Origin: Clostridia bacterium
Lineage (GTDB): Bacteria > Bacillota > Clostridia > TANB77 > CAG-508
NCBI GenBank assembly: GCA_017429505.1
Contig: JAFROW010000001.1
Location: 1-64,000 of the forward strand
DNA: 64,000 nucleotides
Direction: 5' to 3'
The notes below the pieces were generated by a model. The model was not told the origin of the DNA. It saw nothing but the letters and a program-made list of their open reading frames with translations, and ran no database searches. The first letter of the stretch is position 1; the number at the start of each line of letters is the position of its first letter. Below are positions 1 through 64,000 of the stretch, one piece after another. Made by a program: the position numbers and the translations under genes.

Positions 1-63
1 TATATATATATATATACTATTTCAGGGCTTTGTAGTTTTTATTACAATTACATTAAATCTTTA

Positions 64-3000
64 TTACAAAAATGTTACACTTTCAATCTCCACTTTTTCT
101 TTTCCTAAAATTTCTTCAAAAACTTTCAAGATTTCTTCTGTGCAATAAATTGCACCACAAGGCATAATTTTTTCTCCGTCTTTAATTTGAACTCTAATGT
201 TGTTCATTTCTCCATTAAAGTATTTTATAGCTCCTCTAAGTTTAACTTTTGTTTCTTCTGTAGCTCCTGTAATGTCAAGTGACAAAACTTTTGACTTTTT
301 CTCTGCAAAATTTGTTATTTCATTTGCTATAATAGTAGTCTTTTCACCATCTCTTATACTTAGTCTTCCTTTTACTAAAACAATATTTTCTTCCATTAAA
401 CTAGACTGTGATTTCATGTATGTATTTTCAAAAGCTAAAATTTCTGCCGTTCCATATAAATCCTCTATTGTAATAAATGCCATTATTTTGTTTGTTTTTG
501 TGAACTTTTTCTTTATTTTTGTAATTATTCCTGCATAGGTTACTTCTTGCCCATCTTTATATTTAGTTTCTTTTGCATTTTGCATTTGGCTTGCTATATT
601 TGAAACCGCTTCCGGATCTTCTAAATCTTGTTCTTCTACATTTGCCATTTGCTTATCTATTAGTCCTAAATCCTTTGTGCTAATATTTGTTTGTCTTTCA
701 ATTTGCTCTTTTAATTTTTCTAATGGATGTCCTGATAGATATATTCCAAGCATCTCTTTTTCAAGTGATAAAATCTCTCTTTCTGATAATTCTTCTTGTA
801 CATTAAATGTATATTTGAATTCATTCATATCACTATTTGCTTCTTCGTCACCTGTTGCTAAATCAAACATTGAAAATTGGCCTTGCATTCCCTTTTTCTT
901 ACTACTTTGAATTGTATCAATTATATTTTCAAATGAAGCTAAAAGTGTTGCTCTTGTTTGTTCAAACTCGTCAAAAACTCCTGCTTTTATCAAACTTTCT
1001 ATGCATTTTTTATTAACTGCTTCATCAGAAATTCTTTCACAAAAATCTGTAAAACTTTTATATTCTCCATTTTTTTCGCGTTCTAAAATAATTGCTTCTA
1101 CTGGTGCAATTCCAACATTTTTTATACTTCCAAGTCCAAATCTAATATTTGCATTATTTAAATTTACGTTAGAATCCTCTACTATGTTATCCTTGTTTTC
1201 ACTAAAATTATCTTTTTTCTCAACCGTAAATTTCAAAAAACTTTTATTTATATCAGGCTTCAAAATTTCTATCCCTAAATCATGACATTCATCTATATAA
1301 ATTGGAACTCTGTCTAGATTTCCTAAATAGCTATTAAGCATTGCAGACATAAATTCTGGTGTATAATATCTTTTTAAATATGCTGTTCTATATGCCACTA
1401 CTGCATAACATGCAGCATGTGATTTGTTAAATGCATATTTTGCAAATTCTGCCATCTCATCAAATATTTTATTTGCAGATTCGGCATCTATTCCATTTCT
1501 AACACAACCTGGTACAACAACATTTCCATTTTCATCTAATTGTCCATTTATAAAAACTTCTCTTTCTTTTGCCATTACATCAAGTTTTTTCTTACCCATT
1601 GCACGACGCACCAAGTCTGCTCTACCTAGAGAATATCCTGCTAAATCTCGAACTATTTGCATTACTTGCTCTTGATAAACCATGCAACCATAAGTTACAT
1701 TTAATATTGGCTCTAGTGCAGGGTGAGTGTATTCATAATTTCCTGTAAGCTTTCCTCTAATGTATCTTGGAATTTGATCCATAGGTCCAGGTCTATATAA
1801 AGAAACTCCTGCTATTATATCTTCTAAACAATCTGGCTTTAACTCCATCATGAAATTAGTCATTCCCTGAGATTCAAATTGAAATATTCCTGAGCTTCTT
1901 CCTTCTTGCCATAGTTTATATACTTCAGGGTCATTCATTTCGCTGTCGAATTCCACAAATTCTCCTCTTGTGTGTTTAACTTCTTCTATTGTATTTTTTA
2001 TAACTGACAAAGTACGAAGTCCTAAAAAGTCCATTTTTAGAAGTCCTAATTCTTCTAAAGTTGTCATTATATATTGGGTTGAAATTTGCCCATCTCTTTC
2101 ATATAAAGGAACATAAGTGTCTACTGGGTCTTTTGTTATTACTACTCCACATGCGTGTGTTGAAGTATTTTTTGGCATTCCCTCTAATGCCATAGATACA
2201 TCTAATAATTGTTTTATTTTTTCATCTGTTTCGTATAATGTGCGAAGTTCAACATTTTCTTCTAGAGCCTTCGCAATTGTAATATGAATCTCATTTGGAA
2301 TCATTTTCGCAATTTTATCTGTCTCTTGAAGTGAAACATCTAAAGCTCTTCCAACATTTCTTATTGCATTTTTTGCAGCTAAAGTTCCAAAAGTAATAAT
2401 CTGTGCAACATGGTCATGTCCGTATTTATTAGAAACATATTCTAAAATCTCATCTCTTTGCTCATCACTAAAATCAACGTCAAAATCGGGCATACTAATT
2501 CTTTCAGGATTTAAAAATCTTTCAAAAAGTAAGTTATACTTCATAGGGTCAATATCTGTAATTTCTATTGCATATGCTAGAATTGAACCTGCTCCAGAAC
2601 CACGTCCTGGTCCTACTGGAATATCATGCTCTTTTGCATAATGAATAAAATCCCAAACTATAAGGAAATAATCAACATACCCCATTTTCTTTACAACACC
2701 TAATTCATATTCAGCCCTGTCTAATATTTCTTTTGATGGATTATCTCCATATCTTTTCTTAATTCCATCATCACATAATTTTTTCAAGAAATCATAATGT
2801 GTTGTGAATTCTGCTGGCACATCATAGTTAGGAAGTATTGTATGTCCAAATTCAAATTCTACATTACACTTTTCTGCAATTTTTACTGTATTTTCTATTG
2901 CGTCAGGAAAAGCTTTAAAATACTCTATCATTTCTTCTGGTGATTTTATATATAGCTCTCCTTCAGCAAAACTCATCCTGTCTGGATCACTCATTCTTTT

Positions 3001-3684
3001 TCCTGTTTGAATACAAAGTAGTACTTCATGATTATCTTTATCTTCTTTTTTTAAATAATGCGCATCATTTGTTGCAACTAATGGAATATCTAGCTTTCTT
3101 GCAAGCTGAACTAATCTTTGATTTGCTAAAACTTGCTCTCTATATCCATTATTTTGAATCTCTATATAATAATCTTCTCCAAAAACATTTTTATGCCAAT
3201 TTGCAATTTCTTCCGCTTCTTCCACTTTTCCATTTGTAAGTGCTTGTGGCACAGCTCCTGCCATACATGCACTTAAGCAAATTAGCCCTTCACTATATTT
3301 TTCTAAAACTTCATAATCTATTCTTGGTTTATAATAATAACCTTCTGTAAAACCAATTGAAACCAATTTACTTAAATTTCTATACCCTTGCATATTTTTT
3401 GCAATCAAAATAAGGTGATTGTATCTGTTATCTACTCCAGGCTCTTTATCATGCCTTGTTCTACCACGAGGTGCAACATATACTTCACACCCTATAATTG
3501 GCTTTACTCCTTCATTTTTGCAGGCTTTATAAAAATCAATTACACCATACATAACTCCATGGTCGGTAATCGCAATTGAATCCATTCCAAGCTCTTTCGC
3601 CCTTTTTGGAATGTCTTTTATTCTATTTGCTCCATCTAGCAAACTAAATTCGCTATGTATATGTAGGTGTACAAAGTTACTCAT
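64..3684 (-). CDS. dnaE: DNA polymerase III alpha subunit, DnaE type
   Basis: C-family replicative DNA polymerase. In Firmicutes DnaE works beside PolC at the fork. The PHP domain opens the protein (HLHIHSEFSLLDG, about residues 5-17). The palm catalytic motif PDFDVDFSD lies near residue 398, and an OB fold (VTYAGIITKIKKKF) begins near residue 1045. About 1206 aa is the normal DnaE length and no proofreading exonuclease insert is seen. I choose the start at MSNFVHLH because AAAGGA lies just upstream. An in-frame ATG 22 codons further up has no ribosome site and lies in a dispersed repeat. The gene stands alone, with its stop close to the left window edge. Identity is certain; the start is well supported. 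Confidence 0.97.
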   Translation of the reverse strand: MSNFVHLHIHSEFSLLDGANRIKDIPKRAKELGMDSIAITDHGVMYGVIDFYKACKNEGVKPIIGCEVYVAPRGRTRHDKEPGVDNRYNHLILIAKNMQGYRNLSKLVSIGFTEGYYYKPRIDYEVLEKYSEGLICLSACMAGAVPQALTNGKVEEAEEIANWHKNVFGEDYYIEIQNNGYREQVLANQRLVQLARKLDIPLVATNDAHYLKKEDKDNHEVLLCIQTGKRMSDPDRMSFAEGELYIKSPEEMIEYFKAFPDAIENTVKIAEKCNVEFEFGHTILPNYDVPAEFTTHYDFLKKLCDDGIKKRYGDNPSKEILDRAEYELGVVKKMGYVDYFLIVWDFIHYAKEHDIPVGPGRGSGAGSILAYAIEITDIDPMKYNLLFERFLNPERISMPDFDVDFSDEQRDEILEYVSNKYGHDHVAQIITFGTLAAKNAIRNVGRALDVSLQETDKIAKMIPNEIHITIAKALEENVELRTLYETDEKIKQLLDVSMALEGMPKNTSTHACGVVITKDPVDTYVPLYERDGQISTQYIMTTLEELGLLKMDFLGLRTLSVIKNTIEEVKHTRGEFVEFDSEMNDPEVYKLWQEGRSSGIFQFESQGMTNFMMELKPDCLEDIIAGVSLYRPGPMDQIPRYIRGKLTGNYEYTHPALEPILNVTYGCMVYQEQVMQIVRDLAGYSLGRADLVRRAMGKKKLDVMAKEREVFINGQLDENGNVVVPGCVRNGIDAESANKIFDEMAEFAKYAFNKSHAACYAVVAYRTAYLKRYYTPEFMSAMLNSYLGNLDRVPIYIDECHDLGIEILKPDINKSFLKFTVEKKDNFSENKDNIVEDSNVNLNNANIRFGLGSIKNVGIAPVEAIILEREKNGEYKSFTDFCERISDEAVNKKCIESLIKAGVFDEFEQTRATLLASFENIIDTIQSSKKKGMQGQFSMFDLATGDEEANSDMNEFKYTFNVQEELSEREILSLEKEMLGIYLSGHPLEKLKEQIERQTNISTKDLGLIDKQMANVEEQDLEDPEAVSNIASQMQNAKETKYKDGQEVTYAGIITKIKKKFTKTNKIMAFITIEDLYGTAEILAFENTYMKSQSSLMEENIVLVKGRLSIRDGEKTTIIANEITNFAEKKSKVLSLDITGATEETKVKLRGAIKYFNGEMNNIRVQIKDGEKIMPCGAIYCTEEILKVFEEILGKEKVEIESVTFL

Positions 3685-3702
3685 TTTTTGTTTTCCTTTC
3701 AT

Positions 3703-3727
3703 TTGGGGACGGGGCAAAAATTCACTC
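3703..3727. repeat. Dispersed GGGACGG-core repeat, copy 1
   Basis: TTGGGGACGGGGCAAAAATTCACTC directly upstream of dnaE. It shares its core and the AAAAATTCACTC flank with copies at 54202-54229, 58592-58628 and (inside a gene) 57239-57267. This copy lacks the matching inverted arm, so it looks like half of the element. Confidence 0.55.
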
Positions 3728-3818
3728 TCGTCTATTAGCCAAATTCCCATTAATATCGTTTCTTCTTGCTAAATTGCTTTCTTAATTTATACCATATATT
3801 TTCAGAATATTCAATGCT

Positions 3819-4709
3819 TTATTTTATATTCTTTACCAACTCTATAAATTCTTCATTATCTATTTTGTTAATTGCAAAACACTTTTTACCTAAGTCTTTT
3901 ATTGAAGCTCCTAGATGATATAACTCTTTTTCGTCTATTATAATAAATCTGTCATGAAATTTCTCTGTTTTTCCTACTTTAAGCAATGGATATTGTTTAT
4001 TAAATTTTTGAATATCTATATTTTTTATGTTGCTGTTATTTGATGTAAGAATTACAACTTGTACATTCTCTTTCTTTTTTGAGAGCATTTCTAAAACACT
4101 TTCATCAATATAATTATCGATTATTGTAATTTTGTTTTCTGCTTTTTTTATTATTTTTAATATTAAAATATATGCATCATATATTTGCCCATTGTAAAAT
4201 ATTCTTCGGTTCTCTATTTGTTTTTCTTGCAATTGATCAAAGACCAAATCAAATTTTTTATTATTTTCGATTTGTTGATATTCTAATGTAGTAACTCTTT
4301 CAAATAATTGACCATTATCTTTAAGGAAATGTCTCATTCTTACAAATGCATTCATTATATTTATACTTACTTGAACTGCTATTTTATTCTTTAGAAGAGG
4401 TGCAAGCATTGCTATTCCCTGTTCAGTAAAAACTAAAGGTAATTTTCTCCTTCCTCCATATTCATTTTGTTTTTCCAAACTTGAAGTCGCAAATTGCGAC
4501 TTCAAGTTTCTAAATTCGTTTAAAGTAAGCCTAAAACAAAAATCATTTGGAAATCTATCTTTATTTCTTTTTACAGCTTCATTTATTCTTTTTGTTTCAT
4601 AGTGATATAGATTTGCGACATCAGAATCAATCATTACTTGCTTTCCTCTTATAGTGTATATTAAATTTTGAATTTCTTCTGTAGTTGTTAAATTTAATTC
4701 TTCATTCAT
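3819..4709 (-). CDS. ORF6N-domain protein with phospholipase D-like C-terminus
   Basis: The N-terminal about 130 residues match the ORF6N domain of phage and mobile-element proteins: IRGKQVMIDSDVANLYHYETKRINEAVKRN, then FPNDFCFRLT and the GGRRKLPLVFTEQGIAML segment. A helical linker follows, and the C-terminal about 120 residues look like a phospholipase D half: ITIIDNYIDESVLEML, then FHDRFIIID and LYHLGASIKDLGKK. The usual HxK is H-D-R here, so catalysis is doubtful; a binding or sensing role is possible. The start at MNEELNL follows AAGAAGG; 296 aa. Such genes are usually phage-derived or antirepressor-like; the exact job is unknown. Confidence 0.8.
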   Translation of the reverse strand: MNEELNLTTTEEIQNLIYTIRGKQVMIDSDVANLYHYETKRINEAVKRNKDRFPNDFCFRLTLNEFRNLKSQFATSSLEKQNEYGGRRKLPLVFTEQGIAMLAPLLKNKIAVQVSINIMNAFVRMRHFLKDNGQLFERVTTLEYQQIENNKKFDLVFDQLQEKQIENRRIFYNGQIYDAYILILKIIKKAENKITIIDNYIDESVLEMLSKKKENVQVVILTSNNSNIKNIDIQKFNKQYPLLKVGKTEKFHDRFIIIDEKELYHLGASIKDLGKKCFAINKIDNEEFIELVKNIK

Positions 4710-4850
4710 TTTCTTACCTTCTTTCTGCCCCAAATTATAAATTTTCTCCCTTAATATGTTTTATTATAAAACTTTTGTTTGTAATTGTCAACTAATATTT
4801 TAAATTTTATTAAAAAAAGATTTCATTAATTTGAAATACTTCTTTTTTAT

Positions 4851-5084
4851 CTACACTCTCTCATAAGTTACATATTCATAATTAAAATCATTTTCATCAT
4901 CTTCATGTCCTTGTTCTCTTTCTGTCACTTTCCATTCCTCTGAAGAGATTTTTGGAAAATATACATCTCCATCAAAATCTTTATCTATCTCTGTTACGTA
5001 TATCTTGTTACAATATGGCATCAAAAGCTTATATATAGCTGATCCACCTATGGAAAAGCATTCACAATATTTATACTTTCTCAT
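4851..5084 (-). pseudogene. Dihydrofolate reductase remnant (C-terminal half)
   Basis: The 77 residues align with the last half of dihydrofolate reductase: CFSIGGSAIYKLLMPYCNKI (the GG of the NADPH site), VTEIDKDFDGDVYFP, EEWKVTE and the final YEYVTYERV. The N-terminal half with the folate-binding acidic residue is absent. The stop codon of the upstream HAD gene lies only nine bases before the first ATG, and I see no ribosome site. I read this as a deletion remnant. It sits beside two thyX genes, whose product reaction does not generate dihydrofolate, so loss of this enzyme would be tolerated (inference). Confidence 0.8.
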
Positions 5085-5093
5085 ATAATCAGG

Positions 5094-5846
5094 TTATATA
5101 ATATTTTTTCTTTCCAAAATATTATATAATTCGCTATTTTTTCTATAATCAGCAACACAATAAAAGTCAACTATTCCTTCAGCATTTAGCTTATTATAGA
5201 TTTCATCATTATACTTCGAAAATTCATCTCCGTTTCTTTGATATACAAAAATTGATTTTCCACCATTGTTATGTACAAATTTCATTGCATCTTCGTCACT
5301 ATATCCGTCACCTATATAGTATACATTTTTACAATTATTTTGTGTTCGATTATCCTTTTTTAATACATCTTTTATTGCTTCAACTTTTTTATCATTTGTT
5401 ATTCCATCTTTAAATCCAACTATCTGACCAAATGAATTCTTAATCAAATTTGATCCATATATTCCATTAAAAAATGTTCCTATTTTTAAATTTTTTAAAA
5501 AATCCTTAAAATCTCCGGAAATAATATATTTTTTTATTTCCGACCCTGCTAAATACTCAATTACTCCAGAACTATATTTTATATAATTCTCTCCATCCAT
5601 AAAATCCACAAAATCTATAACCGTATTATTATTTTTTAATATAGTATTAAAAAAATCAAAAAATGTATCAATAGGGTCTCCTGTGTTTTTTTCTCTATAT
5701 TCTTTTATTGCATTTTCTAATTTTTTATTTCTTTTTCTTCCTTCATATCCGTATTTATTTATCCATGTCCAACATTTTGGCCAAGTATCAGTTGTTAATG
5801 TTCCATCAAAATCAAATATATTAATTGGCTCAAAAAAATTTTTCAA
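5094..5846 (-). CDS. HAD-superfamily phosphatase
   Basis: HAD hydrolase with all four motifs visible: motif I FDFDGTLT near the N-terminus, motif II IISGDF, the motif III lysine in NDKKVEAIK, and motif IV YIGDGYSDEDAM. The helical cap between motifs I and II (about residues 35-95) suggests a phosphoserine phosphatase-like small-molecule enzyme; the substrate cannot be told. AGGGGTGAG lies five bases before a TTG codon, so I place the start there (250 aa); the GTG nine bases upstream overlaps that ribosome site. The gene ends nine bases before the dihydrofolate reductase remnant and is divergent from thyX. Confidence 0.8.
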   Translation of the reverse strand: MKNFFEPINIFDFDGTLTTDTWPKCWTWINKYGYEGRKRNKKLENAIKEYREKNTGDPIDTFFDFFNTILKNNNTVIDFVDFMDGENYIKYSSGVIEYLAGSEIKKYIISGDFKDFLKNLKIGTFFNGIYGSNLIKNSFGQIVGFKDGITNDKKVEAIKDVLKKDNRTQNNCKNVYYIGDGYSDEDAMKFVHNNGGKSIFVYQRNGDEFSKYNDEIYNKLNAEGIVDFYCVADYRKNSELYNILERKNII

Positions 5847-5908
5847 TATTCTCACCCCTAAAAATAATATTTATTATTATAACATTTTAAAATTTTTTCT
5901 TCAACCTA

Positions 5909-5936
5909 TTGAAAAAAAATTTAAATTTGATATAAT
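5909..5936 (+). promoter_or_regulatory. Sigma-A promoter for the thyX pair
   Basis: TTGAAA, 16-base spacer, TATAAT. It lies 30 bases before the first thyX start, which has AAAGGAGG at 5952-5959. Confidence 0.75.
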
Positions 5937-5966
5937 GATTTCAAAATAAAAAAAGGAGGAGAAATA

Positions 5967-6626
5967 ATGAAACTTATAGACCCAATTGTTTACGTAGAAA
6001 AATATGATGGAGCTGAAATAACTAGATTTTTAGGAAATATGGCTAGTACATCATATAATTATGAATTTGATATTGCAAAAGATAACTATAAAGATTTACT
6101 ATTAAAATGCATAAAAAATGGACATACTTCTGTTTTAGAGCATAAATCAATTACAATAAAAATGATAGGAGATAATGGAGTATATAAAGATATTGAAAGA
6201 CACAGATATGCAAGTTTTTCAAACGAAAGATATACACGTTTTGAACATCAAGATGAATTAGAAATAATTAAACCTGTTCATATAGAAGAAGGTACAGATT
6301 TTTATAAAGAATGGGAAAATTGTATAAAAAAACTAGATGAAAGTTTTCAAACAATGAAAAAGGAAGGTGCTACTGCAGAACAATTAAGAATGATAGCTCC
6401 ATATTCAGTTGCTGTAGAAATGAATATGACATGCGATATTACAGAATGGAGACATATCTTAAGTTTAAGATGTTCTTCTCATACTCATCCAGCAATAAGG
6501 CAATTATTAATTCCGGTTCTTGTAAAATTCAAACAAGATATGCCAGAATTATTTGGAGACATTGATTATGATATGGAATTTCCAAAAGAAAAATATGCAA
6601 AAATATTACCACTTGAAATTGTGTGA
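5967..6626 (+). CDS. ThyX-family protein, copy 1 (altered active-site motif)
   Basis: Related to flavin-dependent thymidylate synthase, which methylates dUMP with methylene-tetrahydrofolate and FAD. 219 aa; shares GHTSVLEH, QLRMIAP and the dUMP-side LRCSSHTHPAIRQ block with its neighbour. The ThyX signature RHR-x7-S reads RHRYASFSNER here: R78-H79-R80 are kept but position 88 is Arg instead of the signature Ser, followed by an extra residue before TRF. It may be a divergent active enzyme, a regulatory partner of copy 2, or inactive. First gene of a two-gene operon with a clear promoter and ribosome site. Confidence 0.85.
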   Translation: MKLIDPIVYVEKYDGAEITRFLGNMASTSYNYEFDIAKDNYKDLLLKCIKNGHTSVLEHKSITIKMIGDNGVYKDIERHRYASFSNERYTRFEHQDELEIIKPVHIEEGTDFYKEWENCIKKLDESFQTMKKEGATAEQLRMIAPYSVAVEMNMTCDITEWRHILSLRCSSHTHPAIRQLLIPVLVKFKQDMPELFGDIDYDMEFPKEKYAKILPLEIV

Positions 6627-6687
6627 TTTTTTATGTTATTAAATAAAACTTTAACACTAATAAAATTATTAATTAGGAGGCAAAAAA

Positions 6688-7359
6688 ATGAAACTATTTG
6701 ATCCAGTTGTTTATGTAGAAAATTATGATGGACTTAAAATGATGAAATTTTTAGAAAGAGCGGCTAGAACTTGTTATAAATCTGAAGGAAAAATCTCAGA
6801 TGATAGTTATAAAAGAATACTTACTAGCTGTATACAAAGCGGACACGAATCTGTTTTAGAACATGAAAAGGTTTCAATAAAATTATTTGGAGACCTTAGC
6901 ATAATGCAGTCTATACCAAGGCACAGAATAACCAGTTTTTCAAATGAAAGCACAAGGTATTGTAATTACGGAAAAGATAAATTTGAAAATCAAATAAGAA
7001 TTATAAAACAACCTCATTTTGAAGAGGGAACAAAATTATATAAAGAATGGGAAAAATGTATGCTAAACATAGAAGAAAGCTATGTTAAAATGTCTGAAGC
7101 TGGAGCAAAACCAGATCAATTAAGGATGCTTCTTTCTCTTTCAACTATTGGAGAAATAAACATGACATGTAATATTAGAGAATGGAGATATATTTTAAAA
7201 CTACGTTGCTCTGCTTCTTTTGGTCATCCACAAGCAAAACAATTATTAATTCCATTACTTTTAAAATTTAAAGAAGATATGCCAGAATTGTTTGCAGATA
7301 TTGATTATGATAGAGATTTCCCAAAAGAAAAATATGCAAAAATTTTACCATTAGATTAA
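6688..7359 (+). CDS. thyX: Flavin-dependent thymidylate synthase, copy 2
   Basis: Makes dTMP from dUMP using FAD, NAD(P)H and methylene-tetrahydrofolate, releasing tetrahydrofolate rather than dihydrofolate. 223 aa. The canonical signature is intact: RHRITSFSNES, R78-H79-R80 with Ser at 88, then TRY. GHESVLEH and the Arg-containing LRCSASFGHPQAKQ segment complete the site. AGGAGG lies eight bases before ATG, 61 bases after copy 1, and a terminator follows. With the dihydrofolate reductase remnant next door and dUTPase, folD and fchA elsewhere in the window, this is likely the cell's thymidylate source (inference). Confidence 0.92.
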   Translation: MKLFDPVVYVENYDGLKMMKFLERAARTCYKSEGKISDDSYKRILTSCIQSGHESVLEHEKVSIKLFGDLSIMQSIPRHRITSFSNESTRYCNYGKDKFENQIRIIKQPHFEEGTKLYKEWEKCMLNIEESYVKMSEAGAKPDQLRMLLSLSTIGEINMTCNIREWRYILKLRCSASFGHPQAKQLLIPLLLKFKEDMPELFADIDYDRDFPKEKYAKILPLD

Positions 7360-7366
7360 AGGTTTT

Positions 7367-7406
7367 AAAAAAGAGAAATTCATCTAAAAAATGACTTTCT
7401 CTTTTT
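7367..7406 (+). terminator. Intrinsic terminator after thyX
   Basis: AAAAAGAGAAA and TTTCTCTTTTT form an 11-bp stem ending in a T run, seven bases after the thyX stop. Confidence 0.7.
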
Positions 7407-7411
7407 ATTAT

Positions 7412-7490
7412 CGTTCCTTTCTCGCTTTTTTCAAAAACATATATAGTTATAATTATTTTCTTTCAAACTAACTAATCTCCGTTCTATTAA
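7412..7490. repeat. Dispersed intergenic repeat, copy 1
   Basis: Begins TTCCTTTCTCGCTTT, contains CATATATAGTTAT and TTTCTTTCAAACTAA. The same three blocks in the same order occur at about 10150-10230. A possible third fragment (CCTTTCTCGCTTCC) lies near 28887. Confidence 0.45.
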
Positions 7491-7499
7491 ATGCATTGT

Positions 7500-8690
7500 C
7501 TATAAGGAAACCTTTCCATAAACTCCGCCACCACCAGAGTGAACTTTTGCCTCTCCGTGGCAAGCTTTGTAAATATTATTTGCTATTTTCTCACCTATAA
7601 CGGCTTCCAAGTCATCAATTCCTGCTTTATGTAATATATTCATCTCTGTTTCGAAATTATCTAATAATTTGTCTATCGTTTTTCCTCCTACACCTGGTAT
7701 AAATGTTAAAGGTACTTGATAAATATATGGTGGTCTGTTTTTTGGGCTTTTAGTTTCTTTTTTATCTTTAATTAATTCTATTCTGTCAAAAACTCCAAAT
7801 GTTATATTACTTCCGCCACATCTTGGACAAGTTGTAGCTGCTTGGTCTATTTCAATAGAATCATTGCAATCCTCGCAAAAACTTCTATGATATTTTCCAA
7901 GTTTTGGGTCTAATCCATAGTTTGCAACAACTTTTCTTCCATCTTCTCCTTTTAATGCTTTTACTATTTCTTTAAAGCTTATATCTTCAACTTGCATTTT
8001 GTTATATTCTCTTGCAATTCGTGGAAGAGAGTGTGCATCTGAATTTGTGACAAAAGTCTTATTTTCTAATTCTGAAATTTCATCTGCTAAGAATGTATCT
8101 GAACTTAAACCTAACTCTACTGCAAAAATCTTGTCATACTTTTCTTTAAAAACGTCTTGCAATCTATCGACACAATTTCCATAATAGCTTTTGTGTGGTG
8201 TAAAAATATGTGCTGGAATTAAAATTCCGTTATATTTTTCCACAATATCTATTAATTCATATCCTGAAACATCCGACCTTTGAGTACTTAGAGTAATATT
8301 TTTTATATGTTTACTCATCTCGTTTGAAAATGCTTTTATGTCTTTTAGATATGGAAAAAAACATACATTATGTGCACTTCCCTGTTTTCCGTTTCTACCT
8401 TTTTCTGTAGTTTCTACTTCACTTCCAAGTAATATGCATACTTTGTCTTTATATATTATTCCACCATCTTTAAGTTCATAAGCATCTCCTGTTTTTAAGA
8501 AATTTTCTATATCTTCTATTACATAAGGTGATGCACAATCTATTATTCCAACTACATTTATTCCTTTTTTTTCTTCACATTCTTTTGCAATATTTGCAAA
8601 ATTCAAACTCCTTGCTCCTGTTATTTTTACTGGCTTTCCATTTTCACTTCTTCCTATGTGTACATGCAAATCTGCAAATATTTCGTACAT
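7500..8690 (-). CDS. Endonuclease Q-type PHP nuclease
   Basis: Endonuclease Q cuts DNA 5' of deaminated bases (hypoxanthine, uracil, xanthine) and abasic sites. The PHP metal site is complete: DLHVH at residues 7-11, GSAHNVCFFP, ILIPAHIFTPH and FVTNSDAHSLPR. A zinc ribbon (CEDC, then CPRCGG) and a helix-hairpin-helix (FIPGVGGKTIDKLL) follow, the order known for this family. 396 aa, full length, with a GHGEAKVHSGGGG-like Gly-rich tail. AGGG lies six bases before ATG. It stands alone behind a structured leader. Family assignment is firm; substrate range is known from relatives only. Confidence 0.88.
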   Translation of the reverse strand: MYEIFADLHVHIGRSENGKPVKITGARSLNFANIAKECEEKKGINVVGIIDCASPYVIEDIENFLKTGDAYELKDGGIIYKDKVCILLGSEVETTEKGRNGKQGSAHNVCFFPYLKDIKAFSNEMSKHIKNITLSTQRSDVSGYELIDIVEKYNGILIPAHIFTPHKSYYGNCVDRLQDVFKEKYDKIFAVELGLSSDTFLADEISELENKTFVTNSDAHSLPRIAREYNKMQVEDISFKEIVKALKGEDGRKVVANYGLDPKLGKYHRSFCEDCNDSIEIDQAATTCPRCGGSNITFGVFDRIELIKDKKETKSPKNRPPYIYQVPLTFIPGVGGKTIDKLLDNFETEMNILHKAGIDDLEAVIGEKIANNIYKACHGEAKVHSGGGGVYGKVSL

Positions 8691-8712
8691 TTTATGCCCT
8701 ACCTTGTATAAT

Positions 8713-8751
8713 AAATTTAGGTTTTTATACAGGATTTACCTATAAACCTAT
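8713..8751 (-). promoter_or_regulatory. Leader hairpin of the endonuclease Q gene, shared with mscL
   Basis: On the minus strand AGGTTTATAGGTAAATCC and then ATAAAAACCTAAATT fold into a stem with an inner AGG/CCT pair. Nearly the same sequence precedes mscL (13587-13647), where an extra hairpin is inserted. Both lie a few tens of bases before a start codon. Function is unknown. Confidence 0.45.
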
Positions 8752-8841
8752 TTTCTCTATATCAATATATATAGTTTAAGAAAATTAGTTATAAATCAAA
8801 TTCTAAATCAATTCTATTTCTAATCCTATCATATTTTGATT

Positions 8842-9879
8842 TTAATCAAATTTAAAAGATGTATCATGATTCATTATTCTTTCTGTTGCTTCTTTGCTAA
8901 ATAAAGCTCTATTAGGATTTTGTTTTACTATTTTTCTTGTAAACCTATGTGCAATTTGAATTTTATTGTTTGCATTTTGTGCTGTTCTCGAAACTTTGCT
9001 TAAATTATTTGTATTTTCTGTAATAGTACTAGCACTACTTGTTTTTTTCAAATTACTCTTACTATTTTTAATACTAGATACTAATGTAGAATCAGAATTA
9101 TCTGCTAAAGTTTTAGTAGCATTTAGTTTTACAACATTCGTTTTGGCTTCTATATCATTTTCTGTATCTTTTATATCATTGTAAAGTAATTGTTCTGCCT
9201 GATGTTTAATCTCCGTTCTCATTAGTTTGTCTATTTCTTTGCAATATTTATTACCCAACCTTGCAATATACGATTTTGAGTCTTTTTCTCTTTCTGCCAA
9301 AAATGCTAATTTTCTTATAACTGGAACATCTACTACATCTCTTATCATTACATTTTCCATTGCTTTAACAAAAAGAATAAAATCTTCTAAATATCTATTA
9401 ACTACATTTTTTAAATTTCTTTCTTTTAAGATTATTAACGCTTCTTCAGGTGTAAATGCATCTCTTTCTGCTCTTTTTAAAATTAGTCCTGAAAATTGGT
9501 CTACTAACTCTAAAATATCACTTTCTTTTTTTCTTCTTTTTTTACCGCTATATCTGTTTAAACCTTCACATATATCACAAAAATCCTTATCAAATCCAAG
9601 AGTTGATAAATATTCTGCACCCTCTTTTGCATATGTTTCTAGTTTGCCTATTTTTTGTGAGTTGTCTATTTTTTTGCAATTACATAACAATACTGCAGTA
9701 ATAACTAAATTTTTATCTACACCTGTATCAGTATAATTCATAAACATCCTTGCTATTTCTGCTCTTAATACAATTGATTTGTCAAAATATATTCCTGTTT
9801 TTTTTGCCATATAATATGCTATTATCATTTTTTGTATATAATCTTTTTCATTTAATATGTACATTGCAAAGTCTTCCAT
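8842..9879 (-). CDS. Degenerate HD-GYP-like domain protein
   Basis: 345 aa. The part ILELVDQFSGLILKRAERDAFTPEEALIIL has the layout of the end of HD-GYP phosphodiesterase domains, and YSGKKRRKKE replaces the usual H-x-GYP segment. Where HD domains carry the His-Asp metal pair, this protein has VLLCNCKKID, so metal-dependent hydrolysis is unlikely. The C-terminal about 110 residues are Ser/Thr/Asn-rich and probably disordered, ending in a basic patch (AHRFTRKIVKQNPNR). AGGAGG lies six bases before ATG. Probably a non-catalytic binding or signalling protein; confidence in the fold is moderate. Confidence 0.6.
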   Translation of the reverse strand: MEDFAMYILNEKDYIQKMIIAYYMAKKTGIYFDKSIVLRAEIARMFMNYTDTGVDKNLVITAVLLCNCKKIDNSQKIGKLETYAKEGAEYLSTLGFDKDFCDICEGLNRYSGKKRRKKESDILELVDQFSGLILKRAERDAFTPEEALIILKERNLKNVVNRYLEDFILFVKAMENVMIRDVVDVPVIRKLAFLAEREKDSKSYIARLGNKYCKEIDKLMRTEIKHQAEQLLYNDIKDTENDIEAKTNVVKLNATKTLADNSDSTLVSSIKNSKSNLKKTSSASTITENTNNLSKVSRTAQNANNKIQIAHRFTRKIVKQNPNRALFSKEATERIMNHDTSFKFD

Positions 9880-9999
9880 TTTGTTCCTCCTATGTATTTT
9901 TTAAAATTTCTATCTTAATTATATGTTATCTTAATTTTATTTTCAATAGTTTTTTTAAATTTTTTATCGAAATTTGAAAAAAAATGATGTAAATCTACT

Positions 10000-10140
10000 T
10001 TACATCATTCCTAGGTTTTTCATAAATTTTTTTCCTTGTTTCATAAACTTATTTCTACTTGGTTTTGTCGCTTCATTATATAACATCCAAGCTCCAGCAG
10101 AAATTGCAGTCCCCCAGATTACACCTTTTATAAATTTCAT
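10000..10140 (-). CDS. Small single-pass membrane protein, 46 aa
   Basis: Starts MKFIKGVIWGTAISAGAWML: a short hydrophobic helix with small residues, then a basic tail (KPSRNKFMKQGKKFMKNLGMM). AAAGGAAT lies ten bases before ATG. The shape recalls small YtxH/DUF3918-like proteins of Firmicutes, whose function is not settled. I accept it as real because of the ribosome site and the helix-plus-basic-tail pattern. Confidence 0.65.
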   Translation of the reverse strand: MKFIKGVIWGTAISAGAWMLYNEATKPSRNKFMKQGKKFMKNLGMM

Positions 10141-10662
10141 AACAATTCCATTCCTTTCTCGCTTTGCTTGAAGGCACACATAGTTATGAAAAAAATATTT
10201 CTTTCAAACTAATCCCTTCCATTTAATATTACTATTTTAGTCATTATAATTATTTTTTTATGAATTTTTATAATAGTAACACAATTTATATTTTTATTAT
10301 CTGATTTTTTTATTTTATTATACTTGGAAAAATTTTTCGATTACAATTATTATATTAATTATATTTTTTATAAGCAAATAATATATATTTTTTTTAAAAT
10401 TTGTAAAGCATTTTTTTATCCAAACAAAGCCTTTGAAGCATATAAAAATTATACTTCTCATTCTTCCGAAAATTAAAAATAAGCCTTTTTTGCAAAATAG
10501 ACTATTTCTTTTGACTAAAAATACGCTAAAAATGCATTGTGATTAATCCTCAGCTTACTATCAAAAATAGGGGTGCGTAGAAATTTTTTTTTAAAACAAA
10601 TACTATTATAGTTCTCTTTTTGTGTTTTTAGATTTTCTTCAAATGTAAATTAGCTACGACTT
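10141..10662. other. Intergenic region, 520 bp
   Basis: Very AT-rich. Its first 90 bases hold the second copy of the TTCCTTTCTCGCTTT repeat (about 10150-10230). I find no further gene, RNA or clear terminator. Confidence 0.6.
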
Positions 10663-11023
10663 TTACCAATATTTTTGTAACAGCTCAAAAATTTCAAAAC
10701 CTGCAATTAAAAGTAAAAAAAATCCAAAATATTTTTTTAAATAATTCACTTCCAAATTTGTAGAAATTGTAGCCCCAATAATTGCACCAACAACTCCTGA
10801 AATCATTATGACAATTGAAGTTCTTAAATTAATATTTTTATTTTTTAAGTTCATAATAATTGAAACAATACATGTGGGTATAAAAAATATCAAATTAGCA
10901 CCTTGTGCAAAATGTTGGTCTACAGCAGATAATGTTGTAAGTAAAAAAATAAGTATTGTTCCTCCTCCGCATTCCAAGTGCCCCTACTACTCCTGAAATT
11001 GTAGCATAAATTATATTTAGCAT
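10663..11023 (-). pseudogene. Half-size TSUP (TauE/SafE) permease, frameshifted
   Basis: The intact product would start MLNIIYATISGVVGALGM and continue GGGTILIFLLTTLSAVD, the N-terminal repeat of TSUP permeases. Reading through requires skipping one base: the DNA reads GGAATG-C-GGAGGAGGAACA, so an extra C at 10969 shifts the frame. AAAGGA lies nine bases before the ATG at 11023. A TTG at 10977 could only start a product missing the first helix. About 119 aa, four membrane segments. It pairs with the next gene, which is also half-size; such pairs probably assemble as heterodimers. A sequencing error is possible. Confidence 0.7.
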
Positions 11024-11107
11024 TTTTATCATTCCTTTTTATATTTTTTTGATTGATGTGCATAATAAAAAAATTTCATTCTTTCACTTATATCGTTTAT
11101 TAATTAT

Positions 11108-11455
11108 TTAACATTGTATAAATTTTATTCCAATATATAAAATAAAAACAATAAACAAAACTTTCAAAAATTTTTCATTTAATTTGTTTAAAAGTTTCGA
11201 GCCAATAAATCCTCCAATAATTCCACCAATTGTACATTCAAGAGCCAATGCAAAATTTATGTAATTATTTTTCGCATAAAAAATACTTGTAGTAATTACC
11301 ATTGCTAATACACACATAATTGATGTTGCTCTTGCCTCTTTTTCACTAAATTTTAAAAAATAAATAAAAGCTGGAACTAATATCATTCCTCCACCTGTGG
11401 AGAATAATCCTGATATTATTCCAGCTGTAAACCCTATTATTATTTTTTTCAACAT
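11108..11455 (-). CDS. Half-size TSUP (TauE/SafE) permease
   Basis: 115 aa, four predicted helices. Begins MLKKIIIGFTAGIISGLFST and then GGGMILVPAF, the conserved TSUP motif; a Gly-rich helix (GGIIGGFIGSKL) follows. Full TSUP permeases have two such halves, so this probably works with the neighbouring half-size gene 85 bases downstream. Members export or import small anions, often sulfur compounds; the substrate here cannot be read. Confidence 0.8.
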   Translation of the reverse strand: MLKKIIIGFTAGIISGLFSTGGGMILVPAFIYFLKFSEKEARATSIMCVLAMVITTSIFYAKNNYINFALALECTIGGIIGGFIGSKLLNKLNEKFLKVLFIVFILYIGIKFIQC

Positions 11456-11667
11456 AGATTCTCCTACTCACCACTCAATTAGAATTTCTCGTGTTTAAAT
11501 GATTTTTATCTAAAGATTATTTGAGAAATACTTATATACTCTTAATATAAAGTAGTTTAACCTATATTTTTATTTTTATACTTTTTTGCTTAATTTTAGT
11601 TCACTCATATTTGATTTTTATTATCTAAATTATCTATTCGCGTTCTATTGAAAACAAGTTTGTATTC

Positions 11668-12918
11668 CTACTTGTTTTCATAAATTTCAAAAACATCTTT
11701 CTTCTCACCACAAACTGGGCAAACCCAATCTTTTGGCAAATCCGCAAATGCAGTATGTTTATGAATTCCGGCTTTTTCATTTCCATATTTCGGATCATAA
11801 ATATATTTGCAAACTGTACATTCGTATTTTGTTTCTGAATTTGCTTGATTTTTTTTCATAATAAAATTCTTATATCCTACTGCAACTGCTGCAGCTACCA
11901 TAAGCAAAAATGATAAAGCTTTCCAAATCCCACTATCAAATAAAATTATAGCAAACATACCAAGTATTGCACTTGCTCCATATAAAATAAGTACTGCTTG
12001 TTTTTGCGTAAATCCTCTTTTTACAAGTTTATGATGAACATGCTCGTTATCTGCTTTAAATATTGCTTTTATAGATTTTCCTTTTATAATTCTCCTTATT
12101 ATTGCCCACACTACATCTAAAATAGGAAGTCCTAAAACTAAAATTGGCAAAACAATTACTGCTATTGTATAAGTTTTTGCAACCCCTAAAATTGAAATTA
12201 CTGCCAACATAAATCCTAAAAAATTTGAACCTGTATCTCCTATAAAAGTTTTTGCAGGAGCAAAATTGTATGGTAAAAATCCAACTAATGCCCCAATTAA
12301 TGAAGCTATAACAAGTACTGCAATCATTGGTGAATTATTTAATGAAAAGATTATTAATAGAGAAATACACGAAATTAGCGAAATTCCTGATGAAAGTCCA
12401 TCTAATCCATCCATTAAATTAATTGCATTTGTAATTCCAACTATCCAAATAATAGTTAAAAATATTGAAAATTCACGACTAAGTCCTATTTGAGCAATTG
12501 TAGAAATATTTATTGAATCTATTTGTAATCCAAATATTGTTACTACAGCAGCTGCTAAGATTTGTCCCAATAATTTTTGAAATGGTTTTAAATTTTTTGT
12601 ATCGTCTAAAATTCCTGTAATTGTAATAATTATAATTCCAATTAAAATACCTATAAGTTTTTTAAAATATTGTTCTTGTCCAAAAATATCTACACTACCT
12701 TCTATTGTTACAACAAATAAAAGATAAATAATAGAAATTAAGAATCCAGAAATTACAGCTATTCCTCCTAGTTTTGGCATTGAATTTTGGTGCATTCTTC
12801 TATTATCTTTTGGAATATCAACTGCTCCTATTTTATGTGCTATTTTTATCGACCAAGGAGTTGCCATAAAAGAGATAATAAAAGCCAAAAGAAATGATAT
12901 TGCTATATCTCCCCACAT
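11668..12918 (-). CDS. WecA/TagO-like phosphoglycosyltransferase fused to rubredoxin
   Basis: The first about 350 residues are a multi-pass UDP-sugar:undecaprenyl-phosphate sugar-1-phosphate transferase of the WecA/TagO/MraY family: NRRMHQNSMPKLGG, NAINLMDGLDGL, FIGDTGSNFLGF, and NEHVHHKLVKRG. It would start teichoic-acid or polysaccharide synthesis on the lipid carrier. The last 53 residues are a complete rubredoxin: CTVC and CPVCG with exactly 29 residues between the pairs, plus the usual YDP and WVCP. No stop or frameshift separates them. GGAGG lies five bases before ATG at 12918 (416 aa). The fused iron site suggests redox sensing or control; this is inference. I do not know a precedent. 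Confidence 0.9.
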   Translation of the reverse strand: MWGDIAISFLLAFIISFMATPWSIKIAHKIGAVDIPKDNRRMHQNSMPKLGGIAVISGFLISIIYLLFVVTIEGSVDIFGQEQYFKKLIGILIGIIIITITGILDDTKNLKPFQKLLGQILAAAVVTIFGLQIDSINISTIAQIGLSREFSIFLTIIWIVGITNAINLMDGLDGLSSGISLISCISLLIIFSLNNSPMIAVLVIASLIGALVGFLPYNFAPAKTFIGDTGSNFLGFMLAVISILGVAKTYTIAVIVLPILVLGLPILDVVWAIIRRIIKGKSIKAIFKADNEHVHHKLVKRGFTQKQAVLILYGASAILGMFAIILFDSGIWKALSFLLMVAAAVAVGYKNFIMKKNQANSETKYECTVCKYIYDPKYGNEKAGIHKHTAFADLPKDWVCPVCGEKKDVFEIYENK

Positions 12919-13017
12919 ATTTGCCTCCATTTTTGTTACATTTTTTGTATTATTGCATTAAAATATGCATATTATTTTATAAATCCATATATTTTTGCTT
13001 AGCTAATGCATATAACT

Positions 13018-13464
13018 TTATTTCATATTTTCTTTTTCTATTTCTTCAATCATATCAATTCTTTCTTGATATCTTCCACCTTTAAACTCTGTTGCAATCC
13101 AAGTTCTCATAATACGAATTGCTTCTTTTGTTTCCATACAATCTGCTCCTAATGTCATAACATTAATGTTATCATCTGCTTTTGCAAATCTTGCATCATC
13201 TTCGTTTGTTATAGCTGCTGCTCTTACACCTTTAAATTTATTTGCAACTATAGACATTCCATGACCAGATCTACATATTAAAATTCCTTTTTCACATTTT
13301 CCACTACTTACTGCTTTTGCAACTTCTTTTGCATATATTGGATAATCTGTTCTCTCTTCATTATATGTCCCAAAGTCTTTGTATTCTAAATCTATTTCTT
13401 CCAAATACTTTTTTATTTCCTCTTTTAATTTATATCCTCCATGATCACAACCTATTGCTATCAT
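13018..13464 (-). CDS. rpiB: RpiB/LacAB-family sugar-phosphate isomerase
   Basis: 148 aa. MIAIGCDHGGYKLKEEIKKY is the RpiB N-terminus (Asp-His of the phosphate site), and ILICRSGHGMSIVANKFKG keeps the catalytic Cys. Ribose-5-phosphate isomerase B interconverts ribose- and ribulose-5-phosphate. Two changes are notable: the usual GTGIGMS is RSGHGMS, and the usual SREHNDANVL is AKADDNINVM, without the His. It may act on a different sugar phosphate. GGAGTGG sits before the ATG at 13464; the GTG nine bases upstream overlaps it. Confidence 0.8.
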   Translation of the reverse strand: MIAIGCDHGGYKLKEEIKKYLEEIDLEYKDFGTYNEERTDYPIYAKEVAKAVSSGKCEKGILICRSGHGMSIVANKFKGVRAAAITNEDDARFAKADDNINVMTLGADCMETKEAIRIMRTWIATEFKGGRYQERIDMIEEIEKENMK

Positions 13465-13534
13465 TTTTACCACTCCAATCTTAATTTATTATTTATATAA
13501 TACCATAAGCTGCCCTTTTTTTCAATGCTTTTTA

Positions 13535-13563
13535 TTGACTTTTTTACAAATTTGTTATAAAAT
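13535..13563 (+). promoter_or_regulatory. Promoter of mscL
   Basis: TTGACT, 17-base spacer, TAAAAT (within TATAAAAT). It lies upstream of the structured leader at 13587-13647. Confidence 0.5.
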
Positions 13564-13586
13564 GTAAGAAATTACATATTTCGACA

Positions 13587-13647
13587 AGGTTTATAGGTTA
13601 ATCCTTTATTAAATCAAAAATTAAATTTTTGATAAAAACCTAAATTT
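13587..13647 (+). promoter_or_regulatory. mscL leader hairpins, shared with the endonuclease Q gene
   Basis: AGGTTTATAGGTTAATCC opens and AAAACCTAAAT closes the element; between them ATCAAAAA and TTTTTGAT form an extra arm. The outer sequence matches 8713-8751 on the other strand. The pairing AGG-TTAAT-CCT is kept in both. Candidate regulatory RNA of unknown ligand. Confidence 0.45.
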
Positions 13648-13669
13648 TATATAAAAAGGGGAAATTTTT

Positions 13670-14092
13670 ATGTTAAAAGAATTTAAAGAATTTGCAATGA
13701 AAGGAAACGTAATAGATTTAGCAGTTGGTGTTGTAATTGGTGCTGCTTTTCAAAAAATAATTGATTCATTAGTTAATGACATTATAATGCCATTAATTGC
13801 TGCATTACTTGGAAAGGTTGATTTTTCAGACTTATCTTTTATGATTAAAGATACACCTATTAAATATGGTAATTTTATAACAGAAGTTATTAACTTCTTA
13901 ATCATAGCTTTCTCTATTTTTCTAGCTGTAAAATATGTTAATAAACTTAACGAAAAACTTGGAAAAGTTGGTGGAAATTTTGCAAGTAAAATTGACAAAG
14001 ATGGAAAACTTGCAAAAAAATTAGGAATTGAAAAAGAAGAAGCTTCTACAGAGGCTTCAGAAGATGTAGCTGAAGAAACAGCTGAAAAATAA
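13670..14092 (+). CDS. mscL: Large-conductance mechanosensitive channel
   Basis: Homopentameric pore that opens under membrane tension to release solutes in osmotic downshock. 140 aa, normal length. The N-terminal helix and first transmembrane segment read [20 protein letters not shown], the second helix is [22 protein letters not shown], and a charged Glu-rich tail follows. AAAGGGGAAA lies just before ATG. Single-gene unit with promoter, hairpin leader and terminator. Confidence 0.95.
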
Positions 14093-14097
14093 TTTTA

Positions 14098-14133
14098 AAA
14101 ATCGCTATAGTATAAATCTATAGTGATTTTTTT
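14098..14133 (+). terminator. Intrinsic terminator of mscL
   Basis: AATCGCTATAG and CTATAGTGATT pair across a seven-base loop and run into seven T. Confidence 0.75.
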
Positions 14134-14147
14134 AAAAATTATGCTCT

Positions 14148-14193
14148 AAAAAAGCACTACCAATAACATTTACGTTATTTTATAGTGCTTTTC
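14148..14193. terminator. Bidirectional terminator between mscL and ftsZ
   Basis: AAAAAAGCACTA pairs with TAGTGCTTTTCT. The A run on the left serves ftsZ on the minus strand, the T run on the right serves mscL. Confidence 0.7.
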
Positions 14194-14254
14194 TATTTTT
14201 TATTAAAATAAAACTATTTAAAAATTTAGCTATTTTTTATAATTTATACCTTCA

Positions 14255-15385
14255 TTATATTGCTTTATTTTTATTCTTTCTTAAGAAAGATGGTATATCT
14301 AAATCATTTTGAGAATTGTTTAAGTCTTGACTTGAAGGAATTGAGTTTATTTTTTTATCTCCCCATGTTTTTGAGATAATGTTATCAGCTCTTTTTCCTG
14401 AACTTGATACTTCGTTTTGATCTTCAAATCCTGTTGCAATAACTGTAATTTGAATTTCATCATTCATAGATTCATCAACAACTGTACCAAATATAATATT
14501 TGCTTCTGGGTCAACACTTCTTTGAATAAGCTCTGCTGCTGTATTTACTTCTTGAAGTCCTAAATCAATTCCACCTGTAACATTTATTATAACTCCTCTT
14601 GCTCCTTCTATAGTTGTTTCAAGCAATGGACTTTGAATTGCTTGTTTTGCTGCATCTTCTGCTTTGTTTTCTCCTGATGCAAATCCTATTCCCATATGAG
14701 CCATTCCTGTATTTTGCATTATTGTTTTAACATCTGCGAAATCTAGGTTAATTGCTCCTGTTACTGTAATTAAGTCTGATATTCCTTGAACACCTTGTCT
14801 TAAGATATCGTCTGCCATCATAAATGCTTCTGCCATTGATGTTTTTCTATCTATAACTTGAAGTAATTTATCATTTGGTATAACTATTAAAGTATCTACT
14901 TTTCCTTTTAAACTCTCTATTCCACGTTCTGCTTGCGCTAATCTTTTCTTTCCTTCAAATGTAAATGGCTTTGTAACAACACCAATTGTTAAAATTCCCA
15001 TTTCTTTTGCAATTCCTGCAACTGTTGGCGCAGCTCCTGTACCTGTTCCACCACCCATTCCGGCTGTAACAAATACCATATCTGCTCCTCTTAATACTTC
15101 TGTTATTTCTTGTTTACTTTCTTCTGCTGATTGAGCTCCAACATCTGGATTAGCACCTGCTCCTAATCCTCTTGTTATTTTTTCACCTATTTGAATTTTT
15201 GTATTTGCTTTTGATTTTTGTAAAGCTTGTCTATCTGTATTTACTGCTATAAAATCTACATTTTTTATTCCTAAATCAAGCATTCTATTAACTGCGTTAT
15301 TTCCTGCTCCTCCTACACCTATTACTTTTATTGTAGCTGCCCCATCTTTCATTGTAACATTTTCATCATCATATTCCATCATCAC
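14255..15385 (-). CDS. ftsZ: Cell division GTPase FtsZ
   Basis: Tubulin-like GTPase that polymerises into the Z-ring at midcell. [17 protein letters not shown] binds the nucleotide, [10 protein letters not shown] is the tubulin signature loop, and [11 protein letters not shown]-type T7 residues (INLDFADV) are present. The conserved C-terminal peptide [11 protein letters not shown], the FtsA/SepF docking site, is intact. 376 aa. GGGAGG lies eight bases before GTG at 15385, with two ATG codons directly after. Last gene of the ftsQ-to-ftsZ run; 108 bases separate it from ftsA. Confidence 0.98.
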
Positions 15386-15493
15386 TGATAATTCCTCCCT
15401 TATTATATTTAAATATTTTTATATATTAGGTATTCCATATTCTAATATATAACCTATGTGCACCATAAGTTGTGCCTTTAAAATTTATTAATT

Positions 15494-16723
15494 CTAACTA
15501 TAGAAAAATTCTTTTATCCTTGCAAGAGTTACTTTTAAAATATTTTCTTTAGAATTTGTATCAATTTTGCTTGAAACACTTTTTGCAAGTGGTCTTGCTG
15601 CAATATATCTTACAAGTGCATAGCTTGTCCTAAATTCAGGTTTTACTGTGCTTATTGCTCGACCTGTTGAAATTTTAACCGGTATATTCATTGCTATCTT
15701 TCCTGCTACATCGCTTTTGCTAATATTTGTTATGCCTTGACCTGTTAAAACAACATTATTTATTCTGGATTTGATACCTTGATTTGTAATTGTTTTGTTT
15801 ACCAAAGAAAAAATTTCTTCAATTCTTGCTTCCATAATTTCTATTAATTCAGAACTTTTTATAACTTTACTTTTAGTCTCGTCTTTGCATGTGTTTAGCA
15901 TAATTTCATTGTCATTGTCTATAAATGACCTTAATGCTAAACCATACTGTCTTTTAAGTTTATCTGCTTCTTCTTCAGATATTGCGAGCACTAAAGCTAT
16001 GTCATGTGTTATATGATTTCCACCTAGGGGTATGGTGTTTGTATATATGAATTTTTCTCCTTCAAATACACCTATATCAGTATTTTCAGCTCCAACATCA
16101 AGTAACATTATATTATCATGTAATTCATTTTTGTCTAAAACTAAGTTCCTTTCTGCTAGTGTTGTTGGCACTATTCCATCAATTTCAAGTCCTGCTTTTC
16201 TAAATATTCCTGACAATTTTCTCACATATTCTTTATCTGCTAAAATGACTTGTGCATTGACAATAAAACTTGTACATAAACTACCTACAGGATCTTTTAC
16301 TACCTTGCCATTATCTAATACTACTTCATGAATAACCATATCTGCAATTATTTGACTATCTGGTATTTCTATGTCTTTTATTTGAGTTGTAGCGTTTTGT
16401 AGATCTTTTTGTGTAATTCCCGAAAACTTGTCTTTTACATCTTTTGTAACACTATTTTCTACAATTGTTACATATTTACCTGGAATAGTTACATAGGCTG
16501 AATTTATTCTTAATCCTGTTTCTTCTTCTGCTTCTTTTATAGTTTTTGAGATGCTTAAACTGATATCATCTTCACTTACTATCTTACCTTTTTTCAAACC
16601 GTTACATTTATACGAGGTACTACATATTATCTCTACTTGCCCAAAGTTATTTACTTCCCCTAAAATCGTGCAAACCTTGGTTGTTCCTATGTCAATACCC
16701 ACTATGATATCACCTATTGCCAA
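15494..16723 (-). CDS. ftsA: Cell division protein FtsA
   Basis: Actin-like protein that ties FtsZ to the membrane. The phosphate-1 loop GIDIGTTKVCTILGE and the phosphate-2 region MLLDVGAENTDIGVF are clear, and VVLTGQGITNI is the adenosine motif. The C-terminus ILKVTLARIKEFFYS is the amphipathic membrane-targeting helix. 409 aa. Starts at TTG: GGAGGAATTATC sits directly upstream and no ATG is available there. Between sbp and ftsZ. Confidence 0.95.
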   Translation of the reverse strand: MAIGDIIVGIDIGTTKVCTILGEVNNFGQVEIICSTSYKCNGLKKGKIVSEDDISLSISKTIKEAEEETGLRINSAYVTIPGKYVTIVENSVTKDVKDKFSGITQKDLQNATTQIKDIEIPDSQIIADMVIHEVVLDNGKVVKDPVGSLCTSFIVNAQVILADKEYVRKLSGIFRKAGLEIDGIVPTTLAERNLVLDKNELHDNIMLLDVGAENTDIGVFEGEKFIYTNTIPLGGNHITHDIALVLAISEEEADKLKRQYGLALRSFIDNDNEIMLNTCKDETKSKVIKSSELIEIMEARIEEIFSLVNKTITNQGIKSRINNVVLTGQGITNISKSDVAGKIAMNIPVKISTGRAISTVKPEFRTSYALVRYIAARPLAKSVSSKIDTNSKENILKVTLARIKEFFYS

Positions 16724-16912
16724 GATAATTCCTCCATCTTTATTAAATTTGTTACTTATATTTTTATATTACATTTTTAGACAATTGTCAATAGATTTTG
16801 TAATATTTTTGAAATATTTTCGAAATAATTTTGTAATGTTTTTGTAATATATTTTTATTGATTTTTTGTATGTCTTGAGGCTACTTTTTTAGAGGTTTTG
16901 TTTTACATAATT

Positions 16913-17278
16913 TTATTTCTTCTTCATTTCTTCAAATTTCTTTGACCATTTATCTATGTAATATTTTCTTATTATAGTTAAATTTAAAAACATTCTTCCT
17001 ACAAAAACAACAATTGCTGCTAAATATATATCTACATTTAATTTTGTTCCTAAATATGTTAATAACATTGAAAGTATTGCATTACAGAAGAATCCTGATA
17101 TAAAAACTTTAAAATCAAATTCTCCCTTTAAAACACCTGTTATTCCTCCAAAAACCGAATCTAATGCTGCAATTATTGCAATTGCTAAATATGTTGAATA
17201 TGTATATGATATTATTGGCAAATTAATACCTACTATAGCTCCTAATACACATCCTATAATTATTGCTATTAAAATCAT
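16913..17278 (-). CDS. sbp: Small basic protein (DUF1290)
   Basis: 121 aa integral membrane protein, three to four helices, with GAIVGINLPIISYTYSTYLA and AALDSVFGGITGVLKGEFD near the N-terminus and a Lys-rich end. This is the Sbp family encoded beside ftsA/ftsZ in Firmicutes; its role is unknown. It begins 15 bases after the third DUF881 gene, consistent with one operon. Confidence 0.9.
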   Translation of the reverse strand: MILIAIIIGCVLGAIVGINLPIISYTYSTYLAIAIIAALDSVFGGITGVLKGEFDFKVFISGFFCNAILSMLLTYLGTKLNVDIYLAAIVVFVGRMFLNLTIIRKYYIDKWSKKFEEMKKK

Positions 17279-17293
17279 ACTCTTTCATCCTTT

Positions 17294-18019
17294 CTAATTT
17301 TCTATATATTTATAATCCATATTGCCATTATATTTATTAATTCTGATATTTTTTGATTCTTTAAAATCTATTGTTTGTCCCCAATCTTTTATTTTAGTTA
17401 CATAGCCAGTTCCAATCAAAGAAGCTTTTAAATAGTCTGAATCTCCTATAGCTTTTATAGTAAAAGGTGCTGACACCATTTGACTATTTATTTTTATATA
17501 TGTAGTATCATTAATTTGTGCAAAATCTGTTTTATTTACAATTCTTTGATTATTAATAGATATTGCTTCTGCGCCTGAATCTTTTAAGAAATTCACTATT
17601 CTTATTAATTCACTGGCAGTTATCCTTTGTTCCGTATGCTCTTTTTCTTTTTCAAGTTCATCTATATTTTCTGGATCTTTTAAAATAATCTCTATTCCAA
17701 TTCCTTCAACATCAGTTAATCCCAATAATAATTCTAAATTCGCTAATTCTTCTTGCAAATTTTGCTTAGTTTTTACTCCTGATGAAGATTCTTCTTTGTA
17801 TTTTTTTAATGTTTTAGAAATCTCATTATACTTTTCCTCTGCCTCTTCGTATTTAGATTTCCAACTTGATAATTCTGTTTTTAACTCCTCTGCTCTCATC
17901 ATATCTATAGATGCTATATCTGTTTGATATATAACTTTAAACTGCATAAAAATAATAAGTACCAGTATAAAACAAGCAAGACCTATTGTAATTGTAATTG
18001 TAATTTTTCCTTTTTTCAT
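17294..18019 (-). CDS. DUF881 protein, third of three
   Basis: One N-terminal transmembrane helix (ITITITIGLACFILVLIIF), a coiled coil, then the DUF881 domain (TDVEGIGIEIILKDPE, SGAEAISINNQRIV, SAPFTIKAIG). DUF881 (YlxW/YlxX) proteins occur in division clusters next to sbp and probably act outside the membrane. I prefer the ATG at 18019 (MKKGKITI) with AAAGGA about 12 bases upstream; a GTG at 18049 has no ribosome site. Paralogous to the next two genes. Confidence 0.85.
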   Translation of the reverse strand: MKKGKITITITIGLACFILVLIIFMQFKVIYQTDIASIDMMRAEELKTELSSWKSKYEEAEEKYNEISKTLKKYKEESSSGVKTKQNLQEELANLELLLGLTDVEGIGIEIILKDPENIDELEKEKEHTEQRITASELIRIVNFLKDSGAEAISINNQRIVNKTDFAQINDTTYIKINSQMVSAPFTIKAIGDSDYLKASLIGTGYVTKIKDWGQTIDFKESKNIRINKYNGNMDYKYIEN

Positions 18020-18109
18020 TTTAACCAACATTCCTTTCTTTGAATTCACAAAAATTTGATTAAAAAATAATCTTTTTTATCAATTATTTTACCAACTTTT
18101 TTCTCCATA

Positions 18110-18829
18110 CTATTTTATTGTTTTTGCATATTTAAAACTATTACCTCTAATATGCTTTGAAATAATTATTTCATTTTCAGATTTAAATGTAGTCTTTATA
18201 CCATATTTTTCTAATTCTTTTAAATATCCATTTGTATTATTTATAATTGCCAGTCTTTCAGGAAAACCTATAGCATTTATTGTAAAAGGCGAACTTACTT
18301 TTTCACCATTTATTGCTACAACATTTCCATCACAAGAAATTGCAGTATTTCCAAGAATCCTTTTTCCATTAATCTCTATAGCTTCGGCACCAGAAGTTTT
18401 TAACTCATTTACAACTAATAACAAATCTCTATCATGTATAATTAAATCTGTAGAATCGTACAATACCTTAAGTGCGTTACTTGTTACAGCATCTGCTAAG
18501 GTTATTCTTACTCCCTGACCTTTTACATCTGTATATCCTAACAAAATATTATATTTATTTATTTTCTCTTCTAAAGCTTTTAATTCTGTATCATTACTTG
18601 TTACATTTTTTCTTGTTTTTTCTAGTTCATTTTGAGATACATCTATTTTTTCATATATCTCATCACACCTTTCTTTCATTCTTAAAACTTGTGTTTTTAA
18701 ATTGTTTAATTGTTTATTGGTACTTGTCGTGGTACCACTAATATTTACAGTTTTTATTTGGACGCAAATTCCTATCGTTAAAATCAGACATATTATTCCA
18801 AAAGTTATTGCATCTTTGTTTTTTAGCAT
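18110..18829 (-). CDS. DUF881 protein, second of three
   Basis: 239 aa: N-terminal helix (FGIICLILTIGICVQIKT), coiled coil with NNLKTQVLRMKERCDEIYEK, then DUF881 (GYTDVKGQGVRITLADAV, SGAEAIEINGKRI, SSPFTINAIGFPE). AAGGAGG lies five bases before ATG at 18829, which shows that an in-frame start overlapping the upstream gene is not used. It is clearly closer to the 18864 copy than to the 17294 copy, so the pair is the younger duplication. Confidence 0.88.
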   Translation of the reverse strand: MLKNKDAITFGIICLILTIGICVQIKTVNISGTTTSTNKQLNNLKTQVLRMKERCDEIYEKIDVSQNELEKTRKNVTSNDTELKALEEKINKYNILLGYTDVKGQGVRITLADAVTSNALKVLYDSTDLIIHDRDLLLVVNELKTSGAEAIEINGKRILGNTAISCDGNVVAINGEKVSSPFTINAIGFPERLAIINNTNGYLKELEKYGIKTTFKSENEIIISKHIRGNSFKYAKTIK

Positions 18830-18863
18830 ATTATCCTCCTTATAATTGTTATCTAATTTTCTT

Positions 18864-19586
18864 CTATTTAAATGTTTTAGCATATTTAAAACTTGGTAAA
18901 CCAATATATTTCTTCATTATAATATTTTTATCTTCTTTAAAAGTTGTATTTAAATGTTTAACATCTACTAACCAATAGTCTAAATATCCTCCAGGTCTAT
19001 TAATTGTTGTCATTCCTTCATAGAATCCAATTGCATTTATTGTAATAGGTGAACTCACTTTTTTCCCATTAATTAGAATATTATTATCATTATAGCATAT
19101 TGAAGTAGTTGATATTATTCTTTCACCATTGACATCAATAGCTTCTGCACCGGCATTTTTTAATTCATTAACCATTTCTAATATATCTACATCTGTCACT
19201 ACTAAATCTCTAGATTCAACAAAAGAAGAAATTTTATTTGCTATATTAGCATCAGAAATAGTAATCTTAACACCTTGTCCTTTAATATCTGTTAGTCCTA
19301 ATAATGTATTATATTTTTCTATTTTTTCCTTTATTTCTTTTAATTGATCATCACTATTAGCTACTTCTTCTCTAACTTTTTCTAAATCATTTTGTGCATT
19401 TGTCAATCTTTGAAAAGACTCATTATATCTTTCCTTTATTTTTAAAACCTGTGTTTTTAAATTATTAATTTCCTTATCTTCATTAGTTTTACCGTTATTG
19501 TTTGTTATTTTTATTTGTACACAAATACCAATTGTTAAAACAAGGCACATTATTCCTAAAACTATAGCTTGTGCTTTTTTTGACAT
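18864..19586 (-). CDS. DUF881 protein, first of three
   Basis: 240 aa with the same layout: helix (VLGIMCLVLTIGICVQIKI), coiled coil (NNLKTQVLKIKERYNESF), DUF881 domain (GLTDIKGQGVKITISDAN, AGAEAIDVNGERI, SSPITINAIGFYEG). AGGGAG lies eight bases before ATG at 19586. Its last residues (SFKYAKTFK) match those of the next copy (SFKYAKTIK). Between ftsQ and the other two copies. Confidence 0.88.
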   Translation of the reverse strand: MSKKAQAIVLGIMCLVLTIGICVQIKITNNNGKTNEDKEINNLKTQVLKIKERYNESFQRLTNAQNDLEKVREEVANSDDQLKEIKEKIEKYNTLLGLTDIKGQGVKITISDANIANKISSFVESRDLVVTDVDILEMVNELKNAGAEAIDVNGERIISTTSICYNDNNILINGKKVSSPITINAIGFYEGMTTINRPGGYLDYWLVDVKHLNTTFKEDKNIIMKKYIGLPSFKYAKTFK

Positions 19587-19670
19587 AATTATTTCTCCCT
19601 TCATATATTTTGCATAATCTAAAAAATTGTTTTTTTATCTATGAATAATAATAACAACTACAAAACGAAA

Positions 19671-20681
19671 TTATTTTTCTATATTTTCTTCTCTAAAATA
19701 AGGTTTAAATCCGCTATTTATATCACCATTAACAAATACTTTTCCAGTCTTTCCTTTCTCTTTATCAACTATTATTTTTACATAAGTCATTCTATTTGTT
19801 AAATCTGTTGCATTTCCTAAGTATACTATTTTATTTTCTTTTTTCATTTCTAATAAATATTCATTATTTTGTATTGATATCTTGCTAATCAACTTTGAAA
19901 CTTCTGCGCTTTTAGCTGTTTCCATTATTCTCAATATAATTCTTAATGCCTCTATATCTTTGTCTGACAATTTTTTTCCATTTAGTAAAGTATCTTGTTC
20001 TGTTTGAAATCCTTCAATTATTGGCACATCAGCACTTTTTGAAGATACTTCTAAAATATATCCCTGATAATTTATATATACATAGCTATTAATTACTTTT
20101 ATTTGATAAGCTGTTTTTCTCTCGTCAATATTTATTTGTAGCGTTCCGGGTAAATTTCTTTTAATCGTTACACTATCTATATAAGGGTTTTCTTTAATAT
20201 TATTTATTACTTTTTTCTTAGATATTTGGAATATGTTTTTACCTTCAAGTTCTCCTGAAAGACTAATTATTGTAGATTCATCTATTTTTTCATTTCCAAT
20301 TACATTTATTTTTTGTATATTAAATATTGGAGAAACCATAGCAAATACAGCTGTTCCAACTAAAAGTACTAATAAAACTATAATTCTCCTTGCTATATTT
20401 TTTCTTCTTCTTTTTAATTTTTTATTATTAGCTCTGTTAATTTTAGATTCTTGTTTTTGTGGTGGAATATTTTGAGGATTTACTTTTATATTTTTAAATT
20501 CTATAAAAAGCTCTTCATCATTATTTTGTTCTTTTTCTTGGATATGTCGGCTCTGTTTTTCAATTTCTTTGTTTCTTGTTACTTTGCCATTAATTCTTTT
20601 GGCAAAAAATACCTGTTTACCATTAATACCTGTTTTACTAGTATCATCAGCTTCAAATTGAAGTATATTATTTTTATCCAC
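19671..20681 (-). CDS. ftsQ: Cell division protein FtsQ/DivIB
   Basis: Bitopic divisome protein that bridges early and late division proteins. A long charged cytoplasmic region (about 95 residues) is followed by one helix (IIVLLVLLVGTAVFAMV), then the POTRA domain (FNIQKINVIGNEKIDESTII) and the beta domain (TIKRNLPGTLQINIDERKTA). 336 aa from the GTG at 20681, where AGGTGG is eight bases upstream; GTG codons a few bases earlier lie in the ribosome site itself. First gene after its own promoter. Confidence 0.9.
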   Translation of the reverse strand: MDKNNILQFEADDTSKTGINGKQVFFAKRINGKVTRNKEIEKQSRHIQEKEQNNDEELFIEFKNIKVNPQNIPPQKQESKINRANNKKLKRRRKNIARRIIVLLVLLVGTAVFAMVSPIFNIQKINVIGNEKIDESTIISLSGELEGKNIFQISKKKVINNIKENPYIDSVTIKRNLPGTLQINIDERKTAYQIKVINSYVYINYQGYILEVSSKSADVPIIEGFQTEQDTLLNGKKLSDKDIEALRIILRIMETAKSAEVSKLISKISIQNNEYLLEMKKENKIVYLGNATDLTNRMTYVKIIVDKEKGKTGKVFVNGDINSGFKPYFREENIEK

Positions 20682-20720
20682 AAAATTCACCACCTTATAT
20701 CCTATTTTTATACATTTAAT

Positions 20721-20749
20721 ATTTTACTATTTTTTTTCGTAAATATCAA
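20721..20749 (-). promoter_or_regulatory. Promoter of the ftsQ-ftsZ run
   Basis: Minus strand TTGATA, 17-base spacer, TAAAAT, about 40 bases before ftsQ. Confidence 0.55.
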
Positions 20750-20786
20750 GATAAAATCGTGTATTTTTTGTAAATTTTTTTAACTT

Positions 20787-20852
20787 TTATATAATAAGAA
20801 AGTGTTGCTTTCCTATTATATAAAATTAGAGTAGAGAAAAATTTTCCTCTAC
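20787..20852 (-). terminator. Hairpins at the sigE 3' end
   Basis: GTAGAG/CTCTAC (20831-20852) overlaps the sigE stop, and TTATATAATA/TATTATATAA (20787-20823) follows. The first is followed on the minus strand by only a short T-rich stretch, so termination may be partial. Confidence 0.4.
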
Positions 20853-21574
20853 CCTGTTTTACTTAAAATTTCTTTTTTCATCTTTCCAATAATCTTTTTT
20901 TCAAGTCTTGAAATATAACTTTGTGAAATACCTAGTTCATCTGCCACTTCTTTTTGAGTTTTTTCATTTCCATTTTTAAAACCAAATCTCATCTCCATAA
21001 TAATTTTTTCTCTGTCTTTAAGTTTGCTAATGGAAGCTCTAAGCAATGTTTTATCTACCTCGTCTTCTATATTTCTAGAAGTAATATCTGGGTCTGTTCC
21101 CAAAATGTCTGAAAGTAACAATTCATTGCCATCACAATCTTTATTCAAAGGCTCATCTATAGAAATCTCGCCTTTTATTTTGTTGCTTCTTCTTAAATAC
21201 ATAAGTATCTCGTTCTCGATGCATCTTGATGCATAAGTTGCAAGCTTTATATTTTTATCACTATTAAATGTATTTACAGCTTTTGCTAAGCCTATTGTTC
21301 CAATAGAAATTAAATCTTCAATTCCTATTCCTGTATTTTCAAACTTTTTTGCAATATACACAACAAGTCTTAAATTTCTTTCAATCAAAACTTGCCTTGC
21401 TTCCAAATTGTCTTCATCAGACAATCTTTTTATGTACTCCATTTCCTCTTCTTCAGGAAGTGGAGGTGGAAGTGTTTGACTTCCTGCTATGTAAAAAATT
21501 TGATTTTCTTCACTCCTAAAATATTTTTCATATAAAATATTTAAATTGTTTTTTAACATATCTACAAAATTCAT
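20849..21574 (-). CDS. sigE: RNA polymerase sigma-E precursor
   Basis: Mother-cell sporulation sigma factor. 241 aa with the pro-sequence before [17 protein letters not shown], the conserved stretch at the SpoIIGA cleavage site. Region 2 is [33 protein letters not shown], with the core-binding and -10 recognition helix ([16 protein letters not shown]); region 4 is [25 protein letters not shown] lies before ATG. It follows the gene for its processing protease, as in other sporulators, and shows that the organism can probably sporulate. Confidence 0.94.
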
Positions 21575-21628
21575 TTTTTCCCTCCTATCTTATAAAATTG
21601 AAAAAGAATTAAATTTTGACAAGGTAAA

Positions 21629-21683
21629 ATCTTACGCAAAAAGCTGAGCATACTTTTTATATGTGAGCATTTTTTAGTAAGAT
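21629..21683 (-). other. Hairpin between spoIIGA and sigE
   Basis: ATCTTAC (21629-21635) pairs with GTAAGAT (21677-21683), with an inner GC-containing stem. On the minus strand it lies after the spoIIGA stop and before the sigE ribosome site. It could attenuate sigE or protect the message. Confidence 0.4.
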
Positions 21684-21684
21684 C

Positions 21685-21718
21685 TTAACTCAGTAAAAAT
21701 TGTAATTATTTTTCAACT
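21685..21718. repeat. 34-bp repeat at the spoIIGA stop
   Basis: Starts TTAACTCAGT and ends TTTTTCAACT. It is 32 of 34 identical to 55104-55137, which also lies at the 3' end of a minus-strand gene. Here it covers the last codons and stop of spoIIGA. Confidence 0.6.
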
Positions 21719-22593
21719 ATCTCTATTCCTAATAAACTTCTATATTCATCATTCTTAGTCAATGATTTGTTATAAATTCCAATTACTGCTTTATCTATTT
21801 TTCTTTTCTCTTCTTTTAAATTTATAACCAATTTTTCTGCTTTAATTCCAAGCAACATTCCATTTTGTTTTCCAAGTGATGAAAATGGAATAACCTTAAG
21901 TTTAGCAGAATATTCTTCTTTAATATTTTCTGGTATTTTTGAAAAATCACCTCCTAGTATCTCTTCAACATTATTTAAAATTTCTTTTGGCAAAATATCA
22001 TAAAGCAAAGTATGTTCCATTACTATAACAGGCAAATTTGTAATTGGCTCTTTTAGTAAATTTCCAGTATCTATTAATGCTTTTGTTTTTATTTCTTTGT
22101 TATTTAATGTGACCACAATCTCGCAAATTAAATCTTTTTTTGATATTTTTATTATTTTAAATGCTAAAATTATTGTAAAATATGCTACAACTATTCCAAT
22201 TAATACTGTTCGCAATGTGTATGAACCAACCAACACCCCGTTTTGAATTGTAATATTTTGTGAATTTACCATATAAATTATTGCAATTGATGCTCCTCCA
22301 AATACAAATGATGATAAATAGAATAATAAAACTTTTTTTAATAGTTCTTTTAAATTACTTGAATTAAATGCTACATATATTATTACTATTGATAAAATAA
22401 TTTTTATTATAAAACTTGAATATATTTTTAGCTTGAATAAATAATAAATTATTGAATAAATTGCTCCAATTAGTGCTCCTAAAAATAGTTTTTTTTGCTT
22501 TATTTGTGCTTTTGAAATTATCCCTGTTACATATAACATGATGTAGTTTATGACTATATTTTCTAAAAAAATCACATCTAAATATATCGTCAT
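21706..22593 (-). CDS. spoIIGA: Sigma-E processing peptidase SpoIIGA
   Basis: Membrane aspartic protease that cleaves pro-sigma-E in the mother cell. Five transmembrane helices (begins MTIYLDVIFLENIVINYIML) occupy about the first 150 residues; the soluble protease half has the active-site motif ALIDTGNLL (Asp at about 175), later VIPFSSLGKQNGMLLG. 295 aa from ATG 22593, where AGGTGAGG is just upstream; earlier in-frame codons lack a site. Directly upstream of sigE. Confidence 0.93.
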   Translation of the reverse strand: MTIYLDVIFLENIVINYIMLYVTGIISKAQIKQKKLFLGALIGAIYSIIYYLFKLKIYSSFIIKIILSIVIIYVAFNSSNLKELLKKVLLFYLSSFVFGGASIAIIYMVNSQNITIQNGVLVGSYTLRTVLIGIVVAYFTIILAFKIIKISKKDLICEIVVTLNNKEIKTKALIDTGNLLKEPITNLPVIVMEHTLLYDILPKEILNNVEEILGGDFSKIPENIKEEYSAKLKVIPFSSLGKQNGMLLGIKAEKLVINLKEEKRKIDKAVIGIYNKSLTKNDEYRSLLGIEIVEK

Positions 22594-22683
22594 GTCCTCA
22601 CCTGTTTTATATTGTAACACGTTTATTTTGCAAAGTCTGTCATTTTCTAGTGTAGAATTTTAGAAATATTCGATAAAATCAAA

Positions 22684-22737
22684 CAAAAAAGAACAGAAAA
22701 CTTTTGAATGTTTTTAAGTATTCAAAAATTTTCTGTC
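22684..22737 (-). terminator. Intrinsic terminator after the DUF4406-like gene
   Basis: ACAGAAAACTTTTGAAT and ATTCAAAAATTTTCTGT form a long stem; on the minus strand it runs into TTCTTTTTTG. It closes the operon read from 24532. Confidence 0.75.
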
Positions 22738-22758
22738 TTTGTTTAAACTTTTTGCTAA

Positions 22759-23070
22759 TTATCCTATTAAATCGGTATAATATATTATTTCCTTATTTAA
22801 CGATTTGGCATATTCAATTTCACTTTTTGTACTTTCACCAATATATCCGTTTACATTAACAACTAATATAGCATCAGATATTTTTATTTTTTCTTTATGC
22901 ATTTTATCAAGCATTTTTGCTTCCTCATCTGTATAAGCATCTTTATCAGAATTTGTTGGATAAATAGGTGAAATCATACAATTTCCTTTTAATTCCATTT
23001 TTTCTGCTATGTCCATTATTTCATTCATAAATCTCAAGCTTCCACATATTGTTATAATTTTTGTTTGCAT
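22759..23070 (-). CDS. DUF4406 / nucleoside deoxyribosyltransferase-like protein
   Basis: 103 aa Rossmann-like protein. TICGSLRFMNEIMDIAEK is the nucleotide-loop start, MHKEKIKISDAILVVNVNGYIGESTKSEIEYA the characteristic second half with the GxST..E motif of 2-deoxyribosyltransferase-like folds. Small DUF4406 proteins are common in phages and Firmicutes and probably act on nucleotides. Last gene of an operon with dUTPase and an ATP-grasp enzyme. Confidence 0.7.
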   Translation of the reverse strand: MQTKIITICGSLRFMNEIMDIAEKMELKGNCMISPIYPTNSDKDAYTDEEAKMLDKMHKEKIKISDAILVVNVNGYIGESTKSEIEYAKSLNKEIIYYTDLIG

Positions 23071-23091
23071 CGGATTCTCTCCTTTCTTTTA

Positions 23092-23553
23092 TTAATACGT
23101 ACTTTTTCTCTTAAGTTTTAATGTATTGTTACTATTTGTAGTTAAATATTTCATAAAGATACCTTGAGCAATTGCCTTTCCTTTTTTGAACTCAATAGTT
23201 TTATCACCTTCATTTTGTACTCTTAGCCAAATATGCCCTTCATTATCTTCATTATTATAATAATCTGCATCTATAACTCCGACTTGATTACAAAGGCGGA
23301 TATTGTATTTAAATCCCATGCTACTTCTTACAACTAACAACAGAACTTCATCCTTGCCAAAATAACATTTTAATCCTGTTGGAATTTTTTTGATTTCATT
23401 TTTTTCGAGTTTTATATCTTCTAATAAATAGATATCATATCCTGCTGTATAATCAGAATCTCTTTGAGGAATTTTTATATCATTATATAATCTAATATCA
23501 TTTTTTATATCTTTTACAAATTGTTTAAAACTAATTTTTTCAAAATCTCTCAT
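23092..23553 (-). CDS. dut: dUTPase-like protein without motif 5
   Basis: Trimeric dUTPases hydrolyse dUTP to dUMP and keep uracil out of DNA. Motif 1 is AGYDIYLLED, motif 2 RSSMGFK, motif 3 GVIDADYYNN with IWLRVQN, motif 4 FKKGKAIAQGIF. The Gly-rich motif 5 that closes over the substrate is missing: the protein ends KLKRKSTY at 153 aa. It could be a variant enzyme, a dUTP-binding regulator, or a truncated copy. An N-terminal extension of about 35 residues precedes motif 1. GGAG lies eight bases before ATG; 21 bases separate it from the next gene. Confidence 0.8.
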   Translation of the reverse strand: MRDFEKISFKQFVKDIKNDIRLYNDIKIPQRDSDYTAGYDIYLLEDIKLEKNEIKKIPTGLKCYFGKDEVLLLVVRSSMGFKYNIRLCNQVGVIDADYYNNEDNEGHIWLRVQNEGDKTIEFKKGKAIAQGIFMKYLTTNSNNTLKLKRKSTY

Positions 23554-23578
23554 CTTTTTTACTCCTCAATTATCACAT

Positions 23579-24532
23579 CTATTTTTGAACAAAAGAACCA
23601 TCCCCTTGTCCAAACAATTTCTCTATCGCATTTTTATATACTCTCTTCGTTGTTATATACCCATCAGGCATCAACCTTATATAATTATCCATCATTACAC
23701 CACTATTTACTTCAAGTACCAATAAATCATCATTTGAAGTCTGTATAATATCAACACTTCCAAATTTTATATTGATTTCATCACAAACCCTTCTTGCAAG
23801 ATTTATAATTTTTTCTGATAAAATATTGTCATCGACTTTTTTAGCTATTGACCCTTGTGATAAATTAAATTTCCAATTATATTGAAATTCTTCATTTTCC
23901 GCAAGAATTTTATCATACTTTGAATCTTCCAATTTGTCTATAAAATAACCATGATTAAATTCAACTAGTAGCTCCCTTATGGTCTTTTTGCCATCTCCTT
24001 TAACAATTGGGAGATATTTTGCATATAAAAGCTGAGGTTCTTTGTCTAGCATTATTACTCTATATTCATGTTTTATATTATAAAATGGGCAGATACTAAT
24101 TGAGTAATTACTAGCAAACTCCTTATCTAAAATAATATCAACTTCATCTAAATTTGTTATATGGAATACATTTTTTCCACAAGTTCCATCATTTGGTTTT
24201 ATTACAATACTATTATTATTTTTTATAAAATACTCTTTTACATATTCATATGTATTACAACCAACTGCATAGTCTTGCTTATTTGTTTTACTATACACAA
24301 TTTTATGTTCAATTATAGGAATTTTTTTCTCTGATAAAACTTCATATAAAGCAAATTTATCATCTGCAACAAGTCCTATTCCCTGTTCATTCAAATCAAA
24401 TTTATGCCCAGAAACAAATTTTGTTTTTCCATCTTTTTCTAACATTATAACCCATTCTTTTGATAAGAATTTATATTTTATATTTTCTTCATTACATATT
24501 TCTTGTATTATTTGTTTAAAATCACTTTTCAA
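23579..24532 (-). CDS. ATP-grasp amino-acid ligase-like protein
   Basis: 317 aa ATP-grasp protein of the RimK/cyanophycin-synthetase/glutathione-synthetase type. NSIVIKPNDGTCGKNVFHI is the grasp lysine and flexible loop, EYRVIMLDKEPQLLYAKYLP the second strand set, and DIIQTSNDDLLVLEVNSGV holds the Mg-binding Glu and Asn. It probably joins an amino acid or peptide to a carboxylate; the substrate is not visible. The start is TTG at 24532, seven bases after GGGAGG; upstream in-frame codons are inside the ribosome site. That site lies in a hairpin of the unusual leader (24533-24720). Confidence 0.75.
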   Translation of the reverse strand: MKSDFKQIIQEICNEENIKYKFLSKEWVIMLEKDGKTKFVSGHKFDLNEQGIGLVADDKFALYEVLSEKKIPIIEHKIVYSKTNKQDYAVGCNTYEYVKEYFIKNNNSIVIKPNDGTCGKNVFHITNLDEVDIILDKEFASNYSISICPFYNIKHEYRVIMLDKEPQLLYAKYLPIVKGDGKKTIRELLVEFNHGYFIDKLEDSKYDKILAENEEFQYNWKFNLSQGSIAKKVDDNILSEKIINLARRVCDEINIKFGSVDIIQTSNDDLLVLEVNSGVMMDNYIRLMPDGYITTKRVYKNAIEKLFGQGDGSFVQK

Positions 24533-24720
24533 TAAAAAACCTCCCTTTCTTTTAATCCGCATCAAAAGAAAAAGGAGAGTTTTTGTTTATAGCTACGCAA
24601 AAATAGCTTATTAAAATTTTCCTATTGTTCTTATTAGCGGAAGGCGGAAATAAATAAGCGAATTACTTCTTGCCTTAGTAGCAAATTCCCGTCTACTAAG
24701 TCTTAACTATTTATTTCCTA
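24533..24720 (-). promoter_or_regulatory. Structured leader of the ATP-grasp gene, ribosome site sequestered
   Basis: Three pairings on the minus strand. An outer stem GGAAATAAATA/TATTTATTTCC (24646-24656 with 24708-24718) encloses CTTAGTAG/CTACTAAG (24674-24681 with 24693-24700). AGCTA..TAGCT lies at 24592-24609. Last, 24564-24579 pairs with 24540-24553, hiding the Shine-Dalgarno of the ATP-grasp gene. The layout is that of a translational riboswitch or a repeat-derived leader. I do not recognise a known class. Confidence 0.5.
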
Positions 24721-24765
24721 CTCTAATAATTATATTTTTTCCTCCGTCCAAAAAATCCACTTCAA

Positions 24766-24939
24766 TTAGTCATCTAATTTTGGTGCACCAACTGGGCAAA
24801 CACTTGAACATGTTCCACATTCAATACATATTTCAGGATTGATTTCATATTTTGAATCTCCAGCTTGTATACATTCTACTGGGCAATTTGCTGCACATGC
24901 TCCACATGCTATACAATCTTCACTAATTTTATATGCCAT
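24766..24939 (-). CDS. 2[4Fe-4S] ferredoxin
   Basis: 57 aa clostridial-type ferredoxin with two clusters: CIACGACAANCPVECI and CIECGTCSSVCPVGAP, both CxxCxxCxxxCP. It carries electrons for pyruvate:ferredoxin oxidoreductase, hydrogenase and related enzymes. GGAGAG sits eight bases before ATG at 24939, and the gene overlaps the end of ricT by 11 bases, so it is the last cistron of the holB-ricT operon. Confidence 0.95.
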   Translation of the reverse strand: MAYKISEDCIACGACAANCPVECIQAGDSKYEINPEICIECGTCSSVCPVGAPKLDD

Positions 24940-25864
24940 CTTCTTCACTCTCCTTTCTTAAATCTTCTTTATCTAATTCTTCTAGTCTTTCCAGTTCTTT
25001 AAGTTCTTCGTTATTTTCGTCATCATTTTCTGCATCTAGTTGTTCTTGGACTGCATCTTTTATAACTATAATATCTTTAACATTATATTTTTTGTATGTA
25101 AAATTATCACCACTTGTAATTTTTACTCTAACTCTTTCTGCCAAAGTTTCAACATTTTCTATCTCGCCTGTTCCATCTTCTGTTTTTACAATTGCTCCAA
25201 CATGAGGAAGTCTGCTTAATTTTTCTTCATACACATCATTTTCGTATTTTAAGCAACACATAAGTCGTCCGCAATTTCCTGATATTTTTGAAAGATTTAA
25301 AGAAAGGTTTTGTTCTTTTGCCATTTTTATAGAAACAGTTTCAAAATTACTTAAAAATGAACAACAGCAAAGTTCTCTTCCACAAACTCCGCATCCACCA
25401 ATTCTTTTTATTTCGTCTCTAACTCCTATCTGTCTAAGCTCAATCCTTATTTTGTAGTTTGCAGCAAGTTCTTTTACTAAATCTCTAAAATCTATTCTTC
25501 CATCTGCTGTAAAGAAGAACAATAATTTTGTATTGTTAAACTTATATTCAACATCTGTTAGCTTCATTTTTAATTTTAACTCTTTTATCTTTTTATTACA
25601 ATACTCAAATGCTTCTTTTTCTTTCTTTTTGCATTCTTCATAATGCTTCATATCTCTTGGGTTTGCAATTCTCAATACTTTTTTTAATGGCTCTACTATT
25701 TTTTCTTCATCAATTTTTCTGTTTGGAATCATTACTTCTGCAATATCTTCCCCATCCGTAGTATCTACAATTACCATATTTCCTTTTCTTAAAATCAAAT
25801 ATTGCGGATCAAAGAAATATATTTTTCCAAGTCTTCTAAATCTAACTCCTATTATATTTTTCAA
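24929..25864 (-). CDS. ricT: RicT/YaaT, PSP1-domain protein
   Basis: 311 aa. The PSP1 C-terminal domain contains the conserved Cys pattern GGCGVCGRELCC and CGRLMCCLKYE. In Bacillus this protein joins RicA and RicF in an Fe-S complex that acts with RNase Y in mRNA processing and supports sporulation and competence. The C-terminus is a Glu/Asp-rich tail. Start is TTG at 25864, seven bases after GGGAGG and overlapping the holB stop (TTGA). Order holB-ricT is conserved in Firmicutes. Confidence 0.93.
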   Translation of the reverse strand: MKNIIGVRFRRLGKIYFFDPQYLILRKGNMVIVDTTDGEDIAEVMIPNRKIDEEKIVEPLKKVLRIANPRDMKHYEECKKKEKEAFEYCNKKIKELKLKMKLTDVEYKFNNTKLLFFFTADGRIDFRDLVKELAANYKIRIELRQIGVRDEIKRIGGCGVCGRELCCCSFLSNFETVSIKMAKEQNLSLNLSKISGNCGRLMCCLKYENDVYEEKLSRLPHVGAIVKTEDGTGEIENVETLAERVRVKITSGDNFTYKKYNVKDIIVIKDAVQEQLDAENDDENNEELKELERLEELDKEDLRKESEEDGI

Positions 25865-26751
25865 TGCATTTCCTCCCATATTTTAAATAACATATTGTCA
25901 ATACTCATATTGTAATTTGCGTTTGCATTAAGCCTTTTTTTTGTATCTTCAACAATATCTATACAATTTAAAAATCTTATATCTTGTTTTGACATTTTAT
26001 ATAAAATTACATTCATTGCTTCTAAAATATCATTTTTATCATCTTGAGATTTGTATATTATATCTGCCTTTTTCAAAACATCTGGTAAATCAATTTTCTT
26101 TATACTATGTATAATTTCAATAATATTTGAAAAAAGTTCAGTTTTATCTTTTAAATATTCTGCTTTGCCAATACTTCCTCCAAAAATCGCTAACATGTCT
26201 TCAGAAATATTTTCTATTTCGTAATTTTGACTCAAATATTTTTTTATATGTTCATCTTCTATTGTTTGAAATTTAATTATTGTACACCTTGATTTTATTG
26301 TACTTAAAAAATTGCTTTCTTTTGAGCCTACTAAAATAATAGTAACAAATTCAGGTGGCTCTTCTAATGTTTTTAAAAGACAATTTTGAGCCTCTGTAGT
26401 CATTAAATCTGCGTCATCTATAATGTATACTTTGTTTTTTGAAATAATAGGTGCTTCTAAAATCTTCTTTTGCATTTGTCTAATTTGGTCAATTTTAAGA
26501 CTTGTACCATCTGGAACAATTAATTGAAAATCAGGATTATTTTTTGAGTCAAATTCTATACATGATTTACAATGATTGCAATATTCTTTTTCGCTTTCAC
26601 ATAAAATCATTTTTGCAAATTCTTTTGCAATCATTTTTTTCCCTATTCCTGATATTCCTAGAAATAGGTAACTATGTGATGTTTTTTTTAAATCTACTGC
26701 CTGTTTTAGCTGTTGTTTTATTTTTTCATTCCCTATAATATTGTCAAACAT
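25861..26751 (-). CDS. holB: DNA polymerase III delta' subunit
   Basis: Clamp-loader subunit. GISGIGKK is the P-loop, CNHCKSC the zinc site, VYIIDDADLMTTEAQNCLLK the Walker B and sensor 1 region, and LKTLEEPPEFVTIILVGS the SRC-box neighbourhood (TIKSRC). 296 aa. AGGATG lies before ATG. It overlaps ricT at TTGA and follows lepB by 16 bases, forming one operon lepB-holB-ricT-ferredoxin. Confidence 0.94.
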   Translation of the reverse strand: MFDNIIGNEKIKQQLKQAVDLKKTSHSYLFLGISGIGKKMIAKEFAKMILCESEKEYCNHCKSCIEFDSKNNPDFQLIVPDGTSLKIDQIRQMQKKILEAPIISKNKVYIIDDADLMTTEAQNCLLKTLEEPPEFVTIILVGSKESNFLSTIKSRCTIIKFQTIEDEHIKKYLSQNYEIENISEDMLAIFGGSIGKAEYLKDKTELFSNIIEIIHSIKKIDLPDVLKKADIIYKSQDDKNDILEAMNVILYKMSKQDIRFLNCIDIVEDTKKRLNANANYNMSIDNMLFKIWEEMH

Positions 26752-26766
26752 AATTCACATCCTATT

Positions 26767-27417
26767 TTATTTATCAATTTTTCCAAATAAATTTAATGGC
26801 CATATTCTTATCCAAACTTTGCTTTCAATTTTTTCTAATGGAATACATCCAAATCTTCTGCAATCACTGCTTTGAGCTCTATTGTCTCCCATTGCAAAAA
26901 CACAATTATCAGGAACAATTATATCAGTGCAATTTCCATGTCCATTATCTGTAACAATTCCTGATGGAAGATAGTTCTCTTGCAATTCTTGACTATTTAT
27001 ATATACTTTTCCATTTCTAATCTCAACATGATCTCCAGGAAGTCCGATTACTCTTTTTATGTAACTTGTTTTATTAACTTCTAGTACGTAATATGAAAAT
27101 TTATTCCATATAGAAGTTGGTTCATTTTCATATCTTGCAATACTACTATCCGCAATTTCTGCAGATGTTAAATCTATTTGTGATGGTGCTTCAAATGTAA
27201 TTATATCCCCTCTTGATGGCATTTTTTTAGTAGTCCTAACCCATCTATTTAGCCACAATCTTTGATTTGGTTGCAATGTTGGAACCATTGATGGTTGTTG
27301 AACTATTGTTGGAGTTCCTACAAAAAATCTGAATGCAATTGCAATGATTAATGCAATTATTATACATACTATCCATTCTATAATATCTTTTATTCTTGCC
27401 TTTGTTTCTTCTTTCAA
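26767..27417 (-). CDS. lepB: Signal peptidase I
   Basis: Removes Sec signal peptides outside the membrane. One N-terminal helix (IIEWIVCIIIALIIAIAFRF), catalytic Ser in QQPSMVPTL, catalytic Lys in SYIKRVIGLPGDHVEI, and the GDNRAQSSDCRRFG box. 216 aa. Starts at TTG at 27417 after AAAGGAAG. It heads the operon with holB. Confidence 0.95.
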   Translation of the reverse strand: MKEETKARIKDIIEWIVCIIIALIIAIAFRFFVGTPTIVQQPSMVPTLQPNQRLWLNRWVRTTKKMPSRGDIITFEAPSQIDLTSAEIADSSIARYENEPTSIWNKFSYYVLEVNKTSYIKRVIGLPGDHVEIRNGKVYINSQELQENYLPSGIVTDNGHGNCTDIIVPDNCVFAMGDNRAQSSDCRRFGCIPLEKIESKVWIRIWPLNLFGKIDK

Positions 27418-27557
27418 CTTACTTACTTCCTTTCATTTGAAAACAAATACAACATTATTTTGCTTAGTATTTAGTCTTATGGTTTTCTTTTGAAAATAAA
27501 ATCTTATTTTTTTGTAACACTACTATTAAATTATTTTTATATTACAAAGCCAATTTG

Positions 27558-28484
27558 TTATATATTTTTATCTATTACAGGTACAACTTGTTTTTTACGA
27601 GATACAACCCCTATTAAACAAGCCATATTATCTTCCAACTTCACGCCAAATGCTTTTTCTACTATATCTTTTCTTGAACCTGAAACTATTATTTGTGAAT
27701 CATTTTCTATAATATCTGTAATTAAGAATACAAATAAATCTTCAGAATTTTCCTTTATAAAGCTTTCCATTGCACTTTCTATTTCTGCTTTATCTTTTAA
27801 TACATCTTCTATACTTGCAGTATTGACTTGAGCAACTTGATATTTAACACCATTTGTAGAATATGTTTTAGAATCTATGTTTATTAATTCTGATGGTGAA
27901 AATTCACTTAAATCAGTTCCTGCTTTTAACATATCTAATCCATATTTTTTCACATCAACTTCAGCTATTTTTGCTAATTCTTTTGCCACCTCTTCGTCTG
28001 CTGATGTACATGTTGGTGATTTAAATAAAAGTGTATCTGAAATAATTGCACTAAGCATTAATCCAGCCATCTCTTTATCTACTGGTATATTATTCTGTCT
28101 GCACATATCAGCAAGAATTGTTGAGTTACAACCAAAAGGCATTGCTATATACTCTAATGGTGAATCAGTTTTAAATGATTCTGCCACATTGTGATGGTCT
28201 ATAACTTTTAAAATTTCTGCTTTCTCTATTCCCTTTACACTTTGATCAAACCCGTTGTGATCAACTAGCATTACATATTGTCCTTCTTCTATTTCTTCTA
28301 TATACTCAGGTTCTTGTACATTAAAATATTCCAAAGCATATTTTGTTTCTTTATTAATTTTCCCTATTCTGCATGCCTTTACATTATTTACTCCCATTGC
28401 TCTTTCCATTTTTTCTAAAACAATAGCAGATACTATTGAATCTGTATCTGGATTTTTGTGCCCAAAAATTAAAATATTTTCCAT
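27558..28484 (-). CDS. ppaC: Manganese-dependent inorganic pyrophosphatase
   Basis: Family II pyrophosphatase with a DHH fold, hydrolysing PPi with Mn2+ or Co2+. Metal ligands sit in GHKNPDTDSI, LVDHNGFDQS and VIDHHNVAESF; the C-terminal domain has SGSRKDIVEKAFG and VSRKKQVVP. 308 aa from ATG at 28484, nine bases after AAGGA; an ATG six codons upstream is too close to the site. Follows the His-rich gene by 26 bases. Confidence 0.95.
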   Translation of the reverse strand: MENILIFGHKNPDTDSIVSAIVLEKMERAMGVNNVKACRIGKINKETKYALEYFNVQEPEYIEEIEEGQYVMLVDHNGFDQSVKGIEKAEILKVIDHHNVAESFKTDSPLEYIAMPFGCNSTILADMCRQNNIPVDKEMAGLMLSAIISDTLLFKSPTCTSADEEVAKELAKIAEVDVKKYGLDMLKAGTDLSEFSPSELINIDSKTYSTNGVKYQVAQVNTASIEDVLKDKAEIESAMESFIKENSEDLFVFLITDIIENDSQIIVSGSRKDIVEKAFGVKLEDNMACLIGVVSRKKQVVPVIDKNI

Positions 28485-28510
28485 TTTCATACTTCCTTTC
28501 ATATAATTAT

Positions 28511-28873
28511 TTATCTTTCTTGTCCCTCTTTATGTTTATGTTTATGTTTATGTTCATGTTCATGTCCATATCCAAATTCCGGAAATTTTTTCATTTCCAT
28601 TTTATGCATATTATCTAATTTTTCTAGTTCTTTATCAATCATAGATGTAATTATATCTTTTTTAGCTGGATATTTATATATGCACAATAACTTTAATTTT
28701 CTTAATATTTCTTCTGCGTTAAAAGCAAATAAATTACCAATATCATTTCTCATTCTAATGTCAACACCATCTATGGCTTTTTTTAAGCGTTCTTCAAGTT
28801 CTTCGCCTTTTTTAACATCTTCTGTTAAACCTCTAAACTCATCTATTACATACCTAATACTTCTTTCATGCAT
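28511..28873 (-). CDS. Small protein with His-rich tail, upstream of ppaC
   Basis: 120 aa. An all-helical region (about residues 1-95) contains KKGEELEERLKKAIDGVD. The tail GHEHEHKHKHKHKE alternates His with charged residues. The DNA behind the tail is a six-base tandem repeat. Such tails bind Ni, Co, Zn or Mn. The only neighbour in the operon is the Mn-dependent pyrophosphatase, so metal storage or delivery to it is a reasonable guess, not more. GGGAGG lies before ATG. Confidence 0.65.
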   Translation of the reverse strand: MHERSIRYVIDEFRGLTEDVKKGEELEERLKKAIDGVDIRMRNDIGNLFAFNAEEILRKLKLLCIYKYPAKKDIITSMIDKELEKLDNMHKMEMKKFPEFGYGHEHEHKHKHKHKEGQER

Positions 28874-29053
28874 AATAATTTGCCTCCCTTTCTCGCTTCC
28901 GTTCTATTATATACAATTTTTTTCAAAAAGTAAAGAGAAATATTTGATTTTCATTATTTTTTTCTATATAATAGTTGTAATTTGAGTATGAATTGTAAAA
29001 AATCACTAATAAATAATTAAATAGAAAATATATAATATATAGGAGCAATGATT

Positions 29054-29695
29054 ATGAAAAAAAACGAAACAAGTAATCTAATAAATATCTTAAAAAAAAC
29101 ATATCCAGAAGCAAAATGTAGTTTAGATTTTAAAACTCCTTTTCAGTTAGTTGTTGCAGTAATGCTTTCTGCACAATGCACTGATGAAAGAGTAAATTTA
29201 ACAACTCCCGCTCTTTTTAAGAGATGTAAAACTATTGAAGATTTTGCAAATATTGATATTAAAGAATTGGAAGATTTAATTCATCCTTGCGGATTTTATA
29301 GAAATAAAGCAGCAAATATAAAAAAGTGTGCTAAACAAATTCTAGAAGATTTTGGTGGTGAAGTCCCTCAAGATATGGATAGCCTTTTGAATTTAGCAGG
29401 TGTTGGTAGAAAAAGTGCAAATGTTATTCTTTTAGAAGTTTTTGGAATTGCAAATGGTATTGCCGTTGATACACATTGCAAAAGAATATCTAATAGAATT
29501 GGACTCTCAAAACAAACAGATCCAACAAAAATAGAACAAGATTTGTTAAAACAAATTGATAAAAAATATTTAAAAGACGTAAATCACCTTTTTATTTGGC
29601 ATGGAAGATATACTTGCACAGCAAGGAATCCTAAGTGCGAAGATTGTACAATAAATAATTTTTGTAAATATAACAAAAAAAGTCTAACAGTATAA
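29054..29695 (+). CDS. nth: Endonuclease III
   Basis: DNA glycosylase/AP lyase for oxidised pyrimidines. Helix-hairpin-helix LLNLAGVGRKSANVILLEVFG with the catalytic Lys, and the catalytic Asp in IAVDTHCKRIS. The C-terminal Fe-S loop CTARNPKCEDCTINNFC has the C-x6-C-x2-C-x5-C spacing. 213 aa. I choose the ATG at 29054, eight bases after AGGAG; the ATG six bases earlier is too close. Confidence 0.95.
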   Translation: MKKNETSNLINILKKTYPEAKCSLDFKTPFQLVVAVMLSAQCTDERVNLTTPALFKRCKTIEDFANIDIKELEDLIHPCGFYRNKAANIKKCAKQILEDFGGEVPQDMDSLLNLAGVGRKSANVILLEVFGIANGIAVDTHCKRISNRIGLSKQTDPTKIEQDLLKQIDKKYLKDVNHLFIWHGRYTCTARNPKCEDCTINNFCKYNKKSLTV

Positions 29696-29709
29696 TGTTT
29701 GACTTTTTT
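29675..29709 (+). terminator. Intrinsic terminator of nth
   Basis: AAAAAAAGTC pairs with GACTTTTTT, overlapping the nth stop codon. Confidence 0.6.
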
Positions 29710-29736
29710 CACTTTAATATAAAAATTATTCTTAAA

Positions 29737-30237
29737 CTATTTTTTTATTTTACTATAAATTATTATGAATAATATTGGAAAACTTACAAATCCAAATCTT
29801 ATAATTAGTATATTAAATAATTCTAATATCTGATTGTTGAATGAATAGCTTCCAAATATACTCCAATATACTATTAACATTATCATATTAATAATAATAC
29901 TATATACTAAAAAAATAAATCTACTAATAGTAATTTTGTAATTTTTAAACTTACTTGTTACAAAATTATATAATGAAAATCCAAAATAATTAATCAATAT
30001 ATATATAATTATGCCCATTAATCCATAGATTGGATTTAAATCTTCATGATATGTCCATCCACCAATATAACTACGATTTGATGAATTCTTTTGATACACT
30101 CCTTCTGCTCCCCATAAAGACATAACATACATTATTGTTCCGATTATAAATAGTACTATTATGCTCTTAATAATTGTACTAAAAATAATCCAAAATGAAT
30201 TAGTTGTTTTACTATTTTGATTTTTTTCATCAGACAT
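29737..30237 (-). CDS. Four-helix membrane protein, unknown
   Basis: 166 aa. Charged N-terminus, then helices about 20-40, 70-92, 105-125 and 138-162; a loop YIGGWTYHEDLNPIYG lies between the first two. I recognise no family. It is the last of a group of four minus-strand small genes (29.7-31.3 kb) that all carry membrane segments. Confidence 0.6.
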   Translation of the reverse strand: MSDEKNQNSKTTNSFWIIFSTIIKSIIVLFIIGTIMYVMSLWGAEGVYQKNSSNRSYIGGWTYHEDLNPIYGLMGIIIYILINYFGFSLYNFVTSKFKNYKITISRFIFLVYSIIINMIMLIVYWSIFGSYSFNNQILELFNILIIRFGFVSFPILFIIIYSKIKK

Positions 30238-30301
30238 ATCCTAATCCTTCTTTCTTTTTTCAAAATTCTCATATAATTATATTTTCCATTTTAAACAAAA
30301 C

Positions 30302-30908
30302 TTATTTTATATATTCATAATAACTCTTTGGAATACCATATCTTGCGAGATATCCGTTTTTATAGTTAAGATCTGTTGTAACATCTTTAATTACCCAATT
30401 TGGTGTTGAATAATCATTTGCACTTTCAGTATTTGAAAATTCAATCTCTAAATATGCTAATCCTTTCAAATCTCCTGAAAAAATATCTATCTCCATTTCA
30501 ACACTATTTTCATCTTTAAATCTATATCTTGTTTTATAAATAGTATTCCCCCTCTTTTTTAGTAATCAAATTTTCATATTCTTCTTTGGAAATTAACCAT
30601 TCATGTTCCTCTCTTACAAATCCTTTTAATGCTGTATCACATTTTATTGTTAATACATATTCAGAATTATTTAGATTTCTTATACGTATCTCTGGTGAAA
30701 AATTTATGTATGTTTGAATTATTTCATACTTATCTGCTTTAGATAAATCATAAGGAATATCTTCTTGTCTTATTAACCACTTTTTTTCGATTTCTTGATC
30801 ATTTTCTAATATATTACTATTATTAACTTTTAATATAAATGCAATACTTAGCCCTATAATTACAATTGTTTCTATAAAAAAAAGAATTTTAATTATTGTA
30901 TTTTTCAT
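30302..30908 (-). pseudogene. Membrane-anchored CYTH-domain protein, frameshifted
   Basis: An N-terminal helix (IIKILFFIETIVIIGLSIAF) precedes the CYTH signature EIEKKWLI (ExExK), RIRNLNNSEYVLTIK and later VEMEIDIFSGDLKG, YLEIEFSNTESAND. CYTH proteins bind organic polyphosphates such as triphosphate. The gene is read in two frames: a run of five C on the plus strand (30548-30552) has one base too many; with four, the sequence continues NTIYKTRYRFKDENS, the expected CYTH strand. The restored protein would have about 201 aa. Either phase-variable, decayed, or a sequencing error. A membrane anchor on CYTH is unusual. Confidence 0.7.
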
Positions 30909-30924
30909 TTTTTATATTCCTTTT

Positions 30925-31269
30925 CTAATTTTTAAAATCTATTTGACTACTTGAATATTTTGCTCCCTCATTCAAAACAGGACTAGAACATAAATATGAT
31001 ATTACTCCTATTATAGCTAATATCGAAAACCAAATAATCAACTTTTTTATTTTATAATTCTTATCTTGCTTTGATAGTATGTAATATATAATTGCTCCTA
31101 TAACATATGCTACTATTAAAAATATTGGTGCATATTTTAAAATATTTGATATAGTAACATTCAATGGATCATATACAACTCGTGCAACTATTGCATATGT
31201 CTTAGTTGAGTATATGTTTAATAATATAACAAAATATATAATAGTTAATAAAATATTTCTTTTTTTCAT
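30925..31269 (-). CDS. Small membrane protein, unknown
   Basis: 114 aa with a signal-like N-terminal helix (ILLTIIYFVILLNIYSTKTYA) and two more helices (APIFLIVAYVIGAIIYYIL and LIIWFSILAIIGVISYL). No family recognised. It lies 16 bases before the CYTH gene, so the two are probably co-transcribed. Confidence 0.6.
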   Translation of the reverse strand: MKKRNILLTIIYFVILLNIYSTKTYAIVARVVYDPLNVTISNILKYAPIFLIVAYVIGAIIYYILSKQDKNYKIKKLIIWFSILAIIGVISYLCSSPVLNEGAKYSSSQIDFKN

Positions 31270-31351
31270 TCCTTATCTCCTATCAAGATTAATCTATTTA
31301 TTATTTTAGCATATTTTTCAAAAAGTGTATACACTATTTTGACATTTTTTC

Positions 31352-31735
31352 TCAAAACTTCACTTTAAAATCTTCATATTTATCACATAAACTTAACGTA
31401 CTCACATTACTAATTTTTTCTTTTGGAATTAAATACATTGATTTTGTTTCAGTTAAAATAAATATTAAATCTATATTTGTTTCTATAATAGTTTTATATG
31501 TTTTTCCTCTAGTTCCTCCACAACTTTTTAAAGCAACTTGATAATTTCCACCTTTTCCTATACAGCCTGTTGACTTCACTTGTACTCTTTGTAATTTATT
31601 TTCTTTTTCAACTATTAGGTCATAATCCTGTGTATCATTTAAAGGAATAGAAACCACATATCCATTAGTTGAAAAATATGCAATTGCCATTCCTAAGCCA
31701 CTATTGCCTTTCTCTTTATTTGTTAAAAAGTTCAT
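31352..31735 (-). CDS. PD-(D/E)XK endonuclease, group I intron-associated type
   Basis: 127 aa. The core reads TQDYDLIVEKENKLQRVQVKST: catalytic Asp39, then Gln52-x-Lys54, the (D)..QxK variant known from the cyanobacterial tRNA-intron homing nuclease family (I-Ssp6803I, PF11645). GNYQVALKSCGGTRGKTY and IDLIFILTETKSMYLIPKEKI are typical second-half segments. AAGGGG lies before ATG. It ends nowhere near another gene on its side and begins 72 bases beyond the 3' end of the intron-bearing tRNA-Tyr, on the same strand. A link to that intron is my inference; freestanding relatives also exist elsewhere. Confidence 0.72.
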   Translation of the reverse strand: MNFLTNKEKGNSGLGMAIAYFSTNGYVVSIPLNDTQDYDLIVEKENKLQRVQVKSTGCIGKGGNYQVALKSCGGTRGKTYKTIIETNIDLIFILTETKSMYLIPKEKISNVSTLSLCDKYEDFKVKF

Positions 31736-31806
31736 ATTTCCCCTTCTTTTAAAGAATTTTTGTTCGTGTTATGATATAAAAATAAAATACAAGTTTCCTT
31801 GTATTT

Positions 31807-32112
31807 TGGTGGGCAGGGTTGGATTCGAACCAACGTACGCTCTCGCGGCCAGATTTCTTACTACTATAGTTTTCACTACCATTTATAAATGTTTGTAGTC
31901 TGGACTTTCTCTTTATCTCTAATGAGATACCAGGTATAAAGTCTCTACACTCGGAATTACTTCCTAGCTCGGGATTATCATCAGCCTAGCTGTTAAGACT
32001 TCCCCGAATTAGCCTAGTTATCATCACATAATCACTTATATGAGCTGCAATTTAAGGTCTTTAAAACCTAAAGACTACAGTCTGGTGCCATTAACCACTC
32101 GACCACCTGCCC
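31807..32112 (-). tRNA. tRNA-Tyr(GUA) interrupted by a group I intron
   Basis: Exons are 32112-32077 and 31856-31807. Acceptor stem GGGCAGG/CCTGCCC, discriminator A and encoded CCA are visible. After removal of the 220-nt insert the anticodon arm is CCAGA-CTGTAAA-TCTGG with anticodon GTA. The long variable arm CGC-GAGA-GCG makes it a class II tRNA, right for bacterial Tyr. T arm is GTTGG-TTCGAAT-CCAAC. The insertion lies between anticodon positions 35 and 36. Confidence 0.93.
31857..32076 (-). mobile_element. Group I intron in the tRNA-Tyr anticodon
   Basis: Starts after an exon U and ends in G, the rule for group I introns. The exon end CUGU can pair with GCAG (32045-32048) as P1 with a U.G at the splice site; GTCTTT/AAAGAC forms an extension. 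Core elements are in order: P AATTCGGGGAAG (31999-32010), Q AATCCCGAGC (31967-31976) pairing CGGG/CCCG as P4, R GTGTAGAGACTTTATAC (31934-31950) and S AAAGTCCAGACT (31897-31908), pairing GACTTT/AAAGTC as P7. 220 nt, no internal gene. Confidence 0.9.
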
Positions 32113-32244
32113 GTGTCCTACAGACAAAATCTATTATAAAGCCAAAATGTAAATTTGTCAACCCCTTTTCGAAAATTTTTTAAAATAAAAATTTCTAGTT
32201 AATACATAACCCTATAAAAGCAACATTGTAAATAAATACAATAT

Positions 32245-32305
32245 CTAAGAAAAGTGGCTTAGCCAATGCGCAAATTTCAAAACAATCGCGCTAATATAGG
32301 AAACT
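32245..32305 (+). repeat. Degenerate copy of the three-hairpin repeat
   Basis: CTAAGAAAAGTGGCTTAGCCA keeps the first hairpin (TGGC-TTA-GCCA) and is followed by GCGC..GCGC. The rest differs from the full copies. Confidence 0.4.
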
Positions 32306-32322
32306 TTATCTTTTTACATATA

Positions 32323-32435
32323 ATAAGAAAAGTGACTTCGTCACATGTGCAGGTTGCTTTGCAACCGCACGAATCAAAGAAACTTAACCTTGTTGCTCCG
32401 GAAAAATCTGACGATTTTTCCTATACAATAAAAAA
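32323..32435 (+). repeat. Three-hairpin repeat, intergenic copy
   Basis: Hairpins GTGAC-TTC-GTCAC, GGTTGC-TTT-GCAACC and GGAAAAATC-TGAC-GATTTTTCC, joined by AATCAAAGAAACTTAAC. The same 113-base sequence occurs inverted, in-frame, inside the gene at 52572-54185. An open frame of 62 codons over this copy is a by-product of the repeat. Confidence 0.75.
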
Positions 32436-32477
32436 GAAACTAGAACCTTATTAAATTCCAATTCCCTTTTATATTCA

Positions 32478-32720
32478 CTATTTTACATTCTCTTTGATAT
32501 AACTTACAACATCACCTACAGTAACAACTTTTTCTGCATCTCCATCTGGAATTTCTATACCAAATTCTTCTTCAAGAGCCATTATTAATTCAACTAAATC
32601 TAGTGAATCAGCTCCTAAATCATCTATAAAAGATGCTTCTTCTGTAACAGCTGCCTCTGAAACTTGTAATTGCTCAATTATGATGTTCTTTATTTTTTCA
32701 AAAATCTCCTCTGAACTCAT
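32478..32720 (-). CDS. acpP: Acyl carrier protein
   Basis: 80 aa, carries acyl chains in fatty acid synthesis. The phosphopantetheine Ser is in [26 protein letters not shown] before ATG 32720 fixes the start; a longer in-frame product is not supported. 198 bases after plsX in the same direction. Confidence 0.97.
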
Positions 32721-32918
32721 TATAAGTTCACCTCCTCTCAAGTGATACATTACCTTATGTAACATTTATATTATATGTTTTTTATTTTGTCAATAGTTAT
32801 TTCAAATTTATTTTTTTTAGAACGAGCATTCAGTTTTTTTATATAGTAGAAAAGTTACTCTTTCCTATCTGATGTGCAGAAATTTCCTTTGCAAATTTCG
32901 CACTTGAACAAATTTATC

Positions 32919-33953
32919 TTAATTTTTAGCTTCAACTTTTTGTTTTTCAAATTCTGAAATTAAATTTTCTACAGTTTTGTTGTTTACAAATTGTTCAGCT
33001 TGCTTAATTGTAAATTCAAATAAAGTTTCATCACTACTTCCATGAGCTTTAACAACAGGTTTTTTCACTCCTAGGAACAATGCTCCTCCATAAGATTTAT
33101 AATCCATTGTTTTAGAAAATCTTTTGATTCCAGGAAGTGCTGGTAATGCTGCGATTTTTGATATAATATTTTTTGTTAAGCTTTCTGTTAAAGTTCTTTT
33201 AACAAATTTTCCTAAACCTTCAACTGCTTTTAAAAATACATTTCCTGTAAATCCATCTGTAACAATTGCATCTATTTCACCAGTAAATGCGTCTCTTCCT
33301 TCAACATTTCCAACAAAATTTATATTTAGTTCTTTTGATTTTTCTTTTAACAAATTGTAGCTTTCCCTTACTAATTCATTACCTTTTGTTTCTTCTGTTC
33401 CTATATTTAAAAGTCCTATTCTTGGATTTTCTACTCCAAAAGTATTTCTAATGTATATACTCGACATTTGAGCAAATTGTAATAAATTTATTGGCTTACA
33501 ATTTGTGTTTGAGCCTGAATCTATTAAAACTAATCTACTTTTATATGCCGGTAAAATTCCTGCTAATGCTGGTCTATCTATTCCTTTTATTCTTCCAACA
33601 ATTAAAGTTGCACCTGTAAGCAAAGCACCTGAATTTCCTGCAGAAATAAATACATCCCCTTCTCCATCTTTAAGCATTCTAAATCCGACAACCATAGATG
33701 AATCTTTTTTATGCTTAATTGCAAGTGTTGGAGTATCTTCCATCTCTATTGTCTCTGTAGCATTATGTATTTTTAGTCTCGGAGATATTTCTTCAGCTGT
33801 TTTTCCATAAAATTCTTGTAATTTAGATTTTATAACATCTTCTTTTCCTATTAAAATCACTTCTGCTTTTATTTGATTTATAGCTCTTACTGCACCTTTT
33901 ATATTTGCATCAGGACCATTATCTCCTCCCATTGCATCTAATAAAATTTTCAT
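32919..33953 (-). CDS. plsX: Phosphate acyltransferase PlsX
   Basis: Makes acyl-phosphate from acyl-ACP for phosphatidic acid synthesis. 344 aa with the N-terminal MKILLDAMGGDNGPDANIKG, KHKKDSSMVVGF, SAGNSGALLTGA and IVTDGFTGNVFLKAVEG blocks, all PlsX-specific. GAGG lies six bases before ATG. Followed by acpP; in many Firmicutes plsX sits beside fatty acid genes. Confidence 0.97.
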   Translation of the reverse strand: MKILLDAMGGDNGPDANIKGAVRAINQIKAEVILIGKEDVIKSKLQEFYGKTAEEISPRLKIHNATETIEMEDTPTLAIKHKKDSSMVVGFRMLKDGEGDVFISAGNSGALLTGATLIVGRIKGIDRPALAGILPAYKSRLVLIDSGSNTNCKPINLLQFAQMSSIYIRNTFGVENPRIGLLNIGTEETKGNELVRESYNLLKEKSKELNINFVGNVEGRDAFTGEIDAIVTDGFTGNVFLKAVEGLGKFVKRTLTESLTKNIISKIAALPALPGIKRFSKTMDYKSYGGALFLGVKKPVVKAHGSSDETLFEFTIKQAEQFVNNKTVENLISEFEKQKVEAKN

Positions 33954-34102
33954 AATTTGCCTCTTCTTTCCATAGCATAAAAGGTCTTTTAAAAAATTTC
34001 ATACTTATATATTCTTAGAAATTTTCAAATCTCTTTCTACTTTTACACTATATTAATATAAAATATATTTTATTATCATTTTTCTAAAAATGCAATAGTT
34101 TT

Positions 34103-34918
34103 TTAGATTTTTTCACAAGACTCTATAATATTTCTTATTAAAATCGCATTTGTTATTGTTCCAATTCCCCCTGGAACAGGTGTACACATTGAAGCTTTTT
34201 CTTTAACATCTTCAAAATCTATATCCCCAACTATTTTTCCATTTTCAAAATTTATGCCTACATCAATTAAAATTGCGCCATCTTTAATATCTTCTTTTTT
34301 CAAGAATTTTGCTTTACCTATTGCCATTATTACAACATCAGCATTTCTTGTTTCGTCTTTTAGATTCTTTGTTTTAGAGTGACAAATTGTTACTGTTGCA
34401 TTTTTTTGAAGAAGTTGTGGAATTAAAGGCTTTCCAACAATATTGCTTCTTCCGACAACCACAACTTTTTTTCCTGTTAAATCTATATTGTAGTAATCAA
34501 AAACTTCTATTACAGCTTTACTTGTACATGGAGCAATTGCATCCTTTTCACCAATAAACAATTTTCCCATATTTGCATTGCTTAATCCTTCTATATCTTT
34601 GTTTGAAGGAATTTCGTTTATTAAATTTGAAATTTCTTTTGATAATGGTTGCTGAAACATTATTCCTGTAATGCTTTCATCATTTTTTATAGCTTCAAAA
34701 TTTTCTTTAAACTGCTCTTCTGTTTCTGCCATCATCAAATTAAACTCTATTCCATATTTATCACAGTTTTTTTCAATTCTTTTTATATAGACATCACTTG
34801 CGTCGTCTCCTTTAATTCCTAAAACTGCAATATTAGGCTTTGTCTTTAAATTATTTATTTGCTGTTCAAAATAATTTTTTATGCTTTCAGCAACAATTTT
34901 TCCATCTAAAATTTGCAT
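34103..34918 (-). CDS. folD: Methylene-tetrahydrofolate dehydrogenase/cyclohydrolase
   Basis: Interconverts methylene-, methenyl- and formyl-tetrahydrofolate. 271 aa. The catalytic Tyr-Lys pair is in SDVYIKRIEKNCDKYGI, GIMFQQPLSKEI is the folate site, VVVVGRSNIVGKPLIPQLL the NADP site, and CTPVPGGIGTITNAIL the C-terminal motif. Located with fchA, giving both cyclohydrolase steps of one-carbon metabolism; ThyX uses the methylene form. Confidence 0.96.
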   Translation of the reverse strand: MQILDGKIVAESIKNYFEQQINNLKTKPNIAVLGIKGDDASDVYIKRIEKNCDKYGIEFNLMMAETEEQFKENFEAIKNDESITGIMFQQPLSKEISNLINEIPSNKDIEGLSNANMGKLFIGEKDAIAPCTSKAVIEVFDYYNIDLTGKKVVVVGRSNIVGKPLIPQLLQKNATVTICHSKTKNLKDETRNADVVIMAIGKAKFLKKEDIKDGAILIDVGINFENGKIVGDIDFEDVKEKASMCTPVPGGIGTITNAILIRNIIESCEKI

Positions 34919-34978
34919 TTTTATCGCATTCCTTTCATTTTTATTATTTGCTTTTTAAAAAATATGTGCTTCCATTTT

Positions 34979-35545
34979 TTACACGTATTTTTGCATTCCT
35001 TCTAAAATTTGCTTGCATTTCTCTTCAATTTGATTTACATAGTTTTCATCTTCAACAGATTTTAAATTAATATAAACATTTTCCATTGCAGATTGAATTG
35101 AAGCAATTGAATAATATTTGCAAATTTTAAAATCACTTGAAAGCATTTTATTTCCTACTTTACTTATTTCGTCAGATAATTTTAAAGTTTCATTTGCAAT
35201 ATTTACAACACTCATGCAAAAATCCACAGCTTCTTTACATACTTGTGCATATTTTTCTGAATTTTCTTTTCTTATTTTATATGCATTTAGTATTTCCTCT
35301 AAAATTTCTTTGTCTTTATCAATAGCTTCTAAAGAATTTTGTTTCAAATTTTCTGCCTTTTCTAAAATTTCTTTAACTTTTTCTTGCACATCTTCATAAT
35401 TCTTTTTATTTATAGTTAAATTTGCAATATATTTTATAAGTGAATTTATTGTTGAAAGTGCCATTCCAACTACACTTCCACCTGCTATTTCTATCTCCTT
35501 GTTTTCTAAATCATTTAATATTGGATTCATTTTTTCAAAATACAT
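34979..35545 (-). CDS. fchA: Cyclodeaminase/methenyl-tetrahydrofolate cyclohydrolase
   Basis: 188 aa all-helical protein of the formiminotransferase-cyclodeaminase C-terminal family: EIAGGSVVGMALSTINSLIKYIANLT and later DEISKVGNKMLSSDFKICKYYSIASIQSAMENVYINLK. It acts in formate/formimino-tetrahydrofolate metabolism. I choose ATG 35545, nine bases after AAGGA. It heads the run to folD, downstream of the independently terminated RNA at 35641. Confidence 0.85.
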   Translation of the reverse strand: MYFEKMNPILNDLENKEIEIAGGSVVGMALSTINSLIKYIANLTINKKNYEDVQEKVKEILEKAENLKQNSLEAIDKDKEILEEILNAYKIRKENSEKYAQVCKEAVDFCMSVVNIANETLKLSDEISKVGNKMLSSDFKICKYYSIASIQSAMENVYINLKSVEDENYVNQIEEKCKQILEGMQKYV

Positions 35546-35640
35546 TTTTATCATTCCTTAACTTTTAAAATTTCTTTATTTTACTTTAGCATAAAATTTA
35601 TATTATTGCAATAAGAAGTAATTTATTTTTATAACATAAA

Positions 35641-35856
35641 AGCCTAGAATCTTTTTATAGACTCTAGGCTACTGAATGACTTAGAGCTTCGAAAGTTTTC
35701 TAAGTACCGTTCATTATTATTATATTCATAGAGCTATGTTTCCATAGCTCCTTTAATGTTGGTTATTTGGTAGGAGTCGCCATCCCTACATCTCTTTTGA
35801 CCTCTACGGTGCGTGGTTGCAACATTTTACCACCTCAAATAACCTACTTATATTGT
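35641..35856 (-). ncRNA. Structured small RNA, about 215 nt (possibly raiA-type)
   Basis: It has its own promoter and terminator. The 5' domain is closed by GGTTATTTG/CAAATAACC (about 35762-35846) and contains GGTGG/CCACC-like and GTAGG/CCTAC stems; next come GAGCTATG-GAAA-CATAGCTC and ACTTAGA/TCTAAGT. It ends in AGCCTAGAGTCT/AGATTCTAGGCT followed by TTTTATGTT. The size and layout suit a raiA-class RNA of Firmicutes, but I cannot confirm the class; it does not match 6S, ZTP or THF consensus features that I know. Confidence 0.7.
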
Positions 35857-35862
35857 ACTTTT

Positions 35863-35891
35863 ATTATATCATTTTTATTCACTTTTGTAAA
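35863..35891 (-). promoter_or_regulatory. Promoter of the small RNA
   Basis: Minus strand TTTACA, 17-base spacer, TATAAT, ending seven bases before the RNA. Confidence 0.75.
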
Positions 35892-36443
35892 GATTTTTAT
35901 AAATGTTTTTCCATTTTTTTACATTTTTATCACGAATTTTTTACGTTTATGTAACTTTTTCGTAATACATATATAAAAACAGAGGCAACCTAAAATGAAA
36001 TAGGAAACCTCTATAATTAAGCATTTTCAATAAATTTCGAATAACCTCGCTTTGGTGCGATTCGTAGACAGGTATGCGAAAAACTGCACCATTTATTTAT
36101 CATTTTACAAAATTCAATTTACTATATTTAATTTAACATAACTTTATAAATTTTACAAGAGTTATTTCAAATTTTTTAATCTCCCCTTAAATTTAAAAGA
36201 AATTTCTATTTAGAAAAATTTTTCATTTTTATGTCTTCACTCAACTTTTAATATATTTAACAACTTCAGATTGTCATAATATATTACACTATAGATCTTA
36301 TATATTTTCACTATTATTAACGTTTTTTAGCATTCGTTCCATTGCGACGCAGGAGCATTATTTTAGTACAGTCTATTTTTTCAAAAACTACATATAAAAT
36401 ATACTTTAAAAATGAGATGGAAGCTAATCCATCTCAAAAAAAT
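35892..36443. other. Intergenic region, 550 bp
   Basis: AT-rich. AGAGG/CCTCT with an inner CCTA/TAGG forms a hairpin at 35981-36014. CGAAT-AACCTCGC-TTTG-GTGCG-ATTCG at about 36038-36067 is a REP-like inverted repeat. No gene seen. Confidence 0.5.
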
Positions 36444-37742
36444 TTAATTATATGTTGCATAATTTCCTATTAAATCTTTTACATCATCCCATAGCGTTTC
36501 TGATGATAGTACAACAACTGGTCTTAGTGAAGCAGAAGGATCAGGTGGAGGAAATTGACCTGCCGAGTTAACATCCTCACCACCATTTTCAGTAGAACTA
36601 CATAAGTTTCCATAATTACAACCTACTCCACTCCCTGAATTAAAATTTGTATACATAAATTGAGCACTATACCCATTAAATTCAACTGAACGCGAGGCTA
36701 CCCAATAAGTACCATTATTAGCCATTATATATAACATATTATCTATTTTATTTGAATTTGTTGGTTGAATATCTATCTCATTCCAATTATTTTTTGATGA
36801 ACTATATTTAAATACTTGACCTTCTTTTCGGTAACTATATGCATCATTTTTATGTTTCCATGTTGTTCCTGATGTAGTTGGATTTATCCATGTTTTATTT
36901 GTTTCATCTGGATAATAGTAATCTACCTTTTTTTCTTGAAAATTAAATGTTGAGCCAAATGTAAATTCATCGAATGTTTCTGGTACAGTAAATCCTACTG
37001 CATTATTTATATCATCTAATGTTATACTCCTTACTTCTTTTATTGTTGCGGACTTTGTTCCTAACGTTCCTTGTGTTCCTACTAAAGTCGAACAAGATGT
37101 CCTTACAGTATTTAAATAGTCTACCCATCCTGATAATGAACCCTCAACCGTCAATGAGCTTACGGGATTTTTCGTTGTAATTATTATATCATTTTTTCCT
37201 TGTTCATTTACTTGTTTTCCAAGTATTATCCATCCGCCTGCTGTTTGTATATTACTACTATTATTTGAAGATGTATAGTTTATTGTTTTTCCTATCATAC
37301 TATCTTCATATTTTTCGCCAAAAGTTTCTATTACATTGTTATTTGCAAATTTACCTTTAAACATTTCGGATAAATTTATTTTATATCTTTCATCTAATGT
37401 TGTTAATTCAATATCATTTGTAGAAGATACTTCATCAGGTATCGATTCTGTTGCTGTTGCTATAAAGTATTTATCTAATATTGTAGCTAATTGTTCCTTT
37501 GTTATATTAGCTCCCTTATTTTCTGTCTGCTGTCCTAATATATCAATTTTAGTTTGTTCTATTATGCCTTGTTTTTCTGAATTAGTTTTAGCATCTGTTG
37601 CTTTTTGTAAAATAGAGTTGTCTCCAGATAGCATCGAAATACTAATTCCAGCTAATATCAAAAGGACAATTATAGTTATAACAAGTGCTATCAAAGTTAT
37701 ACCATTACTGGTTTTTAGAGATTTTTTTATACTTTTTTTCAT
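36444..37742 (-). CDS. Prepilin-like surface protein
   Basis: 432 aa. A 14-residue basic leader ends in Gly, followed by ITLIALVITIIVLLILAGIS, a type IV prepilin N-terminus without the usual Glu at +5. A coiled region follows. The large C-terminal domain includes TAGGWIILGK and YWVASRSVEFN and ends near SASLRPVVVLSSETLW, a layout shared by many secreted proteins of gut Clostridia. Probably processed by prepilin peptidase and displayed on the surface; partner pilus genes are not in this window. AAAGGAAAA precedes ATG. Confidence 0.7.
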   Translation of the reverse strand: MKKSIKKSLKTSNGITLIALVITIIVLLILAGISISMLSGDNSILQKATDAKTNSEKQGIIEQTKIDILGQQTENKGANITKEQLATILDKYFIATATESIPDEVSSTNDIELTTLDERYKINLSEMFKGKFANNNVIETFGEKYEDSMIGKTINYTSSNNSSNIQTAGGWIILGKQVNEQGKNDIIITTKNPVSSLTVEGSLSGWVDYLNTVRTSCSTLVGTQGTLGTKSATIKEVRSITLDDINNAVGFTVPETFDEFTFGSTFNFQEKKVDYYYPDETNKTWINPTTSGTTWKHKNDAYSYRKEGQVFKYSSSKNNWNEIDIQPTNSNKIDNMLYIMANNGTYWVASRSVEFNGYSAQFMYTNFNSGSGVGCNYGNLCSSTENGGEDVNSAGQFPPPDPSASLRPVVVLSSETLWDDVKDLIGNYATYN

Positions 37743-38004
37743 AATAAATTTTCCTTTCCTTAGTTCATTTAAATATTCAATATTTTAAGAATATATTTCT
37801 TTTGTATAATTTATCATTATTAAATATTCATTTTTCATTTGAATTATTTAAATAAAACTCTTAATAATTTTTTCAGTTTCTATTATTACACAAATTTTTA
37901 AAAATTACAATAGTTTTTTAAAATTTTCCTCTCAGTTTATTGAGAGGTTTTGGATAACTTTTTTGATAAACTGATATAAATTACTTATTTAAGGGGTTTT
38001 GTTT

Positions 38005-38259
38005 ATGGAGTTTACAGATTTGATAGCTCTTAAAATAAAAGAAATGATGAATGAAAAAGAGTTATCTATTTATAAATTAGAATCACTAACAGGTGTCTAC
38101 ACATCCACTATCTCACAGTTTTTAACTAGAAAAACAAAAACTATTAGAATTGAAAATTTATTATATATTTGTGAAGCACTTGGTACTAATTTGTCTGAAT
38201 TTTTTTCTGATTCAAGATTTGATGAAGCAGAAGCAAAAGGTTGGTTGAAGAGGCAATAA
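38005..38259 (+). CDS. XRE-family helix-turn-helix regulator
   Basis: 84 aa, nearly all one Cro/CI-type HTH: LIALKIKEMMNEKELSIYKLESLTGVYTSTISQFLTRK and IENLLYICEALGTNLSEFF. AAGGGG lies eight bases before ATG 38005. Stands alone upstream of the type I toxin-antitoxin unit and may regulate local genes. Confidence 0.9.
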   Translation: MEFTDLIALKIKEMMNEKELSIYKLESLTGVYTSTISQFLTRKTKTIRIENLLYICEALGTNLSEFFSDSRFDEAEAKGWLKRQ

Positions 38260-38275
38260 AATTTTCGAAAAAAAT

Positions 38276-38304
38276 TTGACAAATGTATATAATTCGAGTA
38301 TAAT
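38276..38304 (+). promoter_or_regulatory. Promoter of the antitoxin RNA
   Basis: TTGACA, 17-base spacer, TATAAT: close to consensus, 15 bases after the XRE stop. Confidence 0.8.
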
Positions 38305-38310
38305 AATATT

Positions 38311-38398
38311 AGGAAATGAACATACAGAAATGTATGTTGCCACATAAAATGTAACAAACACTACATTGCCTGTCCAAAGCAAAATGTAGTGTTTTTAT
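38311..38398 (+). ncRNA. Probable antitoxin RNA of a type I module
   Basis: Starts downstream of the consensus promoter and ends in the hairpin AAACACTACATT/AATGTAGTGTTT plus T run (38356-38397). About 88 nt, no ribosome site leading an open frame. Its 5' end, AGGAAATGAA then ATGT-A-TGTTGCCAC, is repeated in the toxin message. The 3' hairpin is shared with the convergent toxin message, which gives complementarity, as in par/RNAII systems. Confidence 0.6.
38356..38397. terminator. Shared bidirectional terminator
   Basis: AAACACTACATT pairs with AATGTAGTGTTT. It ends the plus-strand RNA and, read the other way, lies directly after the toxin stop. Confidence 0.7.
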
Positions 38399-38503
38399 TT
38401 ATTCCTTATTAGTCCAAATTATGTATATAATTGTCAATAAGGCTACGTTTATAGTTACAGAAATCATAAATCCTAGTATTAGGAATAGTAAAAAATCTAC
38501 CAT
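38399..38503 (-). CDS. Probable type I toxin, 34-aa membrane peptide
   Basis: Begins MVDFLLFLILGFMISVTINV and ends IIYIIWTNKE: one hydrophobic helix with a short charged tail, the shape of TxpA/Fst/holin-like toxins. GAGGTGG lies seven bases before ATG. Convergent with an 88-nt RNA and sharing its terminator. Toxicity is inferred from size and arrangement only. Confidence 0.65.
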   Translation of the reverse strand: MVDFLLFLILGFMISVTINVALLTIIYIIWTNKE

Positions 38504-38588
38504 AAACACCACCTCACTTTCTCATAGCAAAAACTATGAAGTTCAGTGGCAACACACATCTGCTTTTTATTCATTTCCTATGATAATT

Positions 38589-38617
38589 ACTATACTACAT
38601 TTTTTATCAAATTACAA
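38589..38617 (-). promoter_or_regulatory. Promoter of the toxin message
   Basis: Minus strand TTGTAA, 17-base spacer, TATAGT. About 85 bases of leader precede the toxin and carry the AGGAAATGAA..TGTTGCCAC element. Confidence 0.6.
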
Positions 38618-38819
38618 GCGAACATTCAAAATTTTTACAAATTTTTGTTCTGTATTTTATTTAACAATTTATTTAAATCTAAATGATTAAACAAATATAA
38701 TGCCATTTGATTTTATTGCTCTACTGGTGCTTGCATAAGTTTAGTTTCGGCAAACATTAAATTAAAATTTTTTGCCAAATTTATATTCGTATTATCACAC
38801 AATTCATCTTTTATTTCAA

Positions 38820-40139
38820 TTATTTCAAATATTTTCTTGTTTTCTTCTTGCTCTGCTTTAGTTCACTTTGTTTTTGCATTTCTTGTTCTTTTTCCATAGC
38901 TCTATTATATTCTCTTTGCCATAATATTGTTCTTTTCTCAATTTTATAGCAATTTTGAATATCAGTATTTAATTGTTTTATTTTCGGAATAAGTGTTTTA
39001 AGTTCTACATCAAATTTAGTTATATCTTCTTGATTCATAGATTTTTTCTTCTTTCTTTGTAAGTTTTCTCTTATTCCCTTTAAGTTTCTTACTTCATCTT
39101 CTAATTTAGTTCTAAAACTGTTTAAATCCTCTAATGAGCCAATTTTATTTTCACTTAATAAAACTGCTTGTCTTGATAATTCATTCATATATTTTACTTC
39201 AATTCTCATTTCTTTAGTTATTGGAACTCTTGCTTTACCAAAATCCATTTTAGCAGGTAATGGGTCAATCTTTAATAATAAACAGAATAAAACATATAAA
39301 AATGGTAATTTCTTTATTTCATTTTTTCTTTTAAATTCAAGCATTTTTTTATATTCTTTAATACTCATTTTATATTTTTTGCCATATTTAATAGTATTTC
39401 TGTTTTTATAGTCTAAAATTCTATCTATAACCTTATCATGTGAATAATTATCTCCAAAGAATTTTTGTAAATAGACTTTTCTTCCTTTTGTATTATCAAT
39501 AATAACTAATCCTTGTTCATAAGTATTTGAATAGCTATATCCTAATTCTTCTAATCTTTTTCTAAAATCCTTTTCATACAAAGCTTTTTCTATACATCTA
39601 TCAACATCACTTTTTACCATTTGCATATATGGATTTTCTTTTGCAAATCTTTTATAAGCACCTTTATGTTTCCAAATTTTATCTTCTAATACAGATAGTC
39701 CATAATATTGACAAATGCAATCTGATACAATTCGCAAATAATCTCTTGATGCATGATAATCATAAAACTTTTTACCAGTCTTTAATGACACAGAATTTAT
39801 TACTATATGATTGTGAACATTATCTGTATTAAGATGTGTTGCAACTACAACTTCAAAATCTTTGCCAAATACTTCATTTACATATTCTAGTCCAAGTTCG
39901 TGAGCAACCTCTGGTATAACTTCTCCTTCTGCAAAAGATTGTATAAGATGATAACCTATAATTTTTTCCTTACCTTTATTAAATCTATTCTTTGTAGACA
40001 TCATTTCTTCATAAGCAGTTTCAGGTAAACAATTTACACCAGATACATATTTCATTTCATCAGTTTTATCTCCATTCATAACATATTCAATTAAACCATT
40101 TAAATTTGTTGTCCTATTATATAATTGTGTAACTGCCAT
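38820..40139 (-). CDS. Relaxase (MOBP-like mobilization nuclease)
   Basis: Nicks oriT and stays bound to the transferred strand. 439 aa. The three-His metal motif is THLNTDNVHNHIVINSV; TQLYNRTTNLNGLIEYV near the start probably contains the nicking Tyr, and YHLIQSF motif II follows. The C-terminal third is Lys/Glu-rich coiled coil. ATG 40139 or a TTG six bases before it follows GGAG. An extra open frame of about 45 codons continues past its stop in another frame (to about 38719), hinting at a lost tail. Downstream of mobC. Confidence 0.9.
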   Translation of the reverse strand: MAVTQLYNRTTNLNGLIEYVMNGDKTDEMKYVSGVNCLPETAYEEMMSTKNRFNKGKEKIIGYHLIQSFAEGEVIPEVAHELGLEYVNEVFGKDFEVVVATHLNTDNVHNHIVINSVSLKTGKKFYDYHASRDYLRIVSDCICQYYGLSVLEDKIWKHKGAYKRFAKENPYMQMVKSDVDRCIEKALYEKDFRKRLEELGYSYSNTYEQGLVIIDNTKGRKVYLQKFFGDNYSHDKVIDRILDYKNRNTIKYGKKYKMSIKEYKKMLEFKRKNEIKKLPFLYVLFCLLLKIDPLPAKMDFGKARVPITKEMRIEVKYMNELSRQAVLLSENKIGSLEDLNSFRTKLEDEVRNLKGIRENLQRKKKKSMNQEDITKFDVELKTLIPKIKQLNTDIQNCYKIEKRTILWQREYNRAMEKEQEMQKQSELKQSKKKTRKYLK

Positions 40140-40152
40140 AAGCAAACCACTC

Positions 40153-40464
40153 CTACAAATATTTTTTTCTTAAATCAGCTATTATATCTTTAACTTCTTT
40201 TTCAAATTTTTTTAGTGAATCTATATCAATTGCTCTTGTTTGATTTGCAACTTTTGCTATTTGATTTATATTTGTTGCTATTCCTCTTAATTGTTCTAAT
40301 GTATCATAAAAATTTTCATCTGGTTTTTCTTTTATTTCTTTATTAAGAATACACATTCTAAAAAAATCAGATTCTGATATAAAGCCACCAAAACATTTTT
40401 CTTTTAGTAGTCTGTTTTCTTCTTCATTTAGATAAAATGATTTTTTAATTGTTCTATTTCTCAT
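40153..40464 (-). CDS. MobC-like relaxosome protein
   Basis: 103 aa. RTIKKSFYLNEEENRLLKEK is a ribbon-helix-helix-like start, and LEQLRGIATNINQIAKVANQ is the conserved MobC C-terminal region. It binds oriT and helps the relaxase. Its stop lies 13 bases before the relaxase start, so they form an operon. Confidence 0.85.
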   Translation of the reverse strand: MRNRTIKKSFYLNEEENRLLKEKCFGGFISESDFFRMCILNKEIKEKPDENFYDTLEQLRGIATNINQIAKVANQTRAIDIDSLKKFEKEVKDIIADLRKKYL

Positions 40465-40743
40465 ATAATCATCTCGCTTTCAATTCAATTTCTTGTCAAA
40501 GAAATTGATAATATATTTTGTAAAACTTTTTCTAAAAGTTTTGTTAAAGTCCAGTGTGTTTGAAAATGGACTTTTGGATTTGTGGGAGAACAAATTCACA
40601 GCTTGCATTTTTAAGTTAACTTACTAGATTTAAGTACCATACTAGGTACATTATTGAACTTATCAATGCAACTTTTTGTTCCAATATTAGTGTTTATTTT
40701 AAAACTATTGACCAACTTATTTGCACAAATTGGTCATTAAAAC
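40465..40743 (-). other. Candidate oriT region
   Basis: 280 bases rich in inverted repeats, between tnpV and mobC: AAAACTTTT/AAAAGTTTT (40522-40542), AAAGTCCA/TGGACTTT (40546-40574), GTACC/GGTAC (40634-40649) and TGACCAA/TTGGTCA (40709-40736). Position directly upstream of mobC-relaxase suits an origin of transfer. The last hairpin may instead end tnpV transcription. The nick site cannot be read. Confidence 0.5.
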
Positions 40744-41154
40744 TTAGCAGAAGATGAGTTCGTTATTTACTATTTCCTCTGCAATATTCTTGTAGTTATT
40801 CATACATTTTACCCATTCTAATTGTTCTATTTTTGTATCATCAAAGTAAACAGGTATACCATCTTTTTTAGCCATATCTTGTATAATGTTATGTACTTTT
40901 TGTTCGCTATTTAAGTCAATTTCTTTTAAATGTTCTGTTAATTTTCCAGTCATTAATAGTTCAGTATAAAGTCCTTTATTATACTCTTTTAAATATCTTA
41001 ATCTGGCTCTACCATACTTACTTAAAGTAACTTTTTCAGTCTTATCTACAACAATATTAGGGTAATAATAATCTCCAATTTTGGTATAATATAATCCGTT
41101 ATTTTCATCATATATTACATCTTTACTTACATTTTTATTTTCAATATTGCTCAT
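40744..41154 (-). CDS. tnpV: TnpV-like transposon protein
   Basis: 136 aa. LYYTKIGDYYYPNIVV, RARLRYLKEYNKGLYTELLM, TGKLTEHLKEID and WVKCMNNYKNIAEEIVNNEL follow the TnpV family found in Tn4451-type mobilizable elements of clostridia, where its role is unknown. It lies 29 bases after the serine recombinase. Confidence 0.85.
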   Translation of the reverse strand: MSNIENKNVSKDVIYDENNGLYYTKIGDYYYPNIVVDKTEKVTLSKYGRARLRYLKEYNKGLYTELLMTGKLTEHLKEIDLNSEQKVHNIIQDMAKKDGIPVYFDDTKIEQLEWVKCMNNYKNIAEEIVNNELIFC

Positions 41155-41182
41155 TTTATAAACCTCTTTTCATAAATTTTTT

Positions 41183-43099
<1,917 letters not shown>

Positions 43100-43194
43100 C
43101 TAACAAAAAAAGATGTTAGAATAGTAAATTTACCAACTAACACCTAAATTATTATAAATTATGTCTTACTTAAAAACAAAAATAACTTTTAGTA

Positions 43195-43467
43195 TTAATT
43201 AGCCTTGATAATTTCTCTTAAACTTGAGAGAGGGTACTTGTTTGTTAAATCGTTTATATAGAAATAGTCATGAGAATTAAAGAATAAATATGTTTTATCT
43301 TTAATTATGGCTTTATGTGGTTCTACATAAGCAACATTAAACTTTTCAAGCTTTCTCAAATTACCGTTCTTTATCTTTGGTTCACAATTACTAAAAGTGC
43401 AAGCCCATTTGATTTTTGAAAGTAATTCATTTTGAATAGTTATTTCTTTTTTAACTGTTGATATCAT
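43195..43467 (-). CDS. Hypothetical protein next to the recombinase
   Basis: 90 aa, soluble, unrecognised. It contains two Cys (WACTFSNCEPK) and a block KTYLFFNSHDYFYINDL. AGGAGG lies ten bases before ATG 43467. It is probably the outermost gene of the mobile element, upstream of the recombinase. Confidence 0.55.
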   Translation of the reverse strand: MISTVKKEITIQNELLSKIKWACTFSNCEPKIKNGNLRKLEKFNVAYVEPHKAIIKDKTYLFFNSHDYFYINDLTNKYPLSSLREIIKAN

Positions 43468-43491
43468 ATCACAAAATCCTCCTTTTTTCAA

Positions 43492-43689
43492 TATTTTGAG
43501 GCTATTTTTACCTTTTTATGGAATTTTTCATAAAAAGTAAAAAAATAAGCCAATGTAAATTGACTTTTTAAAATGATATGATATTCAATTTTGGAATTTC
43601 TCAAACTCGCTTATATCAATATATTTTACGAGTTCGAGTAAATTCACCTTTGGTGCGAATAACGTGAATTGAACTATTAACACCAAAAA
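43492..43689. other. Inverted-repeat-rich spacer
   Basis: CTTTTTATG/CATAAAAAG (43512-43537), CTCAAACTCG/CGAGTTCGAG (43602-43640, one mismatch) and AATTCAC/GTGAATT (43645-43674). CACCTTTGGTGCGAATAA resembles the CTTTGGTGCGATTCG repeat near 36050. The region may hold one end of the mobile element. Confidence 0.45.
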
Positions 43690-45708
43690 CTATGGAATCC
43701 TATACCCCACATCATAATCCACATCACCACTTATTCCTTCAACTCTGCCAGTTGAAGTATATTGCCAAATGTCCCATTTCCCATTATATTTATATGTATC
43801 TTTTGGAATACAGCCATCATCTTTTCCATAAGAAGCAACCCAAATTGAGCAATCTGATGGTAATTTGCCTGGTAAGATTTTATACATATAATAATATTTA
43901 CTTGCATATATTCCTGTTTTATATCCTGCTGATTTTAATATTTTGCAAAATTCGTTACACATTGCTGTAATTGTATTTATATCTACATTCTCTTGAGCTT
44001 CAACATCATAATACACTGGTAATTCAAAGCTTTTTCCTTTAAGTAAATCTACTAAATGATTTGCTTCTGCCCTTACTTCATCGATTGATTGAGCGTTCGC
44101 ATATAAATACACTCCTATAGGAATTTTATATTTTTTGGCATAAGTATAATTTTGTTCAAATTTTTTATCATTAATATTTAAACCATGACCTGCTCTAATT
44201 ATCATAAAATCAATACTTTGCGATTTTTTTAATGAATCAAAGTCTATATTATTTTGCCAATGTGACACATCAATTCCATATTTTTTCTGTTCAAATATAA
44301 AGGTTTGTGCATTTGTAAAATTTGGTGTATAAACTCTAACATTTGTGCCATTTTCAGAACTTCCTCCTGCTACATCTAAATATTTTCCATTATATTCTGA
44401 AATTATATAATATTCATTATTTTTCTTTTCTATACGCCACATTTGATTTAATTTTTCTCTATATGTACTTTGATATACATTTGAATAATTGGTAGTTCCT
44501 TTTTCTGAAGCTGTAAGAGCCTTTCCAGATCTTTTGCACAAAATTTTGTAACTTCCATTTCCTAAATATGTAAGTTCAAACTTTTGCTGTTTTTCATTTG
44601 CATCTGCCCATATTTGCACATTTGCCCCATCTTCACTTGATCCTGCAGATACATCTATAAGCATATTTGATGCTATTTTACTTGTTATTTCATAAGTTCC
44701 ATTTTCTATTGTTTTTTTCCCCATCCCCGCTTCTATAAATTTAAATTTCTGATTTTTCAAATTTGTTGCAAAATTAATTTGTATATTTGTACCATTTGCA
44801 GTTTTTCCACCTGCAACTTCTAAATTAATTCCACTTGATTTTGAAATTATATTATAATATCCATCACTTGTTTTCGATATAACCCATTTTTGAGCATCTG
44901 TGGAATTGCTTGTCCATTGCCACACATTATTTCCTCTTTCTGTTTGACCATTTGCAACATCAATCATTTTGTTAGAATTTACATTTTTTATTGTGTAATA
45001 TCCATTCCCATCATATTTAACATAGAATTTTTGCTGTGGTACATCTACATTTTGCCAAATTTGCACATTTGCTCCAGAAAGTTTTGAAGCTTCTGAAATA
45101 TCTATTACTTTGTTCTGATCTAAAGCTGTAGCAATTATATAATATCCATCATTTATAGTTTTGCTTCCTTTAATTGTAGTTATTTTTTTAAAATTAAAAT
45201 ATTGCTTTTTGCTATTAACTTCAATATTAGCACCATTTACGTCTTTTGAACCTGTAACAAATAGATAAAGACCATTACACTTTGAAATTATGCAATATGT
45301 GCCATCTGCATTTTTTTCTATTTTCCATTTTTGTGCATCAGTTGAATTACTCTCCCATTGCCATACATTGGTACCACTTTGTTTTCCTGCACTTGCAACA
45401 TCTAAAACTTTTCCTGAATTTATATTTTTAATTGTGTAATATCCATCTTTTAAATATGTAAGCTCAAATCTTTGCTGTTTTCCATTACATTTATCCCATA
45501 TTTGCACATTTGCACCTGTTCTTGTTTCTGCAGCTGAAATATCTAATACTTTGTTGTTATTTACTACCCATTCTATTTCATATATTCCATTAGCTATAGG
45601 CTGCGAACTTGCCTGTGATACATTTTGCAGAGATAAAATAGGCAAATTCAATACATTTAAAAATATAATTAAAATAAATATAACAGCAATTTTCTTTAGT
45701 TTTTTCAT
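43690..45708 (-). CDS. Secreted ricin-lectin / GH25 lysozyme
   Basis: 672 aa. Signal peptide (IAVIFILIIFLNVLNLPILS), then about three ricin-B lectin repeats: GKVLDVASAGKQSGTNVWQW, NKMIDVANGQTERGNNVWQW and GKYLDVAGGSSENGTNVRVY are their QxW-type units. The C-terminal about 190 residues are a GH25 muramidase: KYGIDVSHWQNNIDF, MIIRAGHG, LPVYYDVEAQENVD (catalytic D-x-E) and WDIWQYTSTGRVEG. It likely binds glycans and cleaves peptidoglycan between MurNAc and GlcNAc, in self-turnover or against competitors. Confidence 0.93.
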   Translation of the reverse strand: MKKLKKIAVIFILIIFLNVLNLPILSLQNVSQASSQPIANGIYEIEWVVNNNKVLDISAAETRTGANVQIWDKCNGKQQRFELTYLKDGYYTIKNINSGKVLDVASAGKQSGTNVWQWESNSTDAQKWKIEKNADGTYCIISKCNGLYLFVTGSKDVNGANIEVNSKKQYFNFKKITTIKGSKTINDGYYIIATALDQNKVIDISEASKLSGANVQIWQNVDVPQQKFYVKYDGNGYYTIKNVNSNKMIDVANGQTERGNNVWQWTSNSTDAQKWVISKTSDGYYNIISKSSGINLEVAGGKTANGTNIQINFATNLKNQKFKFIEAGMGKKTIENGTYEITSKIASNMLIDVSAGSSEDGANVQIWADANEKQQKFELTYLGNGSYKILCKRSGKALTASEKGTTNYSNVYQSTYREKLNQMWRIEKKNNEYYIISEYNGKYLDVAGGSSENGTNVRVYTPNFTNAQTFIFEQKKYGIDVSHWQNNIDFDSLKKSQSIDFMIIRAGHGLNINDKKFEQNYTYAKKYKIPIGVYLYANAQSIDEVRAEANHLVDLLKGKSFELPVYYDVEAQENVDINTITAMCNEFCKILKSAGYKTGIYASKYYYMYKILPGKLPSDCSIWVASYGKDDGCIPKDTYKYNGKWDIWQYTSTGRVEGISGDVDYDVGYRIP

Positions 45709-45732
45709 TTACTTCAACCCTTTCGTGCTTTT

Positions 45733-45778
45733 GGGACCGGTTCTTTTTTGAACATTCATTTAGGACCGATTCCTTTTT
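45733..45778. repeat. Two GGACCG units upstream of the GH25 gene
   Basis: TTGGGACCGGTTCTTTTTTG and TTAGGACCGATTCCTTTTTG follow each other. They resemble, but are not identical to, the GGGACGG-core repeats. A hairpin (AATTAAAA..TTTTAATT) follows at about 45784-45824. Confidence 0.5.
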
Positions 45779-45880
45779 GTACAATTAAAAGCAGTAAACT
45801 TTATGTCTACTGTTTTAATTATAACATCTTAAAATCGGCACAGTCAAAGTAAATATTTGGTATTAGCTATCCAAAATTCA

Positions 45881-45909
45881 TTGACAAATGCAAGAATTTA
45901 TGTTAATCT
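45881..45909 (+). promoter_or_regulatory. Promoter of the DUF488-like gene
   Basis: TTGACA, 17-base spacer, TAATCT, 25 bases before the start; AAAGAGG is the ribosome site. Confidence 0.6.
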
Positions 45910-45933
45910 ACTTTCATAGAAAGAGGTAATAAT

Positions 45934-46578
45934 ATGAATAAACTACTTATACGCACTGGAAATTATACAGATTTCGAACAAGAAATTAGAAACGGAAAAT
46001 ATTTGACTACCGAAAACAAAATAGGTAATTTAATCTCTATCTCTGGTGATAGAGGAAAAAGCTTTAAGTTTGGATTTGAAGGTAAAGTATTGTCACAATT
46101 AGCTCCCAGGCGTGATTTTTGGAAAGTATGGCACAATAATATTGGCAAAATCGACGAAGAGCAAAATATGAGGTATTACATTCATGAATACTATCATAAA
46201 GTATTATCGAAAGTTGATATTATGGTACTTTTAAAAGATGAGACATTTCCGATATTATTATGTTATGAAGAAGTTCAAAATTTTTGTCATAGACATATTT
46301 TAGCTGAATATTTAAATATAAGATATGGCATAGGAGTAAATGATATAACAATAGAAAAAGATAGGAATTTTAGTCTTTTTGATAATTTGTATATTTCAAA
46401 TCAGGATAATTTTAATGGTGAAAATAAAAGCAAAAAAATAATACCTAATCCTCGCCCTCAAAGTATTAGACAAATATTGCTAGAAGTACTTAGAGAAGAC
46501 TTAGATAATATACAAGATGAAACGTTCAAAACCAGATTAAATAAATTACTTTATTCTGACTTTGAACGCTCTACATAA
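45934..46578 (+). CDS. DUF488-like protein
   Basis: 214 aa. The tell-tale segment is FPILLCYEEVQNFCHRHILAEYL, matching the LLCxE..CHR motif of DUF488; SQLAPRRDFWKVWHN is a second conserved stretch. DUF488 members are small cytosolic proteins of unknown function with a possible Cys-based site. The C-terminal about 60 residues (KKIIPNPRPQSIRQILLEVL) are extra. It is the only plus-strand gene in its neighbourhood and has its own promoter. Confidence 0.7.
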   Translation: MNKLLIRTGNYTDFEQEIRNGKYLTTENKIGNLISISGDRGKSFKFGFEGKVLSQLAPRRDFWKVWHNNIGKIDEEQNMRYYIHEYYHKVLSKVDIMVLLKDETFPILLCYEEVQNFCHRHILAEYLNIRYGIGVNDITIEKDRNFSLFDNLYISNQDNFNGENKSKKIIPNPRPQSIRQILLEVLREDLDNIQDETFKTRLNKLLYSDFERST

Positions 46579-46586
46579 TTAAATAT

Positions 46587-46757
46587 TTATTTTGAATAAA
46601 ATTCATTTTCTCGGTTCGCTAGAAAGCTGCCTTTTGAATATAGTTCATTATTTGTGTAAATTTCAGTATGTGATACCGCTTCTGCTTTTCTTATTTTTTC
46701 TATTCTTTTAATATCATTTTTATTATTAATAAAATTATCTATACTGTGTTTTATCAT
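46587..46757 (-). CDS. Small protein, 56 aa, unknown
   Basis: MIKHSIDNFINNKNDIKRIE, then KIRKAEAVSHTEIYTNNELY: charged and probably helical. GGAGG six bases before ATG makes it a real gene. Its stop is eight bases from the convergent DUF488-like gene. No family recognised. Confidence 0.6.
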   Translation of the reverse strand: MIKHSIDNFINNKNDIKRIEKIRKAEAVSHTEIYTNNELYSKGSFLANRENEFYSK

Positions 46758-46848
46758 TTCATTCCTCCAAAAATTATACAATTACTAATCCATTTTATAT
46801 TAAATTTATTATTAATTCAATACAAAAATTATTTTCATATACTAAAAT

Positions 46849-49410
46849 TTAAAATATCGAAGCTCTAATCTCCACATTATGCTCTCCCTTCTCCAACTTT
46901 ACGCCAAGTAAGCACCCTGCTATTGCCTCTTTTTCTGCCTTTTTACCATCAACAAATATATCCCAACATTTATCATAAGCAATTCCAAAAGTCAAGTAAC
47001 CATCATCTTTAAAATGTGCTGTTCCAGTTAGTCCATTTTTCTTAATTATAACATTATCAAAATAATTTTTATCTTTATTATCTAGAACTTGCTGAATCTT
47101 TTCATTATCTGAAACATATATCAAATCCATATTTTGCTTTGTATTTATCTCAAATTCAAATTCTTCGTTTTGCTTTAAATGTTTAATTTGTTTTATTCCA
47201 TTCTCGAAACTCCAAATATTTGAATAATCTTTAAATTGTGGTTTTCCGTCTATATAAAGTTGCAAATGCTCTTTGCTAAATAAATATATATTGCAATCTT
47301 TCTTAGCTTTTACTTTGTATTTTATTTTTTTCTCATCTAAGGTCATAGAAGATGAATTCGCTTTTTCACCTTCTAGCGAATCAAGATTATTATTTTTTGT
47401 TTCATAGTCTATAACATTTTTTTCACATTCTAATACACTTGAACTTTCTATACTTTGAAAAAAATTTTCTTTGCTTATAATATCTTCTTTTTGCGATTTT
47501 CCCTCATTATTAGAATAATCATTATAATTTCCATTATTTTTTAAAAATCCACGTATTAGCTCATTTTGCATTTCGAACGGATTATCATTTTGTTTATTAT
47601 TATCAGCCAAATAATACCCAATATTAAGATTATTTTTATTTTTATAAACATAAAAATTATCATACTTTTCTATAAACTCAAAACCATATATTTCATTATC
47701 TTCTAATTGCCTTCTAGTTATATAATATTTTACACCAGCAATATAATAATTCAAAAATGTCCCACTAAATGAAGTAACCCAAAGTTTATCGTCCATTTGA
47801 ACATTATATCCTAGCCTGTACATTGATTCCAAGTTTTTTGTATTTCTTGCAGAAGTAAAAAAGCCAATATTGCTATATCCAAATTTTAAAGACATATTGC
47901 TTCCATATTCATCTGGTTCAAAAACAATTCTCTCTATTTCTGGATTTTTTATTTTAGGTATAAAATGCTTCATAAAACTATCATATTGAACTACATATCT
48001 TCTTTCAAAATATTTGTCATCATTATTTTGCCCTGACTTTGCACCAACCAGCAAATCGAAAATAATCACCACCAAAAGCAGCAAAGCCCAGGTCTTTCGC
48101 AGATTTTTTTTATTAAAATACATATAAGTTATGCACAACATAAGCAAGTATACAAAGCATGATAAAACTATTGACTTTATACTTACAGAAAATCTATCTA
48201 AAACTAAATATCCTTTTTTTAGAAAAATAATTTCTAATATAGTTACAAATGTAAAACACAATCCGCTTACTGCAAAATGCCACTTTTTACAATATTCTTT
48301 ATGTTGAAATTCCCTTGCTCCCATTAGTATAAGTGTAAAAATTAATGTAAAAGAATATCTATAATTAAAGCAATTTGGCACAGTAAATGCGTGCCATAAT
48401 TTATTTAAAAATGGCGAAATAATTGGCAGTAGCAAAAACACAATAATTGCAGAAAAAGCCAATTTTTCATGTACATTAATTTTTTTATTTAAGTAATACA
48501 TTGGCAAAAGTAAAATTATAAAAGTGCTTGAAAATACTAAACATGATTTTTGTGTAAAACTATAGATGTAATTATTAAATACTACATTTGTAAACATTCT
48601 TATTTTTTCTTCATCAATCTCTATTAAAGAAATGTCTGTACTCATAGTTCCTTTTAACTGCATAATTGATGGCAAAATAACTATCATTCCTATTCCAAAA
48701 GAAATGCCTATTGCAAGCAAAAATTTAAATAAAACTTTGCCAAAATCAACTAATACAGATTTTTTCTGTGTTATGAAATATCTTGGTAAAAAATAAATCC
48801 CTGCAAAAAAAGCCACAATATACCCTATATAATAATTGGTTAATATTGCATAAGATAAGCTTAATACAATTGGCAATATTTTTCCATTTTCTAAAAACTT
48901 ATCCACAAAAAGTAGAATTATTGGTAACATATATACACAATCTAACCACATTATGTGGAAACTATAGCATATTACATAAGATGAAAATGCATAAATTAGT
49001 CCAAATATAATTGTTTCATTTGATTTATAATTGTATGATTTTTCTAAAAAAAACATCATAAAATTCGCTATAAGTATTATTTTTATTGCAATAAGTATCT
49101 CAACAAAAATATCCATATTGCTTGTATTAAAAAACACTACAAGTATATTTAGTGGGCTCATTAAGTAATATGCAAAAGTTGTATAGAAGTTGTTCGCAAG
49201 TCCTAAATTCCAACTAATCGCAATACTTTTGCCATGTAGTATTACTTCTCTTAAATAGCAAAAAAAGTTAATATATTGATTGTATAGGTCACTTTTTAAA
49301 ATAGAATATTTTCCAAATGGATAAATCTCCATCATTTTTAAATAAATTAAATATATTATTATGCATAAAAAAGAGGCTATAATATATTTATTTTTTATTA
49401 ATCTTTTCAT
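46849..49410 (-). CDS. YfhO-family membrane protein
   Basis: 853 aa: about 12 transmembrane helices over the first 560 residues, including SDLYNQYINFFCYLREVILH and WNLGLANNFYTTFAYYLMSP, both typical of YfhO, then an extracytoplasmic C-terminal domain ending GVKLEKGEHNVEIRA. YfhO proteins (GT-C-like) take part in glycosylating lipoteichoic acid in Bacillus and Listeria. It lies near the surface-glycan export cluster. Confidence 0.9.
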   Translation of the reverse strand: MKRLIKNKYIIASFLCIIIYLIYLKMMEIYPFGKYSILKSDLYNQYINFFCYLREVILHGKSIAISWNLGLANNFYTTFAYYLMSPLNILVVFFNTSNMDIFVEILIAIKIILIANFMMFFLEKSYNYKSNETIIFGLIYAFSSYVICYSFHIMWLDCVYMLPIILLFVDKFLENGKILPIVLSLSYAILTNYYIGYIVAFFAGIYFLPRYFITQKKSVLVDFGKVLFKFLLAIGISFGIGMIVILPSIMQLKGTMSTDISLIEIDEEKIRMFTNVVFNNYIYSFTQKSCLVFSSTFIILLLPMYYLNKKINVHEKLAFSAIIVFLLLPIISPFLNKLWHAFTVPNCFNYRYSFTLIFTLILMGAREFQHKEYCKKWHFAVSGLCFTFVTILEIIFLKKGYLVLDRFSVSIKSIVLSCFVYLLMLCITYMYFNKKNLRKTWALLLLVVIIFDLLVGAKSGQNNDDKYFERRYVVQYDSFMKHFIPKIKNPEIERIVFEPDEYGSNMSLKFGYSNIGFFTSARNTKNLESMYRLGYNVQMDDKLWVTSFSGTFLNYYIAGVKYYITRRQLEDNEIYGFEFIEKYDNFYVYKNKNNLNIGYYLADNNKQNDNPFEMQNELIRGFLKNNGNYNDYSNNEGKSQKEDIISKENFFQSIESSSVLECEKNVIDYETKNNNLDSLEGEKANSSSMTLDEKKIKYKVKAKKDCNIYLFSKEHLQLYIDGKPQFKDYSNIWSFENGIKQIKHLKQNEEFEFEINTKQNMDLIYVSDNEKIQQVLDNKDKNYFDNVIIKKNGLTGTAHFKDDGYLTFGIAYDKCWDIFVDGKKAEKEAIAGCLLGVKLEKGEHNVEIRASIF

Positions 49411-49496
49411 AAATATATTATAGCCAAATTTTTACATTAAATTACTATAAATCATCAATTTTAATTCTTTAATTTTTTTACTTATTTGACAGCTTT

Positions 49497-49528
49497 CGAC
49501 AGACTTTTCAAAAATTATATGCTAGAAT
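49497..49528 (+). promoter_or_regulatory. Extended -10 promoter of the 47-aa gene
   Basis: TATGCTAGAAT has TG before the -10 TAGAAT (49523-49528); upstream TTGACA and TCGACA are candidate -35 boxes at non-ideal spacing. Confidence 0.5.
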
Positions 49529-49564
49529 AGTATTTACACTCACTTCAAAAGGAGGTGAATACCA

Positions 49565-49708
49565 ATGCATAAAAAGACAAACGACAAAAAATCAAAAGAA
49601 AAAAGCCATATCACAATTCCTAAAGTACTACATAAATTAATAGACATTTTTAAATTACTTTATGAACTTTGTGTATGGATTAAAGCTATTATAAAGTTAT
49701 TCTTTTAA
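49565..49708 (+). CDS. 47-aa basic peptide with hydrophobic C-terminus
   Basis: MHKKTNDKKSKEKSHITIPK, then an amphipathic/hydrophobic end (LYELCVWIKAIIKLFF). AGGAGGTGA lies six bases before ATG and a strong terminator follows, so it is a complete one-gene unit. The shape suits a membrane-active peptide or type I toxin; no antisense RNA is visible. A partial duplicate of the start region lies at 49763-49790 (CACTTCGAAAGAATACAATG). Confidence 0.65.
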   Translation: MHKKTNDKKSKEKSHITIPKVLHKLIDIFKLLYELCVWIKAIIKLFF

Positions 49709-49723
49709 TAGCTTTAAGATTTA

Positions 49724-49757
49724 AAAGAGGTTGTGCTGCAACACAACCTCTTTTTTT
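49724..49757 (+). terminator. Terminator of the 47-aa gene
   Basis: AGAGGTTGTG and ACACAACCTCT pair across CTGC and run into seven T. Confidence 0.85.
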
Positions 49758-49973
49758 ACATTCACTTCGAAAGAATACAATGCACAAAAATCTTTCTATA
49801 TATATTATACACTATTTTCAAAAAAATGCAATAAATTTTCAATTATTTTTTCAAAAAGATTTCTACAAAATTCGACATTTTTCATCTTAATTGCTCCATA
49901 ATTTAGCACCCATTTGTTTAACAACCATTTATTTGATAAAACATTTTTTCATAATTTTTTGCATTTAATTATT

Positions 49974-51551
49974 CTACATTCTCTCAAACAATGGTTCAAT
50001 ATTGTCAAGAACTATTTCATTTTCTAGTTTTATAGGCTCCCATGTGCAACTTTCTAATTTTAAATAATCTCTAATTTTCTTTGCTGTACCTGGCATAAAT
50101 GGTTCAATTACATTAGAAATATTTGCAATTAAATTAGCACATGTAAACATTGTATTATTGAATTCACCTATATCTTCTTTAGCCTGTACCCATGGCTTTC
50201 TTTCATCATAATATTTATTTGCGAAATCTAGTAGCTCTATAATTTTTAAAGTTGCATTTCTAAACTCTATTTTTTCCATAAATTCTGCAATTTCGTTATA
50301 TTTGTTTTCTATTTCTTTTTGCACTTCTTCATCAATCTTTGCTACTGGAATATTTGCCAATCCTTTAAATTTAAGAGTTCTATTAATAAAATTACCAAGT
50401 TTATTTGTAATTTCATTATGAGTCATAATATACTCTTCTTCTGTAAAGTTTGCATCTCTTGTTTCTGGACCATTTCTTAATAAATGAAATCTTAATGTAT
50501 CGACATTGTATCTGTCTAATGCTTCTAAAATTGTTAATCCAATTCCCTTACTCTTCGAAAATTTTTGCTCATTAAAATTCAAATATTCTGCAGATACAAT
50601 TCTATCAGGGCATTTTATTCCTTCTTCTAAACCTATTAATAATCCTGGCAAAATAAGAGTGTGGAATGTTATATTATCTTTAGCATGAACCATATACATT
50701 CTGTTGTTATCTTTTTCTGTCCACCAATCTTTCCAATCAGCTCCTCTTTCTTCACAAACTTGCATTGTGTCTGTAAGATAACCTAAAACTGCATCTATCC
50801 ATACATACATTCTTTTATCTTCAAAACCCTCAACAGGTATTTCTATTCCCCAATCTAAATTTCTTGTAACAGCTCTATCTCTTAGCCCTTCTTTTAAATA
50901 CTTATTTGTTTCGTTTATAGCATTTTTTCTCCAATTAACATTGTTTTTCTCAACATATTGTTCTATTCTTGGTTGCAACTTTGAAAGAGCTATATATAAA
51001 TTTTTATTTTTCTTTGTTGTAACTTTTGATCCACAATCTGCACAAACTGCATTTACTAAATCCTCTTTAGTTGGAACATATCCACAATCACATTGATCCC
51101 CTTTTGTTTCGTTTCCACAATTTGGGCAAATTAGTTTTAACTCTCTATCAGCAACAAATTTATTGCAACTCTCACAAAAGATATCATCATCTTCTTTTTC
51201 ATAAATATATCCATTATCATATAGTTTTCTGAAAATTTCTTTTACTTTTTCTTTATGATAATCACTTTCTGTTTTGCTATATAAATCATAAGAAAATCCC
51301 ATTTTATTAAAAACTTCTGTGAATTCTTTATGATATTTTTCTGCTATTTCTTTTGGTGAAATATTCTCTTTTTTGGCTCTTTCTGTAATAGGTGTTCCAT
51401 GGCAATCTGTACCTGAAACATATATTACATCATCACCTATTTGTCTATGAAATCTTGCTAATACATCTCCTGAAATTAATCCCGCTAAATGACCTAAATG
51501 TAAAGAGCTATTTGCATAAGGCCATGCTCCTCCTATTAAAACTTTTTTCAT
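49974..51551 (-). CDS. metG: Methionyl-tRNA synthetase
   Basis: Charges tRNA-Met. 525 aa without the C-terminal tRNA-binding domain found in many relatives. WPYANSSLHLGHLAGL carries HLGH; FSKSKG is the KMSKS-type loop. Zinc ligands form two knuckles: CESC/CPNC and CDCG/CADC. It begins 27 bases after the GtrB-like gene, suggesting co-transcription with the glycan cluster. Confidence 0.96.
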   Translation of the reverse strand: MKKVLIGGAWPYANSSLHLGHLAGLISGDVLARFHRQIGDDVIYVSGTDCHGTPITERAKKENISPKEIAEKYHKEFTEVFNKMGFSYDLYSKTESDYHKEKVKEIFRKLYDNGYIYEKEDDDIFCESCNKFVADRELKLICPNCGNETKGDQCDCGYVPTKEDLVNAVCADCGSKVTTKKNKNLYIALSKLQPRIEQYVEKNNVNWRKNAINETNKYLKEGLRDRAVTRNLDWGIEIPVEGFEDKRMYVWIDAVLGYLTDTMQVCEERGADWKDWWTEKDNNRMYMVHAKDNITFHTLILPGLLIGLEEGIKCPDRIVSAEYLNFNEQKFSKSKGIGLTILEALDRYNVDTLRFHLLRNGPETRDANFTEEEYIMTHNEITNKLGNFINRTLKFKGLANIPVAKIDEEVQKEIENKYNEIAEFMEKIEFRNATLKIIELLDFANKYYDERKPWVQAKEDIGEFNNTMFTCANLIANISNVIEPFMPGTAKKIRDYLKLESCTWEPIKLENEIVLDNIEPLFERM

Positions 51552-51578
51552 TTTACTATCATTCCCTTCTTTTCCAAC

Positions 51579-52523
51579 TTACTCATTCATTTCCTTCTCC
51601 CCATTATATTCATTAACAAGATACAATGGTCTATGTTTTGTTTCATTAAAAATTCTACCTAAATATTCTCCAACAATCCCAAATAATAAAATTTGTACAC
51701 CCGAGAAAAACAAAATAAGTATAATAATTGCTTGAAATGCTTGCATCATAGTACTTGTAATTATACATTTAGCTATTACATATGCAAAATATGCAAAAAG
51801 CATCATAAATGTTGGAATAGCAACCCATGTCGCAATTCGAAGTGGCGAAGTTGTAAAAGAAGTAATTCCATCTATTGCCAAATCTATAAGCTTCATATAG
51901 TTCCATTTTGTCTTTCCTGCAATTCTTGCATCTCTATCATACAAAACTTCTTTCTTTTTATACCCTATCCAACTAAACATACTTTTCGTGTTTCTCTGAG
52001 ATTCTCTAAGTTTTTTAAGTGCATTCACACATCTTCTATCTAAAAGTCTGAAATCTCCTGTGTCTCTTTGTATTTCGACATTTGTCATTTTTTGTAAAAC
52101 TTTATAATACATTTTTGATGTAAATTTTTTTAAGAAGGTTTCACCATCTCTTGAACGACGCCTTGCATAGACATCATCATATCCTTCTTCCCAATACTTT
52201 ATAAGCTCGGGAATTAATTCTGGTGGATCTTGCAAATCTGCATCAATAAAAATCACACAATCTCCTGTTGCATAATCAAGCCCTGCCATCATCGCAATTT
52301 CTTTTCCAAAATTTCTTGAAAAATCCACATAGCAATATCTTGAATCTTTTGCTCTGTATTCTTTTATTAACTCTATGGTTTTGTCTTTGCTTCCATCATT
52401 TACAAAGAGTATTTCAAATTGATATTTACTTAATTCATCCATTAATTTATTTAATCTTTCATATAAATATGGCAATGACTCTTCTTCGTTATATGCTGGC
52501 ACTATAATACTTATTTTTTTCAT
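51579..52523 (-). CDS. GtrB/DPM1-like glycosyltransferase (GT2)
   Basis: 314 aa. ISIIVPAYNEEESLPYLYERL, FVNDGSKDKT, FIDADLQDPPELIPEL (the DxD-type metal site) and RDTGDFRLLDRR form a GT2 domain; two C-terminal helices anchor it. It transfers a sugar from a nucleotide donor to undecaprenyl phosphate. Next to the GtrII-like protein, which would use that lipid-linked sugar outside the membrane. Confidence 0.93.
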   Translation of the reverse strand: MKKISIIVPAYNEEESLPYLYERLNKLMDELSKYQFEILFVNDGSKDKTIELIKEYRAKDSRYCYVDFSRNFGKEIAMMAGLDYATGDCVIFIDADLQDPPELIPELIKYWEEGYDDVYARRRSRDGETFLKKFTSKMYYKVLQKMTNVEIQRDTGDFRLLDRRCVNALKKLRESQRNTKSMFSWIGYKKKEVLYDRDARIAGKTKWNYMKLIDLAIDGITSFTTSPLRIATWVAIPTFMMLFAYFAYVIAKCIITSTMMQAFQAIIILILFFSGVQILLFGIVGEYLGRIFNETKHRPLYLVNEYNGEKEMNE

Positions 52524-52571
52524 ATTTGCAAATCCTTTCTTTTAATACTTATATATTTAATTAAACTATAT

Positions 52572-54185
52572 TTAATAATTGCATAAATGTAATTTATTAT
52601 TTTCAAATACTATTTGCTCTTCATCAAATTCATCCCAATTTTTATTCTTAAATACTTTTTCCATATTCTCATCTTTTTTTACTAACTTTATATCTCTTTT
52701 TAAATAATATTTTAAAATCTCAACTGTACTCCAATCACTCGAATAACTTTTAACATTCATATCAGATGTTGCAAAAATTCCGTTATACGTATAATTGGGC
52801 TTTTCATCTTCATACCACGAAAGCTCAGTTATAGTGTTCCCTGTTGTTTCTTCATATGCTTTAATCTGTTCAGCGATTTGCATTGTAATTTTTTGATCAT
52901 TCTTATTTAGCAAATATCTATCTTTTTCAATCTTAATAAATTTTTGTGCTTGAAAAGTAAGTAGCATCACACTAAAAAAGATAATTGCATATTTTGATAT
53001 TCCTTCTAATTCATAATTCATTGCTAAATATAAAGTTAAAACTCCATACATAGAAGCAAACGAATATGTTGACCTAGGTCCAAACCAAATTGAATTTGTC
53101 GGTTGCAAAATTTGTGGAGCAATCGCAATAAATGTAATTCCAATTAAAATATATACAAACTTTAGTATTAAACAGAACTTTTTCTCTTCATTCCATATTT
53201 TACTACAAAAAACCGCAAAAGTAAAGAGAATAAGCAAAATAAATGTATATTTTGGAAATATTCCATACATTGTTTTAAATATGTTGCTAGTATTTAGCCA
53301 AATTTTTTCTAGTGAATCAAAAATTGCAATTTGTCCATTTATTCTGCTTTCTTTAAATTTTATTTTTACAAATAAAAAATTAATTAGTGCCGGAATTGCA
53401 TAAATAAATCCAGCTATAACATTGTTTGCAATAAACTCTTTTATTGCATAGGAAAAATCGCTAGTTTTTTCCGAAGCAACAAAGTTAAGTTTCTTTGATT
53501 CGTGCGGTTGCGAAGCAACCTGCACATGTGGCGAAGCCACTTTTCTTATATTTTTTGAATATTTTAAAATAAAAACTAAAGCAACAGACAAAAAAATTCC
53601 TACAACACCTTGATACAGGCAATTTGCTATAAACATTAAAATTAAACTATAAAGTAAAAATCTCTTTGACCCTATATTTTTTGGCAACATTTTTTTTATT
53701 TTTTTAGTTTTTTCACCATTTACTAAACTTTTACTATTTTCAAAATATTTTTGCAAATTCATCAAAGCCAATACACAGGCTAAAATTCCAAGCCACATAA
53801 AACCTTTTTCTATAAACAAAAAAAGCTCTATAGAAAATGGATTTATAATAATGAGTGTTGGAATTATTATTTTTAACATTTTGCTCTGTACATCTCTTTC
53901 TATTGTTTTGTATAAAACATATTGACTCAAGACGGCACAAAATATTGCTAAAACATATGAAATCAGATACATAGCATGTTCTGAGATATTTATTATCTTA
54001 AAAAATTTTAAAACTGTTCCTGTAATAAACCTTCCAGACATAGCATATTGTATATATACCGCTTCTTTATCAAAATTAAATACTGCATAAGTATCTGTGG
54101 CATATTCTAATTTTATAAGCATTCCAAAAAAAGCAATAGTTATAAACAAATATAATATAAACACTTTATTTTTCAATATTCTCAC
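52572..54185 (-). CDS. GtrII-like membrane glucosyltransferase with in-frame repeat
   Basis: 537 aa, about 11 helices. NFDKEAVYIQYAMSGRFITG and IFCAVLSQYVLYKTIERDVQ near the start match the GtrII family that glycosylates surface polymers from lipid-linked sugar. Residues about 213-250 (KVASPHVQVASQPHESKKLN onward) are the in-frame translation of the three-hairpin repeat (53437-53550), inside the loop after one helix. Frame is kept on both sides, so a full protein can be made. It follows the GtrB-like gene. Confidence 0.8.
   Translation of the reverse strand: MRILKNKVFILYLFITIAFFGMLIKLEYATDTYAVFNFDKEAVYIQYAMSGRFITGTVLKFFKIINISEHAMYLISYVLAIFCAVLSQYVLYKTIERDVQSKMLKIIIPTLIIINPFSIELFLFIEKGFMWLGILACVLALMNLQKYFENSKSLVNGEKTKKIKKMLPKNIGSKRFLLYSLILMFIANCLYQGVVGIFLSVALVFILKYSKNIRKVASPHVQVASQPHESKKLNFVASEKTSDFSYAIKEFIANNVIAGFIYAIPALINFLFVKIKFKESRINGQIAIFDSLEKIWLNTSNIFKTMYGIFPKYTFILLILFTFAVFCSKIWNEEKKFCLILKFVYILIGITFIAIAPQILQPTNSIWFGPRSTYSFASMYGVLTLYLAMNYELEGISKYAIIFFSVMLLTFQAQKFIKIEKDRYLLNKNDQKITMQIAEQIKAYEETTGNTITELSWYEDEKPNYTYNGIFATSDMNVKSYSSDWSTVEILKYYLKRDIKLVKKDENMEKVFKNKNWDEFDEEQIVFENNKLHLCNY
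53437..53550 (-). repeat. Three-hairpin repeat, in-frame coding copy
   Basis: Minus strand copy of the element at 32323-32435. GTGGC-TTC-GCCAC here replaces GTGAC-TTC-GTCAC there, a paired A-T to G-C change that keeps the stem. GGTTGC-TTC-GCAACC and GGAAAAA..TTTTTCC are also kept. Confidence 0.85.
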
Positions 54186-54201
54186 CTTCCTTTAGAGTTA
54201 A

Positions 54202-54229
54202 TTTTGGGACGGAGAAAAAATTCACTCTC
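54202..54229 (-). repeat. GGGACGG-core repeat, copy 2
   Basis: Directly after the Wzm stop. GAGT-AATTTT-type arms flank TTCTCCGTCCC. Same core as 3703, 57239 and 58592. Confidence 0.6.
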
Positions 54230-54230
54230 T

Positions 54231-55004
54231 TTACAATTGCTCTGCAAATCCTTTCTGCAACTTATTAAAAATTTTGTATCCTATAATACAAGCTAAAATT
54301 CCTATAATAATCAAAATAACTAATGGTCTAATTTCCACCGATTTTTGATAATAAAAAATATCTCTATATGCATTTATTATATAAGTCATTGGATTGTATT
54401 TTAAAATCCATTGATACTCTACAGGAATAGTATCTTGTGAATATACAATTGGTGCTGCATAAAATAAAAGTTGTAAAATAATACCAATAAAATGTTGCAA
54501 ATCCCTAAAATACACGCAAATGCTTGAAATGACAAAAGAAATCGTCAAAATTATTAAGTATTGTGCAACTAGAATAATCGGATAAAATAAAATATATTTT
54601 GAAAGCCCTATTCCCCCAACAATTACAAACCCTAAAATTATCAATGTAGAAATAAGAAAATTAATTGTTTCTGCAGTAACTACAGATATTGGCACAATTT
54701 CTCTTGGAAAATACACTTTTTTTATAATATTTCCGTTTTCTATCATAGTAAATGCCGACTTATTTATAGCTATTGAAAAAAATGTCCAAGGAATAATTCC
54801 ACAGCACAAAAATATTGCATAATTATCTTGTTTGTTTTTTAGTATTAAAGAAAAAATAATTGCATAAACCATAATTTGGAGTAATGGGTTCAAAAAAGAC
54901 CACACTACTCCTAAAAAAGAATTTTTGTATTTACTTCTAACTTCTTTTTTCACACTTGTTTTTAGCAATTCTCTATAATTATATAATTCTTTAAAGACAT
55001 TCAT
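54231..55004 (-). CDS. ABC-2 polysaccharide exporter permease (Wzm/TagG-like)
   Basis: 257 aa, six helices. RSKYKNSFLGVVWSFLNPLL is the family signature near the N-terminus, FPREIVPISVV and YRDIFYYQKS follow. With the Wzt-like ATPase (57673-58434) it exports lipid-linked teichoic acid or O-antigen-type polymer. Between GtrII-like and glycosyltransferase genes. Confidence 0.93.
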   Translation of the reverse strand: MNVFKELYNYRELLKTSVKKEVRSKYKNSFLGVVWSFLNPLLQIMVYAIIFSLILKNKQDNYAIFLCCGIIPWTFFSIAINKSAFTMIENGNIIKKVYFPREIVPISVVTAETINFLISTLIILGFVIVGGIGLSKYILFYPIILVAQYLIILTISFVISSICVYFRDLQHFIGIILQLLFYAAPIVYSQDTIPVEYQWILKYNPMTYIINAYRDIFYYQKSVEIRPLVILIIIGILACIIGYKIFNKLQKGFAEQL

Positions 55005-55103
55005 TTTTTATTCCTTCCTTGTAATTATAACAGCAAATTCTATATTCAATGAAATATAGAAATATTATATTTTTATTGTATATAACCGCGTTTTAAATAA
55101 AAT

Positions 55104-55137
55104 TTAACTCAGTCAAAATTGTAATTATTTTTTAACT
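55104..55137. repeat. 34-bp repeat, second copy
   Basis: Differs from 21685-21718 at two positions. It lies just past the 3' end of the glycosyltransferase gene. Confidence 0.6.
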
Positions 55138-55140
55138 TTT

Positions 55141-57673
55141 TTAAATTCCCAATAATCTTTTCGCATCCTCATAAACTCCCATCTTTCTCAAAGCCACAAC
55201 TACTGGATGTTTCAGTTTATATTCTAAAGTATGTTCATAAAATTGCCTCTTCTTCAAAGCTCTACTTCTTGACGGCAATCTGTGAATATTTTTGCTATTA
55301 AATTCGTCACAAAGCCATTCATATTGCCTCTGGCAAGAAACAAAATATGAGGAAATTAGCTCTTTAATCAAACTCAAATTTTTGGCAAGTTGCTTACCAT
55401 TTTCTATTTTTTCTTTATCAGGATTTTGTACTAATTCTATAAACTCTTTTTCCATATTTTTAATCATAGAATCTATTGTAAATTGGCTCAAAATTCTCTT
55501 TCTGCAATTTGATTTATAAAACTTTAAATTATTAATAATTTTCTGCATAGCTACAAAATAATTTAAAACTTCTTGCTTAGAATAGTCAAAATTCCAAATC
55601 TCTTTCTCATTTTGAAGGCATGGAACAATTACTCCAACTTCGCCTGTTATTAACTCCTTTTGTCCTCCAACATCACTCGAAACAATTGGAACTCCCATAG
55701 CTAAAGATTCATAACTTGTAAGTGCAAGCCCTTCTTTTATTGATGTATTTATGCTTAAATCACTTATTGCATATATCTTTTCTGTTTTTTTAATATTTCC
55801 GCGCAAATATGAAATATTTTTCTAACCTATGTTGCTTAACTTTTCTTTTTAAGCCTTCTAGCATTGGTCCGTCTCCTGCTACAATAGCTACAAAGTCATC
55901 TCTTATTTCTGTCATTTTTTTTATAACTTCAAAAAATAAATATGGTCTTTTTTGGTCAGCAATCCTACAAATATACGAAATAATGATTTTATTTTTTAAT
56001 TCTTCTCCATATTTAAATTTTTTTAGCAAATCTTCTTTATCAAATTTTTCAGGATTAAATTTTTTCTCATCAACTCCAATATATACCGTTTTTACTTCTT
56101 CAGGTTTTCTTTTGAAATGTTCAATAAAAACATTTCTGCTATTTTCATTACATGTAAAAGTTTTATCAATTACATTTTGCATACTACTCGAATCTCTTGA
56201 AAATCCACCATTTCTTATATACCATTCTTCCATATGAACAAAATCACAAATTGGAATTTGAGGATGTTTTGCTTTTAAATATGGCAAAATTTTGTATCCA
56301 AATTCACTATTTGAATTAAAAATCAAATTTATGTTATTTTTATTTATAATGTAATTTATAAAACTTGTCCAATTTTTCATTTCTAAAAAAGTAGTTAAAT
56401 CGTAAACTGTTGCATATTTTTCAAATTGTCTTCTCCATTCATTTGAACTTGGCAAAGTGGTAACAATTGTAAAAGAAAATTTTCTTTTATCAATTTTTTT
56501 TACAAGATTTAGATTAAATCTATCTGCTCCACCTGTAACCATCCAAGGAAGAATCATAAGTACATTTATTTTTTTGTTTTTTGTTTTACGAGATATATTC
56601 GGATTACTATTTTTAGTCAATACTTGCATTTCCGAAATTCCTGGTTCATATACTAATGATATTCTTTGCTCATCTTCTATGTCTTCCCAATTATAGTCAT
56701 ATTTCGGAAACTGAATTCCATTTTTATAATACACTATATCTCTTTTTTCATCTTTAATTATTTTAAGAGCTCTTTTTCTATTACTATCATTTGAAGCTTT
56801 TAGCTCGCTTGTTCCAATTTTTTGTCTATAATATGTTAAAAGTGAACTCATTCTAACAGGGAATTTTCCTGCTTTTATAAGCTTCACCCACAAATACCAA
56901 TCTTCATAAACTTTTTTCTCTTTTATTCCAAAACAACCTACTTCAAATAGATCTTTTTTTCTAATACAAGCAGAAACAAGCAAAATATTTTCTTTTAATT
57001 CCCACTCTACATCATACCATTTTCTCCACAAAAAATTTTTAGCACCAAAATTAACAGAATCTGTATATGTCCAACTGGCTTTAGAGTGAGTCTCCAAAGT
57101 CCAAAAACAGCACTCCAAATATGTTTTATCATATAAATCATCTGCATCTAAAAAAACTATATATTTAGAACTTTTCGCTGAGTTTCTTATTCCTATATCT
57201 CTTGCCACAGCGGGGCCAAATGAATTTAGTGACTGTGAATTTTGGGACAGAGGATTTTTGCACTCATCTATATATTTTTCATTTAATACTAATCCGTTTG
57301 TAGCTATCCCTATATTTATTATTTTAATTCTCTTATCTAATTTCTCAATTTCTTTTAATTTTTCTTTTCCTTCTTTAGTAGATCCGTCATCAACTATTAT
57401 CCATTCAAAATTTGTAAATGTTTGATTAAAAACACTTCGAGCTGTTTCATCTATATAGTCTTGTCCATTATAGTAAGGTGTAACAATTGAAATTATTGGA
57501 CTTGCACTTTTCTGATTTTTGTTCATTTCTTGATTGTCTTTTATTAAATAATTCTTTCGATCTTCATCATTAAATTTATCTTTTATTTTACTTTCTGTTT
57601 TGCCTTCTATTTCATCTTGAATCTCTCCTATTTCCTCTTTACCTAAATTTAATATTATCCCTTTATATCTCAT
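55141..57673 (-). pseudogene. Two-domain glycosyltransferase (GT2-GT4), frameshifted
   Basis: N-terminal GT2 (ISIVTPYYNGQDYIDETARS, IIVDDGST, VFLDADDLYDKTYLE) followed by GT4 (INVLMILPWMVTGGADRFNL, VYIGVDEKKFNP, IVAGDGPMLEGLKR). The frame breaks at about 55801: TTTGCG-C-GGAAATATT has one extra base, and the GT4 end continues in another frame (GNIKKTEKIYAISDLS, SYESLAMGVPIVSSDVGGQ with the E-x7-E region). Without the base the gene would be about 844 codons. As written, the first part stops at 55790, losing the donor-site Glu motif. It starts at ATG 57673, sharing one base with the Wzt stop (TAATG). Confidence 0.8.
57239..57267 (-). repeat. GGGACGG-core repeat inside the GT2 domain
   Basis: TTTTGGGACAGAGGATTTTT lies in-frame and encodes about ECKNPLSQNS, between the GT2 strands where relatives have no insert. 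Confidence 0.55.
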
Positions 57674-58434
57674 TACCTCGTCACCTCCACATATTTTTTT
57701 ATTACTTCTTCAGCATCTCCATCCATCTCAATTTCTCCGTTGTATAACCATACAGCGCGATTGCAAAGTTTTTTTACAGATTCCATACTATGAGTTACAA
57801 AAACCATCGTCTTCCCTTGTTCTTTAAGTTCTAGCATTTTTTCAATACATTTATTTTGAAAATGCTCATCTCCTACAGATAAAATCTCATCAACAAGTAA
57901 AATATCTGCATTCACATTAATTGCAACTGCAAAAGCTAGTCTCATAAACATTCCTGAAGAATAAGTTCTAATTGGATTATCTATATAACTTTTTAGTTCA
58001 GAAAAATTAATAATCTCTTCAAGTCTTTCATCAATTTCTTTTCTTGTTAGCCCGAAAATTGAAGCATTAAAATATATATTTTCTCTCCCCGAAAAATCAG
58101 GATGAAATCCTGCACCTAGCTCTAAAAGAGATGTTAGCTTTCCATTTACTTCAATTAATCCACTATTAGGATACAAAATTTTTGTCATAAGTTTTAAAAG
58201 TGTAGATTTTCCGCTCCCATTTGTGCCAATTAATGCAACTGCTTCACCTTTTTTTATGTTTAAATCTATTCCTTTTAAAACCTCTCTTCTTTCTTTTCTA
58301 TTTCTCGATAAAAAAAGAAGCTTTTCTTTTATTGTATTAGCCTTGTCCAAATATACATTAAAATTTTTGTACACATCTTTTACGCAAATTGCGTATTGAT
58401 TCATATTGTTATTCTTTATTTCAGATTCTTTCAT
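57673..58434 (-). CDS. ABC polysaccharide exporter ATPase (Wzt/TagH-like)
   Basis: 253 aa. Walker A LIGTNGSGKSTLLKL, Q-loop/GxxFHPDFSGRENIYFN (typical of Wzt/TagH), signature YSSGMFMRLAFA, Walker B ADILLVDEIL, and the switch His in VTHSMESV. Partner of the permease at 54231. No extra C-terminal polymer-binding domain. GGAGG lies five bases before ATG 58434. First gene of the export cluster. Confidence 0.94.
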   Translation of the reverse strand: MKESEIKNNNMNQYAICVKDVYKNFNVYLDKANTIKEKLLFLSRNRKERREVLKGIDLNIKKGEAVALIGTNGSGKSTLLKLMTKILYPNSGLIEVNGKLTSLLELGAGFHPDFSGRENIYFNASIFGLTRKEIDERLEEIINFSELKSYIDNPIRTYSSGMFMRLAFAVAINVNADILLVDEILSVGDEHFQNKCIEKMLELKEQGKTMVFVTHSMESVKKLCNRAVWLYNGEIEMDGDAEEVIKKYVEVTR

Positions 58435-58591
58435 CATATCCTCCACAAGATATATGTATTTTTTGTATTTTTGTTATGTTTTACTAAAATAATGTCTTAA
58501 AACCAAACAACTTTTAATTCATTTATAAATATTTTCATCTTATGGATATTTTACCCAAAAATAAAATTAATAAACAATGGCTTTAAATTGC

Positions 58592-58628
58592 GTGAGTGAA
58601 AAATTCCTCCGTCCCAAAAATCACTCAC
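58592..58628. repeat. GGGACGG-core repeat with full inverted arms
   Basis: GTGAGTGA..TCACTCAC flank the core CCTCCGTCCC: a complete palindromic copy. It spans the stop codon of the TIGR04086 gene and may act as its terminator. Confidence 0.7.
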
Positions 58629-59005
58629 ACATTAACTCCTATAATACCACCAATTGCACCACATAGAATACCAATAGCCATCATAACTATTGAACCAGTA
58701 TTTAATTCAAAATTTGCATTATTTACAACACTTGAAATTATATAGATTAAAAAAATATAAATTAAACCAACTGCAATTCCTTTAATTATGCCATTTTTCT
58801 TAATTTTTCTAGTTGCAAAAAAACTTCCAACAAATATACTTATTCCTGTAACAGAAATTACAACAGGCTGAATTAAACTTTCACTTAAATTTGTGTATGT
58901 AAGAAGTGCTGAAAATACTGTTAAGCAAATAAGTGTGAAAATAATAGAAATTCCAACTCCTTTGATTATTTTTGTTAATATATTATTTTTTTCAAACTTT
59001 TCCAT
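58625..59005 (-). CDS. TIGR04086/YrzE-like membrane protein
   Basis: 126 aa, four helices: IIKGVGISIIFTLICLTVFS, VISVTGISIFVGSFFATRKI, GIAVGLIYIFLIYIISSV and SIVMMAIGILCGAIGGIIGV. The small-residue-rich helices fit the TIGR04086 family of Firmicutes, function unknown. Its stop lies inside the palindromic repeat. Confidence 0.8.
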   Translation of the reverse strand: MEKFEKNNILTKIIKGVGISIIFTLICLTVFSALLTYTNLSESLIQPVVISVTGISIFVGSFFATRKIKKNGIIKGIAVGLIYIFLIYIISSVVNNANFELNTGSIVMMAIGILCGAIGGIIGVNV

Positions 59006-59091
59006 CTAACCTCTCCTAAAAAATATTTATTATATTTATATTCAAAAAGATTAAAAATATATCTTTTAATTTATTTTTTGTAAGATTTCTA

Positions 59092-59121
59092 AAAACACTA
59101 GGCATTAAACCTAGTGTTTTT
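59092..59121. terminator. Bidirectional terminator
   Basis: AAAACACTAGG pairs with CCTAGTGTTTT, flanked by A and T runs, after the 64-aa gene. Confidence 0.75.
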
Positions 59122-59159
59122 ATTATTGTTCTATATACAAAAATGGATTTCCTTTCCAT

Positions 59160-59354
59160 TTAACTTTGACTACCTATTAAAGCCCTTATGTATTCTTTGT
59201 CTTCTTCTGATAAATCATCTACTCCATATGTATCAACATATTTTTGTGTTATTTCTTTTAAAATTTCTTGTGTATCTCTTTTCAAAATTTCTTCATCAAT
59301 ATCATAAGGTAACGACTCTATAACCTTAACAAATTTTTCTCTTATTGGTGACAT
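59160..59354 (-). CDS. Small acidic protein, 64 aa (antitoxin-like context)
   Basis: MSPIREKFVKVIESLPYDID, then a helical acidic stretch with LSEEDKEYIRALIGSQS. AGGAGG precedes ATG. Its promoter is nearly identical to that of the type II antitoxin at 59859-60083, so it may be a relative or a solitary antitoxin. No partner toxin lies next to it. Confidence 0.6.
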   Translation of the reverse strand: MSPIREKFVKVIESLPYDIDEEILKRDTQEILKEITQKYVDTYGVDDLSEEDKEYIRALIGSQS

Positions 59355-59397
59355 TATAACAACCTCCTAGTCTATATCACTTTTAATACACCCAAAT

Positions 59398-59426
59398 TAT
59401 ATCATTATTATAATTGTTTGTCTAGT
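59398..59426 (-). promoter_or_regulatory. Promoter of the 64-aa gene, duplicated
   Basis: TAGACA, 17-base spacer, TATAAT on the minus strand; the following TTTGGGTGTATTAAAAGTGA is shared with the promoter at 60240. Confidence 0.7.
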
Positions 59427-59542
59427 ATTTTTATTGTTTTTTCATTTCTCATCTTTCTTTTAATTGCTTACGCAATGAAATTCTAATTTTAGTAAATTTT
59501 TATAAATAAAATCTAAATCATATTCAAACATATTTGATTTAA

Positions 59543-59887
59543 TTAAATATTAATATAATTATTGAAATAATTATTCTTTTTTAAAATTCGAATAAAATCT
59601 TGTTTACAATTCATAATGCTAAACACAAATATCATCTTGCTCTTTTCTGAAATATAATACATAATTCTATATGATGATTGCTTAGTCTTTTTATAAATAA
59701 GTTCTCGAAAACGTTTATCTATCATTTCTGGAATATATCTACCTATATATGGAGAATCTTCTAAATCGTGAATTAACGAACGTATATTGTAGTTTGTTTC
59801 AATAGCATTTTTGAGAGAATAATTTAGGTTATAATAGTATATATCTAAAAGTTGTTCTCTAGCCAAATTTTCTACTTGTACTTTCAT
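59543..59887 (-). CDS. RelE/ParE-type toxin
   Basis: 114 aa. The ParE/RelE fold shows in LAREQLLDIYYYNLNYSLKN, LIHDLEDSPYIGRYIPEM, FRELIYKKTKQSSYRIMYYI and the C-terminal IMNCKQDFIRIL. Its start overlaps the upstream antitoxin by 29 bases, normal for type II modules. Target (ribosome mRNA or gyrase) is not decided by sequence. Confidence 0.85.
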   Translation of the reverse strand: MKVQVENLAREQLLDIYYYNLNYSLKNAIETNYNIRSLIHDLEDSPYIGRYIPEMIDKRFRELIYKKTKQSSYRIMYYISEKSKMIFVFSIMNCKQDFIRILKKNNYFNNYINI

Positions 59888-60083
59888 ATAATGCTTCCAT
59901 TTCTCTGTCCAATTCTTCCAAACTAATTCCTTTACCTTGATTTATATCATTTACTCCTTTTGCAATTCCAATTAAAACATATAAATCATATAATGAACCT
60001 GAAAAAGTTCCATCATCTGTTGAAGCTTTTTTTAAAAGTTCAACTAAGTTTTCAATTTCGATTTTTTCTTGTTCTTTATTCAT
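59859..60083 (-). CDS. Type II antitoxin
   Basis: 74 aa. Helical N-terminus, then INQGKGISLEELDREMEALY, a C-terminal tail like those that wrap RelE/ParE toxins. Located upstream of and overlapping the toxin. ATG 60083 follows AGAGGA by nine bases. The DNA-binding part is short and unclear. Confidence 0.8.
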   Translation of the reverse strand: MNKEQEKIEIENLVELLKKASTDDGTFSGSLYDLYVLIGIAKGVNDINQGKGISLEELDREMEALYESTSRKFG

Positions 60084-60239
60084 ACAGCTCATTCCTCTTT
60101 TCTATTTAAATTTACATTCCTTGCAAATAAAATCTTTATTTTATTTTTACTTAATGTTGCATATCTACTTTAGGAGATTCGTCGTGTTTCCTATTAATAT
60201 TTACGTATTAATAGCACTTATCACTTTTAATATACCTAA

Positions 60240-60268
60240 ATTATATCATCTTTATTTTCTTTTGTCTA
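60240..60268 (-). promoter_or_regulatory. Promoter of the toxin-antitoxin operon
   Basis: TAGACA, 17-base spacer, TATAAT; same flanks as 59398-59426. TTAATA-TTTACG-TATTAA (about 60195-60212) between it and the antitoxin may be an operator. Confidence 0.65.
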
Positions 60269-60926
60269 GCTTTTTTTACAAAAATTTCCAACTTTTCATC
60301 GCAAATTTCGACATTTTTCGGCTTCAGAGTATTATTCTTTAATCAGTGCATTTTGCTATGTTTTCGCTGTTTTCAAGATGTTGATAACCCTAACACTTTC
60401 AATTTAAATCTTATGAAAAAAAGAATAATAAGCGTTTTTGCAATTTTTTAGTAAAAATTTTCCATAATAATTCAAGTAAAATCCTTTTGTATTCGTATTT
60501 GCAGGCGTTTACAGATTTCTCTTTTTCTATAAATATCTAACTTAAAGAAAAGAATAGACAAAAATCAGCAGAAATTCACAATTGAACTCCTGCTATTTTT
60601 TATTAATTATTCTATTTCTTTTTAGAATTCTATTATTTATATTTCTTTTACAAAGTATTCTTCAAATCCCTTGAAAAGAACCATAGGTCTTATGTAGATT
60701 ACTATAGAAAAAATGCAAGAAAATTCTTTGCTTTTTCAGAACTTTTAACAAAACTCTTGAAAAATTCATAAGATAAGTATATAATTTAGAAAAAAACAAA
60801 AAAGCGTGACAATAGAGATTCATTCTTAATTGAATTAAATTTCAACATAATTCGACAAAAACGTGTCGATATAGAATGATAAAAAACCAGTCCCAAATGC
60901 ACTGGTCAAATCGAAAGGAGACTATT
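60269..60926. other. Intergenic region, 660 bp
   Basis: No gene found in either strand beyond short chance frames. Only the murC promoter near its right end is recognisable. Confidence 0.6.
60757..60785 (+). promoter_or_regulatory. Promoter of murC
   Basis: TTGAAA, 17-base spacer, TATAAT, leaving a leader of about 135 bases. Confidence 0.7.
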
Positions 60927-62306
60927 ATGCCAAACATAGAAAGATTAAAAAAATATAATAAAATACATATGGTAGGAATTGGTGGAGTAAGCATGAGCGG
61001 AATTGCTGAAATACTAGTTAATTGGGGATTTACTGTTACAGGAAGTAATAATGTAGAAAATGAGAATACAAAAAAATTAGAAAAAGCTGGAATTAAGGTA
61101 TTTATAGGACACAATGCTGAAAATGTTGTAGGAAGTGATGTGGTAGTTCATACTGCAGCGGTTAAAGATGATAATATAGAACTTAAAACAGCTAAAAATC
61201 TTGAAATCCCTACTGTTGAAAGAGCAGACTTTTTAGGAGAAATTACAAGATGTTTTTCAGACACAATTACAATCGCAGGAACACATGGAAAAAGTACCAC
61301 TACTTCAATGGTATCTCTTTGCTTTTTAGAAGCAAATCAAGATCCAAGTATTCAAGTTGGAGCTGACCTTTCTCAAATAGATGGAAACTACAAAGTTGGA
61401 AATAGTGAACATTTTATTATTGAGTCTTGCGAATATGTAGAAAGCTTTTTAAAATTTAGTCCAAAATCAGAAATTATTTTAAATATAGATAATGATCATC
61501 TTGACTACTTTAAAACTTTTGAAAATGTAAAAAATGCATTTGTTAAATATGTAAAACTATTACCAGATGATGGAATTTTAGTTGTAAATGGTGATGATAA
61601 AAATTGTTTAGATTTACCTCAGTACACACATGCTAAAGCTTTAACTTATGGAATTACAAATAAAAATGTTGACTTTTTTGCAGTAAACATCGTTTTTGAC
61701 AATGATGGATTTCCTGAATTTGATGTTTATTCACATGATAAATTTTACGAAAGAATCAAGCTTCATGTTCCAGGAATGCACAATGTTTTAAATGCTTTAG
61801 GATGTATTGCTTTATGTAATGAATATGGATTAAATTCAAAAGATATTAAAAATGGTCTCGCTAAATTTACAGGTGTTGGACGTAGATTTGAATTTAAAGG
61901 TAAAGTTAATAATGCTAGTGTTTATGATGATTATGGACATCACCCTACCGAAATAATTGCAACTGCAAAAGCTTTGATGAACAAAAAATACAATGAATCT
62001 TGGGTTGTCTTCCAACCACACACATATAGCAGAACTAAGCTTTTGATGGATGATTTTGCAAAGGCACTACTTAATTTTGACAATATTATTGTTTTGGATA
62101 TATATGCAGCTCGAGAGACAAATACATATAATGTTTCATCACAAGATTTAGCAGATAAAATAAAATCTCTTGGAAAAAATGCTATATATATAAAAGATTT
62201 TGATGAATGTGTTTCTTACTTAAAATCACATGTTAAGGAAAATGATATTGTTATTACTCAAGGAGCTGGCACAATTACAGAAATAGGCGGAAAATTAGTT
62301 CAATAG
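60927..62306 (+). CDS. murC: UDP-N-acetylmuramate--L-alanine ligase
   Basis: First peptide-adding enzyme of peptidoglycan synthesis, cytosolic. IHMVGIGGVSMSGIAEIL at the N-terminus binds UDP-MurNAc, AGTHGKSTTTSM is the P-loop, and VFQPHTYSRTKLL and TQGAGTI are C-terminal ligase motifs. 459 aa from ATG 60927 with AAAGGAG seven bases upstream; a longer in-frame start has no site. Followed after 67 bases by a penicillin-binding protein. Confidence 0.97.
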   Translation: MPNIERLKKYNKIHMVGIGGVSMSGIAEILVNWGFTVTGSNNVENENTKKLEKAGIKVFIGHNAENVVGSDVVVHTAAVKDDNIELKTAKNLEIPTVERADFLGEITRCFSDTITIAGTHGKSTTTSMVSLCFLEANQDPSIQVGADLSQIDGNYKVGNSEHFIIESCEYVESFLKFSPKSEIILNIDNDHLDYFKTFENVKNAFVKYVKLLPDDGILVVNGDDKNCLDLPQYTHAKALTYGITNKNVDFFAVNIVFDNDGFPEFDVYSHDKFYERIKLHVPGMHNVLNALGCIALCNEYGLNSKDIKNGLAKFTGVGRRFEFKGKVNNASVYDDYGHHPTEIIATAKALMNKKYNESWVVFQPHTYSRTKLLMDDFAKALLNFDNIIVLDIYAARETNTYNVSSQDLADKIKSLGKNAIYIKDFDECVSYLKSHVKENDIVITQGAGTITEIGGKLVQ

Positions 62307-62373
62307 ACTATGTTAAAAATAGATGAAAAACTAGAATAATAAAGCACTATAACCTAAATAGGAGGAAAGTTAG

Positions 62374-64000
62374 TTGAATAAACAGCCAAAAAAGAAAAAA
62401 AAATTAGTCAAAGTTACTCGAATAAAAAAAAATACAGATGTTCAAAATATAATACCTAATAGAAGATTAAAAAACATGCTTATTGTTATTATCATTTTGT
62501 TTGTTCTTTTAATGTCAAGGTTATTCTTTTTGCAAGTAGTAGATGGTGAACATTTAACAAACCTTGCTGTAAACCAACAAACAACAAGTGAAATTATTAG
62601 CAGTAAGCGTGGAAATATTTATGATTCAACAGGTGTAACTTTAGCTAAAAGTGAAACTGTAGATACAATTTCTATCAATCCCAATAAAATAGTAAAGAAA
62701 AAGCCTGAAGATACAAAAGCATATAAAGAACTTGTAGCAAAAGGTCTTTCAGAAATATTTAAGCTAGACTATAATGAAACTTTATCTAAAGTTAACAGTA
62801 CAGCTTCAGTTGAAACTATCATAAAAAAAGTTGAAGAAGATAAAGTAAATGAACTAAAAAAATGGATTAAAGAAAATAAAATTGGAGTTGGAATAAATAT
62901 TGATGAAGACACCAAAAGATATTATCCATTAAATACCGTAGCTTCTCAAGTTGTTGGTGTATGTGGTTCGGATAATCAAGGATTAAGCGGGATTGAATAT
63001 TCCTATGATTCAATTTTAAAAGGTGTATCAGGTCAAATAACAACTTCAACAGATGCTGCAAATGGAGAAATTCCAAACTCTGTAGAATCTTTTGTAGAAG
63101 CTAAAGATGGCTATAATTTAAATCTTACAATAGATGTAAAAATTCAAAGTATAGTAGAAAAATATCTAAAAAAAGCAGCTGAAAGTAACAAATGCTCAAG
63201 AGGTGGAAATTGCATAATTATGGATCCTTCTAATGGACATATATTAGCTATGGCTTCATATCCATATTATAACTTAAATGACCCCTACACCCCTACTTCA
63301 TATTACGCAGATGATTGGGATAAACTAAGTAAAGAAGAGAAATCTAAAAGAATCTATAGTATGTGGAAAGTTCGCTCGGTCTCTGAAATGTATGAACCAG
63401 GATCTGTATTTAAATTAATTACAGCCTCAACAGCATTGGAAGAAAATATCACTTCAACCAATAAAAATGGAGACTTTTATTGTACAGGTATGCAACATGT
63501 TGGAGATAAAGACATTTCATGTTGGTCATCACATCCACATGGAAGTCAAACTTTAACAAATGCTCTTGAGAATTCTTGCAATCCTGCTTTAATGCAATTA
63601 GGTAAAAGAATTGGAGCAACTACCCTTTATAAATATTATAATGCATTTGGATTTTTCGACAAAACTAATGTAGGGCTATCTGGTGAAGAAAAAGGAAAAT
63701 TTCATAAATTAGAAGATGTTGGTCCTGTTGAACTTGCAACAATGTCTTTTGGACAACGTTTTACAATTACCCCTCTTCAAATGGCAACAGCATTATGTGC
63801 AGTAGTTAATGGTGGATATTTAATAGAACCTACTATAGTAAAATCAATGTCAAATCCAGATACAGGCGAAACAATAAATACAGAAACTAAATATGTAAGA
63901 CAAGTTATATCTTCTCAAACATCTAATCAAATGAGAGAAATAATGCAATCTGTTGTTATAAATGGAACTGGTAAAAAAGCAGCTGTTAAAGGTTATTCTG
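62374..64000 (+). CDS. Class B penicillin-binding protein (SpoVD/FtsI type), partial
   Basis: Transpeptidase that cross-links peptidoglycan at septum or spore cortex. Starts at TTG after AGGAGG. Lys-rich cytoplasmic tail, one helix (MLIVIIILFVLLMSRLFFLQ), dimerisation domain (SSKRGNIYDSTG), then the catalytic domain with Ser344 in EPGSVFKL and the SxN motif ENSCNPA. The window ends at about residue 542, before the KTG motif. Whether it is FtsI or sporulation SpoVD is undecided; a PASTA tail would decide. Confidence 0.93.
   Translation, partial: MNKQPKKKKKLVKVTRIKKNTDVQNIIPNRRLKNMLIVIIILFVLLMSRLFFLQVVDGEHLTNLAVNQQTTSEIISSKRGNIYDSTGVTLAKSETVDTISINPNKIVKKKPEDTKAYKELVAKGLSEIFKLDYNETLSKVNSTASVETIIKKVEEDKVNELKKWIKENKIGVGINIDEDTKRYYPLNTVASQVVGVCGSDNQGLSGIEYSYDSILKGVSGQITTSTDAANGEIPNSVESFVEAKDGYNLNLTIDVKIQSIVEKYLKKAAESNKCSRGGNCIIMDPSNGHILAMASYPYYNLNDPYTPTSYYADDWDKLSKEEKSKRIYSMWKVRSVSEMYEPGSVFKLITASTALEENITSTNKNGDFYCTGMQHVGDKDISCWSSHPHGSQTLTNALENSCNPALMQLGKRIGATTLYKYYNAFGFFDKTNVGLSGEEKGKFHKLEDVGPVELATMSFGQRFTITPLQMATALCAVVNGGYLIEPTIVKSMSNPDTGETINTETKYVRQVISSQTSNQMREIMQSVVINGTGKKAAVKGYS

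Follow-up and report, generated by a model that had tools for sequence, protein, structure and literature searches.

Probable collaborative homing at a bacterial tRNA gene: a group I intron within the tRNA-Tyr anticodon and a neighbouring free-standing endonuclease gene

Evaluating a 64,000-nt stretch of Clostridia bacterium DNA (the window), we found that a gene for class II tRNA-Tyr(GUA), on the minus strand at 32112-31807, carries in its anticodon a group I intron of 220 nt, inserted between bases 35 and 36, and that the next open reading frame on the same strand, which was absent from the preliminary description of this intron, begins 71 nt downstream of the tRNA and belongs to the PD-(D/E)XK endonucleases. 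We interpret the pair as a probable case of collaborative homing at a bacterial tRNA gene, in which an intron that itself encodes no protein would share one target with a free-standing homing endonuclease. Under this interpretation, the insert would fold in the pre-tRNA as a group I ribozyme, cut after U35 (at the U.G pair of P1) and ligate U35 to A36, and splicing would thereby restore the only tRNA-Tyr found in the genome. The most likely target of the downstream enzyme would be the anticodon region of tRNA-Tyr genes that lack the intron, such that repair from an intron-bearing copy would spread intron and endonuclease together; the intron would destroy this target and so protect a host that carries it.

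Joining the exons yields a class II tRNA-Tyr of 86 nt that has the anticodon GUA and an encoded CCA. ARAGORN run without introns reported zero tRNAs in the 64,000-nt window, and with introns allowed (31501-32400) it recovered tRNA-Tyr(gta) with a 220-nt intron, bearing out the coordinates and the perfect exon joining given in the preliminary description. The further claim made there, of a group I intron between bases 35 and 36, agreed with every detail that could be tested, as the insert follows U, ends in G, offers a P1 with U.G and carries the P, Q, R and S elements in order; on these features it looks like a self-splicing intron. None of 100 shuffled sequences folds as stably as the whole split gene (z -3.6). 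A protein-spliced (BHB) intron was considered and ruled out by the bacterial host and the group I core. Split genes of this kind escape both ARAGORN without introns and the Rfam tRNA model here, and annotation may list such genomes as lacking the tRNA. Elsewhere in the window, all on the minus strand, are a THF riboswitch (24633-24727) and a skipping-rope RNA (35762-35843), both above the Rfam cut-off, and a 432-aa ORF (36444-37742) whose start resembles that of a pilin (ITLIALVITIIVLLILAGI) and whose C-terminal part is long.

Table 1. Coordinates of the split tRNA-Tyr gene, its intron elements and the adjoining endonuclease gene.
Feature	Position in window	Strand	Remarks
tRNA-Tyr(GUA) exon 1, ends with U35	32112-32077	-	36 nt; sequence and ARAGORN
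Group I intron, terminal omega-G	32076-31857	-	220 nt; RF00028, model R1, covariation
Internal guide UUGCAG: GCAG pairs exon CUGU (U.G at 5' splice site); UU can pair exon 2 AA (P10)	32045-32050	-	
P2 hairpin, GUGA (GNRA) tetraloop	32025-32042	-	
P element, P4 5' strand	32002-32013	-	covarying P4 pairs
Q element, P4 3' strand and start of P6	31965-31975	-	
R element and P7 5' strand	31937-31950	-	invariant across 21 aligned relatives
S element, P7 3' strand	31902-31913	-	
P9.2 hairpin, GAAA tetraloop	31867-31878	-	3 of 4 pairs change on both sides
tRNA-Tyr exon 2 from A36; variable arm, T arm, encoded CCA	31856-31807	-	50 nt; sequence and ARAGORN
Likely terminator, hairpin then U-run immediately 3' of tRNA	31806-31785	-	read from sequence
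Free-standing PD-(D/E)XK endonuclease gene, proposed homing partner	31735-31352	-	127 aa; ribosome-site-like AAGAAGGGG before ATG

Among 4227 Rfam families the group I model RF00028 came top (40.0 bits; E 1.1e-8 for 701 nt), a match that the preliminary description had proposed as a check, although it lies below the curated 50 bits and RF00028 is hence absent from the Rfam gathering-threshold list for the window. The two intron paralogues of the same genome score 39 and 24 bits, also under 50, and a more distant member of the same intron tree, in tRNA-Leu (L226), reaches 69.6 bits. When eight loci were scanned jointly, only L226 matched at E 0.001 and L070, L071, L227, L313, L317, L366 and L512 did not; L070 and L071 do match when scanned singly. 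A whole-genome scan with RF00028, whose initial pass was too coarse, returned one weak match elsewhere and missed all three introns of the genome, and we therefore built our own model, R1, which gives 212.7 bits for the window intron, itself among R1's source sequences. The weak match (C10:169231, L072; RF00028 13.8 bits) was dropped; ARAGORN gave no tRNA there.

With P1 and its U.G pair and P3-P9 all located, we evaluated covariation in 21 introns (11 Tyr, 6 Thr, 4 Asn) aligned from the guide to the last G under a hand-drawn structure. Pairing cells amounted to 94.9%, versus 83.6% in shuffled alignments and at most 44% when the structure was slid, and the covariation score was 0.385, versus 0.165 shuffled and at most 0.093 slid, the structure having an advantage over its slid versions in that it was drawn from the same 21 sequences. 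Nineteen pairs change on both sides, giving 121 such cells versus 37.9 in shuffles, and this covariation is located in P3, P4, P6a, P8, P9 and P9.2; in P3, four of six pairs show such two-sided change and stay paired throughout. The number of further pair types was not above the shuffles (426 of 500). Of the two core pairings proposed earlier, P4 is thus backed by covarying pairs; P7, which in group I introns contains the guanosine-binding site, does pair in 21 of 21 introns over five pairs, but all of these are invariant (five of its six pairs), so that P7 carries zero covariation information.

The internal guide tracks the host tRNA, being UUGCAG in most Tyr introns, U(U)AGCAG in Asn introns and UUGCAC in most Thr introns. 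In 64 of 68 Tyr introns the guide GCAG pairs with CUGU, and in the other 4 the script picked another G; these counts are the script's best-scoring picks, with probable wrong picks in 4 of 68 Tyr and 6 of 64 Thr introns, and the typing script demanded a U before the intron and a G at its end, so that those two letters are partly selected. The extra A of the Asn guide faces U36 (Asn exon 2 reads UAAC), and P10 has four pairs in 36 of 39 Asn introns. A GAAA loop in L2 together with the 11-nt receptor, or a close form of it, in P8 occurs in 52 of 64 Thr and 37 of 39 Asn introns, and Tyr introns mostly have other GNRA loops in L2 and the 11-nt P8 receptor in none of 68, such that L2 and P8 vary together across the three groups. 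Tetraloop-receptor contacts between L2 and P8 and between L9 and P5 are known from subgroup IC3, as in Azoarcus.

The genome that contains the window (1.98 Mb, 14 contigs, 96% complete) holds exactly three introns by R1, namely those in tRNA-Tyr, in tRNA-Asn(GUU), where it follows U35 of a gene that adjoins 5S rRNA, and in tRNA-Thr(UGU), where it follows U36; U-G-U precedes all three. Among its 30 intact tRNAs we found no intact tRNA-Tyr, -Asn or -Thr(UGU), and so the second, intact tRNA-Tyr gene that had been named as evidence against an active intron was not found in this 96%-complete genome; since tRNA-Ala and tRNA-Ile are also missing from the list of 30, the assembly does have gaps.

Across genomes, R1 matched at least 101 of 287 sampled genomes of the host order, in 21 of 45 genera (a lower bound under stricter filters), 14 of 391 in the class (8 of them in the host order) and 11 of 398 in the phylum (own genome included), with matches outside the order reaching at most 97.6 bits and including, by host tRNA, one doubtful Gln call. 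Typing by junction splicing and ARAGORN assigned the distinct introns to 59 Tyr, 48 Thr, 34 Asn, 1 Leu, 1 Lys and 1 doubtful Gln host, counts that leave out 30 loci without the core motif, including 16 extra-order R1 matches (L127-L132, L136-L145). In the first typing set the Gln call (L135) looks spurious, L062 is spoilt by an N run, and L231 and L232 gave no result; in the second, 12 of 118 genome and 28 of 77 viral matches stayed untyped, six 'gt' calls were taken as Tyr (L309 lies on the same contig as L192, a Tyr), and the rare labels Ser-aga, Phe, Pro, Ile and 'AT|' Tyr are doubtful or wrong, the Ser-aga label of L313 having been rejected because that intron really lies in tRNA-Tyr. Among 141 introns, ATG ORFs reach at most 59 aa.

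The Tyr intron itself is present in 54 of 287 order genomes (G080 typed by eye), so that the judgement 'rare' in the preliminary description fits the literature searched, which held no report of a group I intron in bacterial tRNA-Tyr, but does not fit the host order, where the intron is common. None of these 54 genomes retains an intact 15-nt tRNA-Tyr anticodon arm, versus 200 of 233 others, with 33 genomes having neither, in a cross-table made from hand-copied lists and with a Fisher test that takes related genomes as independent; for Asn, a weaker control, the intact arm occurs in 0 of 30 intron genomes versus 7 of 15 others. Because 0 of 54 Tyr-intron genomes keep an intact arm, splicing should work in these cells, which suggests that many gut bacteria need a ribozyme to make an essential tRNA. 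A tree of 65 introns unites the order's Tyr introns in one clade (97/99) and its Asn introns in another (100/99), and Thr introns require 3 changes.

Intron-less tRNA-Tyr genes with near-identical exons occur within the genus (G003, G043), and comparison with plsX, found in 28 of the 30 genomes asked, indicates how the intron has moved. Introns of G067 (family f3) and G055 (f1) are 96% identical where plsX is 54% identical, and those of G061 (f5) and G157 (f1) are 91% identical where plsX is 40%; within f1, by comparison, plsX ranges over 68-97% and the intron over 83-98%. The f3 and f5 introns are thus too similar for descent, and by these sequence comparisons the Tyr intron has passed from one host family to another. 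In G061 and G073, both the exons of the tRNA and the tRNA-Met next to it look by eye like intron-less f5 genes, so it seems to be the intron, and not the whole gene, that was transferred, and contamination is unlikely because two f5 genomes of one genus show the transferred intron.

We next consider the adjoining ORF, whose 127-aa product matches PF11645 (PDDEXK_5) at 68.5 bits against a cut-off of 26.1 (E 7.9e-19). Its nearest PDB sequence is 2ost (E 4.5e-4; only residues 7-84 align), for which the PDB gives the molecule name only as 'Putative endonuclease' and which we take to be I-Ssp6803I, the enzyme from the Synechocystis tRNA-fMet intron that cuts the anticodon region. A D and a QVK of the 127-aa protein align with 2ost, and D and Q-x-K are the catalytic residues of PD-(D/E)XK homing endonucleases; across 21 sequences D37, D39 and Q52 are invariant and K54 is present in at least 90%, the enzyme of phage contig L366 having R in Q-x-K where most others have K. 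Homologues lie downstream of the tRNA at 24 of 59 Tyr-intron loci (flank at least 300 nt), 21 of these 24 beginning at 57-77 nt. With a stricter flank of at least 520 nt the counts are 18 of 44 Tyr-intron loci versus 0 of 35 intron-less tRNA-Tyr loci (39 examined, 35 with long enough flank; p 4.5e-6 in a Fisher test that takes related genomes as independent), and none occurs within 2 kb of 46 Thr or 13 Asn loci in named genomes, over flanks of varying length. Among 94 whole genomes (own included) PF11645 occurs in 18, above the cut-off in 16; the match lies beside the Tyr intron in 12 of the 18, as does the only one in our genome, and elsewhere in 6 (five matches in G088 and single ones in G009, G003, G079, G029 and G052). 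The endonuclease is under purifying selection (median dN/dS 0.26 over 184 pairs of 20 stop-free copies), and three copies (L105, L113, L117) are truncated or look decayed.

Two of these genomes gave side observations. In G088 the five PF11645 matches lie on contigs C59, C89 and C119; three of them have in-frame TGA or TAG and two directly adjoin group I intron (R1) matches, so that the bin perhaps includes contigs of phages that use an altered genetic code. In G003, the contig with the intron-less tRNA-Tyr also bears, at a distance of about 5 kb, a stop-containing fragment of the endonuclease family (G003:C18:13901-14101), possibly a relic.

Related enzymes also occur inside introns and in phages. 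Two records (L313, L260), titled Bacilli by their depositors, which is an uncertain guide to the host, carry a 58-59% identical enzyme within an intron of 602 nt that interrupts tRNA-Tyr at the identical position. In L313 the core of this Tyr intron is 95% identical to the intron of the neighbouring tRNA-Thr and groups among Thr introns in the tree; since its core matches Thr introns, the 602-nt intron represents another intron lineage. A 5.6-kb predicted viral contig (L366) has, together with seven other tRNA genes, a tRNA-Tyr gene whose intron measures 182 nt and behind which a 45% identical enzyme is encoded; the L366 intron clusters with those of other phage tRNAs, apart from the order's Tyr introns. 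Relatives of the endonuclease were found in 39 phage records and in none of the plasmid records; in two annotated phage records, SelmaRatti and Wilder, the relative lies within a tRNA cluster with no adjoining annotated intron. A tree of 48 enzymes places those of the order together with L313 and L260 (83/85), apart from eight phage enzymes.

Group I introns with the same core were also seen in other tRNA genes of predicted phage contigs (L354-L429), namely tRNA-Arg(UCU), -Ser(UGA), -Leu(UAA), -Lys, -Asn and -Tyr, and, on viral contig L382, in a tRNA with anticodon CUA, a would-be stop-codon suppressor. A 735-kb phage record (L512) has one in tRNA-Leu(UAA), and in the named strain Ruminococcus albus 8 (L317) an intron of the wider group, 238 nt long, interrupts tRNA-Leu(UAA) after base 34.

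Given these patterns, we weighed other ways in which the intron might have arrived and been kept. An RNA route, by which the excised ribozyme would reverse-splice into UGU-containing anticodon loops, with reverse transcription and recombination to follow and the endonuclease incidental, would account for Tyr, Asn and Thr introns all lying after U-G-U and having the guide core GCA in common, and the 95% identical cores of the neighbouring tRNA-Thr and tRNA-Tyr introns on L313 do indicate that an intron moved between isotypes. Such jumps are rare, however, because the order's Tyr and Asn introns each form one clade, and an intron that reaches the same site in another family is the outcome expected of DNA homing, which leaves this route unlikely as the main explanation. 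We likewise find it improbable that the intron is an ordinary, mostly vertical ORF-less one and the nuclease a separate selfish gene, of the phage tRNA-cluster type, that favours tRNA neighbours. A nuclease is lacking at 35 of 59 Tyr-intron loci, including two of the clearest cases of transfer (G061 and G073), the relatives in SelmaRatti and Wilder sit in tRNA clusters away from annotated introns, and both the single Tyr clade and the correlation of intron with plsX distances within f1 (r 0.27, p 0.016) fit vertical descent; yet a free tRNA neighbour would not lead one to expect a nuclease at 0 of 35 intron-less tRNA-Tyr loci and at none of the Thr and Asn loci, nor a related enzyme inside a tRNA-Tyr intron in the two records titled Bacilli, nor an intron that has been transferred across families. 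A decayed insert or tRNA pseudogene, with tyrosine decoded by an intact copy left out of an assembly that is 96% complete in 14 contigs and also lacks tRNA-Ala and tRNA-Ile, would fit the RF00028 score below cut-off but is very hard to credit given perfect exons, strong covariation and an intact arm that is missing from all 54 Tyr-intron genomes.

Returning to collaborative homing of the intron and its downstream endonuclease, we lean slightly towards a broader reading, in which it operates at an essential tRNA gene of a cellular organism, with its evolutionary steps still visible as intron plus free-standing endonuclease (the order and phage), enzyme captured in an intron (L313 and L260, in a different lineage), intron alone and empty site. 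One enzyme family would then have associated with at least three intron lineages at one anticodon, probably through trade with phages; the intron and enzyme trees are both unrooted, and the direction of change among these states is unproven. How an ORF-less intron gains a homing endonuclease is an old question, and as both arrangements occur here at the same tRNA site, the capture step becomes testable.

Group I introns of bacterial tRNAs have been described, in passages of a review and of the tRNAscan-SE 2.0 paper, from cyanobacteria and alpha- and beta-proteobacteria, with cyanobacterial tRNA-Leu and tRNA-fMet, Azoarcus tRNA-Ile and proteobacterial tRNA-Ile2 as hosts, the tRNAscan-SE 2.0 paper itself describing the tRNA-fMet and tRNA-Ile2 cases (PMC4033280, PMC8450103), and part of a further account reports them in tRNAs of closed genomes, mostly CPR (PMC8172020). 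Within the open-licence PMC literature searched, no title or abstract start reported a group I intron in bacterial tRNA-Tyr, -Asn or -Thr. The known introns resemble ours in being small and ORF-less, in lying in the anticodon loop and in having U.G in P1, omega-G and the core elements; ours differ in occupying tRNA-Tyr, -Asn and -Thr, three per genome, in a Clostridia-type order, and, for Tyr and Asn, in being inserted between anticodon bases 35 and 36. A GNRA loop in L2 and an 11-nt P8 receptor, seen here in the Thr and Asn paralogues, are features of the Azoarcus intron.

For phages, a passage of a 2014 account placed all introns then known in protein genes and noted collaborative homing as observed in two phages, proposing that the free-standing gene moves into the intron later (PMC3984707). 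The predicted viral contigs with tRNA introns go beyond that account, though later papers may have said so, and the state in L313 and L260 would fit its proposed gene-into-intron step. In cyanophage S-PM2, the free-standing gene of F-CphI, an Endo VII-type enzyme reported to be specific for the intron-less gene, adjoins the psbA gene with its group I intron (passages in PMC6083498, PMC3984707). That arrangement shares with ours a free-standing endonuclease gene beside a group I intron gene, whereas there the target is a phage protein gene and the enzyme Endo VII-type, and here the target is a bacterial chromosomal tRNA gene and the enzyme a PD-(D/E)XK endonuclease whose cleavage is predicted. 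Another PD-(D/E)XK homing endonuclease is I-Ssp6803I of the Synechocystis tRNA-fMet intron, with which the title of a 2001 paper by Bonocora and Shub agrees. Our candidate has in common with I-Ssp6803I that it is a PD-(D/E)XK enzyme, and differs from it in being encoded outside the intron, behind tRNA-Tyr.
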